DNA of 64,000 nucleotides from Aliihoeflea aestuarii (GTDB lineage: Bacteria; Pseudomonadota; Alphaproteobacteria; Rhizobiales; Rhizobiaceae). The notes beneath the pieces were generated by a model. It saw only the letters and a program-made list of their open reading frames with translations, was not told the origin of the DNA and ran no database searches. Positions 1 to 64,000 of the stretch are shown in pieces. The stretch covers positions 372,001-436,000 of the forward strand of contig NZ_JAAAMK010000001.1 of assembly GCF_024105665.1 (NCBI RefSeq), in the 5' to 3' direction. Position numbers and translations under genes: made by a program. Every line of letters begins with the position of its first letter. Position 1 is the stretch's first letter.

Positions 1-392
1 TCGTGCCGCTCTATTCGCAAACCGCCGACGTTGAAGATGCTGCCCGCGCGGCTGCCGTCGCGATCGCTGCCCTTGGCCTGCCGCTCGACATTCTGGTTCT
101 CGGCATGGGCACGGACGGGCATACCGCCTCGCTCTTTCCCGATGCCAATGAAACCGACGTATTGCTGACCGCCACGCCCGGTCCGGCCGTCCTGCCGGTG
201 CATGCGCCGAGTGCCGGCGAGCCGCGCCTGACGCTCTCGCTCGACACGCTCTCGAATGCGCGCGCAATCTATCTACATATCGAGGGAACGGAAAAACGCG
301 CCGTCCTGGAGCGGGCGGACAATGAAAATCTGCCCGTCGCCGCCGTTCTCGAAGCCGCCAGGACGCCCGTCGTCACCTACTGGGCGCCATAG
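1..392 (+). CDS. pgl: 6-phosphogluconolactonase, 3' part (5' end outside window)
   Basis: Hydrolyses 6-phosphoglucono-1,5-lactone to 6-phosphogluconate in the cytosol, the step before Edd. The window opens inside the gene: the frame is open from base 1, and the GTG at base 3 is only an internal valine codon. The visible 129 or so residues contain the family block [16 protein letters not shown], which marks the glucosamine-6-phosphate isomerase/6-phosphogluconolactonase fold, and a C terminus ending in VTYWAP. It ends 38 nt before edd on the same strand, the usual rhizobial pgl-edd arrangement, with zwf expected just upstream. Identification is firm; only the start is missing. Confidence 0.93.
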
Positions 393-430
393 CGCCCCTT
401 GAGCGCCACGTCATTCTGATTGGAGCCGCC

Positions 431-2245
431 ATGAGCCTGCACCAGACCGTCAACGCCGTCACGAAGCGTATTCGCGAACGTTCGCGCGACAGCCGCGAAA
501 CCTATCTCGAACGCGTGGAGGCGCAGATCGCGCGCGGCGTTCACCGCTCCGTTTTGTCCTGCGGCAATCTCGCCCACGGTTTCGCCGCCTGCGGCGTTTC
601 CGACAAAGCGGCACTTGCCGGCGATTTGGTGCCCAATCTCGGCATCATCACCTCCTACAACGACATGCTGTCGGCCCATCAGCCTTTCGAGACCTATCCG
701 CAGATGATCAAGGAGGCGGCGCGCGCGGCGGGCGGTGTCGCGCAGGTGGCGGGCGGCGTGCCGGCCATGTGCGACGGCGTCACGCAGGGCCAGCCCGGCA
801 TGGAGCTGTCGCTGTTTTCCCGCGACGTGATCGCGATGGCGACGGCGGTCGGGCTTTCGCACAACATGTTCGACGCTGCCGTCTATCTCGGCGTCTGCGA
901 CAAGATCGTGCCGGGCCTCACCATCGCGGCATTCACCTTCGGGCATTTGCCGGCGATCTTTGTGCCCGCCGGACCGATGACCACCGGTTTGCCCAATGAC
1001 GAGAAGGCGCGCATTCGCCAGCTTTACGCCGAAGGCAAGGTCGGCCGCGACGAACTGCTCGAAGCCGAATCGAAGTCCTATCACGGCCCCGGCACATGCA
1101 CCTTCTACGGAACGGCCAATTCCAACCAGATGCTGATGGAGATGATGGGCCTGCATACGCCAGGCTCCTCCTTCGTCAATCCCGGCACGCCCTTGCGCGA
1201 TGCGCTGACACGCGAGGCGGCAAAGCGCGCGCTCGCGATCACCGCGCTCGGCAACGAATTCACACCGGTCGGGCGCATGATCGACGAGCGCTCCATCGTC
1301 AACGGCGTCGTCGGGCTGCACGCGACGGGCGGCTCGACCAATCACACGATCCATCTGATCGCCATGGCTGCAGCCGCCGGCATAAAGCTGACATGGCAGG
1401 ACATATCGGACCTTTCCGACGTCGTGCCGCTGCTCGCCCGCGTCTACCCAAACGGCCTTGCCGACGTGAACCATTTCAACGCCGCCGGCGGTCTCGGCTT
1501 CCTGATCCGCGAACTTCTCGACGCCGGGCTTCTGCATGAAGACGTCCAGACCGTCTGGGGCGAAGGCATGCGCCCTTATGCGGTCGAGGCAAAGCTCGGC
1601 GCGGACGGAAACGTCATCCGCACGCCCGCTCCGACGATTAGCGGAGACGACAAGGTGCTCGCGCCCTTCCCCAAGGCATTCCAGCCGACCGGCGGCCTCA
1701 AAGTTCTGTCCGGAAATCTCGGCCACGCCATCATCAAGACCTCGGCCGTCAAGCCGGAGCGCCGCGTGATCGAGGCGCCGGTGGTCATCTTCGACAGCCA
1801 GGAAGAGCTGAACGCCGCCTTCAAAGCCGGCGAACTCGACCGCGATTTCGTCGCCGTCGTCCGCTTTCAGGGGCCGAAGGCGAACGGCATGCCCGAGCTT
1901 CACCGCCTGACGACCGTGCTTGGGGTCTTGCAGGATCGCGGCCACAAAATTGCGCTCGTCACCGATGGGCGCATGTCCGGCGCGTCGGGCAAGGTGCCGG
2001 CGGCAATTCACGTCACGCCCGAGGCGCTGGACGGTGGCGCGATCGCCAAATTGCGCAACGGCGATATCGTCCTTGTCGATGGCGACGCCGGCGCGCTCGA
2101 CGTGCGCCTCGACAAGGCGACACTCGACGCGCGCGATAAGGTATTGCCGGACCTTTCGGCCAACCGGTTCGGTCTTGGGCGCGAGCTCTTTGAAAATTTC
2201 CGGCAGACCGCCGGGCGGGCCGATCAGGGCGCGGCGGTTTTTTGA
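431..2245 (+). CDS. edd: Phosphogluconate dehydratase (Entner-Doudoroff)
   Basis: Dehydrates 6-phosphogluconate to 2-keto-3-deoxy-6-phosphogluconate in the cytosol. The 604-residue protein matches the usual length of Edd (about 600). It has the IlvD/Edd family signatures: the cysteine-containing segments [29 protein letters not shown] and [16 protein letters not shown] that hold the iron-sulfur cluster, and the C-terminal [17 protein letters not shown] block. The start is the ATG at 431, the first in frame after pgl. With pgl it forms the Entner-Doudoroff operon. Its last 22 bases overlap the 3' end of the convergent methyltransferase gene. A long open frame antisense to it is a codon-bias shadow. 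Confidence 0.95.
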
Positions 2246-2985
2246 GGTTTTGATCTCGCATGCGCCGCGCCCTGGGGGCTGAGCGCCGGCACGAAGACGC
2301 GGCGCGAGGCGCGCTGCGTGACCGGCAGCCCCTGATAGACACGCTTCTGGGCCTCCACGACCAGCACACCGGCAAAGAGCGGCCAGAAGCGCCGGCCGGT
2401 ACGCTCCAGAAGCGAATAGAATCGCATCATGAAGCGGCGTTCCATCGGTGGAAAATGCAGCGCATCCGACCACGCGCCGGGCGTGAAATTCGCCTCCCGC
2501 AAAAGCGTGTTGAGCTGGCTTTTGGAAAACGGTCGGCCCGTTCCGAACGGCGTATGCTCCATGCGTGCCCATACGCCCCGGCGGTTCGGCACGACCAGAA
2601 CCAGCCGGCCGCCCGGTGCCAGCACGCGCCACATCTCCACCAGCATTTCCTTCGGATTCTCGGCGTGTTCGAGCGCGTGGATCAGAAGGATGCGGTCTAT
2701 GGAGGAGTCGTGCAGCGGCAGTTCCTCCTCGAAGACCAGCGCCGTCGTGCACGGCTTTCCGGTCGGCCACGGCACAGAACCTTGCGCTGCGGGCATGAAG
2801 GCGAAGACCCGGTCGGCATCGGTGCCGAAGCGCTCGAGCCACGGCAATGCGTAGCCGAGGCCCACCAGCCGCTCGCGCGACAGATTGGCCCAGACCGACG
2901 AAATACCCATCGCGATCGACCGCTCGGCAAGCTTGCCCAAAGTGGATGCGTAGAAGCTGCGCAGTTCGACGATATCGTTTCTCAT
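2224..2985 (-). CDS. Class I SAM-dependent methyltransferase (Methyltransf_11 type)
   Basis: Predicted SAM-dependent methyltransferase of unknown substrate. From the ATG at 2985 it is 253 residues. The region [37 protein letters not shown] holds the acidic motif and the post-motif LAPGGR typical of the Methyltransf_11 fold; the N-terminal half, which should hold motif I, is divergent. An in-frame ATG at 3015 would add ten residues; neither start has a strong Shine-Dalgarno sequence. The C terminus is basic and proline-rich. It converges on edd with a 22-nt overlap and diverges from the hydrolase gene at 3062. Such a methyltransferase beside glyoxalase II genes is common in rhizobia, but no shared function is established. 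Confidence 0.8.
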
Positions 2986-3061
2986 TGCCGACAGACTAAT
3001 CGCCGGCCGTGACATTGCAAATGCACCGCCCTATCGTTCGGGAAAAGAACACGAGGATTTC

Positions 3062-3829
3062 ATGGGACTTCAGGTCGAACAGTTCATGTGCCGCAGCGAT
3101 AATTTCGGCATTCTCATCCGGGACGAGGCGAGCGGCGAGGTCGGGCTGATCGACGCGCCGGAGGAAAACCCCATCCTCGAAGCGATCGAACGCACCGGAT
3201 GGCAGCCTTCGGTGCTCTTCGTCACGCACCACCATGCCGATCATGTCGAGGCCAATCTGGCGCTGAAATCGCGCTTCGGCCTGAAGATCATCGGGCCGAC
3301 GGCGGAAGCATCCAAAATTCCCGGCATCGACGAGACGGTCGAAGAAGGCTCCAAGCTCGAATTCGGCGGCAAGGCCGTGCGCGTCATCGAAACGCCCGGC
3401 CACACGGCCGGCCACATCTCCTATTATTTCGAGGATTCCGGAATCGCATTCACCGCCGATACGCTTTTCGCGCTCGGCTGCGGACGTCTTTTCGAAGGCG
3501 ATGCCGCTACGATGCACGCCTCGCTTTCCAAGCTGGCCGCGCTGCCCGACGCCACAATTGTCTATTGCGGGCACGAGTACACGCTGTCGAACGCCCGGTT
3601 CGCGCTGACCGTCGACCCACGGAACGCAGCGCTGCAAGAGCGCGCGCAGACAATCGAAGCACTCCGGTCGGACGGCAGGCCGACATTGCCGACGACGATC
3701 GGCTTGGAAAAGGAAACCAACCCCTTCCTGCGCCCGCACGACCCTGCGATCCGCACGCATCTTGGCATGGAAAACGCGAGCGATGCGGCGGTCTTCGCCG
3801 AGATCCGCAAGCGCAAGGACAATGCCTAG
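3062..3829 (+). CDS. gloB: Hydroxyacylglutathione hydrolase (glyoxalase II)
   Basis: Metallo-beta-lactamase fold hydrolase that cleaves S-D-lactoylglutathione to D-lactate and glutathione, completing methylglyoxal detoxification in the cytosol. The 255-residue length fits GloB. The binuclear metal motif THHHADH is at residues 55-61, a second metal histidine sits in [11 protein letters not shown] near 113-123, and the family block [14 protein letters not shown] follows, with YCGHEYT later. The C-terminal [12 protein letters not shown] is the GloB-specific tail (HAGH_C), which separates it from generic metallo-hydrolases. The stop TAG overlaps by one base the GTG start of the cupin gene, so the two are probably translated together. 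Confidence 0.92.
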
Positions 3830-4284
3830 TGGACGCAAAGACGATCATTGCGACACTGGGAATGCGTCCCCACCCTGAAGGCGGCTGGTACGCGGAGACG
3901 TTCCGCGACGAACGGGGCGGCGTGCGCGGCCACTCGACGGCGATCTATTTCCTTTTGGAGGAAGGCCAAAGCTCGCACTGGCACAGGGTCGTCGATGCCA
4001 CGGAGGTCTGGCATTTCCACGCGGGCGCACCTTTGGACCTATCGATCTGGACGGACGGTGACGATTTGCGCACCCTTCGTCTCGGCACCGACCTTGCGGC
4101 AAACGAGAGACCGCAGGGCATCGTGCCGGCGGGCTGGTGGCAGGCCGCCCGTTCGACCGGCCCATTCACGCTGGTCGGTTGCACCGTCTCGCCGGGCTTC
4201 GAGTTCAGCGCATTCGAACTCGCCCCGCCCGGCTGGTCGCCACCCTCAAGGATCGCTTCTAAAGCAGCACGCCGAGCGCAATGA
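3829..4284 (+). CDS. Cupin protein, DUF985 family
   Basis: Small single-domain cupin (151 residues) of the DUF985 family, function unknown. The N terminus MRPHPEGGWYAETFRD and the following STAIYFLLEEGQSSHWHRVDATEVWHFHAG-like blocks are diagnostic: the H-W-H pair and the later WHFH would form the metal site of the beta-barrel. GWWQAARSTGPFTLVGCTVSPGFEFSAFELA closes the fold. The start is a GTG at 3829 that shares the G of the upstream gloB stop codon (TAGTG), so I take translational coupling to gloB as likely. Its final 26 bases overlap the 3' end of the convergent YhhN gene. A sugar-epimerase-like or sensing role is possible, but nothing here shows it. Confidence 0.85.
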   Translation: MDAKTIIATLGMRPHPEGGWYAETFRDERGGVRGHSTAIYFLLEEGQSSHWHRVVDATEVWHFHAGAPLDLSIWTDGDDLRTLRLGTDLAANERPQGIVPAGWWQAARSTGPFTLVGCTVSPGFEFSAFELAPPGWSPPSRIASKAARRAQ

Positions 4285-4930
4285 AAAGCTGGGCGGCCGT
4301 ATAAGTGACCCAAACCGCCGGCCCTGTGATCGCGCGGCGAGGCGATTCCGCCGGCAACAGAAAACGCTCGGTCGCGAGGATTGCGTCCGACGCGATGAAC
4401 AGAACCGCGCCGACCATCAATGCCGGCTCGCGGGTCGTGAACGCCGCGATGCCCATAGCGACGATCGCGATGAGATAGGCAAGCACCGGCGGACGCATCG
4501 CGCCATCGAGCGCGGGCCAGAGTCGCGACAGCATGAAGCCACCGAATGCGACGAGCAAAGTTGCAATTGCCAGCCGCCATGGCTCACCGGCGAGAATCGC
4601 AAGTCCTTCACCGCCCGCTATGAACTGCATAGTATAGGCGACATGCGCACCAAGAAACGAGGCGAGGCCCACAAGGAAGAAACGGTCGTTGTCTTCCTGG
4701 GCCAGCGCCAGGTCGCCGAGCGCGCTGAGCGTCAGGCCGAGCGTCAGGAGCCACGGCCCGCCTTCGACGAAGCTGAGCCACGCCAGCGAGGCGACAGCCG
4801 CCGTCTTGACCGCGCTGCGCCGCCACGAGGTGGGGTGCGAGCGGGCGAAGAGATAGAGGATGGCCGCACAGATCGAGATGATCAGCGCGCCATTCGCCTG
4901 TGCTTCGATACCTCCGGGAAACGGCAGCAT
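4259..4930 (-). CDS. YhhN/TMEM86 family lysoplasmalogenase-like membrane protein
   Basis: Integral inner-membrane protein of 223 residues with about seven or eight hydrophobic segments and little else. The family features are the conserved LGLTLSALGDLAL segment near residues 67-79 and, later, the acidic block LFIASDAILATERFL. Members of the YhhN family include lysoplasmalogenases that hydrolyse vinyl-ether lysolipids; the bacterial substrate is usually unknown. It lies 3 nt downstream of the EamA transporter on the same strand, so the two form an operon. It overlaps the cupin gene tail by 26 nt in convergent orientation. Confidence 0.8.
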   Translation of the reverse strand: MLPFPGGIEAQANGALIISICAAILYLFARSHPTSWRRSAVKTAAVASLAWLSFVEGGPWLLTLGLTLSALGDLALAQEDNDRFFLVGLASFLGAHVAYTMQFIAGGEGLAILAGEPWRLAIATLLVAFGGFMLSRLWPALDGAMRPPVLAYLIAIVAMGIAAFTTREPALMVGAVLFIASDAILATERFLLPAESPRRAITGPAVWVTYTAAQLFIALGVLL

Positions 4931-4933
4931 GGG

Positions 4934-5809
4934 TCAGGCCCTCGCGGTTTTCGGCTTGAAAACCATGTTCTTGGCCGCCAGCGCCGCACCAAAGGTAATC
5001 AGCAGGCAGGCAACGACGATGTTTGTGGTCGCGGCTGCCCCGCCGGCCACGATCAGCACCAGCGTCGACAGGAGCGGCGCGGCATAGCTTGCCGCACCCA
5101 GAACCTGAATGTTGCCGTGCTTGACGCCGTAGTCCCATGTATAGAACGCCGCGCCGACCGGTAGCAGGCCGAGCCCGACCACGGCCAGCCATTCGCCCGC
5201 GTCCTGGGGCCAGACGGTTTCCTCAAGCAAGACATGGCAGGCAAATGACAGGATCGCGGTCGCAAGGCAGAACCATGTGACGACACTGGTCGGAACATCG
5301 GCGAAGCGCCGTGACAGAAGCGAATAGCCCGACCAGAAAAGCGCGCACATTCCGGCCATCGCATAGCCGAACGCGTAGGTCGGATCGAGCGCGAACCCGC
5401 CGCCTCGCGTGACGATCAGGAACGTGCCGGCAAGGCCCATCAGCGCGCCTGCCACATGGTGCCAGCCCAGCCTCTCGCCCGGCATGAGCGCGGAGCCGAG
5501 GACGATGAGAAGCGGCCACAGATAGGCGATCAGGCTCGCTTCGACGGCCGGCGCGTTACGAAGAGCCGTGAAGTAGAAAAAGTGGTAGCCGAACAGTCCG
5601 CCGATCCCGATCAGCCAGACGACGGGCGGCACGGCAACCGTCTCGCGCGGCGGGGAAACGACGCGCATGACGAGCCCGAGGATGGTGGCGACCGAGAATG
5701 CGAGGCCCGACAGCAGGAAGGGCGGGACAATACCGGAGGCGGCTGTGAACAGCGCGAGCAGCGCCCACATGATGACCGCCGTAAAGCCGATTGCCGTTGC
5801 CCTTGCCAT
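4934..5809 (-). CDS. EamA/DMT-superfamily permease
   Basis: Drug/metabolite transporter family permease of 291 residues with about ten membrane segments arranged as two EamA repeats; the middle acidic-aromatic block YLWPLLIVLGSALMPGERL and the later WDYGVKHGNIQVLGAASYAAPLLSTL are typical. The substrate cannot be inferred; related proteins export amino acids or metabolites. The open frame extends upstream to 5905, but residues before MARATAIGF are not membrane-protein-like, and the ATG at 5809 has a GAGGGG ribosome site just upstream. That site lies inside a perfect 7-bp hairpin (5814-5830). Downstream, YhhN follows after 3 nt. Confidence 0.85.
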   Translation of the reverse strand: MARATAIGFTAVIMWALLALFTAASGIVPPFLLSGLAFSVATILGLVMRVVSPPRETVAVPPVVWLIGIGGLFGYHFFYFTALRNAPAVEASLIAYLWPLLIVLGSALMPGERLGWHHVAGALMGLAGTFLIVTRGGGFALDPTYAFGYAMAGMCALFWSGYSLLSRRFADVPTSVVTWFCLATAILSFACHVLLEETVWPQDAGEWLAVVGLGLLPVGAAFYTWDYGVKHGNIQVLGAASYAAPLLSTLVLIVAGGAAATTNIVVACLLITFGAALAAKNMVFKPKTARA

Positions 5810-5813
5810 GGTA

Positions 5814-5830
5814 CCCCTCGTTTCGAGGGG
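5814..5830 (-). promoter_or_regulatory. Hairpin covering the EamA gene ribosome binding site
   Basis: On the minus strand the 17 bases read CCCCTCG-AAA-CGAGGGG, a perfect 7-bp stem with a three-base loop, ending 4 nt before the ATG at 5809. The 3' arm contains the only good Shine-Dalgarno match (GAGGGG) for that start. If the hairpin forms in the mRNA it would hide the ribosome site, so translation may need unfolding by temperature, a ligand or a protein. The structure is seen directly; regulation is inference. Confidence 0.5.
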
Positions 5831-5900
5831 CGTAGCGCGGGGCGTGCGGCAGTTCAAGCGCCGCAGTTCATCTGCACCGTCATTGCGGGTGAAAGATCGT

Positions 5901-5935
5901 GGCATGGATTCCTGTGACGAGCACAGGAATGACGG
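5901..5935 (+). repeat. Dispersed 35-nt palindromic repeat, copy 1
   Basis: GC-rich intergenic palindromic element. The core ATTCCTGTG...CACAGGAAT forms a 9-bp stem around ACGAG, followed by the tail GACGG. A second copy in reverse orientation lies at 5993-6027 with two differences in 35 bases, and a third at 31144-31178. This is the layout of repetitive extragenic palindromes. Short peptides read through it are artefacts. Confidence 0.8.
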
Positions 5936-5992
5936 ATTTCATGGATGCATCTGCAAATCACGAACGCCGAAAATTGACTGAAACCCTCGATG

Positions 5993-6027
5993 CCGTCATT
6001 CCTGTGCTTGTCACCGGAATCCATGCC
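5993..6027 (-). repeat. Dispersed 35-nt palindromic repeat, copy 2 (inverted relative to copy 1)
   Basis: Reverse-complement copy of the element at 5901-5935, differing at two positions (one mismatch breaks the perfect stem: CCGGTGAC instead of CCTGTGAC). Copies 1 and 2 face each other 57 nt apart and could also fold into one long hairpin between the EamA and DUF3108 genes. Confidence 0.78.
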
Positions 6028-6055
6028 TCGACGCCTCAGTTCCGCTCGATGTTTC

Positions 6056-6811
6056 CTATTGCTGCCGGATCGTCTGCGCCACGATTCGCACCGTCCCGAT
6101 CTGCGTTCCGATCGATGCGTCCACAGGCGCATAGAAGCCGGTGTTCGAAAGCGGCGCGAAGGCGATCGTGATGCGGGAGCGGTCGCGCAGATAGCGCAGC
6201 GCCGAGCGGCTGGGACGATAGCCTGCGACCGGCTCGAATCGCGCCGAGCATGCCACAGTGCCCTGCCGCGTGCTGCGTGCGGGCGACAGAACGAGGTTGG
6301 CGCGCATCTCGCCGTCATAAAGCCGGATCGTGCGGTTACAAACCTCGCCCATACTGCCGGCGCGGATCAGCGTCGAGGAAATCGGATCGACGACCGCGCG
6401 CAGATGCTCGTCCTGCAAATGCACCCAGTCGCCTTGCCTCGGACGCGATGGAGGTATGTTTTCGGTCGATGTCACCGTCCCGTTGGAAAAGCGGATCGCG
6501 GTGCGCTGGCGCTTCCTGTCGGAGACGTAGTCGAGGTCGTAGCTGCTCGGCACCGTTCCCGTTTGCGACAGGCCACCGGCAACGCTGGTCGTGCCGTTCG
6601 TCTGGTCGAACAGACGCGCCACCCCGGAACTTGCCAGCGACCCGTCAATTCGGAAGCGGTCATTATCGATCGTGCTCCTGAACGACGCCGTGGCGATGGG
6701 AATTCCCAGAAGGGTCACCGAATAGTCGGTGCTGAAGGTTTGCGCGCTAAGGGCCGGCGCGCTGGCCGACAATGCGGCGATAAAGGCGATTGCGGGCGCG
6801 ATGCGCACCAT
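6056..6811 (-). CDS. DUF3108 domain periplasmic protein
   Basis: Exported protein of 251 residues, function unknown. The chosen ATG at 6811 gives a clean Sec signal peptide (MVRIAP, a hydrophobic core IAFIAALSASAPAL, then a cleavage-like SAQ around residue 24); the frame continues to 6973, but the added residues are not signal-like. The mature part begins TFSTDYSVTLLGIPIATASFRSTIDND, which is the DUF3108 pattern of a beta-rich barrel-like envelope protein with repeated short strands. Two cysteines (in EVCNRTI and VACSARF) could form a disulfide. It diverges from rpmB, an arrangement common in rhizobia. Confidence 0.75.
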   Translation of the reverse strand: MVRIAPAIAFIAALSASAPALSAQTFSTDYSVTLLGIPIATASFRSTIDNDRFRIDGSLASSGVARLFDQTNGTTSVAGGLSQTGTVPSSYDLDYVSDRKRQRTAIRFSNGTVTSTENIPPSRPRQGDWVHLQDEHLRAVVDPISSTLIRAGSMGEVCNRTIRLYDGEMRANLVLSPARSTRQGTVACSARFEPVAGYRPSRSALRYLRDRSRITIAFAPLSNTGFYAPVDASIGTQIGTVRIVAQTIRQQ

Positions 6812-6929
6812 GCGACAACTCCATCCGGTTGCGGCAGGCCGTCCCTTCCAGACTGCCGGATCATGGGATATGTCCTTTGGACCCTGTGAATTCGGCGAAT
6901 ATGTGTTGCCCTTCGCCGGCTCCCGCCGC

Positions 6930-6958
6930 TTGACCGGCAGCCCAAATGCCACTATGGA
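6930..6958 (+). promoter_or_regulatory. Candidate housekeeping promoter of rpmB
   Basis: TTGACC (6930-6935), a 17-nt spacer, then TATGGA (6953-6958), about 100 nt before the rpmB start. It is the best sigma-70-like match I found in the 250-nt divergent region between DUF3108 and rpmB. Moderate match only. Confidence 0.35.
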
Positions 6959-7061
6959 ACGGCAACTTTTCAATGAGGCCGCCTGAATGGACCCGCGCGC
7001 CGACCGATCTGGTGCGGGACGGGTCTATGGGCAAGCCGAGACGAACTGAAGGTTTGAACCG

Positions 7062-7358
7062 ATGTCCCGCGCATGTGAACTGACCGGCAAGGCTGTACTG
7101 ACCGGCAACAACGTAAGCCACGCCAACAACAAGACCCGGCGCCGCTTCCTGCCCAACCTCGTCAATGTCACGCTCCAGTCGGAAGCGTTGAACCAGAACG
7201 TGCGCCTGCGCATTTCGGCCAACGCGCTTCGTTCGGTCGAGCATCGCGGCGGCCTCGACGCCTTCCTGATCAAGGCGAAGACGGACGAACTGTCGCAGCG
7301 CGCGCGTCTGTTGAAGAAGCAGATCACCAAGAAGACCGAGGAACAGGCGATCGCCTGA
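7062..7358 (+). CDS. rpmB: 50S ribosomal protein L28
   Basis: Large-subunit ribosomal protein of 98 residues, the extended length found in alphaproteobacteria. The N terminus [33 protein letters not shown] is the L28 signature (CELTGK, N-V-SHA-NKT-RRF-PN), followed by [23 protein letters not shown]. The C-terminal extension is lysine-rich and probably contacts rRNA. It stands alone on the plus strand, 83 nt before the VUT gene. An 8-bp GC-rich hairpin at 7384-7413 follows it but has no U-tract. Confidence 0.97.
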
Positions 7359-7413
7359 TTCCTTCCCGCTTCAGTTTTCCGACGACGCGCGCTATCTGAC
7401 CGATACGCGCGTC

Positions 7414-7447
7414 GACTGGTTCCATCACCCAGGCTAAAAAAATGAAT
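7414..7447 (+). promoter_or_regulatory. Probable preQ1-I riboswitch overlapping the VUT start codon
   Basis: The leader has the hallmarks of the small preQ1 class I aptamer: a P1 stem CTGG (7416-7419) pairing with CCAG (7429-7432), the conserved GGTTC after the 5' strand, CACCC before the 3' strand, and an A-rich tail of seven A residues (7436-7442). In a preQ1-I pseudoknot the tail pairs with the loop; here loop CAT (7423-7425) is complementary to the start codon ATG (7442-7444). Ligand binding could therefore block initiation directly. The AGG at 7431-7433, the only ribosome-site candidate, also lies partly in P1. The adjacent gene is a queuosine-precursor transporter, a known target of this riboswitch class. 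Confidence 0.7.
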
Positions 7448-8068
7448 GCACAGACTCTTTCCGTCTGGCCCTTCGTGGTTGCAATGGCCTTCGTGGTCGT
7501 CATCTCGAACGTGCTCGTCCAGTATCAGTTCGAGCATTTCGGCCTCGGCGAGCTCCTCACATGGGGCGCCTTCACCTATCCCTTCGCCTTCCTCGTCAAC
7601 GATCTGACGAATCGTCGCTTCGGTAACGCCGTGGCGCGACGCGTCGTCTATGTCGGCTTCGCGCTGGCCGTCGTCCTGTCGGTCTGGTTCGCCTCGCCGC
7701 GCATCGCCATCGCGTCGGGAACCGCATTCCTCACGGCGCAACTGATCGACATTTTCGTCTTCGACCGCCTGCGCCATCAGGTCTGGTGGCGCGCGCCGCT
7801 CGTCTCGGGCATCATCGGTGCGCTCGTCGATACGGTTCTGTTCTTCTCCATCGCCTTCGCGGCCCGCTTCGCCTTCCTCGACACGGGGCTTGGCCTCGAA
7901 GACGGCTCGCTCGCCTTCACCGTCCCGTTCATCTTCGGTGGCGAGGCGCCTTTGTGGGTACAGCTTGCGATCGGCGATCTGATGGTCAAGCTCGCAATCG
8001 GTATCATCGCGCTGGTGCCCTATGGCGCACTCCTATCGGTAATCCGGCCGGTCCCCGCAATTCGGTAA
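7442..8068 (+). CDS. VUT family queuosine precursor transporter (YhhQ-like)
   Basis: Inner-membrane protein of 208 residues with about six membrane segments, of the Vut_1/YhhQ family that takes up the 7-deazaguanine precursors preQ0/preQ1 for tRNA queuosine synthesis. Family blocks seen are FAFLVNDLTNRRFG near residues 48-61, SGTAFLTAQLIDIFVFDRLR with the conserved aspartate and arginine, and WWRAPLVSGIIGALVDTVLFFSIAF. It is preceded by a probable preQ1-I riboswitch that reaches the start codon, which fits the predicted substrate. It converges on the phytase-esterase-like gene with a 4-nt gap. Confidence 0.85.
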   Translation: MNAQTLSVWPFVVAMAFVVVISNVLVQYQFEHFGLGELLTWGAFTYPFAFLVNDLTNRRFGNAVARRVVYVGFALAVVLSVWFASPRIAIASGTAFLTAQLIDIFVFDRLRHQVWWRAPLVSGIIGALVDTVLFFSIAFAARFAFLDTGLGLEDGSLAFTVPFIFGGEAPLWVQLAIGDLMVKLAIGIIALVPYGALLSVIRPVPAIR

Positions 8069-8072
8069 GGGA

Positions 8073-9077
8073 TCAATCTTCCGCCAGTTCGAACTCCAGA
8101 TAGAGCGAGCGTTGAACCCACGACTGGTTGTCGTCCGACATCAGGGCGACGACCAGCGTACCGTCGTCTCGGCGGAACACGTCGAGCGCTTCCATATTGT
8201 CGATATTGTAGGTCATGCCGGCCTCGATCAACGTTTCGCCGTCGACAAGTGCATCAGGCCGAATTTCCCGCACGTCGATGCGGCGCAGGCGCATGGCCAC
8301 GCCCCGGACATAGGAAAAGCGTCGTTCCAGCAAAAGCAGATCGCCATCGGGAAGGAAAACGCCGTCGGTGACATCGAACTCGTCGGTGCGGCGGATCTTG
8401 AAGATGCCTTTTTGCGGGCCTTCGATGACGGCTGCAAAGATGTTGCCATCGGTATCGATCGACTTTTCCGTGACGACGACACGGGCTCCTTCGAGCGGAC
8501 CTTCGTCCCGCGCTTTGGCCACCGTCTCCATTCCGGCATTGTAGCGAAGTTCGTGGCGCGGAATGAGAAAGTCGAGCTCACGGATCGGCCCGCCCATGCC
8601 GTCCGGCTCGATGCGGTATTCCGAAACGCGCGCCTGCCGCTCGAAAGAGACGGTCGCGATGCCATTCGAAATCGACAGTCCCTCCGCATCAACGCGGTGC
8701 TTGTCGTCGATCACCCTGCCCGCCTCGTCGACCATCGCCTGCATTGTGAAGTCGGCAAGGCCGACGGGCGCGCCCTCTGCATTGCGCGCGACGCGTCCGG
8801 CAAACCAGTAGCCGTGATCGGCGACACCAAGAAATTGCTCGCCGGGTGTCAGGAAGCGGAAGGAAGACAACTGGCCGAATTCGCGCCGGTCGCCGGTCAT
8901 CGAAAATCCGCCGATAAACCTCAGCGGACCGTAATCCGCGTCGGTGCCGACAATGGCGAACGAATTGATCGGCGATGTCTCGATACCTATGGCGAAAGGT
9001 TGGTTGCCGGCGACGTTTGCAACGGCCGTCGAGACGATGAGGGCTGCCAGAGCGCTGCACCCAACGCCGCGTTTCAT
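8073..9077 (-). CDS. Secreted esterase-like activity of phytase family protein
   Basis: Exported protein of 334 residues; a signal peptide covers roughly residues 1-24 (MKRGVGC, hydrophobic [16 protein letters not shown]). The mature part looks like a beta-propeller of the Phytase-like family: repeated [71 protein letters not shown] and [21 protein letters not shown]. Its substrate is unknown. The start at 9077 is fixed by an ATGA overlap with the cobT stop (9074-9077), so it is translationally coupled to cobT and is the last gene of the cobS-cobT transcript. This position beside cobT recurs in rhizobia. Confidence 0.83.
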
Positions 9078-10972
9078 CCAGCCCGGCGCAGTCCGGAACG
9101 GCGCGTGTCGCGCGCGTTCTCCTCTTCGAAGAGGCTGGCAAGCTGCTCCGTCATCGCGCCCGCCAGCTCTTCCGCATCGACGATCGTTACCGCGCGGCGA
9201 TAGTAGCGCGTGACGTCGTGGCCGATGCCGATCGCCAACAACTCCACCGGCGAGCGTGTCTCGATCAGGTCGATCGCGGCGCGGAGGTGCCGTTCGAGAT
9301 AGTTGCCCGGATTGACCGAGAGCGTCGAATCGTCGACCGGCGCGCCATCCGAAATCATCATCAGGATCTTGCGCTGCTCGGGCCGCGCGACCAGGCGCTG
9401 ATGCGCCCACAAAAGCGCCTCGCCGTCGATGTTCTCTTTGAGCAGGCCCTCGCGCATCATCAGCCCGAGATTGCGGCGCGCGCGCCGCCACGGCTCGTCG
9501 GCGGACTTGTAGATGATGTGACGCAGATCGTTCAGCCGGCCGGGCGCGGCGGGCTTGCCGCCTTTCAGCCACTTCTCGCGCGCCTGTCCGCCCTTCCATG
9601 CGCGCGTGGTGAAGCCGAGAATCTCGACCGACACGCCGCAACGCTCCAGCGTGCGGGCCAGAATGTCGGCGCAGGTCGCAGCGACCGTGATCGGACGGCC
9701 GCGCATGGAGCCGGAATTGTCGAGCACCAGCGTGACGACGGTATCGCGGAAATTGGTGTCGCGCTCGCGCTTGAACGAGAGCGGCTGCATGGGATCGATG
9801 ACGACGCGCACGAGGCGCGCTGGATCGAGATAGCCTTCCTCCAGATCGAATTCCCACGACCGGTTCTGCTGCGCCATCAGGCGGCGCTGGAGACGGTTTG
9901 CAAGCCGCCCGACGACGCCCTGCAAATTGGCAAGCTGCTTGTCGAGGAAGGCGCGCAGGCGCTCAAGCTCTTCCTCGTCGCACAGTTCGGCCGCACTCAC
10001 GGTCTCGTCGAATTCGCGCGTGAAGACCTTGTAGTCGATCTCCTTCGGCAGATTCGTGATGGATTCATTGTTGCGGCGGGTCTCGCCGGGCGTTTCGGCA
10101 TCGAGTTCGTCATCGTCCGCCATGTCGTCGGCCGACGCGTCGGTCGCCTCGGTCTCGCCGCCTTCCTGATCCTCGCTCGTTTCCTGCGACTGGTCAGCCT
10201 GGCTGTCGTCCGAGCCTGAATCATCCTCGCCGCCTTCGTCGGCTGCGTCCTCGCCCTGCGGCTGGTCGTCGTCCGAATCCTCGCTGTCGTCGGACTGCTC
10301 GTCCTCGGCAAGGTCTTCGGCCATGTCCATCGAGGCGAGCATGTCGCGCATAACGCGCGCAAAAGCCTGCTGGTCGCCGACATTGGTGGCCAGGCCGTCG
10401 AGCGTTTCGCCGGCCTTGTCCTCGATCCAGTCGCGCCACAGCGAAACAGCGCGCTCCGCGCTCGGAGGCGGCGCGCGTCCGGTCAGCCGCTCGCGCACCA
10501 TCAGCGCGACGGCTTCTTCCAGCGGAGCATCGGCCCGGTCGGCTACAGCGGCAAGGTTCGCCTTCGAATATTTGTCTTCGAGCATCGAGCCGATATTGTC
10601 GGCGACGCCCGCCATCGCCTTGGAGCCTATGGCTTCGACACGGGCCTGCTCCACCGCATCGAAGATCGCGCGCGCCTGTTTGCCCTGCGGAGCAAGGCGC
10701 GAATGGACGGAATTGTCGTGACAGGCGCGGCGCAGCGCCATCGAATCGCCCAGCCCCCGCGTGACCGCGATGTCGTTGGCGCTCGGCTTGCGCGGCAGAT
10801 CGGGAAGACGCGCGCGGCTGCCCGTTAGCGCCGGTTTCTCCTTGGAGAAAGAGACTTCCATTTCCGCATCGCCGGATATGGCGCGCACGCACAGCGACAC
10901 GGCACGCTTGAACGTGTCCGTCTCGACGCCCTTGCCCGTCTTCACCCTGGAATTGTCGCCCGGCCCGGCCAT
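9074..10972 (-). CDS. cobT: Aerobic cobaltochelatase subunit CobT
   Basis: Partner of CobS and CobN in ATP-driven insertion of cobalt into hydrogenobyrinic acid a,c-diamide (aerobic B12 synthesis), cytosolic. The 632 residues match the family. Order: an N-terminal CobT domain (about 1-210), a very acidic Asp/Glu/Ser linker (about 215-300, rich in DSEDSDDDQ-like runs), then a C-terminal von Willebrand A domain with the MIDAS motif [15 protein letters not shown] and a late [12 protein letters not shown]. The acidic linker is normal for CobT. cobS lies 7 nt upstream; the downstream phytase-like gene overlaps by 4 nt. Confidence 0.95.
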
Positions 10973-10979
10973 TGCGATC

Positions 10980-11969
10980 CTATGCGAGAACGACGTTGGC
11001 GGCGCTTTCGGGCAGTTCCTTGCCGAAGGCGCGCTGGTAGAACTCGGCGACGACGCTGCGTTCGAGTTCGTCGCATTTGTTGAGGAAGGTCAGGCGGAAG
11101 GCGAAGCCGACATCCTTGAATATCTCGGCATTCTCCGCCCAGGTGATCACAGTGCGCGGGCTCATGACCGTTGACAGATCGCCGTTGATGAAGGCCGAGC
11201 GTGTCATGTCGGCGACGCGGACCATCTTGTTAACCGTGTCGCGGCCCTTTTCGTTGCGGAAATGCTTGGCCTTGGCGAGGACGATGTTCACCTCGTCGTC
11301 ATGCGGCAGATAGTTCAGCGTGGTGACGATCGACCAGCGGTCCATCTGCGCCTGATTGATCTGCTGCGTGCCGTGATAAAGGCCCGTCGTGTCGCCGAGA
11401 CCGACCGTGTTGGCGGTTGCGAAGATGCGGAAAGCCGGATGCGGGCGGATGACGCGGCTCTGGTCGAGCAGGGTCAGGCGGCCGGAGGACTCCAGCACGC
11501 GCTGGATGACGAACATCACGTCCGGGCGGCCGGCGTCGTATTCGTCGAAGACGAGCGCGACATTGTGCTGGTAGGCCCAGGGCAGGATGCCGTCCTTGAA
11601 CTCGGTGACCTGCATGCCCTCGCGCACGACGATCGCGTCCTTGCCGACGAGATCGATACGCGAGACGTGGCTGTCGAGATTGACGCGCACGCAGGGCCAG
11701 TTAAGCCGGGCGGCGACCTGTTCGATATGGGTCGACTTGCCGGTACCGTGATAGCCCGAAACCATCACGCGGCGATTGTAGGTGAAGCCGGCGAGGATCG
11801 CGAGCGTGGTCTGCTTGTCGAACAGATAGTCGGGATCGATATCTGGCACATGCGCATCGGCGCCCGAATAGGCGGGCACGACCATCTCGGACTCGAAACC
11901 GAAGGTCTTTGAGACCGAAACGGTCGTGTCGGGCAGGTTTGCGATGTCGCGGTCAACCTTGTTCATCAT
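10980..11969 (-). CDS. cobS: Aerobic cobaltochelatase subunit CobS (AAA+ ATPase)
   Basis: AAA+ motor of the CobNST cobalt chelatase. The 329-residue protein has Walker [10 protein letters not shown] (about residues 72-80), Walker [17 protein letters not shown], a sensor segment [33 protein letters not shown] and a conserved N terminus ending [21 protein letters not shown]. The first ATG (11969) is followed directly by a second possible ATG. It precedes cobT by 7 nt in an operon. cobN and the rest of the B12 pathway are not in this window, as is usual for this split arrangement. Confidence 0.96.
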
Positions 11970-12036
11970 GTCTCCACATACGGCGGGATTCCGCCGCTCG
12001 TCTCTCTTCAGGCCATCCGTTTAGCAGACGGCGCAA

Positions 12037-12657
12037 TCAACACAAACCCGCTTGCTTGAGCATCCGGTATGCCTGGATGACATCGCGGAACCGGTCCTCG
12101 GAGGCACGATCGCCGCCATTGGCGTCGGGGTGATGCTTCTTCACCAGTTCCTTATAGCGCTGCTTGATCTGGCTGCCAGTCGCGGAGAGCTCCAGGCCCA
12201 AGGTTTCCATGGCCTTGGCCTCAAGCGATTTCAGCTTGCGCTGGCGGGGGCGGTCATTGGGATCGACGCCGTCATTGAACATACCGTAGGGATCACGCAG
12301 GCGCTGATAGTATCCGGCCCTGCCCGAGCGCTTCTGGGCGAAATCCGGCGATGCCTGCGCGCCTTTGCTGGCCCCCATCTTCCATGTCGGCCTATGCCCC
12401 GTCAGCGCCTCCTTTTGGAAGCGGGCGATGTCGCTGTCGGGCACACCGGAGAAGTAATTGAAACCCTTGTTATATTCGCGCACATGGTCGAAGCAGAATT
12501 TGAAGTACTGGCCTTCCGCCATACGGCCGACAGGCGCACGGTGCGTGCCGGCCTGCTCGCAGCCGTCCCATTGGCATACGGGCTCGCTTGCCGCGCGCTC
12601 GGCTTCGGGCGAACGGCGAACCTTGATCTTCTCGAAGTATTTCGAATAGGCGTTCAT
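12037..12657 (-). CDS. J-domain (DnaJ-like) molecular chaperone family protein
   Basis: A 206-residue cytosolic protein with a C-terminal J domain. The J domain occupies about residues 147-206 and contains the essential HPD motif in LVKKHHPDANGGDRASEDRFRDVIQAYRML. The N-terminal part carries a Cys pair (CQWDGCEQAG) and FKFCFDHVREYNKGFNYFSG, a region conserved in the alphaproteobacterial genes found upstream of cobS and perhaps a metal site. As J proteins recruit Hsp70, it likely serves DnaK on a specific client; the client is unknown. It is 67 nt upstream of cobS on the same strand and diverges from bolA. Confidence 0.85.
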   Translation of the reverse strand: MNAYSKYFEKIKVRRSPEAERAASEPVCQWDGCEQAGTHRAPVGRMAEGQYFKFCFDHVREYNKGFNYFSGVPDSDIARFQKEALTGHRPTWKMGASKGAQASPDFAQKRSGRAGYYQRLRDPYGMFNDGVDPNDRPRQRKLKSLEAKAMETLGLELSATGSQIKQRYKELVKKHHPDANGGDRASEDRFRDVIQAYRMLKQAGLC

Positions 12658-12791
12658 GAGGACTCGTGATCGTCGAACCGCGAATTATGGATGCTTCGGC
12701 GCGCGAAACAAGAATTGACTTTCGGCCGTCTATGCACGTCATACCGGCAAATCAGCTACAAGCGGCAACGCGCCGCAGACAGGAGCTTCCC

Positions 12792-13097
12792 ATGACGACG
12801 ATCCAGACCGCCATCGAAACGAAACTCACAGAGCGTTTTCGTCCCGAACGGCTCATCGTCATCAATGAAAGCCACCTTCATGCCGGCCACCATCACCAGC
12901 ATTCGGGCCATCATGAGGCTTTCGACGGTGCGGGCGAGACACATTTTCGCGTCCGTATCGTCTCGCCCGCCTTTGCCGGCATGAGCCGGATCGAGCGACA
13001 CCGCGCCGTCAACGAAGCGCTCGCCGCTGAACTCAAGACCGATGTGCACGCGCTCGCCGTCGAACCGGCTGCACCCGGCGAAGCGACCCGCTGGTAA
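12792..13097 (+). CDS. BolA family protein
   Basis: Small (101 residues) BolA-type protein. The family core is complete: LIVINESHLHAGH, then a short histidine-rich stretch HHQHSGHHE, then THFRVRIVSPAFAGMSRIERHRAVNEALAAEL. BolA proteins bind monothiol glutaredoxins and an iron-sulfur cluster through the conserved histidine in the RIERHR helix, linking iron or redox state to gene expression. The frame is open from 12666, but the AGGAG at 12781-12785 sets the ATG at 12792 with correct spacing. It diverges from the J-domain gene and converges on aroB with a 3-nt gap. Confidence 0.92.
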   Translation: MTTIQTAIETKLTERFRPERLIVINESHLHAGHHHQHSGHHEAFDGAGETHFRVRIVSPAFAGMSRIERHRAVNEALAAELKTDVHALAVEPAAPGEATRW

Positions 13098-13100
13098 AGG

Positions 13101-14210
13101 TCAGCCCGGCAAGTTCTCCATCAAGAAGGCGAGGACTTCGTCCGGCGATACGTCTTTCGCAATGAAAGAGCGACCGATGCCGCGCGTGAGAATGAAGGTC
13201 AGCGTACCGCGCTTCACCTTCTTGTCCTGCGTAATATAGGTCAAAAGCGCCTCCGCGCCAGGAAGGTCACCCGGAATATCCGCCATCGCCGTCGGCAGTC
13301 CGACGGCTTTCAGGTGCCGTTCGACGCGATCCACCTCGCCCGGATCGATCAGGCCGAGCCGCGCGGAAAAGCGATGCGCCAGCACCATGCCGATCGCGAC
13401 CGCCTCGCCATGGACGAGGCGGGTGCTGTCGTAGCCGGTCGCGCCTTCGAGCGCATGGCCGAATGTGTGGCCGAGATTCAGCAACGCGCGGTCACCGGTT
13501 TCGCGTTCGTCCCGCGCGACGACGGCCGCTTTCGCCTCGCAGGAACGGCGGATCGCCTCGACGCGCTCCGCGCTGCCGGCAAAGATCGCAGGCCAGTTCG
13601 TCTCAAGCCATGCGAAGAAATCCGGCTGGTCGATCAACCCGTATTTCGCGACTTCGGCATAGCCTGCCCTAAACTCGCGCGGCGAAAGCGTGTCGAGGGC
13701 GGCGGTGTCGGCGAGAACGAGCGCCGGTTGCTGGAAAACGCCGACGAGGTTCTTGCCGCGCCGCGTGTTGATACCCGTCTTGCCGCCCACCGACGAATCG
13801 ACCTGCGCGAGCAACGAGGTCGGCAATTGGACGAATTCCATGCCGCGCCGAACGATTCCGGCGGCAAAGCCCGCCAGATCGCCGATGACACCGCCGCCGA
13901 GCGCGGCCACGCAATCGTTGCGCTCGAAGCGGCCTGCAAGGATGAAATCGACGACCTCCTCCAGCCGGTCAAAACGCTTCGTCGCCTCGCCGGCCGGCAG
14001 GATGAGCGCCTCGTGCGCGATTCCGGCAGCATCGAGCGATGCGGTCAGCCGCGGCAGATGATGCTCGGCCACGTTTTCATCGGTGACGATCGCGACACGG
14101 GCACCCGGCAGCCGGTCGGCGATTGCCTTGCCGGCGGCATCGAGCGCGCCCGGTTCGATCAAAATCGGATAACTGCGCGAGCCAAGTTCGACATCGACAC
14201 GGGCTTTCAA
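13101..14210 (-). CDS. aroB: 3-dehydroquinate synthase
   Basis: Second step of the shikimate pathway: DAHP to 3-dehydroquinate, NAD+ and divalent-metal dependent, cytosolic. The 369 residues contain the NAD-binding [16 protein letters not shown], the phosphate/metal region [40 protein letters not shown], and the metal-ligand block [12 protein letters not shown], followed by [11 protein letters not shown]. It overlaps the stop of aroK by 4 nt (14207-14210, ATGA), giving the conserved aroK-aroB operon. Confidence 0.97.
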
Positions 14211-14800
14211 TGGATTTCATCCTTTTCGTTCTCGGCAAGGATCGTCTGCTCGATGGCGTCGATGATCTCGCCGGCGATGACGGCATGGCGCGCATCGCGA
14301 CTGACGATGGCGATATCGGCTTCGGCATAGATCGGATAGCGGTCCGCGATCAGCTTGCGCATGACGGCACGCGGATCGGCCGCCTTGAGCAACGGGCGAT
14401 TTGACCGGCGGGAGACACGTTCCATCAGCGTGTCGAGATCGGCATTCAACCAAACCGACACGGCATGTGCACGGATGACCGCGCGCGTGTCGGCATTCAT
14501 ATATGCCCCTCCCCCCGTCGCGATGACGGCAGGCGAACCCGTTACGAGCCGGGTGACGACGCGTTGCTCCAACGCGCGAAACTCGGTTTCGCCATAAGCC
14601 TCGAACAGTTCGGGAACGCTCATGCGCGACACGGACTCGATCTCGTGGTCGCTGTCGGCGAAAGGCATGTCGAGAAGTTGCGCAAGGCGCCGACCGACCG
14701 ATGTCTTGCCTGCCCCCATGAGGCCGACCAGAACGATCGGTCTTTTCCCTATGCGGGCACGCACGCGCTCCACCTGATCCGTCATCGCCTTCGCGTCCAT
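14207..14800 (-). CDS. aroK: Shikimate kinase
   Basis: Phosphorylates shikimate at the 3-hydroxyl in aromatic amino acid synthesis. The Walker A motif GLMGAGKT is at residues 26-33 of the 197-residue protein, followed by [21 protein letters not shown] with the shikimate-binding aspartate, FRALEQRV and [10 protein letters not shown] with the conserved GGG, and the lid-region arginine segment. The start at 14800 is preceded by a strong GAGAGGAAGGGG ribosome site; an upstream ATG at 14848 lacks one. It is coupled to aroB through ATGA. Confidence 0.95.
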
Positions 14801-14932
14801 GCCCCGCCCCTTCCTCTCGGGTATCGACAGGAACGCGCTGGACGTCAAGCGCCGCGATCGAGACTAAGCTTGCGCTCGGCTGGAGGCCGTCCCATAAAGG
14901 AACAGGCAACGCAGCGGACTATTGGGAGACCG

Positions 14933-15082
14933 ATGCCGACACTTTTCCGGTTTCTGATGACGCTCTTGATTCTGGCCGGGATCGGCTACGGCGCAATGTA
15001 TGCGCTCGTCATGTTCGTCGAGCCGAATCGCGGCGAAATGACCGTTCGCATCCCAGCGGAAAGGCTACAGCCTCCGCGTTGA
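14933..15082 (+). CDS. Small single-pass membrane protein
   Basis: A 49-residue protein starting MPTLFRFLMTLLILAGIGYG, with one membrane helix over about residues 5-30 and a short polar tail MTVRIPAERLQPPR. The GGGAG six bases before the ATG at 14933 supports the start. It diverges from aroK (132 nt apart). I recall similar short proteins beside aroK in rhizobia, but I know no function. The composition fits a genuine bacterial small membrane protein rather than a chance frame. Confidence 0.6.
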   Translation: MPTLFRFLMTLLILAGIGYGAMYALVMFVEPNRGEMTVRIPAERLQPPR

Positions 15083-15093
15083 TCGCCTTGGCG

Positions 15094-15288
15094 TCAGGCC
15101 CAGATGCCGAGCACGTTGACGATGATCAGGCCGGCTATCAGCCCGGCCAGGATCATCAATGCGAGACGGAAATAGCCGAACGGGCCGTAATTGGGTCCGG
15201 GCGGCAAGGGATCGGAATTGTCTTCATGGTGGCCGCCCATGGCAACGCGGGCTGCGCGTTCGAGGTTCGTCATGTGAGCGACCATCAT
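15094..15288 (-). CDS. Small C-terminally anchored membrane protein under EcfG promoter
   Basis: A 64-residue protein: polar N terminus MMVAHMTNLERAARVAMGGHHEDNSDPLPPGPNYGPFGYF and a C-terminal membrane helix LALMILAGLIAGLIIVNVLGIWA. The ATG at 15288 has GAGGAG seven bases upstream; the frame is open to 15315 without a better start. An exact EcfG promoter (15319-15344) ends 30 nt before the start, so I infer induction by general stress. It belongs to no family I recognise. It converges on the small gene at 14933 with an 11-nt gap. Confidence 0.62.
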   Translation of the reverse strand: MMVAHMTNLERAARVAMGGHHEDNSDPLPPGPNYGPFGYFRLALMILAGLIAGLIIVNVLGIWA

Positions 15289-15318
15289 CCCATCTCCTCG
15301 CCTATACGATGGCAATAG

Positions 15319-15344
15319 AACGGCGACGAGGCTTTTTCGGTTCC
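15319..15344 (-). promoter_or_regulatory. EcfG-type promoter of the small membrane protein gene
   Basis: On the minus strand GGAAC (15344-15340), 17-nt spacer, CGTT (15322-15319). This is an exact match to the alphaproteobacterial EcfG/RpoE2 consensus, 30 nt before the start codon at 15288. Confidence 0.75.
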
Positions 15345-15510
15345 CTTTCGAAAAATCAAAAAAGAATGAACGTAGCGGAACCCGACGCGAGTTCGTGGAT
15401 TATCGGTCAGGTGAAGCGGCCCGACGCCGACCCCTCCAATCGCCCCCCACGCGAAGGGTGCTTCACTTCAGGATGAAGCGTGGATCCCCCGAACACCTTC
15501 TCCAATCTGA

Positions 15511-15541
15511 AAAGCCGGCCCAAGTGGCCGGCTTTCTTTTT
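15511..15541. terminator. Bidirectional rho-independent terminator
   Basis: Stem AAAGCCGGCC/GGCCGGCTTT-like with a five-base loop (7 GC pairs plus flanking A-T pairs; 15511-15520 and 15526-15535), followed on the plus strand by TTTCTTTTT and on the minus strand by a run of four T. On the minus strand it lies 25 nt after the stop of the HWE kinase gene. On the plus strand it would end a transcript from 15.35-15.5 kb, where only a tiny frame or an RNA could be encoded. Confidence 0.75.
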
Positions 15542-15566
15542 GGGCAGTCGAAAAATTCCGCCGCGA

Positions 15567-16553
15567 TCAAAGTTCGAAATTGTCTTCGGGGATGCTCAGC
15601 CGATAATCCAGATACCCGTCCGCGAAGCTAAGCGTCGCCTCCCCTTCCAGCGACGCGGGCACGACGCGTTCCAGCGCGATGCTGCCGAATCTCCTGTCGC
15701 CGATTTCGCTGTCGGCAACGCGCGTGTTTTCGTGCCAGTTCAAAATGACGACACGCTTCTTGTCTTCATTTTCTTCCAGTATGGCGGACAGGCTGACATA
15801 GCCGTTGGGACGCGACAGCGCGCCGTGGCTCATGGAATTGATGACAAGCTCGTGCAGTGCGAGGCCGATATGCAGGGCGGCGTTGGGATTGAGATAGGGA
15901 TCGACGCCCTTCAGGCGGATCGAGAATTCGGGATCCTCGCAGTAGCGGCTGACCTGCCCGGCGACCAGTTCGCTCAGCATCGCCCCGCGCCAATTGGACG
16001 AGGTCACGAGATCCTGAGAGGAAGCCAGCGACTGAATACGCCCGCGAAATCGCGCGAGGAAGACGTCAATCGACCCGGAATAGCGGCCGGTCTGTGTGGC
16101 GATGCTCTGTATGATCGCCAAAAGATTCTTGGAACGATGGCTGACTTCGCGCAGCAGAGTACGCAATGTCTGCTCACGATGCTTCTGGTTGGTGATATCC
16201 ACGATCGTCGACAGAACGCCTTGCACATCGCCTGCGGGATCGCGGCGGATGTCCACCCAGATCGAGAACCACCGACCGCCATCGCCGGACCCGTACCGCA
16301 ATTCGTACTTGTCAGATTGACCGGTTTCCAGCACCTGACGCTTGATGGCAATCGACGCTTGCGCATCGGCCTCCCCAAGGAAATCTTCATCGGAACTGCC
16401 GGCGACCGCTCCCCCCTGCCACGACGAAGGCAGATTCTGCGTCCAAAGTACTTTCAGGTTTCGATCCTGAGCGATGACCGCCACACCGGCATTTTTCAAC
16501 GCGGTAGCGAGAACGCGCTCCTCGTCGATCATGTCAGCGGTCTCAAAGCTCAC
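15567..16553 (-). CDS. PAS-containing HWE-family sensor histidine kinase
   Basis: Soluble sensor kinase of 328 residues, likely to phosphorylate PhyR. Order: a PAS-like sensor (about residues 15-122, ending GVLSTIVDITNQKHREQTL), the HWE dimerisation/phosphoacceptor region LLREVSHRSKNLLAIIQSIA with His139, and an HWE catalytic domain with N-box HELVINSMSHGAL (residues 234-246) and the defining W-H-E at 273-275. There are no membrane segments, so it senses a cytosolic signal. It lies downstream of DUF1328 (72-nt gap) and near phyR, the classic position of PhyK-type kinases. It may be read from the DUF1328 promoter, since I see no EcfG motif of its own. Confidence 0.88.
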   Translation of the reverse strand: MSFETADMIDEERVLATALKNAGVAVIAQDRNLKVLWTQNLPSSWQGGAVAGSSDEDFLGEADAQASIAIKRQVLETGQSDKYELRYGSGDGGRWFSIWVDIRRDPAGDVQGVLSTIVDITNQKHREQTLRTLLREVSHRSKNLLAIIQSIATQTGRYSGSIDVFLARFRGRIQSLASSQDLVTSSNWRGAMLSELVAGQVSRYCEDPEFSIRLKGVDPYLNPNAALHIGLALHELVINSMSHGALSRPNGYVSLSAILEENEDKKRVVILNWHENTRVADSEIGDRRFGSIALERVVPASLEGEATLSFADGYLDYRLSIPEDNFEL

Positions 16554-16625
16554 GCCAGGATGCCCCCAATTACCATTCCGCAGGCAGCCGCAGCCGCATA
16601 TCTGCGCGCCTGACCCAGATCACAA

Positions 16626-16793
16626 TCAATTCGTGCGCCTCATGAAGCCGGCGACCAGAGAAACGCCAAGGAGCACCAGAAAGATGAAGAACAATATCTG
16701 TGCGATACCAGCCGACGCGCCGGCGACGCCGCCGAAACCCAAGCCACCGGCAATGAGCGCGACCACAAGAAATACGAGTGCCCAGCGAAGCAT
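16626..16793 (-). CDS. DUF1328 (YtjA-like) small membrane protein
   Basis: A 55-residue hydrophobic protein, [22 protein letters not shown] followed by [22 protein letters not shown]: two membrane helices joined by a glycine-alanine turn, the DUF1328 pattern. The ATG at 16793 has AGGGAG at good spacing. An exact EcfG promoter (16834-16859) lies 40 nt upstream. DUF1328 proteins are common stress-induced small proteins with no known biochemical role. It is transcribed towards the HWE kinase and may carry that gene on its transcript. Confidence 0.85.
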
Positions 16794-16833
16794 CTGAAAT
16801 CTCCCTTGATGGCCCGCCGCCATTGAAGCACTA

Positions 16834-16859
16834 AACGCGCCGTCGAGTGCGGTTGTTCC
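16834..16859 (-). promoter_or_regulatory. EcfG-type promoter of DUF1328 (and possibly the HWE kinase)
   Basis: Minus strand GGAAC (16859-16855), 17-nt spacer, CGTT (16837-16834): exact consensus. It sits 40 nt before the DUF1328 start. Confidence 0.8.
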
Positions 16860-16897
16860 CACTCGACGGCCTGCCAATGTGCGGCGGGCGACAACGA

Positions 16898-17692
16898 TCA
16901 GGCGGCAGCCTGCGACTGGCGGTCGAAGAACAGTGCCTGGCTGATCAGCGCCTTGACCATGTCAGGGTTGAAAGGCTTCGTCACGAGAAAAGCCGGCTCC
17001 GGCCGCTCGCCCGTCAAAAGGCGCTCGGGGAAGGCGGTGATGAAGATGACAGGGACGGTCGCCGACGCAAGAATCTCGTTGACCGCGTCGATACCCGAAC
17101 TGCCATCGGCAAGCTGAATGTCGGCCAGCACCATCTTCGCGTTACTGGTCTTGAACAGCGCCGTCGCTTCCTTGTGGGTGCGCGCGGTGCCGACGACGCG
17201 GTGCCCGAGGCTCTCGACCATCTGCTCGATATCCATGGCGATCAGCGGTTCGTCCTCGATGATCAGAATATCCGTCGCGACCTGACGGGAGATGTCGTTG
17301 CTCGCCTGGCCGAGAAGCTGCGTGAACTCGTCCTGTCCGACATCGAGAATTTCAGCGGCCTCGCGCTCGCCGAACCCCTCGACGGCAACCAGAAGGAACG
17401 CCTGGCGGGGCAAGGGCGCGAGCGACGACAGATTGGCCACCGCCCGGCTTTCCCACGGATTGGCCGGCGCTTCTTCGGGAACGCGCACGGCGATCGAGGA
17501 AAACAGCTTGGTGAATATCTGATACAGGCCGATCCGGTCGGTCGAAGCGGCGGGGAAAACGGCTGGATCGGCAATGATTGCTTCCAGCGTGGCGGCGACG
17601 AGCGCATCGCCACTCGTTTGCGAGCCGGATACGGCACGCGCAAAACGGCGCAGGAACGGCAAATGCGGCGCAATCCTTGCGGATAAACTCAT
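16898..17692 (-). CDS. phyR: General stress response anti-anti-sigma regulator PhyR
   Basis: Response regulator of 264 residues with the unusual PhyR order: an N-terminal ECF sigma-like domain without DNA-binding function (about 1-135, ending [22 protein letters not shown]) and a C-terminal receiver (about 140-258). The receiver has the acidic pair IIEDEP, phosphoacceptor Asp191 ([13 protein letters not shown]), a threonine in FITAFPE and Lys239 in VTKPF. When phosphorylated, PhyR sequesters NepR and frees EcfG. The gene diverges from nepR-ecfG and has its own exact EcfG promoter (17751-17775), 58 nt upstream, so the circuit feeds back positively. Confidence 0.96.
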
Positions 17693-17750
17693 ATTGGAAC
17701 GTCTCCCTCAAGACATAAAGGCGGGTAATGCGGATCAGTAGCGCCCCTCA

Positions 17751-17775
17751 AACGGCGTCGCAGCAAAAAAGTTCC
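17751..17775 (-). promoter_or_regulatory. EcfG-type promoter of phyR
   Basis: Minus strand GGAAC (17775-17771), 16-nt spacer, CGTT (17754-17751): exact consensus, 58 nt before the phyR start. Its -35 element is only 8 bases from that of the divergent nepR promoter. Confidence 0.88.
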
Positions 17776-17783
17776 AGCGGCAC

Positions 17784-17809
17784 GGAACGAATCGTCGGGA
17801 CATGACGTT
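17784..17809 (+). promoter_or_regulatory. EcfG-type promoter of nepR-ecfG
   Basis: GGAAC (17784-17788), 17-nt spacer, CGTT (17806-17809): exact consensus on the plus strand, upstream of nepR-ecfG. It is back-to-back with the phyR promoter and predicts autoregulation. Confidence 0.88.
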
Positions 17810-17880
17810 GGATAACGATTTTATGGCTTGGCGTGACCGAGTGGAAACAAGTTGCGACAAGTGAAGACAGGGGTCAATGC

Positions 17881-18129
17881 ATGGCGATTGCCGCACGTTG
17901 GGCAGAAGACACACATTCAGGGGACAGCGAACCGCGTATGAAGCCAAATGTCAAAAAAGAGGATGCCGTCGAGCGCGCAGAGCCGCTCGGTTCGAATTCC
18001 GAGATCGGACGTCGCCTCAAACAATATTATGACGAACTCGTAACCGAAGAAATCCCTGACCGATTCGCCGACCTGCTCAAGCAGCTCGAAGAGCGCGAAA
18101 CGGGCGACGCCGCTCGCAAGGGAGAATAG
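17881..18129 (+). CDS. nepR: Anti-sigma factor NepR
   Basis: Binds and inactivates EcfG; released by phosphorylated PhyR. The NepR core is clear near the C terminus: EIGRRLKQYYDELVTEEIPDRFADLLKQLEER, two short helices. The start is uncertain. The ATG at 17881 has AGGGG seven bases upstream and gives 82 residues; the ATG at 17938 gives 63 residues, closer to typical NepR length, but its purine-rich site is too far away; a GTG at 17833 is also open. The stop is one base before the ecfG ATG, so the two are translated together. Confidence 0.88.
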   Translation: MAIAARWAEDTHSGDSEPRMKPNVKKEDAVERAEPLGSNSEIGRRLKQYYDELVTEEIPDRFADLLKQLEERETGDAARKGE

Positions 18130-18130
18130 C

Positions 18131-18679
18131 ATGGCTGGCGACACCGACTTCAAGACCGGACTGCTCAGTGCGGTGCCGAGCCTGCGCGCCTTCGCCGTCT
18201 CGCTCTCGCAAAATTCGGACCGGGCGGACGATCTCGTTCAGGAAACGCTTGTCAAAGCGTGGGACAAGCAATCGTCCTTCCAGCCGGGCACAAACCTCAA
18301 GGCATGGCTCTTCACGATCCTGCGCAACGAATTCTACTCGCAAATGCGCAAGCGCGGCCGTGAGGTGCAGGACAGCGACGGCGCGATGACTGCGCGTCTT
18401 GCCGTTCATCCCAGCCAGCACGGCTCGATGGACCTCGGCGACTTCAAGAATGCCCTGGAGCGCTTACCCGAGGATCAGCGCGAAGCCATCATCCTGATCG
18501 GCGCGTCCGGCTTTTCCTATGAAGAGGCGGCCGAAATCTGCGAATGCGCCGTCGGCACGATCAAGAGCCGCGTCAGCCGTGCCCGCACGCGCCTGCAGGA
18601 ACTGCTCAAGGTTTCCGGAGAATCAGACTACGGACCCGACGCCATCGCCGCGCAGGTGATGGGATCAAACGCCGCGTGA
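18131..18679 (+). CDS. ecfG: General stress response sigma factor EcfG
   Basis: ECF sigma factor of the EcfG (ECF15) group, 182 residues. Region 2 is LRAFAVSLSQNSDRADDLVQETLVKAWDKQSSF, with the following NLKAWLFTILRNEFYSQMRKRGRE; region 4 is LPEDQREAIILIGASGFSYEEAAEICECAVGTIKSRVSRARTRLQELL. The GGGAGA in the nepR tail serves as its ribosome site. It directs transcription from GGAAC-(16-17)-CGTT promoters, nine of which occur in this window. Its last 15 bases overlap the tail of the convergent response regulator gene. Confidence 0.96.
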   Translation: MAGDTDFKTGLLSAVPSLRAFAVSLSQNSDRADDLVQETLVKAWDKQSSFQPGTNLKAWLFTILRNEFYSQMRKRGREVQDSDGAMTARLAVHPSQHGSMDLGDFKNALERLPEDQREAIILIGASGFSYEEAAEICECAVGTIKSRVSRARTRLQELLKVSGESDYGPDAIAAQVMGSNAA

Positions 18680-19087
18680 AGTTTTGCCGGTCTCGCCTTC
18701 GGTCATCGCCTCTACAATGGCGGTGATCAGGGTCGGCCCGGAATAGGGCTTTCCAACGACGCGGATGCCGGGAAATGCTTCGAACAGATGTTCGTTTTCG
18801 GCGTAGCCGGTGGCAAAGACGAACGGTACGCGTCTATCGCGAAGCGATCTGGCAAATTCGACAGTGGACTCGCCGGCCAGCATCACATCGACCACGGCCA
18901 CGCTGATACCACGCTCGATGATCGTGCGATCATCGAGCTCCTTCAACGTGCGCAGGATGACCACTTCCTCCGCCCCGTGGTCGTGGCAAATCTGCTCGAC
19001 ATCCATGGCGATGAGAAACTCGTCCTCCATCACCAGGATGCGCAAATCTTTTAGCGGCTTGTCGCCCGGTTCACGTTTTTCGCTCAT
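18665..19087 (-). CDS. Single-domain FAT GUY-type response regulator
   Basis: Stand-alone receiver of 140 residues with no output domain. The acidic pair is in ILVMEDEF, the phosphoacceptor is Asp67 (VAVVDVMLAG), and Lys113 is in VVGKPYSG. VPFVFATGYAE carries the FATGY signature of the FAT GUY family, known from single-domain regulators that accept phosphate from HWE kinases and adjust the general stress response (SdrG- and MrrA-like). Its place beside ecfG, in convergent orientation with a 15-nt overlap, fits that role. It could be a phosphate sink or a shuttle to PhyR. No EcfG promoter is visible upstream. Confidence 0.85.
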   Translation of the reverse strand: MSEKREPGDKPLKDLRILVMEDEFLIAMDVEQICHDHGAEEVVILRTLKELDDRTIIERGISVAVVDVMLAGESTVEFARSLRDRRVPFVFATGYAENEHLFEAFPGIRVVGKPYSGPTLITAIVEAMTEGETGKTSRGV

Positions 19088-19252
19088 TGCTGCAAGTGCC
19101 CAGCACGGTCCCGATCTGTCATTTAATTATGACATGTCCATCAGCTTTATCGAATATATTTGAGCATGCCTCACAAATGCGCTGACAAGCGGAAAAAGCG
19201 CTGTCTATAGTCGCCTTCGAAGGAACCTTATTCCGTTTTCCGGGAGCTTGGC

Positions 19253-20014
19253 TTGGCAGATATCGCGATCCGTTCCGCGCGCAAATATCCATGCGACAAG
19301 TGTCCGCTGCACGCCCGCCAGATTTTCCGGCAGTTCACCAAACCGGAACTGGAATTCATCAGCCGTTTCAAGAAGGGTGAACTGACCGTGGATCGCGGCG
19401 CCACCGTCCTGTCGGAAGGCACCCGCAATCCGCATCTTTACACCATCCTGCAAGGATGGAGCTTTCGCTACAAAATGCTCTCGGACGGTCGGCGGCAAAT
19501 CGTCAACTATGCGATGCCTGGCGATCTCATCGGATTGCAGGGCACGATGCTCGGGGAAATGGAACATTCGGTGGAAGCGCTCTCGCCGATGATCCTGTGC
19601 GTTTTCGAGCGCAACGAACTGCAAACGCTCTACGAGCAGCATCCCGACCTTGCCTACGACATCACCTGGATCGCCTCACGCGAAGAGTGCATGCTTGACG
19701 AGAACCTGCTCAGCATCGGACGGCGCAACGCGATGGAACGGCTTGCCTATCTGATCGCCTTTCTCCTGCGGCGTGCGGAAGGCACGGGGCTTCACAGCCA
19801 GAAGACGCCGCTGGAAATACCGATCACGCAGCAGCATGTGGCAGACACGCTGGGCCTTTCTCTCGTTCACACCAACAAGACGGTGCGTAAGCTGGCAGAG
19901 CGCCAACTTCTCCAATGGCGCGACCGAGGTTGCGCCGTGCTCGACCTTGAGGGTCTGGAGAAGCTGGCAGGATGGACGGGCGACCAGTCGAACAAGCTTC
20001 GGCCCTTCATTTAG
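19253..20014 (+). CDS. Crp/Fnr family transcriptional regulator
   Basis: A 253-residue regulator: an N-terminal cyclic-nucleotide-binding-like fold (about 25-145, with RQIVNYAMPGDLIGLQG) and a C-terminal winged helix (about 175-235, ITQQHVADTLGLSLVHTNKTVRKLAERQLLQW). The N terminus has a CDKC pair (Cys14, Cys17) but not the full four-cysteine pattern of oxygen-sensing Fnr, so I do not call it Fnr or FixK. The start is a TTG at 19253 after GGGAG. It stands between the stress locus and the AI-2E permease, facing the latter. Its effector is unknown. Confidence 0.88.
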   Translation: MADIAIRSARKYPCDKCPLHARQIFRQFTKPELEFISRFKKGELTVDRGATVLSEGTRNPHLYTILQGWSFRYKMLSDGRRQIVNYAMPGDLIGLQGTMLGEMEHSVEALSPMILCVFERNELQTLYEQHPDLAYDITWIASREECMLDENLLSIGRRNAMERLAYLIAFLLRRAEGTGLHSQKTPLEIPITQQHVADTLGLSLVHTNKTVRKLAERQLLQWRDRGCAVLDLEGLEKLAGWTGDQSNKLRPFI

Positions 20015-21113
20015 GCAGGTTCGGTCCCTCAACGCCGCCCCAACCGGGGATCAGATTGCGCGCGATCGCGTAGCCGACCAGAAGCGCGGGAATGGCTACG
20101 AAACCGCCGATCGGGCCCCACATCCAGATCCAGAACGTCAGGGCCAGAAGCACGATGAACGGATTGAGCGTCATCATTCGTCCGATGACGAGGGGCGTGA
20201 CGAACTGCGCCTCGATGAGATTGACGGCGAGATAGACCAGCGGCGGCATCAGGCTGCCGGGAATGGTGTCATAGGTGACGAGACCGACGGCGAACAGAAT
20301 CGCCGCCATAATCGCCGGCCCTATATACATGACGAAGTTCAACAGGCCCGCCAGAATGCCCCACAGCGCCGGAGACGGAACGCCGACGAGCCATAATGCG
20401 CCAGTGACGGCGACCGCAAGCCCGATATTGATGGCCGTGATCGACAACAGATAGCGCGAGACCAGCGCCTCGACATCGCGGAAGATATGCGCCGTGCGCC
20501 AGCGCAGACGGCGCCCCACGCAAAGTTTCAGGACCGCAAGCCGCGTCTCGTGACGCGTGGCGACGAAGAAGTAGAGACTGGCCATGAAGATCAGGACCTG
20601 CGCGCCGATCGCCGGCGCGACCGTGATCAGGCTGTCCATCGGCGAGCCTTCCTCCAGCGAAACGGTCAGGCCGGTATCGCCGGTGGCATCTCGCAAGCCG
20701 GACTGAATGTTCCGCAAAGCCTCGATCGGCTCGCGAAGTTGCGAGATGCGCAGTTGCAACTGATCCCACATCTGCGGCGCGCGATCGGCCCAGAACGACA
20801 GCGGCCCCACCAGCGCCAAAGCCACGAGGCAGACGATGACGACGAACAGGATGAAAACCAGCAAAGAAGAAATGTAAGGCGTTATGCCACGCGCCTCGAT
20901 GCGACTTGCAACCGGCCCGAGCACAAGTCCGATGACAAGGGCGAAAGCGGTCGGCGCCAGCACGAAACGACCGAAGTGAAGCGCCAATGCGATTCCCAGA
21001 AGGCCAAGCACGACGAGTGCGATCTGCGACGAGCGCTGCAACACGATCTCGTAGTTCGATTTCGGCGGCAGGCGAACGATGGGTGGTCGTTGATCGAGGC
21101 GTCTTGAGGTCAA
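20007..21113 (-). CDS. AI-2E (PerM/TqsA) family transporter, EcfG-controlled
   Basis: Inner-membrane protein of the AI-2E transporter family. It has an N-terminal pair of helices (SSQIALVVLGLLGIALALHFGRFVLAPTAFALVIGLVLG), a long soluble loop (about 120-185), and C-terminal helices with the conserved LVGVPSPALWGILAGLLNFVMYIGPAI and the PLVIGRMMTLNPFIVLLAL segment. The substrate is uncertain; family members move autoinducer-2, sodium or other solutes. The frame is open to a TTG at 21140, but that codon lies inside an exact EcfG -10 element, so I place the start at the TTG at 21113, which has CTGGAG seven bases upstream. That gives 368 residues. It overlaps the Crp/Fnr tail by 8 nt. Confidence 0.85.
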   Translation of the reverse strand: MTSRRLDQRPPIVRLPPKSNYEIVLQRSSQIALVVLGLLGIALALHFGRFVLAPTAFALVIGLVLGPVASRIEARGITPYISSLLVFILFVVIVCLVALALVGPLSFWADRAPQMWDQLQLRISQLREPIEALRNIQSGLRDATGDTGLTVSLEEGSPMDSLITVAPAIGAQVLIFMASLYFFVATRHETRLAVLKLCVGRRLRWRTAHIFRDVEALVSRYLLSITAINIGLAVAVTGALWLVGVPSPALWGILAGLLNFVMYIGPAIMAAILFAVGLVTYDTIPGSLMPPLVYLAVNLIEAQFVTPLVIGRMMTLNPFIVLLALTFWIWMWGPIGGFVAIPALLVGYAIARNLIPGWGGVEGPNLPK

Positions 21114-21138
21114 ATAATTATCTCCAGTACCAGCGCGC

Positions 21139-21164
21139 AACGCGGGGTGGGATAAATTCGTTCC
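21139..21164 (-). promoter_or_regulatory. EcfG-type promoter of the AI-2E family transporter
   Basis: Minus strand GGAAC (21164-21160), 17-nt spacer, CGTT (21142-21139): exact consensus. The TTG start at 21113 lies 25 nt downstream with its GGAG between, giving a very short 5' UTR. Confidence 0.82.
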
Positions 21165-21179
21165 TGCTCATAAATCACT

Positions 21180-21204
21180 GGAACTGGAAAGAGACGCGCA
21201 CGTT
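21180..21204 (+). promoter_or_regulatory. EcfG-type promoter of the DUF883 operon
   Basis: GGAAC (21180-21184), 16-nt spacer, CGTT (21201-21204): exact consensus, 33 nt before the ATG at 21238. Its -35 element is 15 bases from that of the divergent permease promoter. Confidence 0.82.
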
Positions 21205-21237
21205 GTGTGCAGGGCAATATAATCAGGAGTAATCTTC

Positions 21238-21573
21238 ATGGCTTCACCGAGCACAACCGCAAAAGTCCGGGCAAGCGACGCCAAGACAAAGGCCGAACTG
21301 GAAGCCGAGGTAGAGCGTCTTCGCGGCGACGTGACCAAGCTCAAGGACCAATTGAGCGAAGCTGGCCAGAACTCCTATGATTCTGCACGGCGCGTCGCGT
21401 CTTCCGGCATCGAAAACCTCAAGGTTCGCAGCGAAGCGGCGATCGAGGATATTCGCGAGCAGGCTCACGACTACGAGGCGCAGTTGACGGATGCCGTTCG
21501 CGAGAAGCCGATCAGCGCGCTTGCCATCGCCGCCGGCGTGGGTTTCGTGCTGGCGCTTTTGACGCGCCGCTGA
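21238..21573 (+). CDS. DUF883 (YqjD/ElaB-like) membrane-anchored coiled-coil protein
   Basis: A 111-residue protein with a charged coiled-coil (about residues 15-45, KTKAELEAEVERLRGDVTKLKDQL) and a second helix up to REKPISALAIAAGVGFVLALLTRR, a C-terminal membrane anchor ending in RR. This is the DUF883 pattern; E. coli relatives YqjD, ElaB and YgaM are stationary-phase inner-membrane proteins that bind ribosomes. AGGAG precedes the ATG. An exact EcfG promoter lies 33 nt upstream, and two membrane genes follow at 7 and 13 nt, forming a stress operon like E. coli yqjDEK. Confidence 0.88.
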   Translation: MASPSTTAKVRASDAKTKAELEAEVERLRGDVTKLKDQLSEAGQNSYDSARRVASSGIENLKVRSEAAIEDIREQAHDYEAQLTDAVREKPISALAIAAGVGFVLALLTRR

Positions 21574-21580
21574 GCTGACA

Positions 21581-22048
21581 ATGCTCGGAAGCCTCATCGC
21601 ATCCCTTGCCGCCGGTGAAACGGCGAACATGGTCGGACGGGCGAAGCGGGCGGCTATCGCCTATGGCGCGGCCGCTCTCTTCATCTTGTTCGGCGTTTTC
21701 TTCGCGCTGATAGCGGCTTACGTCTGGGCTGCCGGCAGGTGGGGGGCGATCACTGCCGCGCTCATCTTTGCCGGAATATTCGTGGCGCTGGCGATCGTGA
21801 CGGTCGTTTTCCAAAACGTCACCGCGAAAGCGCAGGCCCGCAGAATCGCCAGAAAGCGGGCCGTCGACACGAAAGCGCTCGCAGCAACCGCTGCGGTCGC
21901 AGCGTTGCCGGCGCTTCTGGCCAATCCCAGGTCGGCGGCGGCTTTGACAGTGCCGGTTCTGGGGGTCATCGGCTACCTGATCTTCAAGGAAAATACGGGA
22001 TCGCGCGCAGCTCGCCGTCGCCCCCGCGATCACCTCAACAATCGATAG
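21581..22048 (+). CDS. Phage holin superfamily III/YqjE-like membrane protein
   Basis: A 155-residue membrane protein with two strong helices, AIAYGAAALFILFGVFFALIAAYVWAA and AALIFAGIFVALAIVTVVF, then a basic amphipathic region and a third hydrophobic stretch ALTVPVLGVIGYLIFK. It fits the actinobacterial-type holin/YqjE group that accompanies DUF883 genes; despite the name nothing links it to a phage. It follows DUF883 by 7 nt and precedes the small gene at 22062 by 13 nt. It should be stress-induced with them. Confidence 0.75.
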   Translation: MLGSLIASLAAGETANMVGRAKRAAIAYGAAALFILFGVFFALIAAYVWAAGRWGAITAALIFAGIFVALAIVTVVFQNVTAKAQARRIARKRAVDTKALAATAAVAALPALLANPRSAAALTVPVLGVIGYLIFKENTGSRAARRRPRDHLNNR

Positions 22049-22061
22049 AAGGGCACTGGCC

Positions 22062-22280
22062 ATGGACGACAAAGTCAAGGTTAACCCGACCGAGGCCCGA
22101 CAGGGCCGCAAGGGTACCCATTTGCTCACGATCCTCATCGTCGCTCTCGTGCTTGCCGGCATCGTGGGCTGGGCGGTCGGCCTGTTCGGCGGGGCGATCG
22201 AGCCCGAGGACCCGGTCGGCGGCGCTCCCACGGAACAGCCGGTGGAAGCGCCCGGCGGCAACACGCCGGTCACTGAATAG
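22062..22280 (+). CDS. Small single-pass membrane protein, third gene of DUF883 operon
   Basis: A 72-residue protein: a polar N terminus (DDKVKVNPTEARQGRKG), one membrane helix (LLTILIVALVLAGIVGWAVGLFGG) and an acidic, proline-rich periplasmic tail (PEDPVGGAPTEQPVEAPGGNTPVTE). No family recognised. It is 13 nt after the holin-like gene and ends just before a strong terminator, so it closes the EcfG-driven operon. Confidence 0.7.
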   Translation: MDDKVKVNPTEARQGRKGTHLLTILIVALVLAGIVGWAVGLFGGAIEPEDPVGGAPTEQPVEAPGGNTPVTE

Positions 22281-22310
22281 GACGATCCTTGTGATCGTAT
22301 CGATAAGAAA

Positions 22311-22341
22311 AGGGGGCGTCATCGACGCCCCCTTTTTATTT
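22311..22341 (+). terminator. Rho-independent terminator of the DUF883 operon
   Basis: Ten-base stem AGGGGGCGTC/GACGCCCCCT (22311-22320, 22324-22333) with loop ATC, followed by TTTTATTT. It lies 30 nt after the operon's last stop, and its T-tract overlaps the stop codon of the convergent lipid kinase gene. Confidence 0.9.
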
Positions 22342-23280
22342 GTCCGGGTCGGGTATCGCAGGCCGCAAGACCTTAAGCGCGCCAGGGTGGATTTTCAGCT
22401 CCACCCTTTTTTCCAACTCGCACAGTTCGCCGTCGATGACGCAGCGAAACCGGCGATGCGCCGACAGGATTTCAAGGACAACCTCAGTCGTCTGGTAGAT
22501 CGCGACCTGCTCGTTGCTGCGCCATTTTCCCATCGCCATCTTGGCCAGGAACGAAAACATTTCGCGGCGCGTGCGTGCCTTGGTGATGTAGATGCCGAGC
22601 ACGCCTCCATCCGGCGTGTCGGTATAGGGTATGTGCCCTTCGCCATACAGATTGTTGGTGATGCCGATCGACGAGGTACGCGCCTCGATCTCGCTGCCGT
22701 CCGCCAGCTTCAGGTGCAACTTGATGCGCGGCGGATCGAGCACCGCGCGCAGCGCCGCCTGCGCCGACGCCCTGATTTTGCCCAGCCGCGATGCGAATTC
22801 GCGCTGTTCGCGCAGATGCACGAGTTTGGCGTGCATGCCAATGGAATATTGATGCACGAACGCACGCCCGTTCGCCGTTGCGATATCGACCTTTTCGACG
22901 GGCGCGGTCGCCAGCGCATCCAACGCCTCGGCAAGGTCGAGCGGGATGCGAAGGCTGCGGGCGAAAAGATTCATCGTGCCCGCCGGCAGCACTCCAAGGG
23001 CCTTGCCCGTGTCCATCAGCTTGCCCGCGGCACCCGACACACTGCCGTCACCGCCGCCGATCACGACCGCTTCCACATCCTTGTTCGCGACGGCACGGTC
23101 AAGTTCGGCTTCAAGCTCGCCGCCCTCCACCACCCTGATCTCGACGGAATGCCCGGCTGCCGCGAACCTGTCCCGGATATCGTTCGACAGTGCGTCGAGC
23201 TCGGTGGTGCGCAGCGTACCACCCTCGCCGTTCAAGATTACGCTGAAATTCACTGGACGCCCTTTTCCACAATCCGGCAT
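22336..23280 (-). CDS. Diacylglycerol/sphingosine kinase family lipid kinase
   Basis: Cytosolic ATP-dependent lipid kinase of the DAGK catalytic family, 314 residues. The nucleotide-binding GGGDGS motif is at residues 75-80, followed by GKALGVLPAGTMNLFARSLRIP, the family's second signature (G-LP-GT-N-FAR). The C-terminal half is a beta-sandwich with ITNNLYGEGHIPYTD. The likely substrate is diacylglycerol or a related lipid (YegS/BmrU/DagK group). A GTG at 23253 (VNFSVILNGEGG) is an alternative start that fits the family N terminus at least as well. A GGAAC/CGTT pair upstream has a 9-nt spacer, too short for EcfG. Confidence 0.85.
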   Translation of the reverse strand: MPDCGKGRPVNFSVILNGEGGTLRTTELDALSNDIRDRFAAAGHSVEIRVVEGGELEAELDRAVANKDVEAVVIGGGDGSVSGAAGKLMDTGKALGVLPAGTMNLFARSLRIPLDLAEALDALATAPVEKVDIATANGRAFVHQYSIGMHAKLVHLREQREFASRLGKIRASAQAALRAVLDPPRIKLHLKLADGSEIEARTSSIGITNNLYGEGHIPYTDTPDGGVLGIYITKARTRREMFSFLAKMAMGKWRSNEQVAIYQTTEVVLEILSAHRRFRCVIDGELCELEKRVELKIHPGALKVLRPAIPDPDK

Positions 23281-23364
23281 GTGCCGACTGGATCAGGAAA
23301 GAGGCAACGCCTCCGCAAGTTCCGTTTGGCAACTCCGAAATCGACTGCAAGCAGCGATTTCAAC

Positions 23365-23389
23365 GGAACCACTGCCAGAAAGTCGCGTT
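23365..23389 (+). promoter_or_regulatory. EcfG-type promoter of the PRC-barrel protein gene
   Basis: GGAAC (23365-23369), 16-nt spacer, CGTT (23386-23389): exact consensus, 82 nt before the ATG at 23472. Confidence 0.8.
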
Positions 23390-23471
23390 GTTTATCCGGA
23401 GGCCGCGACCCCGCCCTCTGCGAAAAGTTTGGTGTCGCGGCCGTGCACGGATGCACAAGGAGAGAATTACC

Positions 23472-24512
23472 ATGATCCGCACCCTTTTGGCGACTACTGC
23501 AATCGCAGCTCTTTTGACGACGGGCGCAATGGCCCAGACGACGGCTCCGGCCGAACAGGATCCGGCCGCAGCGCCGATGACGGACACGGCCCCTGCCGAG
23601 GCTGTCGAGACACCCGGTCCCGAAGCGATCGAGGGCCATCTGGCTACCAACATCATCGGTGAAACCGTCTATAACGGCGTCGGCGACGATGCCGAAAACA
23701 TCGGCACCATCAATGACATCGTCCTCGACACGGAAGGTCGTGCTGATCTGATCGTCGTCGGCGTCGGTGGCTTCCTTGGCCTCGGCCAGAAGGACGTCGC
23801 TCTCGAATATGCCGAGATCGAATGGGCGCAGCGCGATGATGGCTCCGTCTGGCTCGTCGTTCCGACGACCCGCGAACAGCTCGAGCAGCAGGAAGCGTTC
23901 GACCGCGATCTCTATGATCCGAGCGATCCGGCCAGCATGGCAGCAACTGGCGCAGCGGCAACCGCTCCGGCAGCAACTGACGACGCCGCGGCTCCGGCAG
24001 ACGATGCCGCTGCAACGGATGGCATGGCCGCCGCTCCCGCTACGGATGACGCCGCCGGTGACGATGCTGCGACGGACAGCATGGCGACCGCTCCCGCCGA
24101 AGGGACCGAGACGGATGACATGGCTGCCGCGCCGACCACCGACGAAACGCAGACCGCAGCGATCGATCGTTCGACGCTCACTGAAGTCGATGCCGCAGGG
24201 CTCAGCGCCGACGAACTGATCGGCACAACGGTCTACGGTGCAAACGACGAGAATGTCGGCTCCATCAGCGATGTCATTCTCGATGGCGACGCCGTCGATG
24301 CGGTGACCATCGATGTTGGCGGCTTCCTCGGAATGGGAGCCAAGAACGTCGCTGTCGACATGGACAATCTGGCCTTCATGACGGACGAGGACGGCGAATA
24401 CTATCTCTACACCTCGTTTACGGAAGAGCAGCTCGAAGCTCAGCCTGAATATGACGAGGCGACCTTCGCCGATCAGCGTGACGATCAGCTTCTGGTCAAT
24501 CCGGCCAACTGA
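23472..24512 (+). CDS. Secreted double PRC-barrel protein
   Basis: Exported 346-residue protein. Signal peptide MIRTLLATTAIAALLTTGAMAQ (about 1-22). Two PRC-barrel domains follow, each with the pattern IGETVYN...NIGTINDIVLD...VGGFLGLGQKDVALEY: the first at about residues 55-130, the second at about 245-330 (IGTTVYGANDENVGSISDVILDGD and VGGFLGMGAKNVAVDM). They are joined by a low-complexity linker of about 90 residues rich in Ala, Asp, Thr and Pro. AAGGAG precedes the ATG. PRC-barrel envelope proteins of this type are typical general-stress genes, and an exact EcfG promoter is present. It ends in a strong terminator. Confidence 0.88.
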   Translation: MIRTLLATTAIAALLTTGAMAQTTAPAEQDPAAAPMTDTAPAEAVETPGPEAIEGHLATNIIGETVYNGVGDDAENIGTINDIVLDTEGRADLIVVGVGGFLGLGQKDVALEYAEIEWAQRDDGSVWLVVPTTREQLEQQEAFDRDLYDPSDPASMAATGAAATAPAATDDAAAPADDAAATDGMAAAPATDDAAGDDAATDSMATAPAEGTETDDMAAAPTTDETQTAAIDRSTLTEVDAAGLSADELIGTTVYGANDENVGSISDVILDGDAVDAVTIDVGGFLGMGAKNVAVDMDNLAFMTDEDGEYYLYTSFTEEQLEAQPEYDEATFADQRDDQLLVNPAN

Positions 24513-24531
24513 TCGGTCGACATGATCTTCG

Positions 24532-24563
24532 AAAGGCCCGGGATTTTCCCGGGCCTTTTTCTT
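24532..24563 (+). terminator. Rho-independent terminator of the PRC-barrel gene
   Basis: Eleven-base stem AAAGGCCCGGG/CCCGGGCCTTT (24532-24542, 24548-24558), loop ATTTT, then TTCTT. It starts 20 nt after the stop codon. Confidence 0.9.
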
Positions 24564-24575
24564 GGGCACGACATT

Positions 24576-24607
24576 TGTGTGAACAACATTATCGTATCGT
24601 TCACATA
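24576..24607 (+). promoter_or_regulatory. Inverted repeat, candidate operator of the MhqOD-like operon
   Basis: TGTGTGAAC (24576-24584) and GTTCACATA (24599-24607) form an imperfect 9-bp inverted repeat (one mismatch) 14 nt apart, about 105 nt before the dioxygenase start. This is the form of a dimeric repressor site; the quinone-type operons of Bacillus are controlled by MarR or TetR repressors, but none is encoded nearby. Confidence 0.4.
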
Positions 24608-24711
24608 TCGAGAACAGTGCATTCTGTGGAACGATCTTTCAATTCGTTGGGATGGTCTCAAATATGGACCATGGACAAGCGGACAAATCCGCGACGCAGA
24701 AAGGATTGGAC

Positions 24712-25644
24712 ATGATCGACCAGATCAAGGGACTCCACCACGTAACGGCGATGGCGCGCGATGCCCAGACGAATAATCGCTTCTATACGCACACGCTCGG
24801 ACTTCGCCGCGTTAAGAAGACCGTCAATTTCGATGCGCCGGACGTCTACCACCTCTACTATGCCGACGGCGCGGGAACGCCCGGTACGGTGATGACCTAT
24901 TTCCCGTTTCCCAATGCGGCGCGTGGTCGTCCAGGTACGGGTGAAGTCGGAACGACTGTCTTTTCGGTGCCGGAAGGTTCGCTCGGATTCTGGGAAAAGC
25001 GGTTTGCGGAACACGACGTCACAGGCGTGGCGAGATACGACCGTTTCGGGGAAAGCGGCCTGCGTTTCGAGGGGCCGGACGGGGACGGGCTCGCACTCGT
25101 CGAGACGGTCGATGATGCGCGCGCGCCATGGACAGGAAACGGCGTCGATGCCGATCATGCCATTCGCGGGTTCCGCTCGGTCGCCATGCGATTGCAGGAC
25201 ACCGAACGGCAGGCCGAATTGCTAGCCGCGATGGGCTACACCGAACACGGCAAGGAGGGAGCGGTTCGTCGCTTCAGGATTCACGGCGGCAACGATGCCA
25301 ACATCGTTGACCTCGAAGCGCATCCCATGATGACGCATGCGCAGCAGGGCGCCGGCTCCGTCCACCATGTGGCGTTCGCCGTCGAGGATCGCGCCGCGCA
25401 GCTTGCGGTCCGCAAAGCCCTGCTGGAGACCGGACAGCAGATCACTCCGGTCATCGACCGCGATTATTTCTGGGCGATCTATTTCCGCACGCCGGGCGGC
25501 GTCCTGTTCGAGATCGCGACGAACGAACCGGGCTTTGCGCGCGATGAGGATGCGGCGCATCTGGGCGAAGCGCTCAAGCTGCCTTCGCAGCACGAGCATC
25601 TGCGCTCATATCTGGAGCAGAACCTGCAACCGATTACCGATTGA
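24712..25644 (+). CDS. VOC-family ring-cleaving dioxygenase (MhqO/LinE-like)
   Basis: Predicted Fe(II)-dependent extradiol-type dioxygenase of 310 residues made of two vicinal-oxygen-chelate modules. Metal-site histidines are suggested by IKGLHHVTAMARD near residue 9 and SVHHVAFAVED near 225, with the glutamate in GGVLFEIATNEPGFARDED. This is the MhqO/catechol-dioxygenase-like group that opens hydroquinone rings. The frame is open from 24652, but AAAGGA six bases before the ATG at 24712 sets the start. It is followed after 9 nt by an esterase gene, the MhqO-MhqD pairing known from quinone detoxification. Confidence 0.85.
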   Translation: MIDQIKGLHHVTAMARDAQTNNRFYTHTLGLRRVKKTVNFDAPDVYHLYYADGAGTPGTVMTYFPFPNAARGRPGTGEVGTTVFSVPEGSLGFWEKRFAEHDVTGVARYDRFGESGLRFEGPDGDGLALVETVDDARAPWTGNGVDADHAIRGFRSVAMRLQDTERQAELLAAMGYTEHGKEGAVRRFRIHGGNDANIVDLEAHPMMTHAQQGAGSVHHVAFAVEDRAAQLAVRKALLETGQQITPVIDRDYFWAIYFRTPGGVLFEIATNEPGFARDEDAAHLGEALKLPSQHEHLRSYLEQNLQPITD

Positions 25645-25653
25645 GGCCGTTCA

Positions 25654-26265
25654 ATGTCCCTTCAAAGCTACAAATACCGGATCGACGAGGGTGGTGCCGG
25701 CGCGCCGCTTCTCTTCGCCTTTCACGGCACAGGCGGCGACGAGCATCAGTTCGCAGACCTCGCGCGCGAGTTGATGCCGTCGGCGACCATCGTGTCGCCG
25801 CGCGGGGACGTGTCGGAAGGCGGCGCGCTGCGCTTCTTTCGGCGAACCGCCGAAGGCGTCTACGACATGGACGACCTCGCCACGCGCACGCAGGCGATGG
25901 CCGGTTTCATCGAGACGCAGATCGCCGAGAGGAAGCCGTCCGCCGTGCTCGGCCTCGGCTATTCCAACGGCGCGAACATTCTTGCCTCGACGATCTTCGC
26001 ACGCCCGACGCTCTTTGACGGTGCGGTTCTGATGCATCCCTTGATCCCCTTCCAGCCTGAAGTGGAGGGGTCGCTCGAGAAGACGGCAATCCTGATGACC
26101 GCCGGTCGCAAGGATCCGATCTGCCCGCCGCATCTGACCAACCGGCTCGAAAGCTATCTCGACGGTCTTGGCGCGGAACTGGAAACGGTTTGGCATGAGG
26201 GCGCGCACGAAGTCCGCCCGGTCGAAATCGACGCCGCGAGGCGTTTCCTGTCGCGATGGAACTGA
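25654..26265 (+). CDS. Alpha/beta hydrolase (MhqD-like carboxylesterase)
   Basis: A 203-residue serine hydrolase of the phospholipase/carboxylesterase family. The oxyanion-side FAFHGTGGDEHQF is at 22-33, the nucleophile elbow GLGYSNGAN has Ser104, and the acid and base are Asp154 (TAGRKDPICPP) and His185 (HEGAHEV). It shares the block SPRGDVSEGGALRFFRR with MhqD-type esterases. It follows the dioxygenase by 9 nt; together they probably cleave and clear reactive aromatic compounds. The exact substrate is not shown. Confidence 0.87.
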   Translation: MSLQSYKYRIDEGGAGAPLLFAFHGTGGDEHQFADLARELMPSATIVSPRGDVSEGGALRFFRRTAEGVYDMDDLATRTQAMAGFIETQIAERKPSAVLGLGYSNGANILASTIFARPTLFDGAVLMHPLIPFQPEVEGSLEKTAILMTAGRKDPICPPHLTNRLESYLDGLGAELETVWHEGAHEVRPVEIDAARRFLSRWN

Positions 26266-26268
26266 CCG

Positions 26269-27312
26269 TCAGGTTCTGACCAGGCGGGCCACCAATCGCG
26301 CGATCATCGGTCCCAGCAACAGAACGAACAGGAATCGCAACGCCTGCATGGTCATGACGAACGAGAGGTCGACGCTGTCGGTGGCCGCGGCGATGATGGC
26401 GATCGTATCCATTCCGCCGGGGCTCGTCGCCAGATAGGCGGTCAGCGGATCGATTCCCATCTCGTGCGCCAAAACGTATGCGATGCCGCCGCAAAATCCC
26501 ATCAATACAAGGATCGACAGCACGACCTGCGGCAAGGCGCGCGCTGCGTGCCGCAGCGTGTCGCTCGTGAATTTCAGACCGATCGTCCAGCCCACCAGAG
26601 CAAAGGACAGCATCGTCAGCCAATGGGGAATTTGAAAATCCACCCCGAATCCCAGATGCACGACGGAGCCCAAAATGAAAGCGCCGAGGAAATAGGGAGA
26701 AGGAAGGCGGGTCAGAATTCCAAGTCCCGCGCCAAGGCCCGCAATGGCCAAGGTCATTGCGAATGAAGCCGTCTCGATCGGCGGGAACCACACAGGAGCC
26801 GGAAGATCGACGCCGCTCGTGTCGACCCATAGCCGAGCGACGAGCGCCGCGCCGATGCTGACCATGATCACCCGCAGATATTGCATAAAGGCGACGAGCC
26901 GCTGATCCGCTCCGAAAGCGCCTGCCATCAGGACCATGGCTGTCGAGGCACCGGGCGCCGAGCCCCACACGCCGACGGTTCCGGGCAGAACTTTCCATGT
27001 GCTGATGAGCCATCCAAGCGCACTGCTGGCGAAAATGGTCGCGAGCACCGAAAGCGCGAACAGGTGCCAGTTCGACACGAAGACCGGAAAGATCGCCGGT
27101 GTCAGCGAAGCGGCGATAAGGCAGCCGATGACCGCCTGCGCCCCGGCGAAAGCAACAGGGAGCACCGAAACATCGCCGCCCCGCACGCCGACGACGATGC
27201 CGGCGATCATGCAGCCGATCAGCATGGCCGCCGGCAGATCGGCAAATTCCATAAGAAGAAACAATGCGGCCGACAGCGCCAAAAGCGCGGTCCAGATGAA
27301 AAAGTGCTTCAT
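26269..27312 (-). CDS. AbrB family (AmoA-like) membrane transporter
   Basis: Inner-membrane protein of 347 residues with nine or ten helices in two AbrB repeats; each repeat has the TVGVWGSAPGAST / TAYLATSPGGMDTIAIIA type loop, the clear family marker (LPGT-G-xG-APGA and SPGGMD). Members are annotated as ammonia monooxygenase or AbrB-like, but function is unproven; some act as transporters. It is not related to the transcription factor AbrB. It converges on the esterase gene with a 3-nt gap. tRNA-Arg lies upstream on the same strand. Confidence 0.85.
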   Translation of the reverse strand: MKHFFIWTALLALSAALFLLMEFADLPAAMLIGCMIAGIVVGVRGGDVSVLPVAFAGAQAVIGCLIAASLTPAIFPVFVSNWHLFALSVLATIFASSALGWLISTWKVLPGTVGVWGSAPGASTAMVLMAGAFGADQRLVAFMQYLRVIMVSIGAALVARLWVDTSGVDLPAPVWFPPIETASFAMTLAIAGLGAGLGILTRLPSPYFLGAFILGSVVHLGFGVDFQIPHWLTMLSFALVGWTIGLKFTSDTLRHAARALPQVVLSILVLMGFCGGIAYVLAHEMGIDPLTAYLATSPGGMDTIAIIAAATDSVDLSFVMTMQALRFLFVLLLGPMIARLVARLVRT

Positions 27313-27394
27313 CCGGCAGGGTGGGAAAGGATCATGCCTTCACTCCATCGTGGGCATCTTGCCCATGCCGCGATCCGGCCCGGTGCGATCATCC

Positions 27395-27410
27395 GCCTGA
27401 CGCGTCAGGC
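27395..27410. repeat. Perfect 16-bp palindrome near tRNA-Arg
   Basis: GCCTGACGCGTCAGGC is a perfect 16-base palindrome, 18 nt past the 3' end of tRNA-Arg on the minus strand and about 80 nt before the AbrB gene start. There is no U-tract, so it looks more like a protein-binding dyad than a terminator. Confidence 0.45.
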
Positions 27411-27427
27411 ATGGACCATCGAATTGG

Positions 27428-27504
27428 TGGTGATCCCGACTGGATTCGAACCAGTGACCCTCAGATTAGGAATCTGATGCTCTATCCTGCTGAGCTACGG
27501 GACC
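27428..27504 (-). tRNA. tRNA-Arg (anticodon CCT)
   Basis: Full cloverleaf of 77 nt: acceptor GGTCCCG/CGGGATC (one G-U pair), D-arm GCTCAGC...GAGC, anticodon stem TCAGA/TCTGA around loop TTCCTAA giving anticodon CCT (reads AGG), T-arm ACTGG-TTCGAAT-CCAGT, then A and an encoded CCA. It lies between the AbrB permease and the M20 amidohydrolase. Confidence 0.96.
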
Positions 27505-27565
27505 ACGTCACGCGCAGACATAGACGCTTCGAAAGCCGGCGCCAAGTCCTTCATTCCCATTCGCA

Positions 27566-28729
27566 TCAGGCCGCAAGCGCGGTTTCGGCAAGCCGCACCC
27601 AGTAGCTCACGCCGTGCGGAATGACCTCGTCGTTGAAGTCGTAGGCCGGGTTGTGAAGATTGGCCGAATCGCCGTTGCCGATGAAGATGAACGCGCCGGG
27701 GCGGGCCTCGAGCATGTAGGAGAAGTCCTCGCCGCCCATGACCGGGTTCACGTTGTCGTTGACATTGGGTTCGCCGGCAACGGCGCTTGCGATGCCAGTG
27801 GCGAACACGGTTTCCTCGGGATCGTTGAAGGTCACGGGGTAGTTCACGTCGATGTCGACATCGGCGACCGCGCCGCCGGCAAGCGCGAAGCCCTGGCATA
27901 TCGCGCGCATGCGCTCGATCGCCTTGTCGGCCACTTCCCGTTTCAGCGTCCTGATCGTGCCGGCGAACTCGACCTCTTCGGGAATGACGTTGTAGGCGTC
28001 GCCGCCGTGGAACTTCGTCACCGACACGACGACCGATTCGATCGGATCGACCGAACGCGCGGCGATGGTCTGGAGGGCCATCACCATCTGGCTGGCGATG
28101 ACGATCGGATCGACCGTGCCATGCGGCATGGCGGCGTGGCCGCCTTTGCCCTTGACCTTGATGGTGAATTCGGCCGTCGCCGCCATCAGCGGGCCGGGAC
28201 GCAGCGCGAACTGGCCGACGGGAAGGCCCGGCATGTTGTGCATGCCGAAGACGCGCGAAATGTCGAAGCGCTCCATCATCCCGTCCTTGACCATTGCAAG
28301 CCCGCCGGCCCCGCCTTCCTCCGCCGGCTGGAAGATGACCGCGACCGAGCCCTTGAAATTGCGCGTGTCGGCCAGATATTTCGCCGCGCCGAGCAGCATC
28401 GCCGTGTGCCCGTCATGGCCGCAGGCATGCATCTTGCCCGCCACCTTGGACGCATAGGGCCGGCCGGTGATCTCGTCCAGCGGCAGCGCATCCATATCGG
28501 CGCGCATGCCGATCGTCGGCCCCTCGCCCAGATTGCCCTTGATAATGCCGACGACACCCGTCTGCCCGATACCGGTCGCGATTTCATCGACGCCGAACTC
28601 CTCGAGCCGTTCGGCAACGAATGAAGCGGTCTCGTGGCAATCGTAAAGCAGTTCCGGCCGGGCATGGATGTGACGCCGCCAGCCTGCGATCTCTTCCTGC
28701 ATCTCGGCGGCTCGGTTCAGTATCGGCAT
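27566..28729 (-). CDS. M20 family amidohydrolase (hippurate hydrolase-like), EcfG-controlled
   Basis: Cytosolic metallo-amidohydrolase of 387 residues in the M20D group (hippurate hydrolase, N-acyl amino acid hydrolases). Metal and catalytic motifs: RADMDALPL (residues 76-84), HACGHDGH (101-108), QPAEEGG with the catalytic Glu137, then HNMPGLPVGQ and a dimerisation lid with GKGGHAAMPH. The late FIFIGNGD / LHNPAYDFNDE closes the active site. The substrate is unknown; removing acyl groups from amino acids or amidated compounds is likely. An exact EcfG promoter (28791-28816) ends 61 nt upstream, so stress induction is inferred. Confidence 0.9.
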   Translation of the reverse strand: MPILNRAAEMQEEIAGWRRHIHARPELLYDCHETASFVAERLEEFGVDEIATGIGQTGVVGIIKGNLGEGPTIGMRADMDALPLDEITGRPYASKVAGKMHACGHDGHTAMLLGAAKYLADTRNFKGSVAVIFQPAEEGGAGGLAMVKDGMMERFDISRVFGMHNMPGLPVGQFALRPGPLMAATAEFTIKVKGKGGHAAMPHGTVDPIVIASQMVMALQTIAARSVDPIESVVVSVTKFHGGDAYNVIPEEVEFAGTIRTLKREVADKAIERMRAICQGFALAGGAVADVDIDVNYPVTFNDPEETVFATGIASAVAGEPNVNDNVNPVMGGEDFSYMLEARPGAFIFIGNGDSANLHNPAYDFNDEVIPHGVSYWVRLAETALAA

Positions 28730-28790
28730 TTTGATGGGTCCTTGTCCGCGCGGCCTGCCATTTTCGCGTCACATAGTCTAAATAGCTGAG

Positions 28791-28816
28791 AACGGCGCTG
28801 GCGGGCTCGCCGTTCC
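28791..28816 (-). promoter_or_regulatory. EcfG-type promoter of the M20 amidohydrolase
   Basis: Minus strand GGAAC (28816-28812), 17-nt spacer, CGTT (28794-28791): exact consensus, 61 nt before the amidohydrolase start, in the divergent region shared with the carboxypeptidase gene. Confidence 0.72.
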
Positions 28817-28903
28817 TTGATCCTGTCGGACAGGCGTTTCTTTACCCATCCGCCTGCAAGTTAATGAAGCGATGATGGCGACGGCAAGAGGCGAATTGGC
28901 TCG

Positions 28904-30013
28904 ATGATGATGAACAGGCTTGTTCTTGCGACGATGTCGGCGGCGCTGACGGCACTGGTGGCTTTCCAACCGGATCATGCACGGGCCGGCCCAGCCATCC
29001 TGGTCGATCTGAATACCGGCCAGGTGCTTGCGCAGGAAGAGGCGTTCCAGCCCGTCTTTCCAGCTTCGCTGACCAAGCTGATGACGACCTATGTCGCGTT
29101 CCGGGCCGTCGAGGCGGGCGAGTTGCGGATGGACAGCCCGATCGAGATCACCAGCGAGGCGACCAAGGAACCGCCCTCGAAAATGGGCTATGCCGCCGGC
29201 TCGGTACTGACGCTCGACAACGCGATCAAGATTTTGATGGTGAAATCGGCCAATGACGTCGCCACCGCGATCGCCATCAATGTCGGCGGCTCCGAATCCG
29301 CATTCGCCGCGCGCATGAATGCGGAAGCGCAGCGCATCGGCATGACGCAGTCGCATTTCGTCAATGCCCACGGGTTGCACTCCGACCGGCAGCATACCTC
29401 GGCCCGCGACCTAGCCATCCTCGGCATCGCGCTGCGCCGCGATTTTCCGCAGCACGCCAGCTATTTCGAGCTCGACGCGCTCGCAGACGGCCAGAACATC
29501 ATGGAAAACCACAATACGCTGATCGGCCGCTTCGAAGGCGCCGACGGCATGAAGACCGGCTACACATGCCCGTCCGGGTTCAATCTGGTTGCTACGGCGA
29601 CGAAGCAGGGGCGCTCGCTGCTTGCCGTGGTGATCGGCGAGTTCTCGCCCGAAGAGCGCGCCGACAAGGCGGCCGATCTTCTCGGTAACGGCTTCCTGCA
29701 CGCTGCCGGCGACGCACCACTTCTTGCGAACCTTCAGCCGGATGCAGCGGCGAACGCCGAACCGGCCAATCTGCGCCCGGTGGTCTGCACCGAGGAAGCA
29801 TGGCGCGAACGCGCGAAGCGCCGCGACGAACAAGGCAATTCCATCTACGCGTCCCGGTTCATCACCGAGCGGACCAGCGATCCCGTCGCGATCGCGGTAA
29901 GCCTCGGCGGCGCGACCGGCCCGCGCTCGACGCAGCCCCGCTTTGCGAATGTTCCGGTGCCGACGCCCCGGCCCGATTATTCGCCGCAATCCATGCAGGC
30001 GCAGGGCGGCTAA
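28904..30013 (+). CDS. D-alanyl-D-alanine carboxypeptidase (penicillin-binding protein, S11)
   Basis: Periplasmic enzyme trimming the terminal D-Ala from peptidoglycan pentapeptides. The 369-residue precursor has a signal peptide (to about residue 28, ...DHARAGP). The S11 active-site motifs are complete: SLTK at 55-58, SAN at 115-117 and KTG at 217-219. LVDLNTGQVLAQE near the mature N terminus and NPHGL-like VNAHGLHSDRQHTSARDLA are family blocks. The C-terminal 100 residues are a less conserved extension ending in a proline-rich tail (VPVPTPRPDYSPQ). Three ATG codons in a row start at 28904; GAGGCG lies upstream. The CobW gene follows after 5 nt. Confidence 0.92.
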   Translation: MMMNRLVLATMSAALTALVAFQPDHARAGPAILVDLNTGQVLAQEEAFQPVFPASLTKLMTTYVAFRAVEAGELRMDSPIEITSEATKEPPSKMGYAAGSVLTLDNAIKILMVKSANDVATAIAINVGGSESAFAARMNAEAQRIGMTQSHFVNAHGLHSDRQHTSARDLAILGIALRRDFPQHASYFELDALADGQNIMENHNTLIGRFEGADGMKTGYTCPSGFNLVATATKQGRSLLAVVIGEFSPEERADKAADLLGNGFLHAAGDAPLLANLQPDAAANAEPANLRPVVCTEEAWRERAKRRDEQGNSIYASRFITERTSDPVAIAVSLGGATGPRSTQPRFANVPVPTPRPDYSPQSMQAQGG

Positions 30014-30018
30014 GGCAT

Positions 30019-31107
30019 ATGCGCACTGAACCGATCGCGGTTTCGATCCTGACGGGCTTCCTCGGCTCCGGAAAGACGACGCTTCTCAACCGGCTTTTGA
30101 AAGACCCGGCGCTCAAGAACACGGCCGTGGTCATCAACGAGTTCGGGGAAGTCGGCATCGATCATCTCCTCGTCGAGCAATCCGGCGACGGCGTCATCGA
30201 GCTTTCCGACGGATGCCTGTGCTGCACGGTGCGCGGGGAACTCGTCGATACGCTCGCCGATCTGGTCGACCGGATGCAGACGGGCCGGATCGCCGCGCTC
30301 GACCGGATCGTCATCGAAACGACCGGCCTTGCCGATCCCGTGCCGGTGCTCCAGTCCGTCATGGGACACCCTGCCCTGATGCACGCATTGCGGCTGGACG
30401 GCGTGATCGCGCTCGTCGATGCGGTGAACGGCGCCGCGACGCTCACCGCGCATGAAGAAGCCCGCCGACAGGTCGCGGTCGCCGACCGGATCGTTTTGTC
30501 GAAGACCGACCTTTCGGACGACACGTCGGACCTTCTCGCACGCTTGCGCGCACTCAATCCCAATGCCGAAATCGTCGACGGCGCCGATCGCGCAAGCGCG
30601 AAACTCATCGCCTGCGGGCTTTACGATCCGGCGACGAAGACGGCCGATGTGGCGCGCTGGCTCGGACACGATCACCATGATCACCATCACGCGCATGATC
30701 ATTCCCACGACCACGACCATTCGCATCACGATCCGCGCATCCGCACCTTCTCGCTCGTTCACGACAAGCCGGTCTCGTGGTCGACCATCGAGATGTTCCT
30801 GGATTTGTTGCGCTCGACGCAGGGCGAACAATTGTTGCGCATGAAGGGTATTATCGAAATCGCCGAGGATCCGGAGCGGCCGCTCGTCATCCACGGTGTC
30901 CAGAAGTTGCTCCACCCGCCAGCGCGCCTTCCTTCGTGGCCGGACGAGCAGCGCGGCACCCGGCTCGTGCTCATCACCTACGATCTGCCTGAAGACTACG
31001 TGCAGCGGCTCTTCGGCGCATTCGTCGGCAAGCCCGCGCTCGATGCGCCCGACCGGGCGGCGATGACCGAAAACCCGCTGGCGATTGCCGGGTTTCGGGC
31101 GCGGTAG
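30019..31107 (+). CDS. CobW/G3E family GTPase with histidine-rich metal loop
   Basis: COG0523 metallochaperone-type GTPase of 362 residues. Walker A GFLGSGKTTLLNRLL (about 13-27), the metal-binding GCLCCTVRGE (CxCC type, about 73-82), ETTGLADP, and the guanine-specificity SKTDL. A histidine-rich insert of about 22 residues (HDHHDHHHAHDHSH...) begins near residue 218 and precedes the CobW C-terminal domain (SLVHDKPVSWSTIEMFLDLL, RMKGIIEIAE). Such proteins deliver Zn or Co; the target cannot be read from sequence. It is in an operon with the carboxypeptidase (5 nt). No Zur-like site was recognised. Confidence 0.9.
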   Translation: MRTEPIAVSILTGFLGSGKTTLLNRLLKDPALKNTAVVINEFGEVGIDHLLVEQSGDGVIELSDGCLCCTVRGELVDTLADLVDRMQTGRIAALDRIVIETTGLADPVPVLQSVMGHPALMHALRLDGVIALVDAVNGAATLTAHEEARRQVAVADRIVLSKTDLSDDTSDLLARLRALNPNAEIVDGADRASAKLIACGLYDPATKTADVARWLGHDHHDHHHAHDHSHDHDHSHHDPRIRTFSLVHDKPVSWSTIEMFLDLLRSTQGEQLLRMKGIIEIAEDPERPLVIHGVQKLLHPPARLPSWPDEQRGTRLVLITYDLPEDYVQRLFGAFVGKPALDAPDRAAMTENPLAIAGFRAR

Positions 31108-31143
31108 GTCGTTTAAAGGGGTTTCGGGTCAAAGTACCATCGA

Positions 31144-31178
31144 GGCTTGGATTCCTGTGACAAGCACAGGAATGACGG
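31144..31178 (+). repeat. Dispersed 35-nt palindromic repeat, copy 3
   Basis: Same element as at 5901-5935, with a GGCTTGG instead of GGCATGG start. Again it is paired with an inverted partner, here a degenerate one at 31234-31290, in the gap between two gene ends. Confidence 0.78.
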
Positions 31179-31233
31179 TTTCGTAGATGCTCATGCCACA
31201 GTTACCGCTGACGGCTGGTTGTTTCACAATATG

Positions 31234-31290
31234 CCGTCATCTCTGTGCTCGCCTGCCCTCGTACTTGTTACGGGGTCACAGAGATTCATG
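31234..31290 (-). repeat. Degenerate inverted partner of the palindromic repeat
   Basis: Begins CCGTCAT and has arms CTCTGTG (31241-31247) and CACAGAG (31278-31284) around a longer loop, ending ATTCATG. Relative to the standard copy the core ATTCCTGTG has become ATCTCTGTG with the matching change in the other arm, so the pairing is kept while the bases changed. Confidence 0.5.
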
Positions 31291-31315
31291 TCTCTAAATA
31301 TCCACTTCGAAAGTC

Positions 31316-32278
31316 TCAATACGTCGTGCGGCGTTCCTCGCTCGGCGGGCGGCCGAAGAGCTGGCGATAGCTTTGCGCGAAATAGGAATGCGAGGTGAAG
31401 CCGGTCGCGATCGCCACATCGAGGATCGGCAGATTGGTCTGGCGCAGGAGTTCGCGCGCGCGTTCCAGTCGAAGGCGCATGTAATAGCGGCCGGGCGTCA
31501 CATTGAGATGGCGCAGGAACAGCCGCTCCACCTGACGGACCGAGAGCCCGGCCGATTTGGCGAGTTCCACCGCCGAAAAGGGTTCGTCCAGATTGTCGGC
31601 CATCAGCTCGACGATCTTCTTCAGCTTCGCCGACTTGCCCGTCAGATCCCGCTCGGGACCGATGCGCTGGCGGTCGCCGGCGGAGCGGATACGCTCATAC
31701 TGGAACTGATTGGCGACCTCGTTGGCGAGGCCAGCACCGAAATCGGCACGGACGATCTCCAGCATCAGGTCGATCGACGTCGTCCCGCCCGCGCAGGTGA
31801 GCCGCTTGCGGTCGATCTCGAAGACGTTGCCGGTGCATTCGATCTCGGGAAACCGCTCCTGAAAGCCGGCCCGGTTTTCCCAATGGATGGTGCAGCGATG
31901 ACCTTCGAGCTGGCCGGCTTCGGCCAGAAGATATGAGCCGACCGAGAGCGCGCCAAGCGTCGCGCCACGCCGGCCAAGGCTGCGAAGCGCCGCCAGCACC
32001 TTGCTCTTGCCGGAAAATTCCGTCGTCAGCCCGACGCAGACGAAGAAGATATCGGCCTGCGGCGCATCGGCGATGGCATAGTCGATCTTCAGCGGCAGAC
32101 CGTTCGAGGCGATCACGGCTTCGCCATCGGCCGAGATCGTCGTCCACGAATAGAAGTCGTGTCCGACCAGGCGGTTTGCCGATCGCACCGTATCGATGGC
32201 CGCGGCAAGCGAAAACATCGAGAACTTGTCCACCAGCAGAAAGGCGAACTGGCGTCCGCCGGGCGACGGATCGGTCAT
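31316..32278 (-). CDS. GlxA family (DJ-1/PfpI + AraC) transcriptional regulator
   Basis: A 320-residue regulator: an N-terminal DJ-1/PfpI-like amidase fold (about 10-190, FAFLLVDKFSMFSLAAAIDTVRSAN, with FVCVGLTTEF and GALSVGSYLLAEAGQLEGHRCTIHWE) and a C-terminal AraC double helix-turn-helix (about 215-310, LSVRQVERLFLRHLNVTPGRYYMRLRLERARELL and GFTSHSYFAQSYRQLFGRPP). Relatives respond to choline, carnitine, arginine or dimethylglycine-type compounds; the ligand here is unknown. The start is the ATG at 32278, 4 nt after the folD stop, so it is probably co-transcribed with folD. Confidence 0.9.
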   Translation of the reverse strand: MTDPSPGGRQFAFLLVDKFSMFSLAAAIDTVRSANRLVGHDFYSWTTISADGEAVIASNGLPLKIDYAIADAPQADIFFVCVGLTTEFSGKSKVLAALRSLGRRGATLGALSVGSYLLAEAGQLEGHRCTIHWENRAGFQERFPEIECTGNVFEIDRKRLTCAGGTTSIDLMLEIVRADFGAGLANEVANQFQYERIRSAGDRQRIGPERDLTGKSAKLKKIVELMADNLDEPFSAVELAKSAGLSVRQVERLFLRHLNVTPGRYYMRLRLERARELLRQTNLPILDVAIATGFTSHSYFAQSYRQLFGRPPSEERRTTY

Positions 32279-32282
32279 CTGG

Positions 32283-33182
32283 TCAGAGCTTCGGCGGTTC
32301 GCGGCCTGCCGAGCGGCAGGCCGAGGCAAGCGTGTTGGCCATCAGCATGGCGATCGTCATCGGCCCGACGCCGCCGGGAACCGGCGTGATCGCGCCGGCA
32401 TTTTGCTCCGCCTCCTCATAAGCGACGTCTCCGACGAGACGTGATTTGCCCTCGCCCTTTTCCGGCGCGGGAACGCGGTTGATGCCGACATCGACGACCG
32501 TCGCGCCATGCTTTACCCAGTCGCCCTTGACGATCTCGGGCCGGCCGACGGCGGCGACCAGAATATCGGCCGTCCTTGCCAGTGCGGCTATATCCCTGGT
32601 GCGGCTGTGAGCGATGGTCACCGTGCAGTTCGCCGCCAGAAGCAGGTTCGCCATCGGCTTGCCGACGATGTTCGACCGGCCGATCACCACCGCCGAAAGG
32701 CCCGACAGATCCTTGCCGCGCACGCGCTCGATCAGCAGCATCGAGCCGGCCGGCGTGCAGGGAACGAAGGCTGTGTCCAACTCGCCTGTGCCCAGCTTGC
32801 CGACATTGATGAAATGGAACCCGTCGACATCCTTTTCCGGTGCAATCGTCTGGATCACCTTGCCCGAGTCGATGTGAGCGGGAAGCGGAAGCTGGACGAG
32901 AATACCGTGGATGCGCTTATTGGCATTGAGTTTGGCGATCAGCGCCAGCAGATCGGCTTCGGAGGTGTCTTCCGGCAGCGTATGCTGATCTGAGAAAAAG
33001 CCGCACTCCTTCGCCTTTTTCGACTTCGAGGCGACATAAACCTGGCTTGCCGGGTCCTCGCCGACGATGACGACCGCAAGACCAGGCGTCACGCCGCTCT
33101 CGGCCAGAAGATCGGCGGCGCCCGCCTTCACCTTAGCCACGACATCCTCGGCGATCTGCTTGCCGTCGATTTTTTCGGCCAT
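32283..33182 (-). CDS. folD: Bifunctional methylenetetrahydrofolate dehydrogenase/methenyl-THF cyclohydrolase
   Basis: Interconverts 5,10-methylene-, methenyl- and 10-formyl-tetrahydrofolate with NADP, cytosolic. The 299-residue protein has the active-site Tyr-Lys pair in [14 protein letters not shown] (Tyr49, Lys53), [43 protein letters not shown], the NADP-binding [17 protein letters not shown] and the C-terminal [19 protein letters not shown]. The ATG at 33182 has GGGAG at good spacing; the longer frame upstream is not folD-like. The GlxA-type regulator follows directly. Confidence 0.96.
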
Positions 33183-33361
33183 GCTCACTCCCATTCGCAT
33201 TCTCGTTGCATCCGCATCGTCACCACCGGCGCGTGCGGTGCTTTCATAAGAGCGCCCTTCTTTGACGCGAAATGAGCAATCGCGCCAGCCTCTTGCCAAG
33301 CGGTTGCACGAAATCCGCAGCCGGTCCATGAGTCAACTCCAACGAACGGAGAGAGACGGCA

Positions 33362-34174
33362 ATGGGTATAAGGGTCATTCTCGTCGGGTGCGGCAATATG
33401 GGCCATGCGATGCTTGTCGGCTGGCTGTCTTCCGGGCAGCTGAACGGCAGCGAAATCGCGGTCGTCGAACCCGACGCGGCATTGCGCGAGCGAGCGGCCA
33501 AGGCGGGCGTCGCAACGCACGAAACGGCAGAAGGGCCCGGTGCCGAAAAGCCCGATCTCGTGATCTTCGCGGTCAAGCCGCAGGTGATGGGCGACGTCGT
33601 GCCCGCCTATCGCCGCTTCGCGCCGAACGCGACGTTCCTTTCCGTCGCCGCAGGAACGCCGATCGCGACATTCGAAAAACTGCTTGGCACGGATGCGGCA
33701 ATCGTGCGCTGCATGCCCAATACGCCCGCCGCCATCGGCAAGGGCATGATGGTGACCGTGGCGAACGGCAACGTGCCCGAAAAGACAAAAGCCTTCGTGG
33801 CGAACCTTCTTTCGGCGAGCGGCGAAGTCGCGGAAATTCCCGATGAAAACCTGATGGACGCGGTGACCGCCGTGTCGGGCTCGGGACCGGCCTATGTGTT
33901 CCACTTCATCGAATGTCTGGCGAAGGCGGGCGAAACGGCGGGGTTGCCGGTCGACGTTGCGAAGCTTCTCGCGATGCAGACCGTCTACGGTGCCGGATGT
34001 CTCGCGGCTGCGAGCGACGACGAGCCGGGCGAGTTGCGCCGGCAGGTGACCAGCCCGAACGGCACGACGGCGGCTGCGCTGTCTGTCTTCATGGATGAGG
34101 GCCGGCTGGAAACACTGGTGGCGGACGCCGTCGAAGCCGCTCGCGTGCGGTCGGCGGAGCTCGGGAAGGGCTAA
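33362..34174 (+). CDS. proC: Pyrroline-5-carboxylate reductase
   Basis: Last step of proline synthesis: pyrroline-5-carboxylate to proline with NAD(P)H. The 270 residues contain the N-terminal Rossmann motif VGCGNMGHAML (about 7-17), the FAVKPQVMGDV segment, RCMPNTPAAIGKGM, and the signature DAVTAVSGSGPAYVFHFIECLAKAGETAGLP with the catalytic region, followed by the late VTSPNGTTAAALSVF. GGAGAG precedes the ATG at 33362. Its last four bases overlap the end of the convergent SAF-domain gene. Confidence 0.96.
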   Translation: MGIRVILVGCGNMGHAMLVGWLSSGQLNGSEIAVVEPDAALRERAAKAGVATHETAEGPGAEKPDLVIFAVKPQVMGDVVPAYRRFAPNATFLSVAAGTPIATFEKLLGTDAAIVRCMPNTPAAIGKGMMVTVANGNVPEKTKAFVANLLSASGEVAEIPDENLMDAVTAVSGSGPAYVFHFIECLAKAGETAGLPVDVAKLLAMQTVYGAGCLAAASDDEPGELRRQVTSPNGTTAAALSVFMDEGRLETLVADAVEAARVRSAELGKG

Positions 34175-35484
34175 AGCCCCGCGATCATCTCTTCCTGCTT
34201 CTTGCGCAGTGCCCACAGGCGGGTGGACGTGTCGGGTGCGGCGTTGTCGGCGGTAAGAAGTTCACCCTTCTTCACGGGCTTCAAAACCTTGCCGCCCTCC
34301 AGCAAGCCGACCGGAACGGCGCGGGCGGCAGCCGCCTCGCCAGCCGTCATCGTCCAGGAGCGATAGCAGGTCTCGCCGATGGCGTCGAAGGTCTCGCCCG
34401 GTGCCAGATCGCGCTTGGCCAGCGCGCAGACCTCCGCGACCGGGCGCGGCAGCGGCACCATGTCGGCCTTGCCATAGAGCACGGCGCGCGCGCAGGAGAG
34501 CGGCACTTCGAGGCTCGTCAGGTGATAGGGCCGGTGAAACGCGTAATACGGCCCCTTGCCGACATGGAGATCGTCCATGCGTTCGATGACGCGCGGATGC
34601 GTCGCCTCGACCACGACGAAGACGCCAGGTGCGACACCCTTGCCGATCGTGTAATCGACCACGCCCTTCTTCGACAGGACGCCGCCATCTGCGCGCGGAA
34701 TGAGCACGCGGGCCAGATCGTCACGTCCGGCGTTCGGGCCGTGCATGCCCGGCCTGTCGGGCACGAGACCGGTGGCGTTGGCGATTGCCGCCATTTCGAC
34801 CATGGTCTTCGAGCCGTCGACGAACTCGACCAGCATGCGCGGGTTCATGTTGCGCCGCTCGGCTTCCTCGCGCCAGTCGTCCGGCACGGCATCATGGTCG
34901 AGCGGATTGTTCTTGCCCTTGCCCGCAGACACGACCTTGAGGCCCAGCGCCGTCGCGAACTCGATCAGTTCCATGCAGGAGGACGGCTCGTCGCCCGCGC
35001 CGACCGTGTAGACGACGCCGAGCCGGTCGGCTTCGCGCTTCAGATACGCACCGATCGTCACGTCTGCCTCGACATTCATCATGACGAGATGCTTGCCGTG
35101 CTCCATCGCCATCAGATCGTAATCGGCCGCGACACCCGGCTTGCCGGTGGCGTCGATGATGACGTCGATCAGCGGGTTCGTCACCATGGTCTCGACGGAG
35201 GTGATCGCGATGCGGCCCGCCTCGATAGCGGTCGATACCTTCGACTGCGTGTCCGCTTCCGCCGCCCGGAACTCGTCGCCATAGGCGATGGAAATCGCCT
35301 GTCGCGCCGTCCAGGGACGCCGCGTCGCGATAGCCGCCACCTCGATGCCCGGCATCAGCATGCCCTGCGTGACGAGGTCGGTTCCCATCTCGCCCGAGCC
35401 GATGATCCCGATGCGCACCGGACGGCCAGCCTCGGCACGGTGCACGAGATCGCGGGCAAGCCCCGTCAGGGCGATATCAGTCAT
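34171..35484 (-). CDS. Homoserine dehydrogenase-like oxidoreductase with SAF domain (COG4091 type)
   Basis: A 437-residue protein with an N-terminal NAD(P)-binding Rossmann fold (IGIIGSGEMGTDLVTQGMLMPGIEVAAIATR, about 24-54), a central homoserine-dehydrogenase-like part (IIDATGKPGVAADYDLMAMEHGKHLVMMNVEADVTIG) and a C-terminal SAF domain (about 350-420, LAKRDLAPGETFDAIGETCYRSW). This is the COG4091 architecture; the substrate is not established, though relatives occur in unusual sugar and sugar-acid pathways. No catabolic genes surround it here. The ATG at 35484 is chosen because the extra upstream residues are unlike the family. Confidence 0.82.
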   Translation of the reverse strand: MTDIALTGLARDLVHRAEAGRPVRIGIIGSGEMGTDLVTQGMLMPGIEVAAIATRRPWTARQAISIAYGDEFRAAEADTQSKVSTAIEAGRIAITSVETMVTNPLIDVIIDATGKPGVAADYDLMAMEHGKHLVMMNVEADVTIGAYLKREADRLGVVYTVGAGDEPSSCMELIEFATALGLKVVSAGKGKNNPLDHDAVPDDWREEAERRNMNPRMLVEFVDGSKTMVEMAAIANATGLVPDRPGMHGPNAGRDDLARVLIPRADGGVLSKKGVVDYTIGKGVAPGVFVVVEATHPRVIERMDDLHVGKGPYYAFHRPYHLTSLEVPLSCARAVLYGKADMVPLPRPVAEVCALAKRDLAPGETFDAIGETCYRSWTMTAGEAAAARAVPVGLLEGGKVLKPVKKGELLTADNAAPDTSTRLWALRKKQEEMIAGL

Positions 35485-35595
35485 CGGGAAACCTCGGCCT
35501 TCAAAATCGCCGGCAGATAGAGCGGCTGGCCCATGGCTTGTCAATCGAACATGTCCTATCTACGGCCTGCCAACGAAAAGACGCGGGGAACGACG

Positions 35596-37104
35596 ATGAC
35601 GAAACCGGTGGTGCTGACGATCCTCGACGGCTGGGGCATCGCCCCCGACACCCACGGCAACGCGGTCACGCAGGCGAACACGCCGAATTTCGACCGGCTT
35701 TGGAGCGAATGGGGACACGCAACGCTCACCACCTTCGGCCCGAATGTCGGCCTGCCGGACGGGCAGATGGGCAATTCGGAAGTCGGCCATCTCAATATCG
35801 GTGCAGGCCGCATCGTCTTTCAGGATCTGCCGCGTATCAACAATGCCGCCGCAGACACCGAACTTGCCGAACGGGTTGCGGCCTCGGGCATCGTCGCCGC
35901 GCTGAAAGCATCGGGCGGCATCTGCCATCTGGCCGGCCTTCTATCGGATGGCGGCGTCCACGCGCATCAGGAACACGCGCTGGCCATCGCCCGCATCCTT
36001 GCCGATGCCGGCATTCCCGTCGCGCTCCACGCGTTCACCGACGGACGCGACACGGCGCCAAGTTCTGCCGCCGGTTTCCTGGCGGAGGTCGAGGCCCGGC
36101 TGCCGGCGAGCGCACAGATCGCCACGGTATCGGGGCGCTACTACGCCATGGACCGCGACCGTCGCTGGGAGCGGATCGAAAAAGCCTATGATGCGATGGT
36201 CGAGGCGACAGGCGAACATGCTGCGACCGTGCAGGACGCTGTGGCTGCGGCGTTGGCGCGTGGCGAAACGGACGAGTTCGTCCTGCCGACCGTCATTGGC
36301 GAATATTCGGGCATGAAGGACGGCGACGGGCTGCTCTTCTTCAACTTCCGATCCGACCGGGCGCGCGAAATTCTCACCGCGCTGGTCGATCCGGCTTTCG
36401 ACGGGTTCCAGACAAGGCGGCGCGTTCAGTTCGCGAGCGCCGTCGGCATGGTGTCCTATGGCGATGCGCTCGACCCTTACCTTGCCAAACTGTTCGAGCC
36501 GCAGACGCTGGCGGACGGATTGAGCGAGACCGTCTCGAAAGCCGGGCTGCGTCAGGTGCATCTGGCCGAGACGGAGAAATATCCGCACGTCACCTATTTC
36601 CTCAACGGCGGCGAGGAAGCGCCCTTCCCCGGCGAGGACCGCGTCATGGTGCCATCGCCCAAGGTCGCGACCTACGATCTCAAGCCGGAGATGTCGGCGC
36701 CGGAACTGTGCGACAAGGTTCTGGAAGCGATCGCAAGCGACTTCTACGACCTCGTCGTCGTCAATTTCGCCAATCCGGACATGGTGGGGCATACGGGGAT
36801 TCTCGAAGCAGCGATCGTAGCGGTCGAGACCGTGGACGCATCGCTCGGCCGCATCGCGGCATCCGTCGAAGCGCGGGGCGGCAGACTGATGGTCATCGCC
36901 GACCACGGCAATTGCGAAGAGATGATCGATCTCAAAACCGGCCTGCCGCACACCGCGCACACGACCAACCTCGTCCCGGTGATCGTCGGCCCCGGCATGT
37001 ATCATGTTCGGGACGGCATCCTCGCGGACGTCGCGCCGACGCTTCTTCGATTGATGGAGCTTAAGCAGCACCCCGCGATGACCGGACAATCTCTCATCAA
37101 ATGA
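35596..37104 (+). CDS. gpmI: 2,3-bisphosphoglycerate-independent phosphoglycerate mutase
   Basis: Interconverts 3- and 2-phosphoglycerate in glycolysis, using two Mn ions and a phosphoserine. The 502-residue protein has the nucleophile Ser61 in GQMGNSEVGHLNIGAG, the N-terminal metal block VVLTILDGWG, HAFTDGRDTAPSSA, YYAMDRDRRWER, and the C-terminal metal ligands in NFANPDMVGHTG, VETVDASLG and IADHGNCEEM. The ATG at 35596 follows GGGGAACG. A 200-nt AT-rich gap follows without a clear terminator. Confidence 0.96.
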   Translation: MTKPVVLTILDGWGIAPDTHGNAVTQANTPNFDRLWSEWGHATLTTFGPNVGLPDGQMGNSEVGHLNIGAGRIVFQDLPRINNAAADTELAERVAASGIVAALKASGGICHLAGLLSDGGVHAHQEHALAIARILADAGIPVALHAFTDGRDTAPSSAAGFLAEVEARLPASAQIATVSGRYYAMDRDRRWERIEKAYDAMVEATGEHAATVQDAVAAALARGETDEFVLPTVIGEYSGMKDGDGLLFFNFRSDRAREILTALVDPAFDGFQTRRRVQFASAVGMVSYGDALDPYLAKLFEPQTLADGLSETVSKAGLRQVHLAETEKYPHVTYFLNGGEEAPFPGEDRVMVPSPKVATYDLKPEMSAPELCDKVLEAIASDFYDLVVVNFANPDMVGHTGILEAAIVAVETVDASLGRIAASVEARGGRLMVIADHGNCEEMIDLKTGLPHTAHTTNLVPVIVGPGMYHVRDGILADVAPTLLRLMELKQHPAMTGQSLIK

Positions 37105-37303
37105 ATATAAGTAATTAGCCGCACATAGATTATATTTCTTCGAATGGCCAATGGGCTCCGGAGCATTGTCGAATTAACGTTACAATTCGTTTTTTTGTTT
37201 GATTGCCGGGAAAATTCGAATTTATTGACCTCAGAGCGTCGAACCCTATCGTTTCTCTCGCATCAGCCGAATGTACTGTCCAAGCGACTGGAGGTGGGAC
37301 CGA

Positions 37304-37749
37304 ATGCCGAAGATCATGACGCTGACCGGAAATGGGCGACAACCAGTTCGACGATCGGTGAATTGAGAATTCCCGATGCGCAGACCAACGAATTGCGCGC
37401 CGCCTATGTTCTGGAGCGCCCGGGCCCCGATACGATTCAGTCCGGCCGCCGGCTTCGTGTTCCCGAAGGCACGTTCAACCTGAAATGGCAGGGAACGACG
37501 ATGTTGAGGGGTATCGAGAAATACCTTCCGGTGCCGTGGCTCCACAATGCGCAAGTCGCCGATAGCCGCTACATCTATATCCATAACGGAAACTATCCGC
37601 GGAATACCGATGGGTGCCTGCTCGTCGGCTCCTCGCGCAGCAAGGACATGGTCGGAAACAGTGGCGACACGCTGATCGCGCTGAAAGCCTATTTGAATCG
37701 TGTCGGCATCGAAAATGTTTTGCTGCGAATAGATTCCGCATATTCATAA
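37304..37749 (+). pseudogene. DUF5675 family protein gene with apparent one-base frameshift
   Basis: The ATG at 37304, nine bases after GGAGG, begins MPKIMTLT, the expected DUF5675 N terminus, but that frame fails at once. The rest, RKWATTSSTIGELRIPD through ERPGPDTIQSGRRLRVPEGTFNLKW, HNAQVADSRYIYIHNGNYPRNTDGCLLVGSS and the C terminus, lies in the frame starting at 37327. Joining them needs one extra C near 37325-37328 (ACC-CGG written as ACCGG). Apart from this the gene is complete (about 148 residues), which suggests a very recent mutation or a sequencing error. The downstream frame is open back to an ATG at 37144, but those residues are unlike the family. Function unknown; relatives resemble phage or effector-linked proteins. 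Confidence 0.72.
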
Positions 37750-37791
37750 GCGTTGCGAAAAACCCGCGGACAGAACGGAGCCCATGTCGGC

Positions 37792-38643
37792 ATGAGACCA
37801 TGTCTTCCCTTTCTCGGCTTTTTCGCCACCATTTACGCGCCGGTCGCCCTCGCGCAATCGAATGGCGACGTCAGCGTCGCCCTGCCGCCCGAAAGTCCTT
37901 TGACCTTCACACAGGAGACGGACGATCCGAACCGGGTTTCCTTCGAGGGGACCGTGCAACTCTCAGGGTTGCTGCTTGCATATTGGGAAGCGCAATCGTC
38001 CGCCGATGGCGAACCGGACCGCGAGATGAGCTTGCGTTTCTACCCCGACGCGCAATCGCGCGAGGCCCTGCCCCGTTTCGCATCCGACAATGACGACCCC
38101 GAACCGGCAGACCGCATCTTTCTTTATCGCGAACGCACGGCCGGATCGCCCTTCGATCGTTTCGAGACGATCTATTCGGCCGGTGAGACGGATGCGATCG
38201 AAGAAGCCCTTACAGGTTTCGAGACCGTGCCCGACGGATTTCTGGAGTACCAGGAAGGATATGCGATCCAGCCGGCGACAGTCACGCTCGACGGGCTCAC
38301 AAGCTTCGTCGAAGGCAATGACCGCTTCCTCTACGCCCATGCCAGCAAAGTCGAGCCTGTGACGACTTCCGACTACCTCATCGAGCAAATTCCAGATTCA
38401 GACCCCGACCGCTACCTGGGCCGCCCATGGCTGGAAACCTTCCAGGTGGACGAAGCAGCAGAACTGCGCGCCGAACCCTCAGACAGCGCCAGAACAATCG
38501 CGCAGATCGAAGCTGGAACCATCGGCATCGAGAAAATCGCGACAGCTCCCGACGGCTGGACCGAAGTACTGGTTCGCGGCGAAGACGGCAACGAGACGGC
38601 GCGCGGTTTTATTCGAACTGCACAATTGATGAGCATCAATTAG
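37792..38643 (+). CDS. Secreted protein with C-terminal SH3-like domain
   Basis: Exported protein of 283 residues, not recognised as a named family. The signal peptide is about 1-22 (MRPCLPFLGFFATIYAPVALAQ). The middle is acidic and aromatic (QLSGLLLAYWEAQSSADGEPDREMSLRFYPD). The C-terminal 55 or so residues (FQVDEAAELRAEPSDSARTIAQIEAGTIGIEKIATAPDGWTEVLVRG...ARGFI) have the spacing of a bacterial SH3 domain, usually a peptidoglycan or protein binder. It follows the DUF5675 gene by 42 nt on the same strand and ends 60 nt before tRNA-Thr. Confidence 0.72.
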   Translation: MRPCLPFLGFFATIYAPVALAQSNGDVSVALPPESPLTFTQETDDPNRVSFEGTVQLSGLLLAYWEAQSSADGEPDREMSLRFYPDAQSREALPRFASDNDDPEPADRIFLYRERTAGSPFDRFETIYSAGETDAIEEALTGFETVPDGFLEYQEGYAIQPATVTLDGLTSFVEGNDRFLYAHASKVEPVTTSDYLIEQIPDSDPDRYLGRPWLETFQVDEAAELRAEPSDSARTIAQIEAGTIGIEKIATAPDGWTEVLVRGEDGNETARGFIRTAQLMSIN

Positions 38644-38703
38644 GCGAGGCAGGCACGCTGTCTGCACGGCTCGTGATTCTCTGTCGCGCAAAGAGGGGAG
38701 AAC

Positions 38704-38778
<75 letters not shown>

Positions 38779-38899
38779 TTCCGGATGCGGCGGACTTCTG
38801 CCATAGGAGGTTGGCGAGCGCAAGCACCCATCGGGGCTTTTCGAGACGCCGCTACGACAGGTGTTTCGCGATCCGGCGATGGAAGCTAAATTCGGCGAC

Positions 38900-39100
38900 A
38901 TGAACGACGAGACCAGACAGAATCCACCCGGGCGCGAGGCCGAGCGGCAGGCGCAAAGGCGCAAGGCGCGTCTTGCCGAGCGGCTGCGTGCCAATCTCCA
39001 GCGCCGCAAGGTCCAGTCGCGCGCGCGCCGGGCCGGGGACGAAGACCAGCGGCCCGAGGGACTGCTCAAGAACGACCCGTCCACTTGCGACGACGCGTGA
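38900..39100 (+). CDS. Small basic conserved protein upstream of murA
   Basis: A 66-residue, very basic, arginine- and glutamine-rich protein (MNDETRQNPPGREAERQAQRRKARLAERLRANLQRRKVQSRARR), predicted to be one long helix. Similar short proteins precede murA in many rhizobia, which is the main reason to accept it; the ribosome site is weak. The opposite strand is also open here but reads like a shadow. Possibly RNA- or ribosome-binding by composition; no function known. Confidence 0.6.
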   Translation: MNDETRQNPPGREAERQAQRRKARLAERLRANLQRRKVQSRARRAGDEDQRPEGLLKNDPSTCDDA

Positions 39101-39290
39101 GGCGGCGTTTCCTTGAACCTTGCCTCCCAATCGGATAAAGCCGCTCATCCCGTCGTCACACCGCCATCATTGAAGGCGATTGACGATTCTGCTCGGGCGC
39201 GGCGAACCTTCCTCATGCCTCGACCTGATTCGCGGACTTTCATGCCAACACCAGCCGCGTCCGGCCCCGGACCGGGAAAGAGAACAGAAG

Positions 39291-40580
39291 ATGGATCGCA
39301 TCCGCATCGTCGGCGGCAACGAACTTCGCGGCACCATTCCGATCTCCGGCGCCAAAAACGCCGCCCTCCCCCTGATGATCGCTTCACTCCTGACCGATGA
39401 GACGCTGATGCTGCACAACGTGCCGCATCTGGCCGATGTGGAGCAACTGATCCGCATCCTGGGCAATCACGGCGTCGATTATTCGGTGAACGGTCGTCGT
39501 TCCTCCCAGCAGGAAGGCTATTCACGCACGATCAATTTCACCGCCAAGGAAATCGTCGATACGACCGCGCCTTATGAACTCGTCTCCAAGATGCGGGCGA
39601 GCTTCTGGGTGATCGGGCCGCTTCTGGCGCGCATGGGCGAATGCCGCGTGTCGCTGCCGGGCGGCTGCGCGATCGGAACGCGGCCGGTCGATCTCTTTAT
39701 CGATGGGTTGCGGGCACTTTCGGCCGAGATCGACATCGAGCAGGGCTATATCGTCGCCCGCGCGAAGAACGGCCTTGTCGGCGCGCGCTACGCATTCCCG
39801 AAAGTATCCGTCGGCGCGACGCATGTCCTGATGATGGCGGCGACGCTCGCAAAGGGTGAGACGATCCTCGAAAACGCCGCGCGCGAGCCGGAAGTCGTCA
39901 ACCTTGCCGAATGTCTCAACGCGATGGGCGCGAAGGTTTCGGGTGCGGGCACCGGGACCATCGTGATCGAAGGCGTCGCGCGCTTGCACGGTGCGCGCGT
40001 CGAGGTCATTCCCGACCGCATCGAAACGGGCACCTATGCGATGGCCGTGGCGATGACCGGCGGCGACGTGATCCTCGAAGGCGCACGCGGCGATCTTCTG
40101 CAGAGTGCGCTGGATACGCTGGGTCTGGCCGGCGTCGAAATTTCCGAGACGAATTCGGGCCTGCGCGTTGCGCGCAACGGTGCCGGCATCGGGCCTGTGG
40201 AGGTGACGACGGAGCCCTTCCCCGGCTTCCCGACCGACCTTCAGGCCCAGTTGATGGGCCTCATGACGATGGCAAAGGGCCGCTCGAAGATCACCGAAAC
40301 GATCTTCGAGAACCGCTTCATGCATGTTCAGGAACTCGCGCGACTCGGCGCGAACATTTCGCTGTCGGGCCAGTCGGCGATCATCGAGGGCGTCGACCGG
40401 TTGCGCGGTGCGCCCGTGATGGCGACGGACCTTCGTGCGTCCGTCTCTCTCGTCATTGCCGGCCTTGCGGCCGAGGGCGAGACGATCGTCAACCGGGTCT
40501 ATCATCTCGATCGCGGTTTCGAGCGGCTTGAAACCAAGCTTTCGAATTGCGGCGCGGCGATCGAGCGGCTGTCGTCCTGA
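39291..40580 (+). CDS. murA: UDP-N-acetylglucosamine 1-carboxyvinyltransferase
   Basis: First committed step of peptidoglycan synthesis: transfers enolpyruvate from PEP to UDP-GlcNAc; target of fosfomycin. The 429 residues include the substrate-binding Lys22-Asn23 ([12 protein letters not shown]), the catalytic Cys126 in [58 protein letters not shown] and the C-terminal [13 protein letters not shown]. Presence of the cysteine implies fosfomycin sensitivity at the target level. The ATG at 39291 is the family start; the 190-nt stretch before it holds no gene that I can support. Confidence 0.97.
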
Positions 40581-40677
40581 TCGGAACCTGACTTGGCCTT
40601 TCCTGTTTTCGTTGCGCTGCAACTAAACTACTGTCTCCCGATACATCCGGAGACACAGGCAAAAATCGGGAAACGGA

Positions 40678-41112
40678 ATGAGCGAATTGAGACTCGTGGC
40701 CTTCGACGAAGAGGACCTTAAGGTTCTCTCCGCCCATTGCCAGGACGCCGTCCTGAAGGCCAAGGATTTTTCTTTCGAGCCTGCACGCAAGCGGCTCGTC
40801 ATCGCGATGAACCGTTTCGTGTGGGAAAAGAAGACGGGCTTCTTTCGCCGCAACTATGAGCGCCGCCGCGCGGTGCTGCATTTCGATGGCGTGACGTCCC
40901 TCAAGACAAGCGGCATCGACCGGGCGCGCTGCGAAGAGGTTCTAGAGCTTCTCACGATACGCTTCACGGCTGGCGACGCGCCGTCGGGAACCATTGAACT
41001 CGTCTTTGCCGGTCAGGCCGCGATCCGCCTCGATGTCGAATATGTCGAGGCCCGCCTTGCCGATCTCGGCGCGGCATGGGAAACGGGCGTGAGACCGCAG
41101 CACACGCTTTAG
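40678..41112 (+). CDS. DUF2948 family protein
   Basis: A 144-residue protein of the alphaproteobacterial DUF2948 family, function unknown. Characteristic are LRLVAFDEEDLKVLSAHCQDAVLKAKDF at the N terminus, MNRFVWEKK, RRRAVLHFDGVTSLKTSGIDR and the C-terminal GTIELVFAGQAAIRLDVEYVEARLADLGAAWET. No signal peptide or membrane helix, so cytosolic. It sits in the conserved murA-DUF2948-hisD order, 14 nt before hisD, and is likely co-transcribed with it. Confidence 0.88.
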   Translation: MSELRLVAFDEEDLKVLSAHCQDAVLKAKDFSFEPARKRLVIAMNRFVWEKKTGFFRRNYERRRAVLHFDGVTSLKTSGIDRARCEEVLELLTIRFTAGDAPSGTIELVFAGQAAIRLDVEYVEARLADLGAAWETGVRPQHTL

Positions 41113-41126
41113 GACGCCTCGCCGAC

Positions 41127-42419
41127 ATGACCTTTCGCCTCGACACACGCGACACGGATTTCGAGAGCGCCTTTGCCGACTTCCTCGGCTCCAAGCGCGA
41201 AGCGTCGCAGGATGTCGACGACACCGTACGCGCCATCATCGCGGATGTGCGTGAGCGGGGCGACGCGGCGCTCATCGATTACACGAAGCAGTTCGACCGG
41301 ACGGACGTCTCGGCCGGCGGCCTCGCCTTTTCGAAGGACGAGATCGAGGCGGCAATCGGCAAGGTCGATGCGCAGACGCTGGACGCGCTGCGGCTTGCGC
41401 ATGACCGTATCGCCTCCCACCATAAGCGGCAATTGCCAAAGGACGACCGCTACACGGACCCCATCGGCGTCGAACTCGGTTCTCGCTGGACAGCGGTCGA
41501 ATCGGTCGGCGTCTACGTGCCGGGCGGCATGGCGAGCTATCCAAGCTCAGTGCTTATGAACATCGTGCCGGCCCGCGTGGCGGGCGTGGAGCGCATCGCC
41601 ATGGTGGTGCCGACGCCGGATGGCGCGATCAACCCGCTGGTACTGGCCGCCGCGCACATTGCGGGCGCGAGCGAAATCTACCGGGTCGGCGGATCGCAGG
41701 CGATAGCCGCCCTCGCCTATGGCACGGAAACCATTGCGCCGGTGGCGAAGATCGTCGGCCCGGGAAACGCTTATGTCGCGGCGGCTAAACGTCAGGTGTT
41801 CGGCACGGTCGGCATCGACATGATCGCCGGTCCGTCCGAGATTCTCGTCGTCGCCGATAGCGGCAACGATCCCGCGTGGATCGCGGCGGATCTCATCGCA
41901 CAGGCCGAGCACGACACCGCCGCGCAGTCGATCCTGATCACGGACGACGCCGAATTCGGCGCGCGCGTGGAAACGGAAGTCGAACGGCAGATCGAGGCCC
42001 TCCCCCGCAGCGAGATCGCCGCGCAAAGCTGGCGCGATTTCGGTGCGATCATCCTCGTCAGCGATTTCGACGAAGCGGTTCCGCTCATCGACCGTATCGC
42101 CGCCGAGCATCTCGAACTCGCCGTCACTGACCCCGAAGCGCTTCTGTCGCGTATCCGCAATGCAGGCGCGGTCTTTCTTGGCCGGCACACGCCCGAGACC
42201 ATCGGCGACTATGTCGGTGGCTCGAACCATGTCCTGCCGACCGCCCGCTCGGCACGGTTCTCGTCCGGCCTTTCGGTGCTGGAATTCATGAAGCGCACCT
42301 CGATCCTGAAATGCGGACCGGACCAGTTGCGCGCGCTCGGCCCCGCCGCCATCGCGCTTTCGGCCGCCGAAGGTCTCGAGGGCCATGGACGCGCCGTCTC
42401 CATCCGCCTCAACCTTTGA
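41127..42419 (+). CDS. hisD: Histidinol dehydrogenase
   Basis: Last two steps of histidine synthesis, oxidising L-histidinol to histidine with two NAD+, Zn-dependent. The 430-residue protein has [48 protein letters not shown], the signature [35 protein letters not shown] and the C-terminal EHLELAV and [27 protein letters not shown] with the catalytic Glu-His region. The ATG at 41127 gives the normal length. The next gene (UPF0262) starts 8 nt after the stop. Confidence 0.96.
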
Positions 42420-42427
42420 GCGATGCG

Positions 42428-42910
42428 ATGGGCGAGGCTCCTTCCCACAACCGCCTGATCGACGTCGAACTCGACGAATCGATCGGCCGTTCGACACCGG
42501 ATGTCGAACATGAACGCGCCGTCGCCATCTTCGACCTGATCGAAGACAATTCGTTTCGCCCGGTCGGCGACGACACCGGCGGCCCCTACAAGCTCAGGCT
42601 GTCGCTGGCCGAGGCGCGGCTCGTCTTTTCCATCGCGCGCGAAAGCGACGAGGCCGTGGTCACGCACATCCTCTCGCTGACGCCGTTCCGGCGGATCGTG
42701 AAGGATTATTTCCTGATCTGCGAAAGCTATTACGACGCGATCCGCACCTCCACGCCGAGCCAGATCGAGGCGATCGACATGGGACGGCGCGGCCTTCACA
42801 ACGAGGGCTCGCAGACGCTGATGGACCGGCTCGCAGGCAAGATCGATGTCGATTTCGACACCGCGCGCCGTCTGTTCACGCTCGTCTGCGTGCTTCACTG
42901 GCGCGGCTAG
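42428..42910 (+). CDS. UPF0262 family protein
   Basis: A 160-residue cytosolic protein of the alphaproteobacterial UPF0262 family, function unknown. The marks are [77 protein letters not shown] and [14 protein letters not shown], ending [12 protein letters not shown]. It lies 8 nt after hisD and 5 nt before the phosphatase gene, in the hisD-UPF0262-LMW phosphatase-infA order conserved in rhizobia. Confidence 0.9.
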
Positions 42911-42915
42911 GACCG

Positions 42916-43371
42916 ATGGTGACGGGAGAACGCGCGCGCCCGAAGTCCATCCTCTTCCTGTGCGGGATGAACGCGATCCGCTCGCCGATGGCGGAGACGA
43001 TCGCGCGCAAGATGCTGGACCGCGGCATTTTCGTTTCGTCGGCGGGCGTCAGGGCCGGCGAGCGCGATCCCTTCGTCGACGCGGTTCTGAACGAGGCCGG
43101 ACTGCCCGAAGTTGCCCATGCGCCGCGCACGCTGGACGATCTGGAAGACGATTATTTCGACCTGATCGTGACGCTCGCGCCCGAGGCGCACCACGCAGCG
43201 CTTGAACTGACGCGCTCGATGTCCATTGACGTGGAATACTGGCCGACGGCCGATCCCTCCGTCGCAACCGGCACGCGTGAGCAGATCATGGCCGCCTATC
43301 GGGACGTGCGCGATCGTCTGGCGGCGCAAATCGGCAGAAGGTTCGGGAACGACGCGGATCACGGCGCATAA
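42916..43371 (+). CDS. Low-molecular-weight phosphotyrosine phosphatase family protein
   Basis: Cytosolic 151-residue protein of the LMW-PTP/ArsC-like fold. The P-loop C-x5-R-S is present as CGMNAIRS (Cys16, Arg22), followed by [11 protein letters not shown]. The general acid expected in a DP-type motif is suggested by [13 protein letters not shown]. The P-loop sequence is unlike that of typical protein tyrosine phosphatases (CxGNxCRS), so the substrate may differ; arsenate reductase is unlikely, as the extra cysteines are missing. It is 5 nt after UPF0262. Confidence 0.82.
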
Positions 43372-43459
43372 TGCGTGTTCCCAAAATCGACAACTTCCTA
43401 TAGGTTCCGCGCCGATCACGGCCTATATAGCCGAAACCAGCACAAACCAAAGGTTCCGA

Positions 43460-43678
43460 ATGCCGAAGGAAGAAGTCCTCGAGTTCCCGGGCGTCGTCGT
43501 CGAATTGTTGCCGAATGCGATGTTCCGGGTCAAGCTTGAAAACGAACACGAGATCATCGCTCATACGGCGGGCCGCATGCGCAAGAACCGCATCCGCGTG
43601 CTCACCGGCGACAAGGTCCAGGTCGAAATGACGCCTTACGACCTGACCAAGGGTCGCATCACCTATCGCTTCAAGTAA
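43460..43678 (+). CDS. infA: Translation initiation factor IF-1
   Basis: A 72-residue OB-fold protein that occupies the ribosomal A site during initiation. The whole sequence is canonical: [72 protein letters not shown]. The start at 43460 is fixed by this. It is preceded by an 88-nt leader after the phosphatase gene and followed by maf after 27 nt. Confidence 0.98.
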
Positions 43679-43705
43679 ACGCGCACCGCGCGGCGCAGGA
43701 TTTCG

Positions 43706-44332
43706 ATGAGCGTTCCCCAAAAGCTCGTGCTCGCATCGGGTTCGCCGCGGCGGATCGAGCTTCTCCAGCAGGCGGGGATCGAGCCCGACCGCGTCTTCGC
43801 CACCGACATCGACGAGACGCCCAACCGCGCCGAACACCCCCGCTCGCTCGCCAAACGGCTGGCGCAGACGAAGGCGGAGCGCGCGGCCGAAGGCCTGAAA
43901 CGGCAGGGCGAGGAGCCGTCCTTCATCCTGGCGGCCGACACGGTCGTCGCCGTCGGGCGTCGCATCCTGCCGAAGGCGGAAACGCTCGAAGACGCGCAAG
44001 ACTGCCTGAAGCTGCTCTCGGGCCGCGCGCACCGGGTCTATTCGGGTGTCTGCGTCATCACGCCGTCCGGCAAGAGCCGGATGCGGCTTGTCGAAACGCG
44101 CGTTCGCTTCAAGCGGCTGTCGCGCGCGGAGATCGACGCCTATCTCACCTCCGGGCAATGGCGCGGCAAGGCGGGCGGCTACGCCATCCAGGGCCTGGCG
44201 GGAATTTTTGTCGTCAAACTCGTCGGCTCCTACACCAACGTCGTCGGCCTGCCACTCTACGAGACGATCAGCCTTCTTGCCGGCGACGGCTTCAAGCCCG
44301 AATTGCAGTTTCAAACCGGAATGGCGGTCTGA
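43706..44332 (+). CDS. Maf family nucleotide pyrophosphatase
   Basis: House-cleaning nucleoside triphosphate pyrophosphatase, 208 residues, acting on modified or specific NTPs such as dTTP and UTP. Motifs: [12 protein letters not shown] (about 9-20), [18 protein letters not shown], the metal site [27 protein letters not shown] and [31 protein letters not shown]. Slightly longer than E. coli Maf proteins, as usual in rhizobia. Its stop TGA overlaps the ATG of yacG (TGATG). Confidence 0.93.
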
Positions 44333-44541
44333 TGGCAATCGACGCCGAAAAAGTGACGCCCCTGCGCCCGCCGCGCCCCTGCCCCGAATGCGGCAAGCCC
44401 TCCCAGCGCGCGACATTTCCATTCTGTTCCGTGCGCTGCAAGAACGTCGATCTCAACCGGTGGCTGACCGGCTCTTACGTCATTCCGGCGACCGAAGACG
44501 AGGATGACGGCAGCGAGGACGAACGCCGCAGCGAGACGTGA
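44332..44541 (+). CDS. yacG: DNA gyrase inhibitor YacG (zinc-binding)
   Basis: Small (69 residues) zinc-finger protein. The four zinc cysteines are in CPECGK and [21 protein letters not shown], the YacG signature (C-x2-C, 16-18 residues, C-x3-C, then D-L-x-W). In E. coli YacG binds GyrB and inhibits gyrase. The acidic tail [13 protein letters not shown] is normal for the family. It overlaps maf by one base and is the last gene of the infA-maf-yacG group. Confidence 0.92.
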
Positions 44542-44573
44542 AATTTTTCGCCGCCTTTCGCTGCGTCAGGCGC

Positions 44574-44601
44574 TGGACAGGGCGATTTCTCGTGTTATAA
44601 C
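44574..44601 (+). promoter_or_regulatory. Candidate sigma-70 promoter of tRNA-Phe
   Basis: TGGACA (44574-44579), 16-nt spacer, TATAAC (44596-44601), 60 nt before the tRNA. Both boxes match the consensus at five of six positions. Confidence 0.5.
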
Positions 44602-44660
44602 CCACGCGCTTCCGGCGGAAACCAAGCCCGCCAAGGCCTTGCGCCACATGCGAAGCAATT

Positions 44661-44736
44661 GCCTAGGTAGCTCAGTTGGTAGAGCATGCGACTGAAAATC
44701 GCAGTGTCGGCGGTTCGATCCCGTCCCTAGGCACCA
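44661..44736 (+). tRNA. tRNA-Phe (anticodon GAA)
   Basis: Cloverleaf of 76 nt: acceptor GCCTAGG/CCTAGGC, D-arm GCTCAGTTGGTAGAGC, anticodon stem TGCGA/TCGCA around CTGAAAA (anticodon GAA), variable GTGTC, T-arm GGCGG-TTCGATC-CCGTC and an encoded ACCA. Confidence 0.97.
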
Positions 44737-44953
44737 CTCTACCCTGCATTCACTTACCGAAATGGTGCCCGTCATGTGGCCAACCGCGTGCACTATTCAA
44801 ATCGTTCGCCGGACAGGCTCGATCCGAAATTTCCTTGCGCCGTAAGGCATTGTTTCCGCTGCGGTACCGGATTGCCGCTTGCCCTTGGTTCTCCATTGCC
44901 CATAATCCGCTCACCCCGGTGGCGGGCAAAAAATATAAGGTGGAGAACAACAG

Positions 44954-46552
44954 ATGATGCGTCACTTCGTGAATGCGGCGATGGTATCGACCGCGATCGT
45001 GCTGGCGGGAGGACTTGCGGCTTCGCAGGCCATGGCCCAGACCGTTTATAACCGCGGCAACGACACCGATCCCTCGACACTCGACCACCATTTGACCTCG
45101 ACGGTGGCCGAAGGCCATCTGATGCGCGACCTTTATGAGAGCCTCGTCGTGCAGGACGCGAACGCGGAGATCGTGCCGGGCGTCGCCGAAAGCTGGGAAG
45201 TCTCCGACGATGGCCTCGTCTACACGTTCAAGCTGCGCGAGAACGCGCGCTGGTCGAACGGGGATCAGGTGAAGGCAAGCGATTTCGTCTTCGCCTATCG
45301 CCGCATCCAGAACCCGGAGACGGCCGCGCCCTACGCGAACATTCTTTACCCGATCAAGAATGCCGAGGCGATCAACACCGACGGCATGGCGCTTGAAGAG
45401 TTGGGAGCCGTTGCGATCGACGACACGACGCTCGAAATCACGCTCGAACAGTCGACACCCTATTTCCTCGAATTGCTCACCCACCAGACCGGCCTGCCGC
45501 TGCATGAGGCGTCCGTCACGGAGCATGGCGACCAGTTCACCCGTCCCGGCAACATGGTGACGAACGGCGCCTACATGCTGGAAAGCTTCACGCCGAACGA
45601 CATGATCGTCATGCAGAAGAACCCCGAGTTCCATGACGCCGACAATGTCGCGATCGACACGGTGAACTACATCCCCTTTGAGGACCGGGCGACGTGCCTG
45701 CGCCGCTTCGAGGCGGGCGAGGTTCTGTCCTGTTCCGACGTTCCGCTGGAACAGATGTCCTACATGCAGGAAAATCTTGCCGACGAGCTGCACATCGTCC
45801 CGTATCTGGGAACCTACTATCTCCCCGTGAAGACAAACCGCGACGATGCGCTGGCTGACCCACGCGTGCGTCAGGCGATGTCCATGGTGATCGACCGTGA
45901 CTTCCTCGCCGAGGAGATCTGGCAGGGCGCGATGGTGCCGACCTATTCCTTCGTGCCGGAAGGCATCGGCAATTACGGCGAGCCGGCGAAGCTGCCTTAT
46001 GCGGGCGACGATTTGCTCGACCGCGAGGATGCGGCCCGCGAACTTCTGGAGGAAGCCGGTATCGAAGACGGCGAACTCACCGTGCGCCTTCTCTATAACA
46101 CCTCGGAAAACAACCGGAACACGATGACCGCCATCGCCGACATGCTCGGCAATATCGGCATCAACGCCACGCCGGAGGAGATGGAAGGCGCGACCTATTT
46201 CAACTTCCTGCGCTCGGACGGCGATTACGACATGGCGCGCGCCGGCTGGATCGGCGATTATTCCGACCCGCAGAACTTCCTGTTTCTGCATGAGAGCGAA
46301 AATCTCGGCTTCAACTATTCGCGCTGGGCGAATGCCGACTACGATCAGTTGATGCGCAATGCCGCCGCCGAGAGCGACATCGACGCACGCGCCGAAATCC
46401 TGAAGCAGGCCGAAACGCTGCTTCTGGAGGAAGTACCGGTCATTCCGATCCTCTATTATACGGCCAACTCGCTCGTCTCGACCAAGCTGCAAGGCTGGGA
46501 GGACAATGTCATGAACGTCCATGGCACCCGCTGGATGTCCATTTCCGAATAA
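44954..46552 (+). CDS. Peptide ABC transporter substrate-binding protein (OppA-like)
   Basis: Periplasmic solute-binding protein of the SBP_bac_5 family, 532 residues, capturing oligopeptides for the permease encoded next. The signal peptide is about 1-29 (...LAGGLAASQAMAQ). The mature N terminus TVYNRGNDTDPSTLDHHLTSTVAEGHLMRDLYESLV is the OppA pattern, with the VPGVAESWEVSDDGLVYTFKLRENARWSNGDQVKASDFVFAYRRIQNP signature soon after. GGAG lies eight bases before the ATG. It opens the opp operon; a 77-nt gap to the permease gene is usual where more binding protein than permease is made. Confidence 0.93.
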   Translation: MMRHFVNAAMVSTAIVLAGGLAASQAMAQTVYNRGNDTDPSTLDHHLTSTVAEGHLMRDLYESLVVQDANAEIVPGVAESWEVSDDGLVYTFKLRENARWSNGDQVKASDFVFAYRRIQNPETAAPYANILYPIKNAEAINTDGMALEELGAVAIDDTTLEITLEQSTPYFLELLTHQTGLPLHEASVTEHGDQFTRPGNMVTNGAYMLESFTPNDMIVMQKNPEFHDADNVAIDTVNYIPFEDRATCLRRFEAGEVLSCSDVPLEQMSYMQENLADELHIVPYLGTYYLPVKTNRDDALADPRVRQAMSMVIDRDFLAEEIWQGAMVPTYSFVPEGIGNYGEPAKLPYAGDDLLDREDAARELLEEAGIEDGELTVRLLYNTSENNRNTMTAIADMLGNIGINATPEEMEGATYFNFLRSDGDYDMARAGWIGDYSDPQNFLFLHESENLGFNYSRWANADYDQLMRNAAAESDIDARAEILKQAETLLLEEVPVIPILYYTANSLVSTKLQGWEDNVMNVHGTRWMSISE

Positions 46553-46629
46553 TCGGAAGACACGTTTCCGGTGCGCGCGAATGCGCGCCGGATGCCGTGC
46601 GCTGCACGGCCCGGAGGGTTTTGACCGAC

Positions 46630-47553
46630 ATGCTTGGCTATGTTCTGCGCCGTCTCGCGGGCGCGATCCCGACGGTGTTCATCATCGTCACCATCGCCTT
46701 CTTCATGATCCGGCTGGCGCCGGGCGGACCGTTCGACCTCGAACGGCCGCTCGATCCGCTGATCATGGAAAACATCAACCGCGCCTACAATCTCGACAAG
46801 CCGCTTTGGCAGCAATATTTCCTCTATCTGGGGAATCTGGCGCAGGGCGACCTCGGGCCAAGCTTCACGCGGCGCGATTTCTCGGTCGTCGACCTTTTCC
46901 GTACCGGTCTTCCCGTCTCCATCCAGCTCGGCGGCACCGCGCTTGCCATCGCGCTTGTCGTCGGCGCGTTTCTCGGCGCGCTGGCCGCCCTTCGTCAAAA
47001 CACATGGGTCGACTACATGGTGGTCGGCACGGCCACGCTCGGCATCACCATCCCGACCTTCGTCATCGCGCCGGTTCTTTCGCTGTTCTTCGGTGTCATG
47101 ATGGGCTGGCTGCCGGCCGGCGGCTGGGGCGGCGGACGATGGCAATATCTCGTCCTGCCGGTCGCGACGCTCGCGCTGCCGCAGATCGCCATCATCGCGC
47201 GGCTGACGCGCGGGGCGACGATCGAGGCGCTGCGTTCCAACCATGTACGCACGGCCCGCGCCTACGGGCTGCCGTCCTACGTGGTGGTCGGCGTCCATGC
47301 TCTGCGCGCCGCGATCCTGCCCGTCGTCTCCTATCTCGGACCGACGGCTGCGGCGCTTCTGACCGGCTCGGTGGTGGTCGAGACCATCTTCGGCATACCC
47401 GGCATCGGCCGCTATTTCGTGCAAGGCGCTCTGGGCCGTGATTATACGCTCGTAATGGGAACGGTGATCGTGATCGCCATGTTCGTCATCCTTTTCAATT
47501 TGATCGTCGACATCCTCTATGCGGTGCTCGATCCGCGCGTTCGCTACGATTGA
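46630..47553 (+). CDS. Peptide ABC transporter permease (OppB-like)
   Basis: Inner-membrane permease of 307 residues with six helices: the first at MLGYVLRRLAGAIPTVFIIVTIAFFMIRLAPGGPF (OppB N terminus), and the ATPase-contacting EAA loop in GATIEALRSNHVRTARAYGLP with the ETIFGIPGIGRYFVQ block near the C terminus. The ATG at 46630 is chosen; a TTG at 46621 is possible. GGAGGG lies upstream. It pairs with OppC, 10 nt downstream. Confidence 0.93.
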   Translation: MLGYVLRRLAGAIPTVFIIVTIAFFMIRLAPGGPFDLERPLDPLIMENINRAYNLDKPLWQQYFLYLGNLAQGDLGPSFTRRDFSVVDLFRTGLPVSIQLGGTALAIALVVGAFLGALAALRQNTWVDYMVVGTATLGITIPTFVIAPVLSLFFGVMMGWLPAGGWGGGRWQYLVLPVATLALPQIAIIARLTRGATIEALRSNHVRTARAYGLPSYVVVGVHALRAAILPVVSYLGPTAAALLTGSVVVETIFGIPGIGRYFVQGALGRDYTLVMGTVIVIAMFVILFNLIVDILYAVLDPRVRYD

Positions 47554-47563
47554 GGAAGGTGCG

Positions 47564-48694
47564 ATGACCGATATCCCCGTCCCGGACAGCGACATCAGCA
47601 ACATCGCCGGGCGCTCGCTCTGGCAGGATGCGTGGCTGCGCCTTCGCCGCAACCGCGCGGCCGTCGTCAGCGCAATGGTGCTCGTCGCGTTGGCGCTCGC
47701 CGGCATTTTCGGCCCTATGCTGTCTCAGCATCCCTATGACCGCATCTACCCGCAATATGTGCGCGCACCCGCAAGCCTCGAGGCTTATCCGCGCGCCGAC
47801 GATATCGTGCCGGCCTTCGAGCGCGCAGTCACCAGAACGCGCGTCGAGGCTGGTGAGATCGAGGTGGACGGCCAGACCGTTCGCGTGCCGATTTCGTCGG
47901 ACGAGCCGATCGATCCGCGCATCACGCGCTATATCGACCGCTCCGACCTGTTCTTCAACGCGCGCATCGAGGCGCTTTCGGCGGACGAATTGAGCGGGGA
48001 ACTCGTCGCCAGCGTGAACCGCGTGAAATTCTATTTCGGCACCGACGCCAATGGCCGCGACGTGATGGCGCGCACCTTCATCGGCATCCGCATCTCGCTC
48101 GCGATCGGGCTGCTCGCCTCGATGATGGCGCTGGTGCTCGGCGTCACCTATGGCGCGCTGGCCGGCTATCTGGGCGGGCGTGTCGACAACGTCATGATGC
48201 GCGTCGTCGATATCCTCTATTCGCTGCCCTTCATCTTTTTCGTCATATTGCTCGTCGTCTTCTTCGGGCGAAGTTTCGTTTTGATCTTCATTGCCATCGG
48301 CATGACCGAATGGCTCGACATGGCGCGGATCGTGCGCGGACAGACACTGACGATCAAACGGCAGGAATATGTGGAAGCCGCTCAGGCGATGGGCGTGTCG
48401 AGCTGGGGCATTCTGCGCCGGCACGTCATCCCCAACACGCTCGGCCCAGTGATCGTGTTCGTTACGCTACTGGTGCCGAAGGCGATCCTTCTGGAAAGCC
48501 TTCTGTCCTTCCTCGGCCTTGGCGTGCAGGAACCGCTGACCTCGCTCGGCATGCTGATCTCGGACGGTGCGGCCAATATGCGCGGCGCTCCCTGGCTTCT
48601 GATCTTCCCCGCCGCGACGCTGACGGCGATCCTCTTCGCCCTCAATTTCCTGGGCGACGGCCTGCGCGACGCGCTCGACCCGAAGGACCGCTGA
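47564..48694 (+). CDS. Peptide ABC transporter permease (OppC-like)
   Basis: Second permease, 376 residues. N-terminal DAWLRLRRNRAAVVSAMVLVALALAGIFGPML is the OppC/DppC start with the first helix; a long periplasmic insert (about 70-170) makes it longer than typical OppC; then YFGTDANGRDVMARTFIGIRISLAIGLLASM and the EAA loop EYVEAAQAMGVSSWGILRRHVIPNTLGPVI. The start is the ATG at 47564 after GAGGAAGG. The ATPase gene begins 1 nt after its stop. Confidence 0.93.
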   Translation: MTDIPVPDSDISNIAGRSLWQDAWLRLRRNRAAVVSAMVLVALALAGIFGPMLSQHPYDRIYPQYVRAPASLEAYPRADDIVPAFERAVTRTRVEAGEIEVDGQTVRVPISSDEPIDPRITRYIDRSDLFFNARIEALSADELSGELVASVNRVKFYFGTDANGRDVMARTFIGIRISLAIGLLASMMALVLGVTYGALAGYLGGRVDNVMMRVVDILYSLPFIFFVILLVVFFGRSFVLIFIAIGMTEWLDMARIVRGQTLTIKRQEYVEAAQAMGVSSWGILRRHVIPNTLGPVIVFVTLLVPKAILLESLLSFLGLGVQEPLTSLGMLISDGAANMRGAPWLLIFPAATLTAILFALNFLGDGLRDALDPKDR

Positions 48695-48695
48695 C

Positions 48696-50321
48696 ATGGC
48701 AGAAGAAACCATCCTCGCTGTCCGCGACCTTCATGTTGAATTCCAGACAAATGACGGCATGGTCAATGCCGTGAAGGGTATCGACCTTGACGTAAGGCGC
48801 GGCGAAACGGTCGCCATCGTGGGCGAATCCGGCTCGGGCAAGAGCCAGACCACAATGGCGATCATGGGGCTTCTGGCCTCCAACGGGCGCGCGCGCGGTT
48901 CGGCGACCTATCGGGGCCAGGAACTCGTCGGCCTGCCTGAGCGGCAACTGAACAGGATCCGCGGCAAGAAGATCACCATGATCTTTCAGGAGCCGATGAC
49001 CTCGCTCGACCCGCTCTACAGGATCGGCCGGCAGATCGCCGAACCCTTGCGCTACCATGCCAGGATGTCTGGAAAGGCCGCACGCGCGCGCGTGATCGAG
49101 CTTCTCGATCTTGTCGGTATTCCAAATCCCGCAGAGCGCGTGGACGCCTACCCGCACGAGCTTTCAGGCGGCCAGCGTCAGCGCGTCATGATCGCCATGG
49201 CGCTCGCCAACGATCCCGACATGCTGATCGCGGACGAGCCGACCACCGCTCTCGACGTGACGATCCAGGCACAAATCCTCGCGCTGCTCGCCGATCTCCA
49301 GAAAAAGCTCGGCATGGCGATCGTTTTCATCACGCACGACCTCGGCATCGTGAAGCGGTTCGCCGACCGAGTCTATGTGATGCGCTCGGGCGAGGTGGTG
49401 GAGACCGGCGATACGCAAAAGCTGTTCGATGCACCGGAGCACCCTTATACGCAGATGCTGCTTGCGGCGGAGCCGACGGGCCGCAAGGACGCCGTTCCTT
49501 CGGATGCACCGATCCTGCTGGAAGGGCGCGACGTCGAGGTGGTCTTCAGCACCGGCGGCAGTTGGTTCGGCAAGGCAAACGGCGAAATCCGGGCGGTGGA
49601 CGGCATCTCGGTCGCGCTGAGGGCGGGTCAGACCATCGGGATCGTCGGCGAGTCGGGCTCGGGCAAGTCCACTCTCGGACGCGCTCTCCTGCGACTGATG
49701 CCGGGAGACGGCACGTTCCGCTTCGAAGGAATGGACATCTCCCATGCCGACAAACGTGCGATGCGCCCGTTGCGCAAGCGGCTGCAACTGGTGTTCCAGG
49801 ACCCGTTCGGCTCGCTCTCCCCGCGCATGACGGTTGGCCAGGTGGTCACCGAGGGGCTGAAGGTTCATGAGCCGAGCCTGAAAGCGAAGGAACGTGACCG
49901 GCGCGCGATCGAGGTTCTTGAGGAAGTCGGACTCGATCCTTCCATGCGCAACCGCTACCCGCATGAATTCTCGGGCGGCCAGCGACAGCGTATCGCTATC
50001 GCCCGCGCCATGATCCTGAAACCGCAGGTCGTGGTGCTTGACGAGCCGACCTCCGCGCTCGACCGCTCGGTGCAAAAGCAGATCGTCGATCTTCTGCGCG
50101 ATCTCCAGAAGGCGCACGGGCTGTCCTATCTGTTCATCAGCCACGATCTGGCGGTGGTCCGCGCGATGGCCGACTACATCATCGTCATGCGGCGCGGTCA
50201 GATCGTCGAGGAAGGCCCGACCGAGACGATTTTCGACAATCCCGCCCAACCCTACACCCAAGCTCTAATGGCCGCTGCGATAGACGGCACTCCATTCCGG
50301 CGAACAGACATCGAGAATTAA
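48696..50321 (+). CDS. Fused dual ATPase of peptide ABC transporter (OppD-OppF fusion)
   Basis: One 541-residue protein with two complete ABC ATPase domains, replacing separate OppD and OppF. Domain 1 (about 1-265): Walker [11 protein letters not shown], signature [15 protein letters not shown], Walker [13 protein letters not shown]. Domain 2 (about 275-541): Walker [11 protein letters not shown], signature [15 protein letters not shown], Walker [13 protein letters not shown]. Each is followed by the oligopeptide-type C-terminal segment ([16 protein letters not shown]). It lies 1 nt after oppC and completes the operon; a terminator follows at 50399. Confidence 0.95.
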
Positions 50322-50332
50322 CCTTTCGTTAA
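50318..50332 (+). promoter_or_regulatory. Candidate CtrA-binding site
   Basis: TTAA, seven bases, TTAACC, an exact match to the alphaproteobacterial CtrA box (TTAA-N7-TTAAC). The first TTAA overlaps the oppDF stop codon. It lies about 125 nt upstream of the EcfG promoter of the DUF883-like gene. A single site may be chance. Confidence 0.35.
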
Positions 50333-50398
50333 CCCTTCCGGCGCACTGTGGGTCAACAGCGCGTCGACCACGGATGTACTGGCGGCGCGCCGTAGAAC

Positions 50399-50424
50399 AA
50401 AGCCGGGCCTCGCCCGGCTTTTTC
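50399..50424 (+). terminator. Rho-independent terminator of the peptide transporter operon
   Basis: Ten-base stem AAAGCCGGGC/GCCCGGCTTT (50399-50408, 50412-50421), loop CTC, then TTCG. It is 77 nt after the ATPase stop and before the EcfG promoter at 50457. Confidence 0.82.
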
Positions 50425-50456
50425 GTTGCAGGACACGAAACTTTCGCCACATGGCC

Positions 50457-50481
50457 GGAACACTGGTCGAACCTGCCCGTT
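50457..50481 (+). promoter_or_regulatory. EcfG-type promoter of the second DUF883-like gene
   Basis: GGAAC (50457-50461), 16-nt spacer, CGTT (50478-50481): exact consensus, 36 nt before the ATG at 50518, with a terminator just upstream that isolates it from the opp operon. Confidence 0.82.
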
Positions 50482-50517
50482 TCCCCGGGGACCAATCTTC
50501 CAACCGAGGAGACGACC

Positions 50518-50769
50518 ATGGACCCGATGAGCAGCGACGACCGTGACGATGCAAAAGAAGGCCTGCAGCGCCAGATCGAGGATTTGCGCGAAGAGCTTGC
50601 ATACCTCCAGCAGGCAGCAGGTGAACGAGCGCAGCAAGCCTATGAGGTGGTCAAGGAGCACCCCGGCACCTCCATCCTCGTCGCTTCGGTTGTCGCCGGC
50701 GTGATCGGATTTGTCATCGGACAGCAAACCGAGGCCGAAAAACACAGCCACTACCGCTTCCGCTGGTAG
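50518..50769 (+). CDS. DUF883-like (YqjD/ElaB-type) small stress protein
   Basis: An 83-residue protein: acidic-basic coiled-coil (about 8-45, DDAKEGLQRQIEDLREELAYLQQAAGERAQQAYEVV), then HPGTSILVASVVAGVIGFVIGQQ, a C-terminal membrane helix, and a basic tail. It resembles DUF883 proteins and the one at 21238, and may anchor ribosomes at the membrane under stress. GAGGAG precedes the ATG. An EcfG promoter, an upstream terminator and a downstream terminator (50791) make it a single-gene stress unit. Confidence 0.82.
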   Translation: MDPMSSDDRDDAKEGLQRQIEDLREELAYLQQAAGERAQQAYEVVKEHPGTSILVASVVAGVIGFVIGQQTEAEKHSHYRFRW

Positions 50770-50790
50770 AATCTCCGACTTCCGCTTGAG

Positions 50791-50819
50791 AAAAGCCCGG
50801 CCAGGACGCCGGGCTTTTT
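50791..50819. terminator. Bidirectional rho-independent terminator
   Basis: Stem AAAGCCCGG/CCGGGCTTT (50792-50800, 50809-50817), eight-base loop, T-runs on both sides. It ends the DUF883-like gene on the plus strand and, 12 nt past its stop, the NAGGN operon on the minus strand. Confidence 0.85.
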
Positions 50820-50831
50820 CATGCGGAACGT

Positions 50832-51992
50832 TCAGTGCTGATCATCGGAGTGGGAGTGGATGTCCGGGTCGAACTCGGCCTGTTCGGCCTCTTCCATAGG
50901 CTGTTCGGTAAAGCCTTCGAGGCTCGACACTTCGGCCACGTCGCGCTCGATCTCGAGCGGGCTCGTCACATAGGCCGCGATCAGTTCCGCGATCGACAGA
51001 AGCGAATGAACGTGGATGCGTTCATAGCCATGCGAGGCGTCGATGCCGAAGGCGACGAGCGCCGTTCGCACGTCATGGCCCGCCTCGATGGCCGACGCCG
51101 AATCCGAACGGTAATAGCGGAAGATATCCTTCTGGTACTGAAGCCCGTTCTCACGGCACAGATCGACCAGCTTGCGCGTCAAATGATAGTCGAACGGGCC
51201 CGCCTGATCGGCCATTGCGATGGTCACGCCGAACTCCGACGAGTTCTGGCCGGGCGCGGTGGTGCCGTTGTCGATCGTCACCATGGACGCGATCTCGGGC
51301 GTGATGATCGCAGCCGCACCGACGCCGACTTCCTCGGCGATCGTGAAGAGCCAGTGGATATCGACCGGTGTGCGCGCGCCTTCATCCTCCAGCGCCTTGA
51401 TGGCCGCAAGCGCGATGGCGACGCCCGCCTTGTCGTCCAGATGGCGCGAGTTGATGAAACCGTTGTCGAGGAATTCGGGCTGCGTGTCGATGGCGACGAA
51501 ATCGCCAATGTCGACGCCGAGCGCCAGCGTTTCGTCGCGGTTCACGGTGCGCGCGTCGATGCGCAGTTCGACATAGTTCCAGCCGACGGGCATCGTGTCG
51601 ACGCCCTCGTTGAACGTATGCCCGGATGCCTTCAAGGGCAGGATCGTGCCGCGATACGCACCCTGCTCGGTGTAGATCGTCACGCGCGCGCCTTCGGCGA
51701 AACGGGCAGACCAGTTTCCGATCGGCACGAGTTCGAGCCGCCCGTTCTCCTTGACGAACTTCACCTGCGCGCCGAGCGTATCGAGATGGGTGATGATGGC
51801 GCGCGCGCCGCGGCGGCGCGAGCCCTGCCGGACGGCGCGGATCGCGCCGCGGCGCGTCAGTTCGGGCGTCAGGCCGAGCCGTTCCAGTTCCTCGGAACAA
51901 TAACGGACGATCTGATCCGTGTAGCCGGTCGGGCTGTTGATCGCGAGGAGGTTGTTCAGTTGTCGAGCGAGATAGGCTTCGTCGATCTTCAA
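50832..51992 (-). CDS. Osmoprotectant NAGGN system M42 family peptidase
   Basis: Metallo-aminopeptidase-like protein of 386 residues found with NAGGN synthesis genes, perhaps degrading or trimming the dipeptide osmolyte. M42 metal motifs: IITHLDTLGAQ (first His-Asp), SRHLDDKAGVAIALAA (bridging Asp), TIAEEVGVGAAA (catalytic Glu pair), VTIDNG and YRSDSASAIEAGHDVRTALVAFGIDASHGYERIH with a late histidine. The start is a TTG at 51992 after GAGG. It is the last gene of the asnB-ngg-peptidase operon, 12 nt after ngg. Its acidic, histidine-containing tail is unusual. Confidence 0.88.
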   Translation of the reverse strand: MKIDEAYLARQLNNLLAINSPTGYTDQIVRYCSEELERLGLTPELTRRGAIRAVRQGSRRRGARAIITHLDTLGAQVKFVKENGRLELVPIGNWSARFAEGARVTIYTEQGAYRGTILPLKASGHTFNEGVDTMPVGWNYVELRIDARTVNRDETLALGVDIGDFVAIDTQPEFLDNGFINSRHLDDKAGVAIALAAIKALEDEGARTPVDIHWLFTIAEEVGVGAAAIITPEIASMVTIDNGTTAPGQNSSEFGVTIAMADQAGPFDYHLTRKLVDLCRENGLQYQKDIFRYYRSDSASAIEAGHDVRTALVAFGIDASHGYERIHVHSLLSIAELIAAYVTSPLEIERDVAEVSSLEGFTEQPMEEAEQAEFDPDIHSHSDDQH

Positions 51993-52004
51993 GATGTACC
52001 TCGG

Positions 52005-53804
52005 TTAGCTTCGGCCGAGAGCTTGCGTGACCGAGCGCTGGCCTGACATGGGAAAGAGCAGGTCCACGAACCGCTCGGCCGTCGGCTGCGGCTCGTGATT
52101 GGCAAGACCCGGACGCTCATTAGCCTCGATGAAAACATAGTCCGGCTCGCTTGGCGAGCGCACCATGAAGTCGATGCCGACGACGGGAATGTCAATGGCT
52201 CGCGCAGCCTTGACGGCAGCGTCCACAAGCCGTGGGTGAACCTGCGCCGTCACGTCATGAATGGATCCGCCCGTGTGCAGATTCGCCGTCTTGCGCACGA
52301 CGACTTCCTCGCCCTCGTCCGGCACATCGTCCAGCGTGAAGCCGTTTTCGGCGAGGCAGCGTTCGGTTTCGCCATCTACCGGGATCGTGCTTTCGCCGCC
52401 GGTGGCAGCGGCGCGGCGGCGGGACTGGCGCTCGATCAGCGACCGAATATCCGTGCGCCCGTCACCGACGACATAGGGCGGGCGGCGCATGGCGGCGGCC
52501 ACGAGGCGGAAGTCGATCACCACGAGACGCAGATCGTCGCCGTCGAAGCAGGCCTCCAGCAGGACGCGATCGCAGATGTCGCGCGCAACGCCGATCGCGG
52601 CTTTCACGTCATTGATCGTGTCGAGCCCGACGGCGACGCCCTTGCCCTGCTCGCCGCGCGCCGGTTTCACGACGATCTTGCCGTGCTTTTCGATGAAGGC
52701 GGACAGCGCCTCGTCATCGTCGGAGGCGACGATCTGTTCGGGAACGATCAGCCCCGCCCCTTCGACCACGCGGCGCGTGACCGATTTGTCGTCGCAGATC
52801 GACATCGCGACAGCCGAGGTCATCTCGGAGAGGCTTTCGCGGCAATGGACGGAGCGTCCGCCATAGGACATGCGGAAGAAGCCGCCCTCGGCATCGGTGA
52901 TCTCGACATGGACACCGCGCCGGCGCGCCTCGTCCACGATCAGCCGCGCATAAGGGTTGAGCGCGTCGTATTCGGCAAGCGGCGAGGCGAACAGCTTTTC
53001 GTTGATCGGGTTCTTGCGCTTGACCGCGAAGACCGGAACGCGGCGAAAGCCGAGCTTTTCATAAAGGCCGATCGCCTGATCGTTGTCGTGCAGCACCGAC
53101 AAATCCATGAAGGACGAGCCCCGCGCGGCGAAATGCTCGGACAAGCGGCGCACCAGCATTTCGCCGATGCCGGGATGGCGCGCCTGCGGATCGACCGCGA
53201 GGCACCAGAGGGACGATCCAAGTTCGGGGTCGTTGAACAGGCGCTTGTGATCGACGCCCGTCACCGTGCCGATGATTTCGCCGGTGATCTCGTCCTCGGC
53301 GACCAGATAGGTCAATGAGCGGCTGTCGCGGTTGCGCCAGAAGAAGTCGGGACGAACCGGCACCATATTGCGCGAGGCGTAAATGGTGTTGACCGCATCC
53401 GCATCGGCTTCGGAGGAAAGTCGGCGGATGAAATAGCCCTTCGCCTGCTTGCGCGAGGGGCGGTAGGTCGAAAGATCCAGCCGGAAGGTGTGGGAGGGAT
53501 CGAGGAATATCTCCTGCGGCGCCATGGCGAGCAGGACATGCGGATCGCGCACGTAAAACGCGATGTCGCGCCGCGCGGGACCTTCCTCGCGCAACGCGTC
53601 GATCAGCGCATCGTTGCTCTCATAGGTTTGGCAGAAATGAAGCTTGCCCCAGCCGCAATCGATGGACGCGTTGGGCTTGGGATCGGCCGCCGCCTGATCG
53701 TGCTGCGCGATGGGATTCATCGTTTCGTTTCGCATCCTTCTCAAGCGGTGACCGAGCGCCTTGTCCGTGCGGCCGCGCTCGGCGGCCACAGATCGGCGAG
53801 CCAT
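52005..53804 (-). CDS. ngg: N-acetylglutaminylglutamine synthetase
   Basis: Makes N-acetylglutaminylglutamine, the precursor of the NAGGN osmolyte, combining acetylation and ATP-driven ligation in one 599-residue protein. The N-terminal half is a GNAT acetyltransferase (about 120-290, with LAVDPQARHPGIGEMLVRRL); the C-terminal half is an ATP-grasp ligase of cyanophycin-synthetase type (about 310-590, IVVKPARGEQGKGVAVG, VGIDFMVRSPSEPDYVFIEANERPGLANHEPQP). The ATG at 53804, 2 nt after the asnB stop, gives the conserved N-terminal HRLRRMR and IDCGWGKLHFCQTY. Sugar-stress control is likely through the MarR regulator upstream of the operon. Confidence 0.93.
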   Translation of the reverse strand: MARRSVAAERGRTDKALGHRLRRMRNETMNPIAQHDQAAADPKPNASIDCGWGKLHFCQTYESNDALIDALREEGPARRDIAFYVRDPHVLLAMAPQEIFLDPSHTFRLDLSTYRPSRKQAKGYFIRRLSSEADADAVNTIYASRNMVPVRPDFFWRNRDSRSLTYLVAEDEITGEIIGTVTGVDHKRLFNDPELGSSLWCLAVDPQARHPGIGEMLVRRLSEHFAARGSSFMDLSVLHDNDQAIGLYEKLGFRRVPVFAVKRKNPINEKLFASPLAEYDALNPYARLIVDEARRRGVHVEITDAEGGFFRMSYGGRSVHCRESLSEMTSAVAMSICDDKSVTRRVVEGAGLIVPEQIVASDDDEALSAFIEKHGKIVVKPARGEQGKGVAVGLDTINDVKAAIGVARDICDRVLLEACFDGDDLRLVVIDFRLVAAAMRRPPYVVGDGRTDIRSLIERQSRRRAAATGGESTIPVDGETERCLAENGFTLDDVPDEGEEVVVRKTANLHTGGSIHDVTAQVHPRLVDAAVKAARAIDIPVVGIDFMVRSPSEPDYVFIEANERPGLANHEPQPTAERFVDLLFPMSGQRSVTQALGRS

Positions 53805-53806
53805 CG

Positions 53807-55579
53807 TTAAATCTCGTGGGTCTGAAGCCAGAGTTCCAGAAGACCGACCTGCCAAAGCTCGGACCCCTGAAGCGGCGTGATGTGATCCGACGGATTTGCA
53901 AACAGCCGGTCGAGATAGTCGTCGCGGAAGATGCCCCGATCCTTCGCCGCCCGCGAGGTCAACGCATCGCGTACGAGATCGAGATAGGGACCATCGACAT
54001 ATTTGAGCTGCGGAACGGGAAAATAGCCCTTCTTGCGGTCAATCACCTCATGCGGCACGACGAGCCGCGCCGCTTCCTTCAACACGCCCTTGCCGTTCTG
54101 CTTCAACTTTTCGGCGGGCGGAATCTTGGCCGCGAGTTCGACCAGTTCATGGTCGAGGAACGGTACGCGTGCTTCGAGACCCCAGGCCATCGTCATGTTG
54201 TCGACCCGCTTGACCGGATCGTCGACGAGCATCACCTGGCTGTCGAGGCGCAAAGCGGCATCGACCGGCGTGTCGGCATTGGCCATCTTCAGATGACGCG
54301 AGACGAGGTCGAGGCTCGGATCGTGATCGGGCAACCAGTCCGGATTGACGTGCTCAGCCATCTTGGCGTGGTCGCGATCGAAGAAGACTTTCGCGTAGTC
54401 CGAGACCACATCGTTCGAATCTGCCAGCTGCGGATACCAGTGATAGCCGCCGAAGACCTCGTCGGCGCCCTGCCCCGACTGCACGACCTTGATGTGTTTC
54501 GAGACTTCCTTCGACAGGAGATAGAAACCGACATTGTCATAGGAGACCATCGGTTCGGACATCGCCGCAAAGGTGCCGGGCAGCGAATCCATCAGCTCGC
54601 TCGACGGCACGAAAATCTTGTGGTGATCGGTGTCGAAATGCTTGGCGATCAGGTCCGAATAGACGAATTCGTCGCCCTTCTCGCCATTCGCTTCCTCGAA
54701 GCCGACCGAAAAAGTCATCAAGCCGTGCTGGCCCTGTTCGGCAAGAAGCCCGACGATGACCGACGAATCCACGCCACCCGACAACAGCACGCCCACCGGC
54801 ACGTCGGCGACCATGCGGCGCTTGACGGCAACCCGCAGCGCATCGAGCACGCGGTCCCGCCACTCGTCGGACGAGAGCGAATAGTCCGGGTCGCGCTGGT
54901 AAGGCGGCTGCCAGTAGACCGTGTCCTTGGACGTGCCGTCCGGCTCGATCACGCGGATCGTGGCCGGCGGCATCTTCTTCACGCCGTTGATGATGGTGCG
55001 CGGCGGCGGCACGACAGCATGGAACGAGAGGTAATGGTGAAGCGCGATGCGATCGATCGATGTGTCGATGTCGCCGCCTTTCAGGAGCGCGGGAAGCGAC
55101 GAGGCAAAGCGTAGCGCCTTGGGCGTTTCGGCGATGTAGAGCGGCTTGATGCCGAACCGGTCGCGCGCCACGACAACGCGTCCCGTATCACGCTCATGGA
55201 TGACGAAGGCGAACATGCCGAGGAAGCGCTCGACGCACTTCGTGCCCCATGCGTGATACGCCTTGAGGATGACTTCCGTGTCGCCGGTCGAGAAGAAGTC
55301 GTAGCCCTTTGCTTCAAGCTCCGTGCGCAATTCGGGATAGTTGTAGATACAGCCGTTGAACGCGATGGTGAGGCCGAGCTGGCCATCCACCATGGGCTGG
55401 CGGGCCTTTTGCGACAGATCGATGATCGATAGGCGGCGATGGGCGAGCGCTGCGTTGTTGTGCATCACCAGACCGGACCCGTCCGGGCCGCGCGGCGCGA
55501 TGGCGTCCATCATCTTCGAAATGGCGAAAGCCGATGGCTGCGCGCCGTCGAACCTGATCTCTCCGCAAATTCCACACAC
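53807..55579 (-). CDS. asnB: N-acetylglutaminylglutamine amidotransferase (asparagine synthetase-like)
   Basis: Class II glutamine amidotransferase that amidates N-acetylglutaminylglutamine to the neutral osmolyte NAGGN. The 590-residue protein has an N-terminal glutaminase domain (CGICGEI, with Cys as the residue after the initiator) and an asparagine-synthetase ATP-PPi domain (LSGGVDSSVIVGLLA, about 270-284, and GADEVFGGYHWYPQ). Because class II enzymes need Cys as the mature N terminus, I place the start at the GTG at 55579, not at the ATG at 55630. It heads the NAGGN operon and diverges from a MarR regulator. Confidence 0.93.
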   Translation of the reverse strand: MCGICGEIRFDGAQPSAFAISKMMDAIAPRGPDGSGLVMHNNAALAHRRLSIIDLSQKARQPMVDGQLGLTIAFNGCIYNYPELRTELEAKGYDFFSTGDTEVILKAYHAWGTKCVERFLGMFAFVIHERDTGRVVVARDRFGIKPLYIAETPKALRFASSLPALLKGGDIDTSIDRIALHHYLSFHAVVPPPRTIINGVKKMPPATIRVIEPDGTSKDTVYWQPPYQRDPDYSLSSDEWRDRVLDALRVAVKRRMVADVPVGVLLSGGVDSSVIVGLLAEQGQHGLMTFSVGFEEANGEKGDEFVYSDLIAKHFDTDHHKIFVPSSELMDSLPGTFAAMSEPMVSYDNVGFYLLSKEVSKHIKVVQSGQGADEVFGGYHWYPQLADSNDVVSDYAKVFFDRDHAKMAEHVNPDWLPDHDPSLDLVSRHLKMANADTPVDAALRLDSQVMLVDDPVKRVDNMTMAWGLEARVPFLDHELVELAAKIPPAEKLKQNGKGVLKEAARLVVPHEVIDRKKGYFPVPQLKYVDGPYLDLVRDALTSRAAKDRGIFRDDYLDRLFANPSDHITPLQGSELWQVGLLELWLQTHEI

Positions 55580-55624
55580 GGTTGTTTTTCCAACCCTCCG
55601 TTGTCCAATTGAAATTGATCGTCC

Positions 55625-55647
55625 AATCATTTATAGCTCTAATGATT
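55625..55647. promoter_or_regulatory. Inverted repeat, candidate MarR operator between asnB and marR
   Basis: AATCATT (55625-55631) and AATGATT (55641-55647) form a perfect 7-bp inverted repeat nine bases apart, two bases before the MarR ATG and 45 nt from the asnB start. MarR dimers bind such AT-rich dyads, so it could control both divergent genes. Confidence 0.5.
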
Positions 55648-55649
55648 AG

Positions 55650-56174
55650 ATGTCAAATAATGAGGTTGTCGTGGATGATGTCCGGACGAACGCGGAAGGC
55701 TTGCAGGAGTTCCTTGGCGCTGACCTGAAAACGGTGGAGAAGGGAATCCGCCGCATCGTCCGCGCGCATGATCTGCAATCCAAGGCGCTGACCAAGGCGG
55801 CCGGCCTCACTGCCGCACAGCTCGTGCTTTTGAAGGGGATTGCCGAACTCGGCGAAGTGACGACGACCGCGCTTTCGGCTCATGCCGATATCAGCCCGGC
55901 AACCGTCGTGACGATCCTCGACAATCTGGAAGAACGCGACTTGATCGAACGCTACCGCTCCGCGCATGACAGGCGCATCGTGCACACGCGCCTGACCTCC
56001 TCTGGCCTCGCCAAGGCGAACGCTGCGCCGGAGCCGCTCGGCAGCGCCTTCATCGATCGCTTCGCGGCATTGCCCGCCCACGAACGCAAGGCCCTCGTCG
56101 CGATGTTCACCAAAGCGGCCGATCTGCTTCTGCCGGTTCAGGTGACAGTCAAAAAAGGCGGCGTGGACCCTTGA
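55650..56174 (+). CDS. MarR family transcriptional regulator of the NAGGN locus
   Basis: A 174-residue winged-helix regulator. The MarR core is ALTKAAGLTAAQLVLLKGIAELGEVTTTALSAHADISPATVVTILDNLEERDLIERYRSAHDRRIVHTRLTSSG (about 50-120): recognition helix SPATVVTILDNLEERDLI, then the wing with DRR. It diverges from asnB with a 70-nt gap holding a dyad, so it probably controls the osmolyte operon and itself. MarR regulators are a regular companion of NAGGN clusters. No cysteine redox switch is obvious. Confidence 0.9.
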   Translation: MSNNEVVVDDVRTNAEGLQEFLGADLKTVEKGIRRIVRAHDLQSKALTKAAGLTAAQLVLLKGIAELGEVTTTALSAHADISPATVVTILDNLEERDLIERYRSAHDRRIVHTRLTSSGLAKANAAPEPLGSAFIDRFAALPAHERKALVAMFTKAADLLLPVQVTVKKGGVDP

Positions 56175-56289
56175 TATCGGTCGATATCTGACCGAAAACC
56201 TTCCTTAGAAGCGTTCCAGACGTGGCAATTTGTCGATTGGACGCTCCCGCGCGGTCGAACTATGTTGCGCGCGGCATACGGGACCGATC

Positions 56290-57570
56290 ATGAATTACGA
56301 CCGATTTTTCGAAGAAGCCATCGCGCAGCTCCATTCGGAGCGCCGTTATCGCGTGTTTGCGGACCTGGAGCGCATCGTGGGCAGGTTCCCCCGCGCGATC
56401 TGGCGCTCAAATGGCGAAGTACGCGAGATCACGGTCTGGTGCTCGAACGACTATCTCGGCATGGGCCAGAACGAACGTGTCATCGACGCGATGCGCGAGG
56501 CGGCCGGCAAGATGGGTTCGGGTGCCGGCGGCACGCGCAATATTTCGGGCACGAACCATCCGCTCGTCGAGCTTGAGGCTGAGCTTGCCGACCTCCATGG
56601 CAAGGAGGCGGGTCTCGTCTTCACCTCCGGCTTCGTCTCCAACGAGGCGGCGATCTCGACGATCGCGCGGCTTTTGCCAAACTGCCTCATCCTGTCCGAC
56701 GAACTCAACCACGCCTCGATGATCGAGGGCGTGCGTCGGTCGGGCGTCGAGAAGAAGATTTTCCGTCACAACGATCTGGCGCATCTGGAAAGCCTGTTGC
56801 AGGCCGTCCCGCACGAGCGGGCCAAGCTGATCGCCTTCGAGAGCGTCTATTCGATGGACGGCGACATCGCGCCGATCGAGGCGATCTGCGACCTCGCCGA
56901 CAAATACAACGCCATGACCTATATCGATGAGGTCCATGCCGTCGGCATGTATGGCGCGCGCGGCGGCGGCATCACCGAGCGCGACGGGCTCGCTCACCGC
57001 ATCGACATCATCGAGGGCACTTTGGCGAAGGCGTTCGGTGTTCTGGGCGGCTATATCACCGGCAAGAGCGCGGTGATCGATGCTGTGCGCTCCTACGCGC
57101 CGGGCTTCATCTTCACGACTGCCCTGCCCCCCGCGCTCGCGGCCGCCGCGACCACCTCCATCCGGCACCTGAAGGTCAGCCAGGCGGAGCGCGATGCGCA
57201 TCAGCGCCAGGCGCGGGCGACCAAGGACGCGCTTTCGGCCGCCGGACTGCCGGTCATGGCGTCCGAAACGCATATCGTGCCGCTGCTCGTGGGCGAGCCG
57301 GATTTGTGCAAACAGGCGAGCGACCGGCTTCTTGAAAAGCACGGTCTCTACATCCAGCCGATCAACTACCCGACCGTACCGCGCGGCACGGAACGGCTGC
57401 GCATCACGCCGACGCCCCTGCATTCCGACGCGCTGATCGCCGAATTGACGGGCGCGCTTCTGGAAACCTGGACGGCGCTCGGCATTCCGTTCCAGTCCGA
57501 TGCGACCGACGCGCAGCACGAACGCTCGGAACGTGTCGTGTCGCTTGTCACCGCCAAGTCGGGCGGCTGA
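56290..57570 (+). CDS. hemA: 5-aminolevulinate synthase
   Basis: PLP enzyme condensing glycine and succinyl-CoA to 5-aminolevulinate, the first haem and tetrapyrrole step in alphaproteobacteria (C4 pathway). The 426 residues include [65 protein letters not shown] with the PLP-binding Asp and His, and the Schiff-base Lys247 in [15 protein letters not shown]. The ATG at 56290 begins [21 protein letters not shown], the family start; the upstream part of the frame is not conserved. Cobalamin synthesis also needs its product. Confidence 0.97.
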
Positions 57571-57604
57571 CGCACAATTCCGCCCCTCTCCGTGCTCGAA
57601 CAAA

Positions 57605-57629
57605 GCGTTTCCCGCTACTCGGGAGACGC
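57605..57629 (+). terminator. Hairpin after hemA, possible weak terminator
   Basis: GCGTTTCCCG/CGGGAGACGC (57605-57614, 57620-57629), a 10-bp stem with one G-U pair and a five-base loop, 35 nt after the hemA stop. The U-tract is poor, so termination is uncertain. Confidence 0.4.
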
Positions 57630-57668
57630 GCTAGGTTTCTTCGAGACGAAAGTGGAAGGGGCGATGTT

Positions 57669-58028
57669 GTGAAGATATTCTGGAACGATTGCGGCCGCGA
57701 AGTACCCTCAGACACGCCGGTACCGGTCGATGTTCGCGAAGCTACCCGTATCTGGTCCGACGAAATTCGCGGCGTGCAGGGCAATTATCTGGGTCTGGTC
57801 GACGATGACGACAGGACGATCCAGTTCTATTACGACGCAGACATACAAGACGATGTCGAGGATGCGCGCCACTTGCAGATCGTCCTTCTCGACTTTCCGC
57901 AAATCGAGCAAAAAGGGTCCTACAACCGGCACGTGACGGTCGGCGAGGTCCATTCGCTCATCGAAAAAGTTTTCGAAGTCGGAATAGACCACCGCCAATT
58001 CGGTGCCTTGACCTTCGAGCCCTGGTAA
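57669..58028 (+). CDS. Conserved-looking hypothetical protein
   Basis: A 119-residue soluble acidic protein (MKIFWNDCGREVPSDTPVPVDVREATRIWSDE... YYDADIQDDVEDARHLQIVLLDFPQIEQKG...TFEPW). I do not recognise a family. It has alternating strands and helices with tryptophans near both ends, like a small alpha-beta fold. The start is a GTG at 57669 after GGAAGGGG; codon use fits a real gene. It lies 98 nt after hemA and ends 9 nt before the convergent aminotransferase gene. Confidence 0.65.
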   Translation: MKIFWNDCGREVPSDTPVPVDVREATRIWSDEIRGVQGNYLGLVDDDDRTIQFYYDADIQDDVEDARHLQIVLLDFPQIEQKGSYNRHVTVGEVHSLIEKVFEVGIDHRQFGALTFEPW

Positions 58029-58037
58029 CGATCCCCG

Positions 58038-59204
58038 TCAGCGCTTCTCGATCCAGTTGGCGAGCCTGTCCGCCGCTTCCTCGACATGGTCGAGGCGGCG
58101 ATGGAAGCAGAGTCTCAGGAATTCCTCGCCGCCCGGGCCGAAGGCCGTCCCCGGCGCAAGGCCGACATTCGCCTCGTCCACGATCTCGAAGGCGGCACGT
58201 CGCGTGTCTTTGATGCCGTCGATCCTGAAAAACAGATAGAATGCACCCTGCGGCACCGTCAGGTCGACGCGGCCGGTGGCGAGCAGCCGTTGCGAGATCG
58301 CGTCGCGCGCGATCCGTGCGGCCTCGACTTCGCCGGCGATGAAACCGTCGCCCTGATCGAGCGCCGCGACCGCACCTTTTTGCAGGAAAGCGGGCGTTCC
58401 CGACGTCGAATATTGAATCAGGTTCTCGAAGGTCTGCTGGAGGTCGGGATGGATTTTCAGCCAGCCGACACGCCAGCCGGTCATCGCCCAGTTCTTGGAG
58501 AAGGAGTTGACGAAGATGATCCGGTCGTCGGGCCGCATCACGTCCATGAAGGAGGGCGCGCGCGGGCCGTCATAGTAGAACAGCGAATAGATTTCGTCGG
58601 CGATGATCCACAAATTGCGCTCGCGCGCGATGTCCAGAATGTCCTCAAGCGTTTCGCGGTCGGCGGTCCAGCCGGTCGGATTCGAGGGTGTGTTGACGAA
58701 AATCGCCTTGGTGCGCTCGCTCACCGCTTCCTCGATGCCGTCCACGTCGCAGTGCCAGCCATTGTCCGAATGCGCGAGCCGCACAGGCACCGGCACTGCG
58801 CCGGCCACGCCAAGGGCTGCGGGAAAGTTCGGCCAGGACGGCGACAGATAGATCACCTCGTCGCCGGCACCCGCGACTGCGTCGATCGCCAGTTGGATCG
58901 CCTGCATGCCCGAGCCGGTGACGATGAACTCTTCATGGCTGAAAGCCGGTCCGAAATGACGCTGGTAATAACGGGCCAGCGCATGGCGAAGCTCGGGGAT
59001 ACCGCGCTGCCAGGTGTAAAACGTCTCGCCGGCCGTGAGCGCCTCGATCGCGGCATTGGAAATGAAGTCAGGCGTCTTCTTGTCGCCCTCCCCCGCCCAG
59101 AGAGGAATGAGGCCGGGCTTGGTCCGCCCGTGATTGACGACGGCAACGATACCGCTTTCGGGCGCAAGCCGGGCTTCGCCACGCAGATGATCGAGTATGG
59201 ACAT
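58038..59204 (-). CDS. PLP-dependent aminotransferase (class I/II)
   Basis: Fold-type I aminotransferase of 388 residues. PLP lysine is Lys237 in NSFSKNWAMTGWRVGW; the phosphate and ring contacts are TGSGMQAIQLAIDAV, FVNTPSNPTGW and IADEIYSLFYYDG, and the substrate-carboxylate arginine is in FLRLCFHRRLDHVEEA. The HGRTKPGLIPLWAGEGDKKTP N terminus suggests an aspartate-type or aromatic-type enzyme, but the substrate is not determined. It lies upstream of no operon partner; mscL is 52 nt further upstream and separated by a terminator. Confidence 0.9.
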   Translation of the reverse strand: MSILDHLRGEARLAPESGIVAVVNHGRTKPGLIPLWAGEGDKKTPDFISNAAIEALTAGETFYTWQRGIPELRHALARYYQRHFGPAFSHEEFIVTGSGMQAIQLAIDAVAGAGDEVIYLSPSWPNFPAALGVAGAVPVPVRLAHSDNGWHCDVDGIEEAVSERTKAIFVNTPSNPTGWTADRETLEDILDIARERNLWIIADEIYSLFYYDGPRAPSFMDVMRPDDRIIFVNSFSKNWAMTGWRVGWLKIHPDLQQTFENLIQYSTSGTPAFLQKGAVAALDQGDGFIAGEVEAARIARDAISQRLLATGRVDLTVPQGAFYLFFRIDGIKDTRRAAFEIVDEANVGLAPGTAFGPGGEEFLRLCFHRRLDHVEEAADRLANWIEKR

Positions 59205-59223
59205 TCATGCATTCCGTTGGAAA

Positions 59224-59246
59224 CGCCCGGCCGGGAGAGCCGGGCG
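59224..59246 (-). terminator. Rho-independent terminator of mscL
   Basis: CGCCCGGC/GCCGGGCG (59224-59231, 59239-59246), an 8-bp GC stem with a seven-base loop, 10 nt after the mscL stop, followed on the minus strand by TTT. It separates mscL from the aminotransferase gene. Confidence 0.65.
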
Positions 59247-59256
59247 CTGAAAAGGA

Positions 59257-59691
59257 TCAGCTCGGCCGCCGGGCCAACAGATCGCGGATTTCGGTCAAAA
59301 GAGCAACGTCGGCGGGCGGGGCCGGCGGCACGTCGGACACCTGTTCCTGGCGCTCCAGCTTGCGGCGCATATTGTTCACCATCTTCACCATCAAAAAGAT
59401 GATCCAGGCGAGAATCAGGAAGTTGATGAGGACGGTGATGAAATTGCCATAGGCGAGCACCGCGCCTTGTTCTCGTGCAGCCGCAAGCGTGTTGGCGGTG
59501 ACGCCGCCCGAAAGCGGCAGGAAATAGTTCGAGAAATCGACGCCGCCGCGAAAGATCATGCCGACGATGGGCATGACGACGTCATCCACGAGCGACGAGA
59601 CGATCAGGCCGAACGCGCCACCGATGATGACGCCGACGGCAAGGTCCATGACGTTGCCCCTGGCGATGAATTCCTGAAATTCCTTGATCAT
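59257..59691 (-). CDS. mscL: Large-conductance mechanosensitive channel
   Basis: Osmotic safety valve of the inner membrane, 144 residues. The N-terminal [46 protein letters not shown] is the MscL amphipathic helix and TM1; the periplasmic loop is short, then TM2 ([25 protein letters not shown]) and a cytoplasmic helix ending [12 protein letters not shown]. The ATG at 59691 is the family start; a longer frame upstream is unlike MscL. It sits near the NAGGN osmolyte genes, which would act against the opposite osmotic stress. Confidence 0.95.
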
Positions 59692-59888
59692 GACGGCCTC
59701 ACTGTCCCCTTGAGCCTTACGACGAGTAGGTGCGGCGGGCTGCCGCAGCACGCGCCAAGATAGCAGATGACGCGCGCGGCAGAAGATGCAATTTCGCCTG
59801 GCCTCATGAACGCCCCCGATGAGCCTCAAGTCCGATGGACACGTCGGTCGGCATATGGTTGCGTAAAACTCAGGAGGACCATATCGAA

Positions 59889-62800
59889 ATGCAGGGCTGG
59901 GTGGTCGTCATCATCGCCATCGGCTACGTCACGCTCCTGTTCGGCGTGGCGAGCCTCGGCGACCGCCGTTCGGCGCGCAACGGGCCGGGCAAGGCGCGCC
60001 CCTACATCTATTCCGCCAGCCTCGCGATCTATTGCACGTCCTGGACGTTCTTCGGTTCGGTCGGGCTCGCCAGCGAACGCGGTTTCGAGTTTCTGGCGAT
60101 CTATATCGGGCCGATTCTCGTCTTCGTATTCGGCTTCCCGCTGCTGCGGCACATCATGCGGCTGGCGAAATCGGAAAAGATCACGTCGATCGCCGATTTC
60201 ATCGGCGCGCGCTACGGCAAGAGCTTCGCCGTCGCCTCCATCGCCACGATGATCGCCGTTATGGGCACCGTGCCGTATATCGCGCTTCAGCTAAAGGCGA
60301 TTTCCGGCAGCGTCAGCCTCATGGTCGAACATTATAACGGCGCGCCGCCCTCGATCGATTTCGTCATCGGCGACATATCGCTGATCGTCACCGCACTGCT
60401 CGCGATCTTCGCGATGCTGTTCGGCACGCGTCACGCCGACGCGACGGAGCATCAGGACGGGCTCGTTCTCGCCGTCGCGGTCGAATCGATCGTCAAGCTC
60501 GCGGCGTTCCTTGCCGTCGGTATCGCCGTCTCGTTCTTCTTCTTCGGCGGCGTCGACGGGCTGGTCTCCGAAATCCGGGACTCTGCGCAGGCGATGGCGG
60601 CCTACGACTATCAAACGCCGCTCTCGACCTGGATCGTAATGACAGGGCTGTCCGCCATCGCCATCATCATGCTGCCGCGCCAGTTCTACGTGACGATCGT
60701 GGAGAACCGCTCCGAAAGCGAGTTGCGCACGGCAAGCTGGCTCTTCCCGGCCTATCTCGTCACCATCAACCTGTTCGTCATCCCGATCGCCTTCGCCGGC
60801 ATCGCCATCATGGGTCCGGAGGTCAATTCCGACCTCTACGTCGTCTCACTGCCCCTCCTCTTCGGTCAGGACTGGCTGGCGCTTCTGGCTTTCATCGGGG
60901 GCCTTTCGGCCGCAACCGCTATGGTGATCGTCGCCAGCGTGGCGCTGTCGATCATGATCTCCAACGATATCGTCCTGCCGCTCTTCCTGCGCCGCATGGC
61001 CAAGCAGTACATGGCGGAACACGAAGACCTGTCCCAGCTCATCCTCAACATCCGCCGCGCCGCGATCTTCTTCATCCTCGTCGCGGCCTTCCTCTACTAT
61101 CGCGAGATCACCAACAATACGCGGCTTGCCTCGATCGGCCTGATATCGTTCGCCGCCGTCGCGCAGTTCGCGCCGGCCTTCTTCGGCGGGCTGGTGTGGC
61201 GCGGGGCCAATGCGCGCGGCGCCGTCATCGGCATGCTGTCGGGCATCACGATCTGGGCCTACACGCTGCTCCTGCCCTCGCTCGCGCCGCCCGACACGGC
61301 GATCGTCCAGTTCGGCCTTTTCGGGCTGGAGGCGTTGCGTCCGCAATCGCTGTTCGGAACCGAAGCCGAACCGCTCGTCCATGGCGTGTTGTGGAGCCTG
61401 TCGATCAATACGCTGTTCTTCATGCTCGGCTCGTTCTCGCGCGCGTCCAAGCCGCTGGAGCGCATTCAGGCCGCGCTGTTCGTGCCCCGCGACGCCAATC
61501 CGATGCCGAGCTTCCGCCGCTTCCGGACGACGGTGACGGTCGAGGATTTGAAGGACACGATCGCGCGCTATCTTGGCACCGAGCGAACCGAACGCTCGTT
61601 CCAGAATTTCGAGGCGAAGCAGAGCCGGCCGCTTGCGGGCAGCGACCCGGCGAACATGGACGTGGTGCGCTTTTCCGAACAGCTTTTGACGAGCGCGGTC
61701 GGTTCCTCGTCGTCGCGGCTCGTCCTGTCGCTTCTCTTCCAGCGTCACGACCGCAGCCCGCGCGAGGCGCTGCGACTTCTCGACGACGCATCCGAGGCGC
61801 TTCAGCACAATCGCGACCTGTTGCAGATCGCGCTCGACCAGATGGAACAGGGTATCACCGTCTTCGATCGCGACTTCCGGCTGATCTGCTGGAACCGGCA
61901 GTACCGCTCGCTTTTCTACCTTCCCGATTCGATGGGGCGCGTCGGCGTCTCGCTCGACGAGATTCTCAGCCATCTCGCCGATCGCGGCGACATTTCCTAC
62001 GACACGATCCACCAGACGATCGACCGGCTCGCTGCTTTCCGCTCACCGTGGCAAATCGAACTCAAGAGCACGGGCCGCATCATCGAATTGCGTTCCAACC
62101 CGATGCCGGACGGTGGCATCGTCGCGACCTATGCCGACATCACGCAGCGCGTCGAGGCCGACCTTGCGCTGAAACGCGTCAACGAGACCCTCGAAAACCG
62201 CGTCGCGCGTCGCACGGCCGAACTCACCCACGTCAACGAGGAACTGGCGCAGGCACAAATGCTGGCCGAAGAGGCGAATCTGGGCAAGACTCGCTTCCTG
62301 GCCGCGACAGGCCACGACATTCTCCAGCCGCTCAACGCGGCGCGGCTCTACTGCGCGTCGCTTGCCGAAAGCGTCGGAGAGGGATCGGTCGGGGATTCGG
62401 TGGCGAACATCGAATCGTCGCTGGATTCGGTCGAAACGATCCTCGGAGCGGTCCTCGACATCTCACGCCTCGACACCGGCGCGATGCGTCCGGTGGATAC
62501 GACCTTCCGGCTCGACGGACTGCTGCGCCAGATCCAGACCGACTTTCAACCGCTGGCGCAGGAAAAGAAGCTCGACCTGCGCATCGTTCCCTCGCAACTT
62601 GCCGTGCGCACCGATCGCAATCTCCTGCGCCGGCTGGTGCAGAATCTCGTCTCCAATGCGATCAAATACACACGTTCCGGCACGGTTCTCGTTGGCGTCA
62701 AAAAGCGCGGCGACCTGCTGGAAATCCAGGTCCACGACACCGGCATCGGCATCGATTCCGATGAACTGAAAACGGTCTTTCGCGAATTCCTTCGGCTTGC

Positions 62801-63374
62801 GGACGGCGCGCGCGAGGCACAGGGGCTGGGCCTCGGCCTGTCCATCGTCGACCGCATCGCGCGGGTGCTGCGGCTGGAAATCCGCATTCACTCGGTCAAG
62901 GGCAAGGGCTCGTGCTTTTCAACGCTTTTGCCGATCGCCCAAGCCCCGCAGATCACCCACGCCGGCGAGCCGCGGGTGCCGGTCGGCGTCAACGTGCCGC
63001 TCGAAGGCGTTTGCGTGCTGTGCATCGACAACGAGCCACGCATTCTCGACGGCATGCGCAAGCTGCTCGAAGGGTGGCGCTGCAAGGTCGCGACCGCATC
63101 CGGCTCGACTGCCTTCGACCTCACCATGCCGGTGCCGGACGTGATTTTGGCCGATTATCACCTCGACGGCGAAGACGGCTTTGCGGCCATCGCGCGGGCG
63201 CGCGAAGTTTGGAATAGCGAGGTGCCGGCGATCCTCGTCACGGCCGACCGCTCCAACGACGTGCGCGAGCGCGCCGCCGTGCTCGACATCCCCGTCCTTC
63301 ACAAGCCGGTCAAGCCGGCCGCGCTGCGCATGATGCTCACGCGCTACCGTAAGCTGGCGCCGGCGGCGGAGTGA
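59889..63374 (+). CDS. SSS-fused hybrid sensor histidine kinase (NahK/CrbS-type)
   Basis: Very large sensor kinase of 1161 residues. The N-terminal half (about 1-480) has about 13 helices of the sodium:solute symporter fold ([52 protein letters not shown]). Then come a PAS domain (about 640-760), a coiled coil, a histidine kinase with His809 in [20 protein letters not shown] (NahK/ErcS type) and catalytic G-boxes [13 protein letters not shown] and GLGLGLSIV, and a receiver with Asp1089 ([11 protein letters not shown]). Such SSS-kinases (CbrA, CrbS) sense nutrients such as acetate. The ATG at 59889 follows AGGAGG; an ATG at 59835 is possible. The LuxR regulator converges immediately after. Confidence 0.93.
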
Positions 63375-64000
63375 TCAGGCACTTGGCTGCGGTTCCGAAC
63401 CGATCCGCGACAGGCGGATGACGGCCTGCGTGCGGCTGTCGACGCCGAGCTTTTGCAGGATCGCCGAGACATGTGCCTTGATCGTCGCCTCGGACACGCT
63501 CAGCTCATAGGCGATCTGTTTGTTGAGCAAGCCTTCGGCAAGCATGGTCAGGACGCGCGATTGCTGGGGGGTGAGCGATTGCAGGCGATGGATCAGATCG
63601 GACACTTCCGGGTCGCGCTCTTCGCCGAGCTCGATGTCGTCGGGCAGCGCGACGCCGCCTTCGAGCACCGTGGTCACGGCGTGGCGGATCTGGTCCATGC
63701 CGGCCGACTTCGAAATGAAACCCGCCGCACCGAGTTCGAGCGCGCGGCGCACCGTTTCGGCATCGTCCCGCGCCGATACCACGACAACCGGCACATTGGC
63801 GGAAATGCCGCGCAGGACGATCAGGCCCGACAGGCCGCTCGATCCGGGCATTGTCAGGTCGAGCAGGAGAAGGTCGATATCGTCATTGGCGACGACGCAT
63901 GCCTTGGCGGCCTCGAAATCCCCGACCTCGTCGATCGTGGCTCCCTCGAATGAAGACAGCGCCTGCCGAAGCGCTCCGCGAAAAAGCGGATGGTCGTCGG
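63375..64000 (-). CDS. LuxR (NarL-type) response regulator, 5' end outside window
   Basis: Response regulator with an N-terminal receiver and a C-terminal LuxR helix-turn-helix. The window ends close to its start: the frame opens with DDHPLFRGALRQAL at 64000, the usual beginning of such receivers. The phosphoacceptor lies in LLLDLTMPGSSG, the lysine in FISKSAG, and the HTH is LTPQQSRVLTMLAEGLLNKQIAYELSVSEATIKAHVSAILQKLGV. Its stop (63375) directly adjoins the kinase stop, tail to tail. CrbR/CrbS-type systems pair exactly these two proteins, so it is the likely partner. Direct targets, probably carbon uptake and acetate genes, are not in the window. Confidence 0.93.
   Translation of the reverse strand, partial: DDHPLFRGALRQALSSFEGATIDEVGDFEAAKACVVANDDIDLLLLDLTMPGSSGLSGLIVLRGISANVPVVVVSARDDAETVRRALELGAAGFISKSAGMDQIRHAVTTVLEGGVALPDDIELGEERDPEVSDLIHRLQSLTPQQSRVLTMLAEGLLNKQIAYELSVSEATIKAHVSAILQKLGVDSRTQAVIRLSRIGSEPQPSA

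Follow-up and report, generated by a model that had tools for sequence, protein, structure and literature searches.

A type III-like class I preQ1 riboswitch candidate that would include the start codon of a queuosine precursor transporter gene in Rhizobiaceae

The transporter gene and its leader in Aliihoeflea aestuarii

The window, a stretch of 64,000 nucleotides from Aliihoeflea aestuarii, carries downstream of rpmB (TIGR00009) a 208-codon open reading frame that matches Pfam Vut_1 (E 2.5e-24) and the TIGR00697 queuosine precursor transporter (99 bits, cut-off 50.95). Ending in its start codon is a 29-nt leader element at 7416-7444, which reads CUGG-UUCCAUCAC-CCAG-GCUAAAAAA-AUG; in DNA letters, CTGG (7416-7419) is followed by the loop TTCCATCAC (7420-7428), CCAG (7429-7432), GCTAAAAAA (7433-7441) and ATG (7442-7444). 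The first-pass annotation had seen here a minimal preQ1-I-like riboswitch made of GGTTC and CACCC segments, a 4-bp P1 and an A-tract running directly into the ATG of a queuosine-precursor transporter. Sequence, predicted fold and profiles agree with each of these parts, and the 4-bp P1 is present in the predicted minimum free energy (MFE) fold; the start of the element, placed at 7414 in that annotation, is corrected to 7416. The loop CAT at 7423-7425 is complementary to the ATG, as had also been noted. The features of the locus are as follows, with residue numbers in the register of the E. coli type III riboswitch (extracts of PMC10622847).

7416-7419, + strand: 5' strand of P1, CUGG, from the MFE hairpin; CTGG in 104 of 105 matching family leaders and CCGG in one
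7420-7422, + strand: U6, U7 and C8, putative pocket and ceiling residues, from the E. coli register
7422, + strand: partner of the +4 base in relatives whose loop has G at position 7, from loop/+4 covariation
7423-7425, + strand: C9, A10 and U11, anti-start codon and 5' strand of P2, complementary to 7442-7444; the neighbouring pair covaries
7426-7428, + strand: N12, A13 (gatekeeper-like) and C14 (position of the specificity base), in register with E. coli UUCCCUCAC and directly 5' of the P1 3' strand
7429-7432, + strand: 3' strand of P1, CCAG, from the predicted fold and the family leaders
7431-7433, + strand: Shine-Dalgarno (SD)-like AGG, partly within P1 and 8 nt 5' of AUG, with a putative function
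7433-7441, + strand: A-rich linker L3, from the linker types across 105 leaders
7441, + strand: probable counterpart of E. coli A27 (register with extracts of PMC10622847)
7442-7444, + strand: start codon AUG, 3' strand of P2; ATG in 105 of 105 leaders, though the search pattern allowed GTG and TTG
7445, + strand: +4 base A, unpaired in the window; it pairs with position 8 in relatives with a GG or GC loop
7442-8068, + strand: gene for the YhhQ/QPTR queuosine precursor transporter, 208 aa, from the reading frame and profile matches

Taken from the window sequence alone, the element is no better than chance. The fold energy of a 37-mer is at shuffle level (z 0.48; 130 of 200 shuffles at least as stable), and GGTTCN{2,8}CACCC has a chance expectation of 0.74 occurrences per window. 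What raises the element above chance is that it is conserved at one fixed place ahead of the same gene, that the genome has a single strong match and that P2 covaries, all described below. A strong GC hairpin is predicted at 7383-7414, one base 5' of P1. Of 104 family leaders, 79 have a predicted hairpin of -8 kcal/mol or below that ends at most 12 nt from the element, and TTT is present in 30; such a hairpin may perhaps often be the terminator of the preceding gene abutting the aptamer.

A match to the Rfam PreQ1 model had been proposed as a check, and none was obtained: at the gathering threshold, and over 7359-7500 at E values up to 10, Rfam returned nothing relevant and no RF00522 match (a mir-275 match near the element was set aside as chance). 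RF00522 also gave 0 matches across 240 genomes of the class, with a positive B. subtilis control. Since the same model misses the type III element of E. coli yhhQ as well, its silence here is uninformative.

Conservation and covariation in Rhizobiaceae

The transporter protein was matched in 143 of 151 genomes of the family. The leaders examined number 112, from 110 of these 143 genomes and from two further members found in a genus search; 80 of the 110 genomes came in two full batches, and the remainder were selected before their leaders had been seen, mostly by skipping second members of a genus. The element lies directly at the ATG in 105 of the 112 homologous leaders, and at the same position in all five genus genomes searched. 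The first-pass annotation had made its proposal depend on conservation in homologous leaders, and within the family an absence of conservation is excluded by this count. The leader pattern fixes GGT, CAT and AAAA, which are hence invariant by construction among the 105 matches, and leaves free the two bases before CAT, the +4 base and the choice of ATG, GTG or TTG.

The span from P1 to AUG is 29 nt in 95 of the 105 leaders, and the linker is GATAAAAAA, yielding AGGA, in 81. The two bases 5' of the P1 3' strand are AC in 94 leaders, CC in 7 and UC in 4 (L107, L023, L084 and L125); UC at this place is given as a mark of type I (extracts of the review PMC11625349). One of these four, L107 (genome G105), has a GC-subclass element whose linker is 4 nt longer (CGACACCAAAAAA) and still ends in ATGG. 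P1 is so nearly invariant that its covariation inside the family is scant, with one compensatory case, in which CCGG faces a matching CCGG arm (L080), and one U-G wobble (L169). The seven leaders missed by the pattern were read by eye: L071 holds a decayed copy of the element, L094 perhaps a remnant, and in the other five (L057, L086, L097, L101 and L115) none was recognised. Four of the seven belong to small genomes of 1.1-1.5 Mb (L071, G114; L094, G010; L097, G096; L101, G094), in which the transporter is kept and the element lost or decayed.

The covariance model R1 finds one strong match in the window genome, at 52.4 bits, with the next best at 14.1. In 249 genomes of the order it gives 9 matches of at least 49 bits, all within Rhizobiaceae. 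Weak R1 matches outside the family (11 genomes, 21.3-23.5 bits) were taken as chance, with no YhhQ nearby; tblastn found no YhhQ in 17 loci (50,386 bases) around weak matches, including four weak matches of the window genome itself. Among the best-scoring yhhQ leaders of other families the element was found in 0 of 26 in the order and 0 of 29 in the class, and no rhizobial phage carrying the gene, as judged by organism name, was among 17 phage records with a match. Four yhhQ leaders of genus g177 in family f44 (L279, L281, L284 and L289, from G345, G234, G269 and G299) share GGGCTAT(T/C)(C/T)TCCCAT shortly 5' of AACAT and SD-like purines; this may be a promoter, another RNA element or mere relatedness.

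Named records with the element include Rhizobium, Sinorhizobium, Ensifer, Brucella oryzae, Bartonella callosciuri, Chelativorans and Ca. Tokpelaia, as well as S. meliloti Ak57 pSymB and Rhizobium sp. NLR16a p3, in both of which rpmB again precedes the gene. A pattern search of contigs, with a pattern that recovers only members with a shorter A-tract, gave 13 matches, of which 10 precede the transporter gene (judged by translation) and 3 are unrelated. One of the 10, L159, is titled Marinicella sp. W31, and its frame breaks after 57 codons.

The two loop bases before CAU are UC in 58 leaders, GG in 38 and GC in 9, and they vary together with the first base of codon 2. A GGCAU loop is accompanied by AUGC in 38 of 38 leaders and a GCCAU loop by AUGG in 9 of 9, such that wherever position 7 is G, position 8 and the +4 base form a Watson-Crick pair (G-C or C-G) and lengthen CAU/AUG into a helix of four pairs. 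In the 58 leaders with U at position 7, the +4 base is A (28), C (19) or U (11) and C8 never has a pairing partner there (AUGG in 0 of 58), although among long ATG reading frames of the window G is the most frequent +4 base (15 of 21, starts as predicted).

On a tree of the 112 transporter proteins, the loop type changes at least 11 times and the +4 base at least 29 times. When +4 was evolved on the tree independently of the loop, 20,000 runs gave a mean of 30.6 violations of the rule and a minimum of 11; the observed number is 0. Split by loop type, runs free of violations numbered 0 for GG, 0 for GC and 1,274 for UC, and the missing +4 G in UC leaders is suggestive only. A two-state tree test gave no significance to the link between GG and +4 C on its own (p 0.25), because the GG cases are mostly one large group. 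Independent pairs number two per contrast on strongly supported branches, and 4 and 7 on all branches, with none contrary; they are too few for a sign test. The outcome of a whole-structure shuffle control (n=500) was mixed: the number of paired cells was reached by 0 of 500 shuffles and the covariation score by 3, the number of cells with change on both sides by 97, and two other measures by all 500. Altogether, the covariation between loop base 8 and +4 argues that the loop CAU pairs with the start codon, so that a P2 between the two is supported. The pseudoknot with the start codon, the central claim of the first-pass annotation, draws further support from a both-sided change relative to E. 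coli, to which we now turn.

Comparison with E. coli type III and other pseudoknot riboswitches

The E. coli yhhQ leader carries a type III preQ1-I riboswitch (extracts of PMC10622847). In K-12 this leader (L156) reads UUGGG-UUCCCUCAC-CCCAA-...AAAAAGG, and its linker matches the GGUUAAUC given in the same extracts for the riboswitch that was measured, whose KD for preQ1 is 57.9 nM. Shortening the linker did not weaken binding, and the shortened form was crystallised (extracts of PMC10622847); the rhizobial linker is short. The E. coli P2 consists of U11-A28, C10-G29 and C9-G30, the triples U7-A27-preQ1 and C8-A28-U11 are described, and A13 is a possible gatekeeper (extracts of PMC10622847). 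Fifty-nine genomes of the phylum match E. coli YhhQ at E 1e-30; the best 30 of them, probably mostly gammaproteobacteria, formed an E. coli-type set for comparison. The loop GGGTTCCCT occurs in 27 of these best 30 loci and the full element, UUCCCU...AAAAAGG in register, in 24, or 25 with K-12. Two leaders near that of E. coli (L316 and L336) keep the loop as GGGTTCCCT(C/A)ACCCC, and the AAAAAGG tail is not seen in them, which suggests decay or a changed platform.

The rhizobial loop UUCCAUCAC is one base apart from UUCCCUCAC (C10 to A10), and in the rhizobial UUCCAU...AAAAAAAUG its partner has changed as well (G29 to U29), turning the 3' strand from AGG into AUG. Pairs across the two groups were counted by anchored patterns; a joint alignment misplaces the E. 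coli-type tails. With CAT and AGG fixed in these patterns, every E. coli-type leader (25 of 25) has C-G at pair 10-29 and every rhizobial one (105 of 105) has A-U, and pairs 9-30 and 11-28 are C-G and U-A in both. The second pair of P1 is G-C in the 25 E. coli-type leaders, U-A in 104 rhizobial leaders and C-G in one. The middle pair of P2 is A-U here and C-G in E. coli because AUG, the start codon, takes the place of the SD sequence AAGG as the 3' strand.

As in class I preQ1 riboswitches generally, there is an A-rich 3' linker, here GCUAAAAAA, and an H-type pseudoknot, of which P1 is predicted and has one compensatory CCGG/CCGG case and P2 follows from covariation. With E. coli type III in particular the element shares the target gene family, its location before yhhQ (from profiles and family leaders), the H-type pseudoknot, a short P1, the A-rich L3 and the pairs C9-G30 and U11-A28. 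The window has UU after the P1 5' strand, as do 58 of 105 relatives (UG in 47), and AC, with the specificity base, before the P1 3' strand, as do 94. As to the pyrimidine-rich loop of type III, UUCCAUCAC has one purine (A10) more than UUCCCUCAC, and G7/G8 occur in the subclasses. However, the two differ in the P2 3' strand itself, which is AUG in 105 of 105 rhizobial and AGG in 25 of 25 E. coli-type leaders; in the latter the next ATG lies 6 nt (15 loci), 7 nt (9) or 3 nt (1) after AAGG. Measured alike, the span comes to 29 nt in 95 of 105 rhizobial leaders, to 34 nt in K-12 and to 28-34 nt across the 25 E. coli-type loci. Position 7 is G rather than the U of E. coli in 47 of 105 rhizobial relatives, in which a fourth P2 pair is formed with codon 2. 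Type III is described as almost exclusively gammaproteobacterial (extracts of PMC10622847), or as almost exclusive to Pseudomonadota with AAGG hidden (extracts of the review PMC11625349), whereas the element described here belongs to Rhizobiaceae. Since AAGG was looked for in P2 and AUG was found, we class the element as a variant rather than as a member of published type III; of the earlier label 'preQ1-I-like', the likeness to class I stands, narrowed to type III-like. Judged by their sequences, the rhizobial and E. coli elements look like one design in which the P2 3' strand has moved from the SD sequence to the start codon.

The type II class I switches (Tte, Bsu) also have AC before the P1 3' strand; their loop sequences differ from that of this element, their expression platform is formed by SD bases (Tte) or a terminator (Bsu) instead of the start codon, and RF00522 detects B. 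subtilis but not this element. A further likeness would lie in the A-amino contacts of L3 with P1 (extracts of PMC11625349). The SAM-II and SAM/SAH riboswitches, direct-occlusion H-type pseudoknots, are similar in that the aptamer P2 includes the ribosome-binding site (extracts of PMC10907184). They differ in their ligands and in the part that is hidden, namely the ribosome-binding site, which typically lies in the 3' helix; the extracts of PMC10907184 make no mention of a start codon in P2 of either.

As far as the searched literature shows, this start-codon-capturing, type III-like variant of class I is new, in that no description of it was found. Searches on preQ1 riboswitches in alphaproteobacteria, rhizobia, start codons and yhhQ gave no such element among the best matches listed; McCown et al. 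2014, reportedly the source of type III, lay outside these searches. 'Start codon', 'AUG' and 'rhizobi' are absent from the texts of PMC10622847 and PMC11625349, and the latter, a review, has 'initiation codon' once, about ribosomal protein S1. The element is not described in the extracts of PMC2258182, PMC3766115, PMC1273637, PMC11109978, PMC8632094, PMC10907184 and PMC9373788.

Proposed control of the transporter and competing readings

We consider it very probable that the transporter is controlled at translation by this element, acting as a type III-like class I preQ1 riboswitch with the whole translation start within the aptamer. From the likeness to the E. coli structure we infer preQ1 as the ligand, the contacts in the pocket and repression as the outcome. 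P1 (CUGG/CCAG) would hold part of the SD-like AGG at 7431-7433, with the A-rich L3 strand as spacer, and the AUG at 7442-7444 would be the 3' strand of P2, paired to the loop CAU at 7423-7425. When preQ1 is plentiful, it would lie between P1 and P2, where it would pair with C7428 and contact U7420, U7421 and A7441; P2 would then close over the ligand and keep the AUG from the P site, and synthesis of the importer would stop. When preQ1 is scarce, P2 would open and the gene would be translated. That its product would repress the importer is proposed after the finding in E. coli (extracts of PMC10622847). Against the riboswitch reading stand 11 of 105 leaders that do not have AC before the P1 3' strand, and a published type III consensus that hides AAGG, not AUG.

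The same pseudoknot might bind another ligand, such as preQ0, queuine or another 7-deazaguanine, perhaps only in the G7 subclass, and this we regard as unlikely. The window genome has matches to QueF and Tgt, and for QueC only two matches of about 25 bits, below the cut-off of 150.3. It should therefore depend on an imported precursor, which would be preQ0 or preQ1. A second YhhQ-like gene of this genome lies directly beside queF (L007, 1390-1953 and 1958-2689, minus strand), and R1 has no match there. A QueF match is missing in 22 of 61 family genomes searched, some of them incomplete, so that the sensed compound could differ, and the element occurs without QueF in 16 of 45 genomes cross-tabulated. 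The 47 of 105 relatives with G at position 7, where the E. coli U holds the ligand-contacting A27, cannot have an identical pocket. On the other hand, the window loop equals that of E. coli save for the base compensated in P2, E. coli type III strongly prefers preQ1 over preQ0 (extracts of PMC10622847), and loop subclass shows no evident link with the presence of QueF in the 45 genomes. The YhhQ of Bartonella henselae, expressed in E. coli, salvages preQ1 and, together with its Tgt, also queuine above 500 nM (extracts of PMC11570991); the word 'riboswitch' is absent from the text of that study.

Because the covariation speaks for pairing with the start codon and not for ligand binding, it would also suit an RNA structure that works without a ligand, dampening or timing initiation or serving as the site of an RNA-binding protein. 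Such a role is improbable, as the likeness to E. coli reaches the unpaired U6, A13 (in most leaders), C14 and the A-run, and also the gene. An operator or promoter overlapping the start codon at the DNA level, with CTGG...CCAG as half-sites, would account for the short inverted repeat and the extreme sequence conservation, but not for the Watson-Crick covariation that links base 8 to the first base of codon 2, 23 nt away, nor for the both-sided change against the E. coli element, and no sigma-70-like promoter was seen in 7250-7460 in a search for sigma-70-type patterns; we hold it to be very unlikely. A chance resemblance, in which a short GC-rich stem and an A-tract happen to precede an ATG, fits the chance-level pattern and fold energy of the window and is next to inconceivable given an element in 105 of 112 homologous leaders and one strong match in the genome.

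Returning to the preQ1 riboswitch, we lean towards the broader view that it may constitute a fourth subtype of preQ1-I, whose ligand-binding fold would have the initiation codon as one of its strands and whose aptamer would constrain not just that codon but also the base that opens codon 2. The subtype would comprise two subclasses of the ceiling, an E. coli-like one with UC and one with G7 and a fourth P2 pair, which would have been repeatedly interconverted and may differ in ligand preference. Translational preQ1 riboswitches are framed by the SD sequence in the 2024 review, which names riboswitches in mRNAs without an SD sequence as a challenge for the field (extracts of PMC11625349). The element, present in 105 of 112 leaders of a single family, would be a compact case of a start codon that serves as the expression platform, with coevolution that extends into the coding sequence, and its natural loop/+4 variants make start-codon capture directly testable. 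It would also give Rhizobiaceae a queuosine-salvage switch that Rfam has missed.
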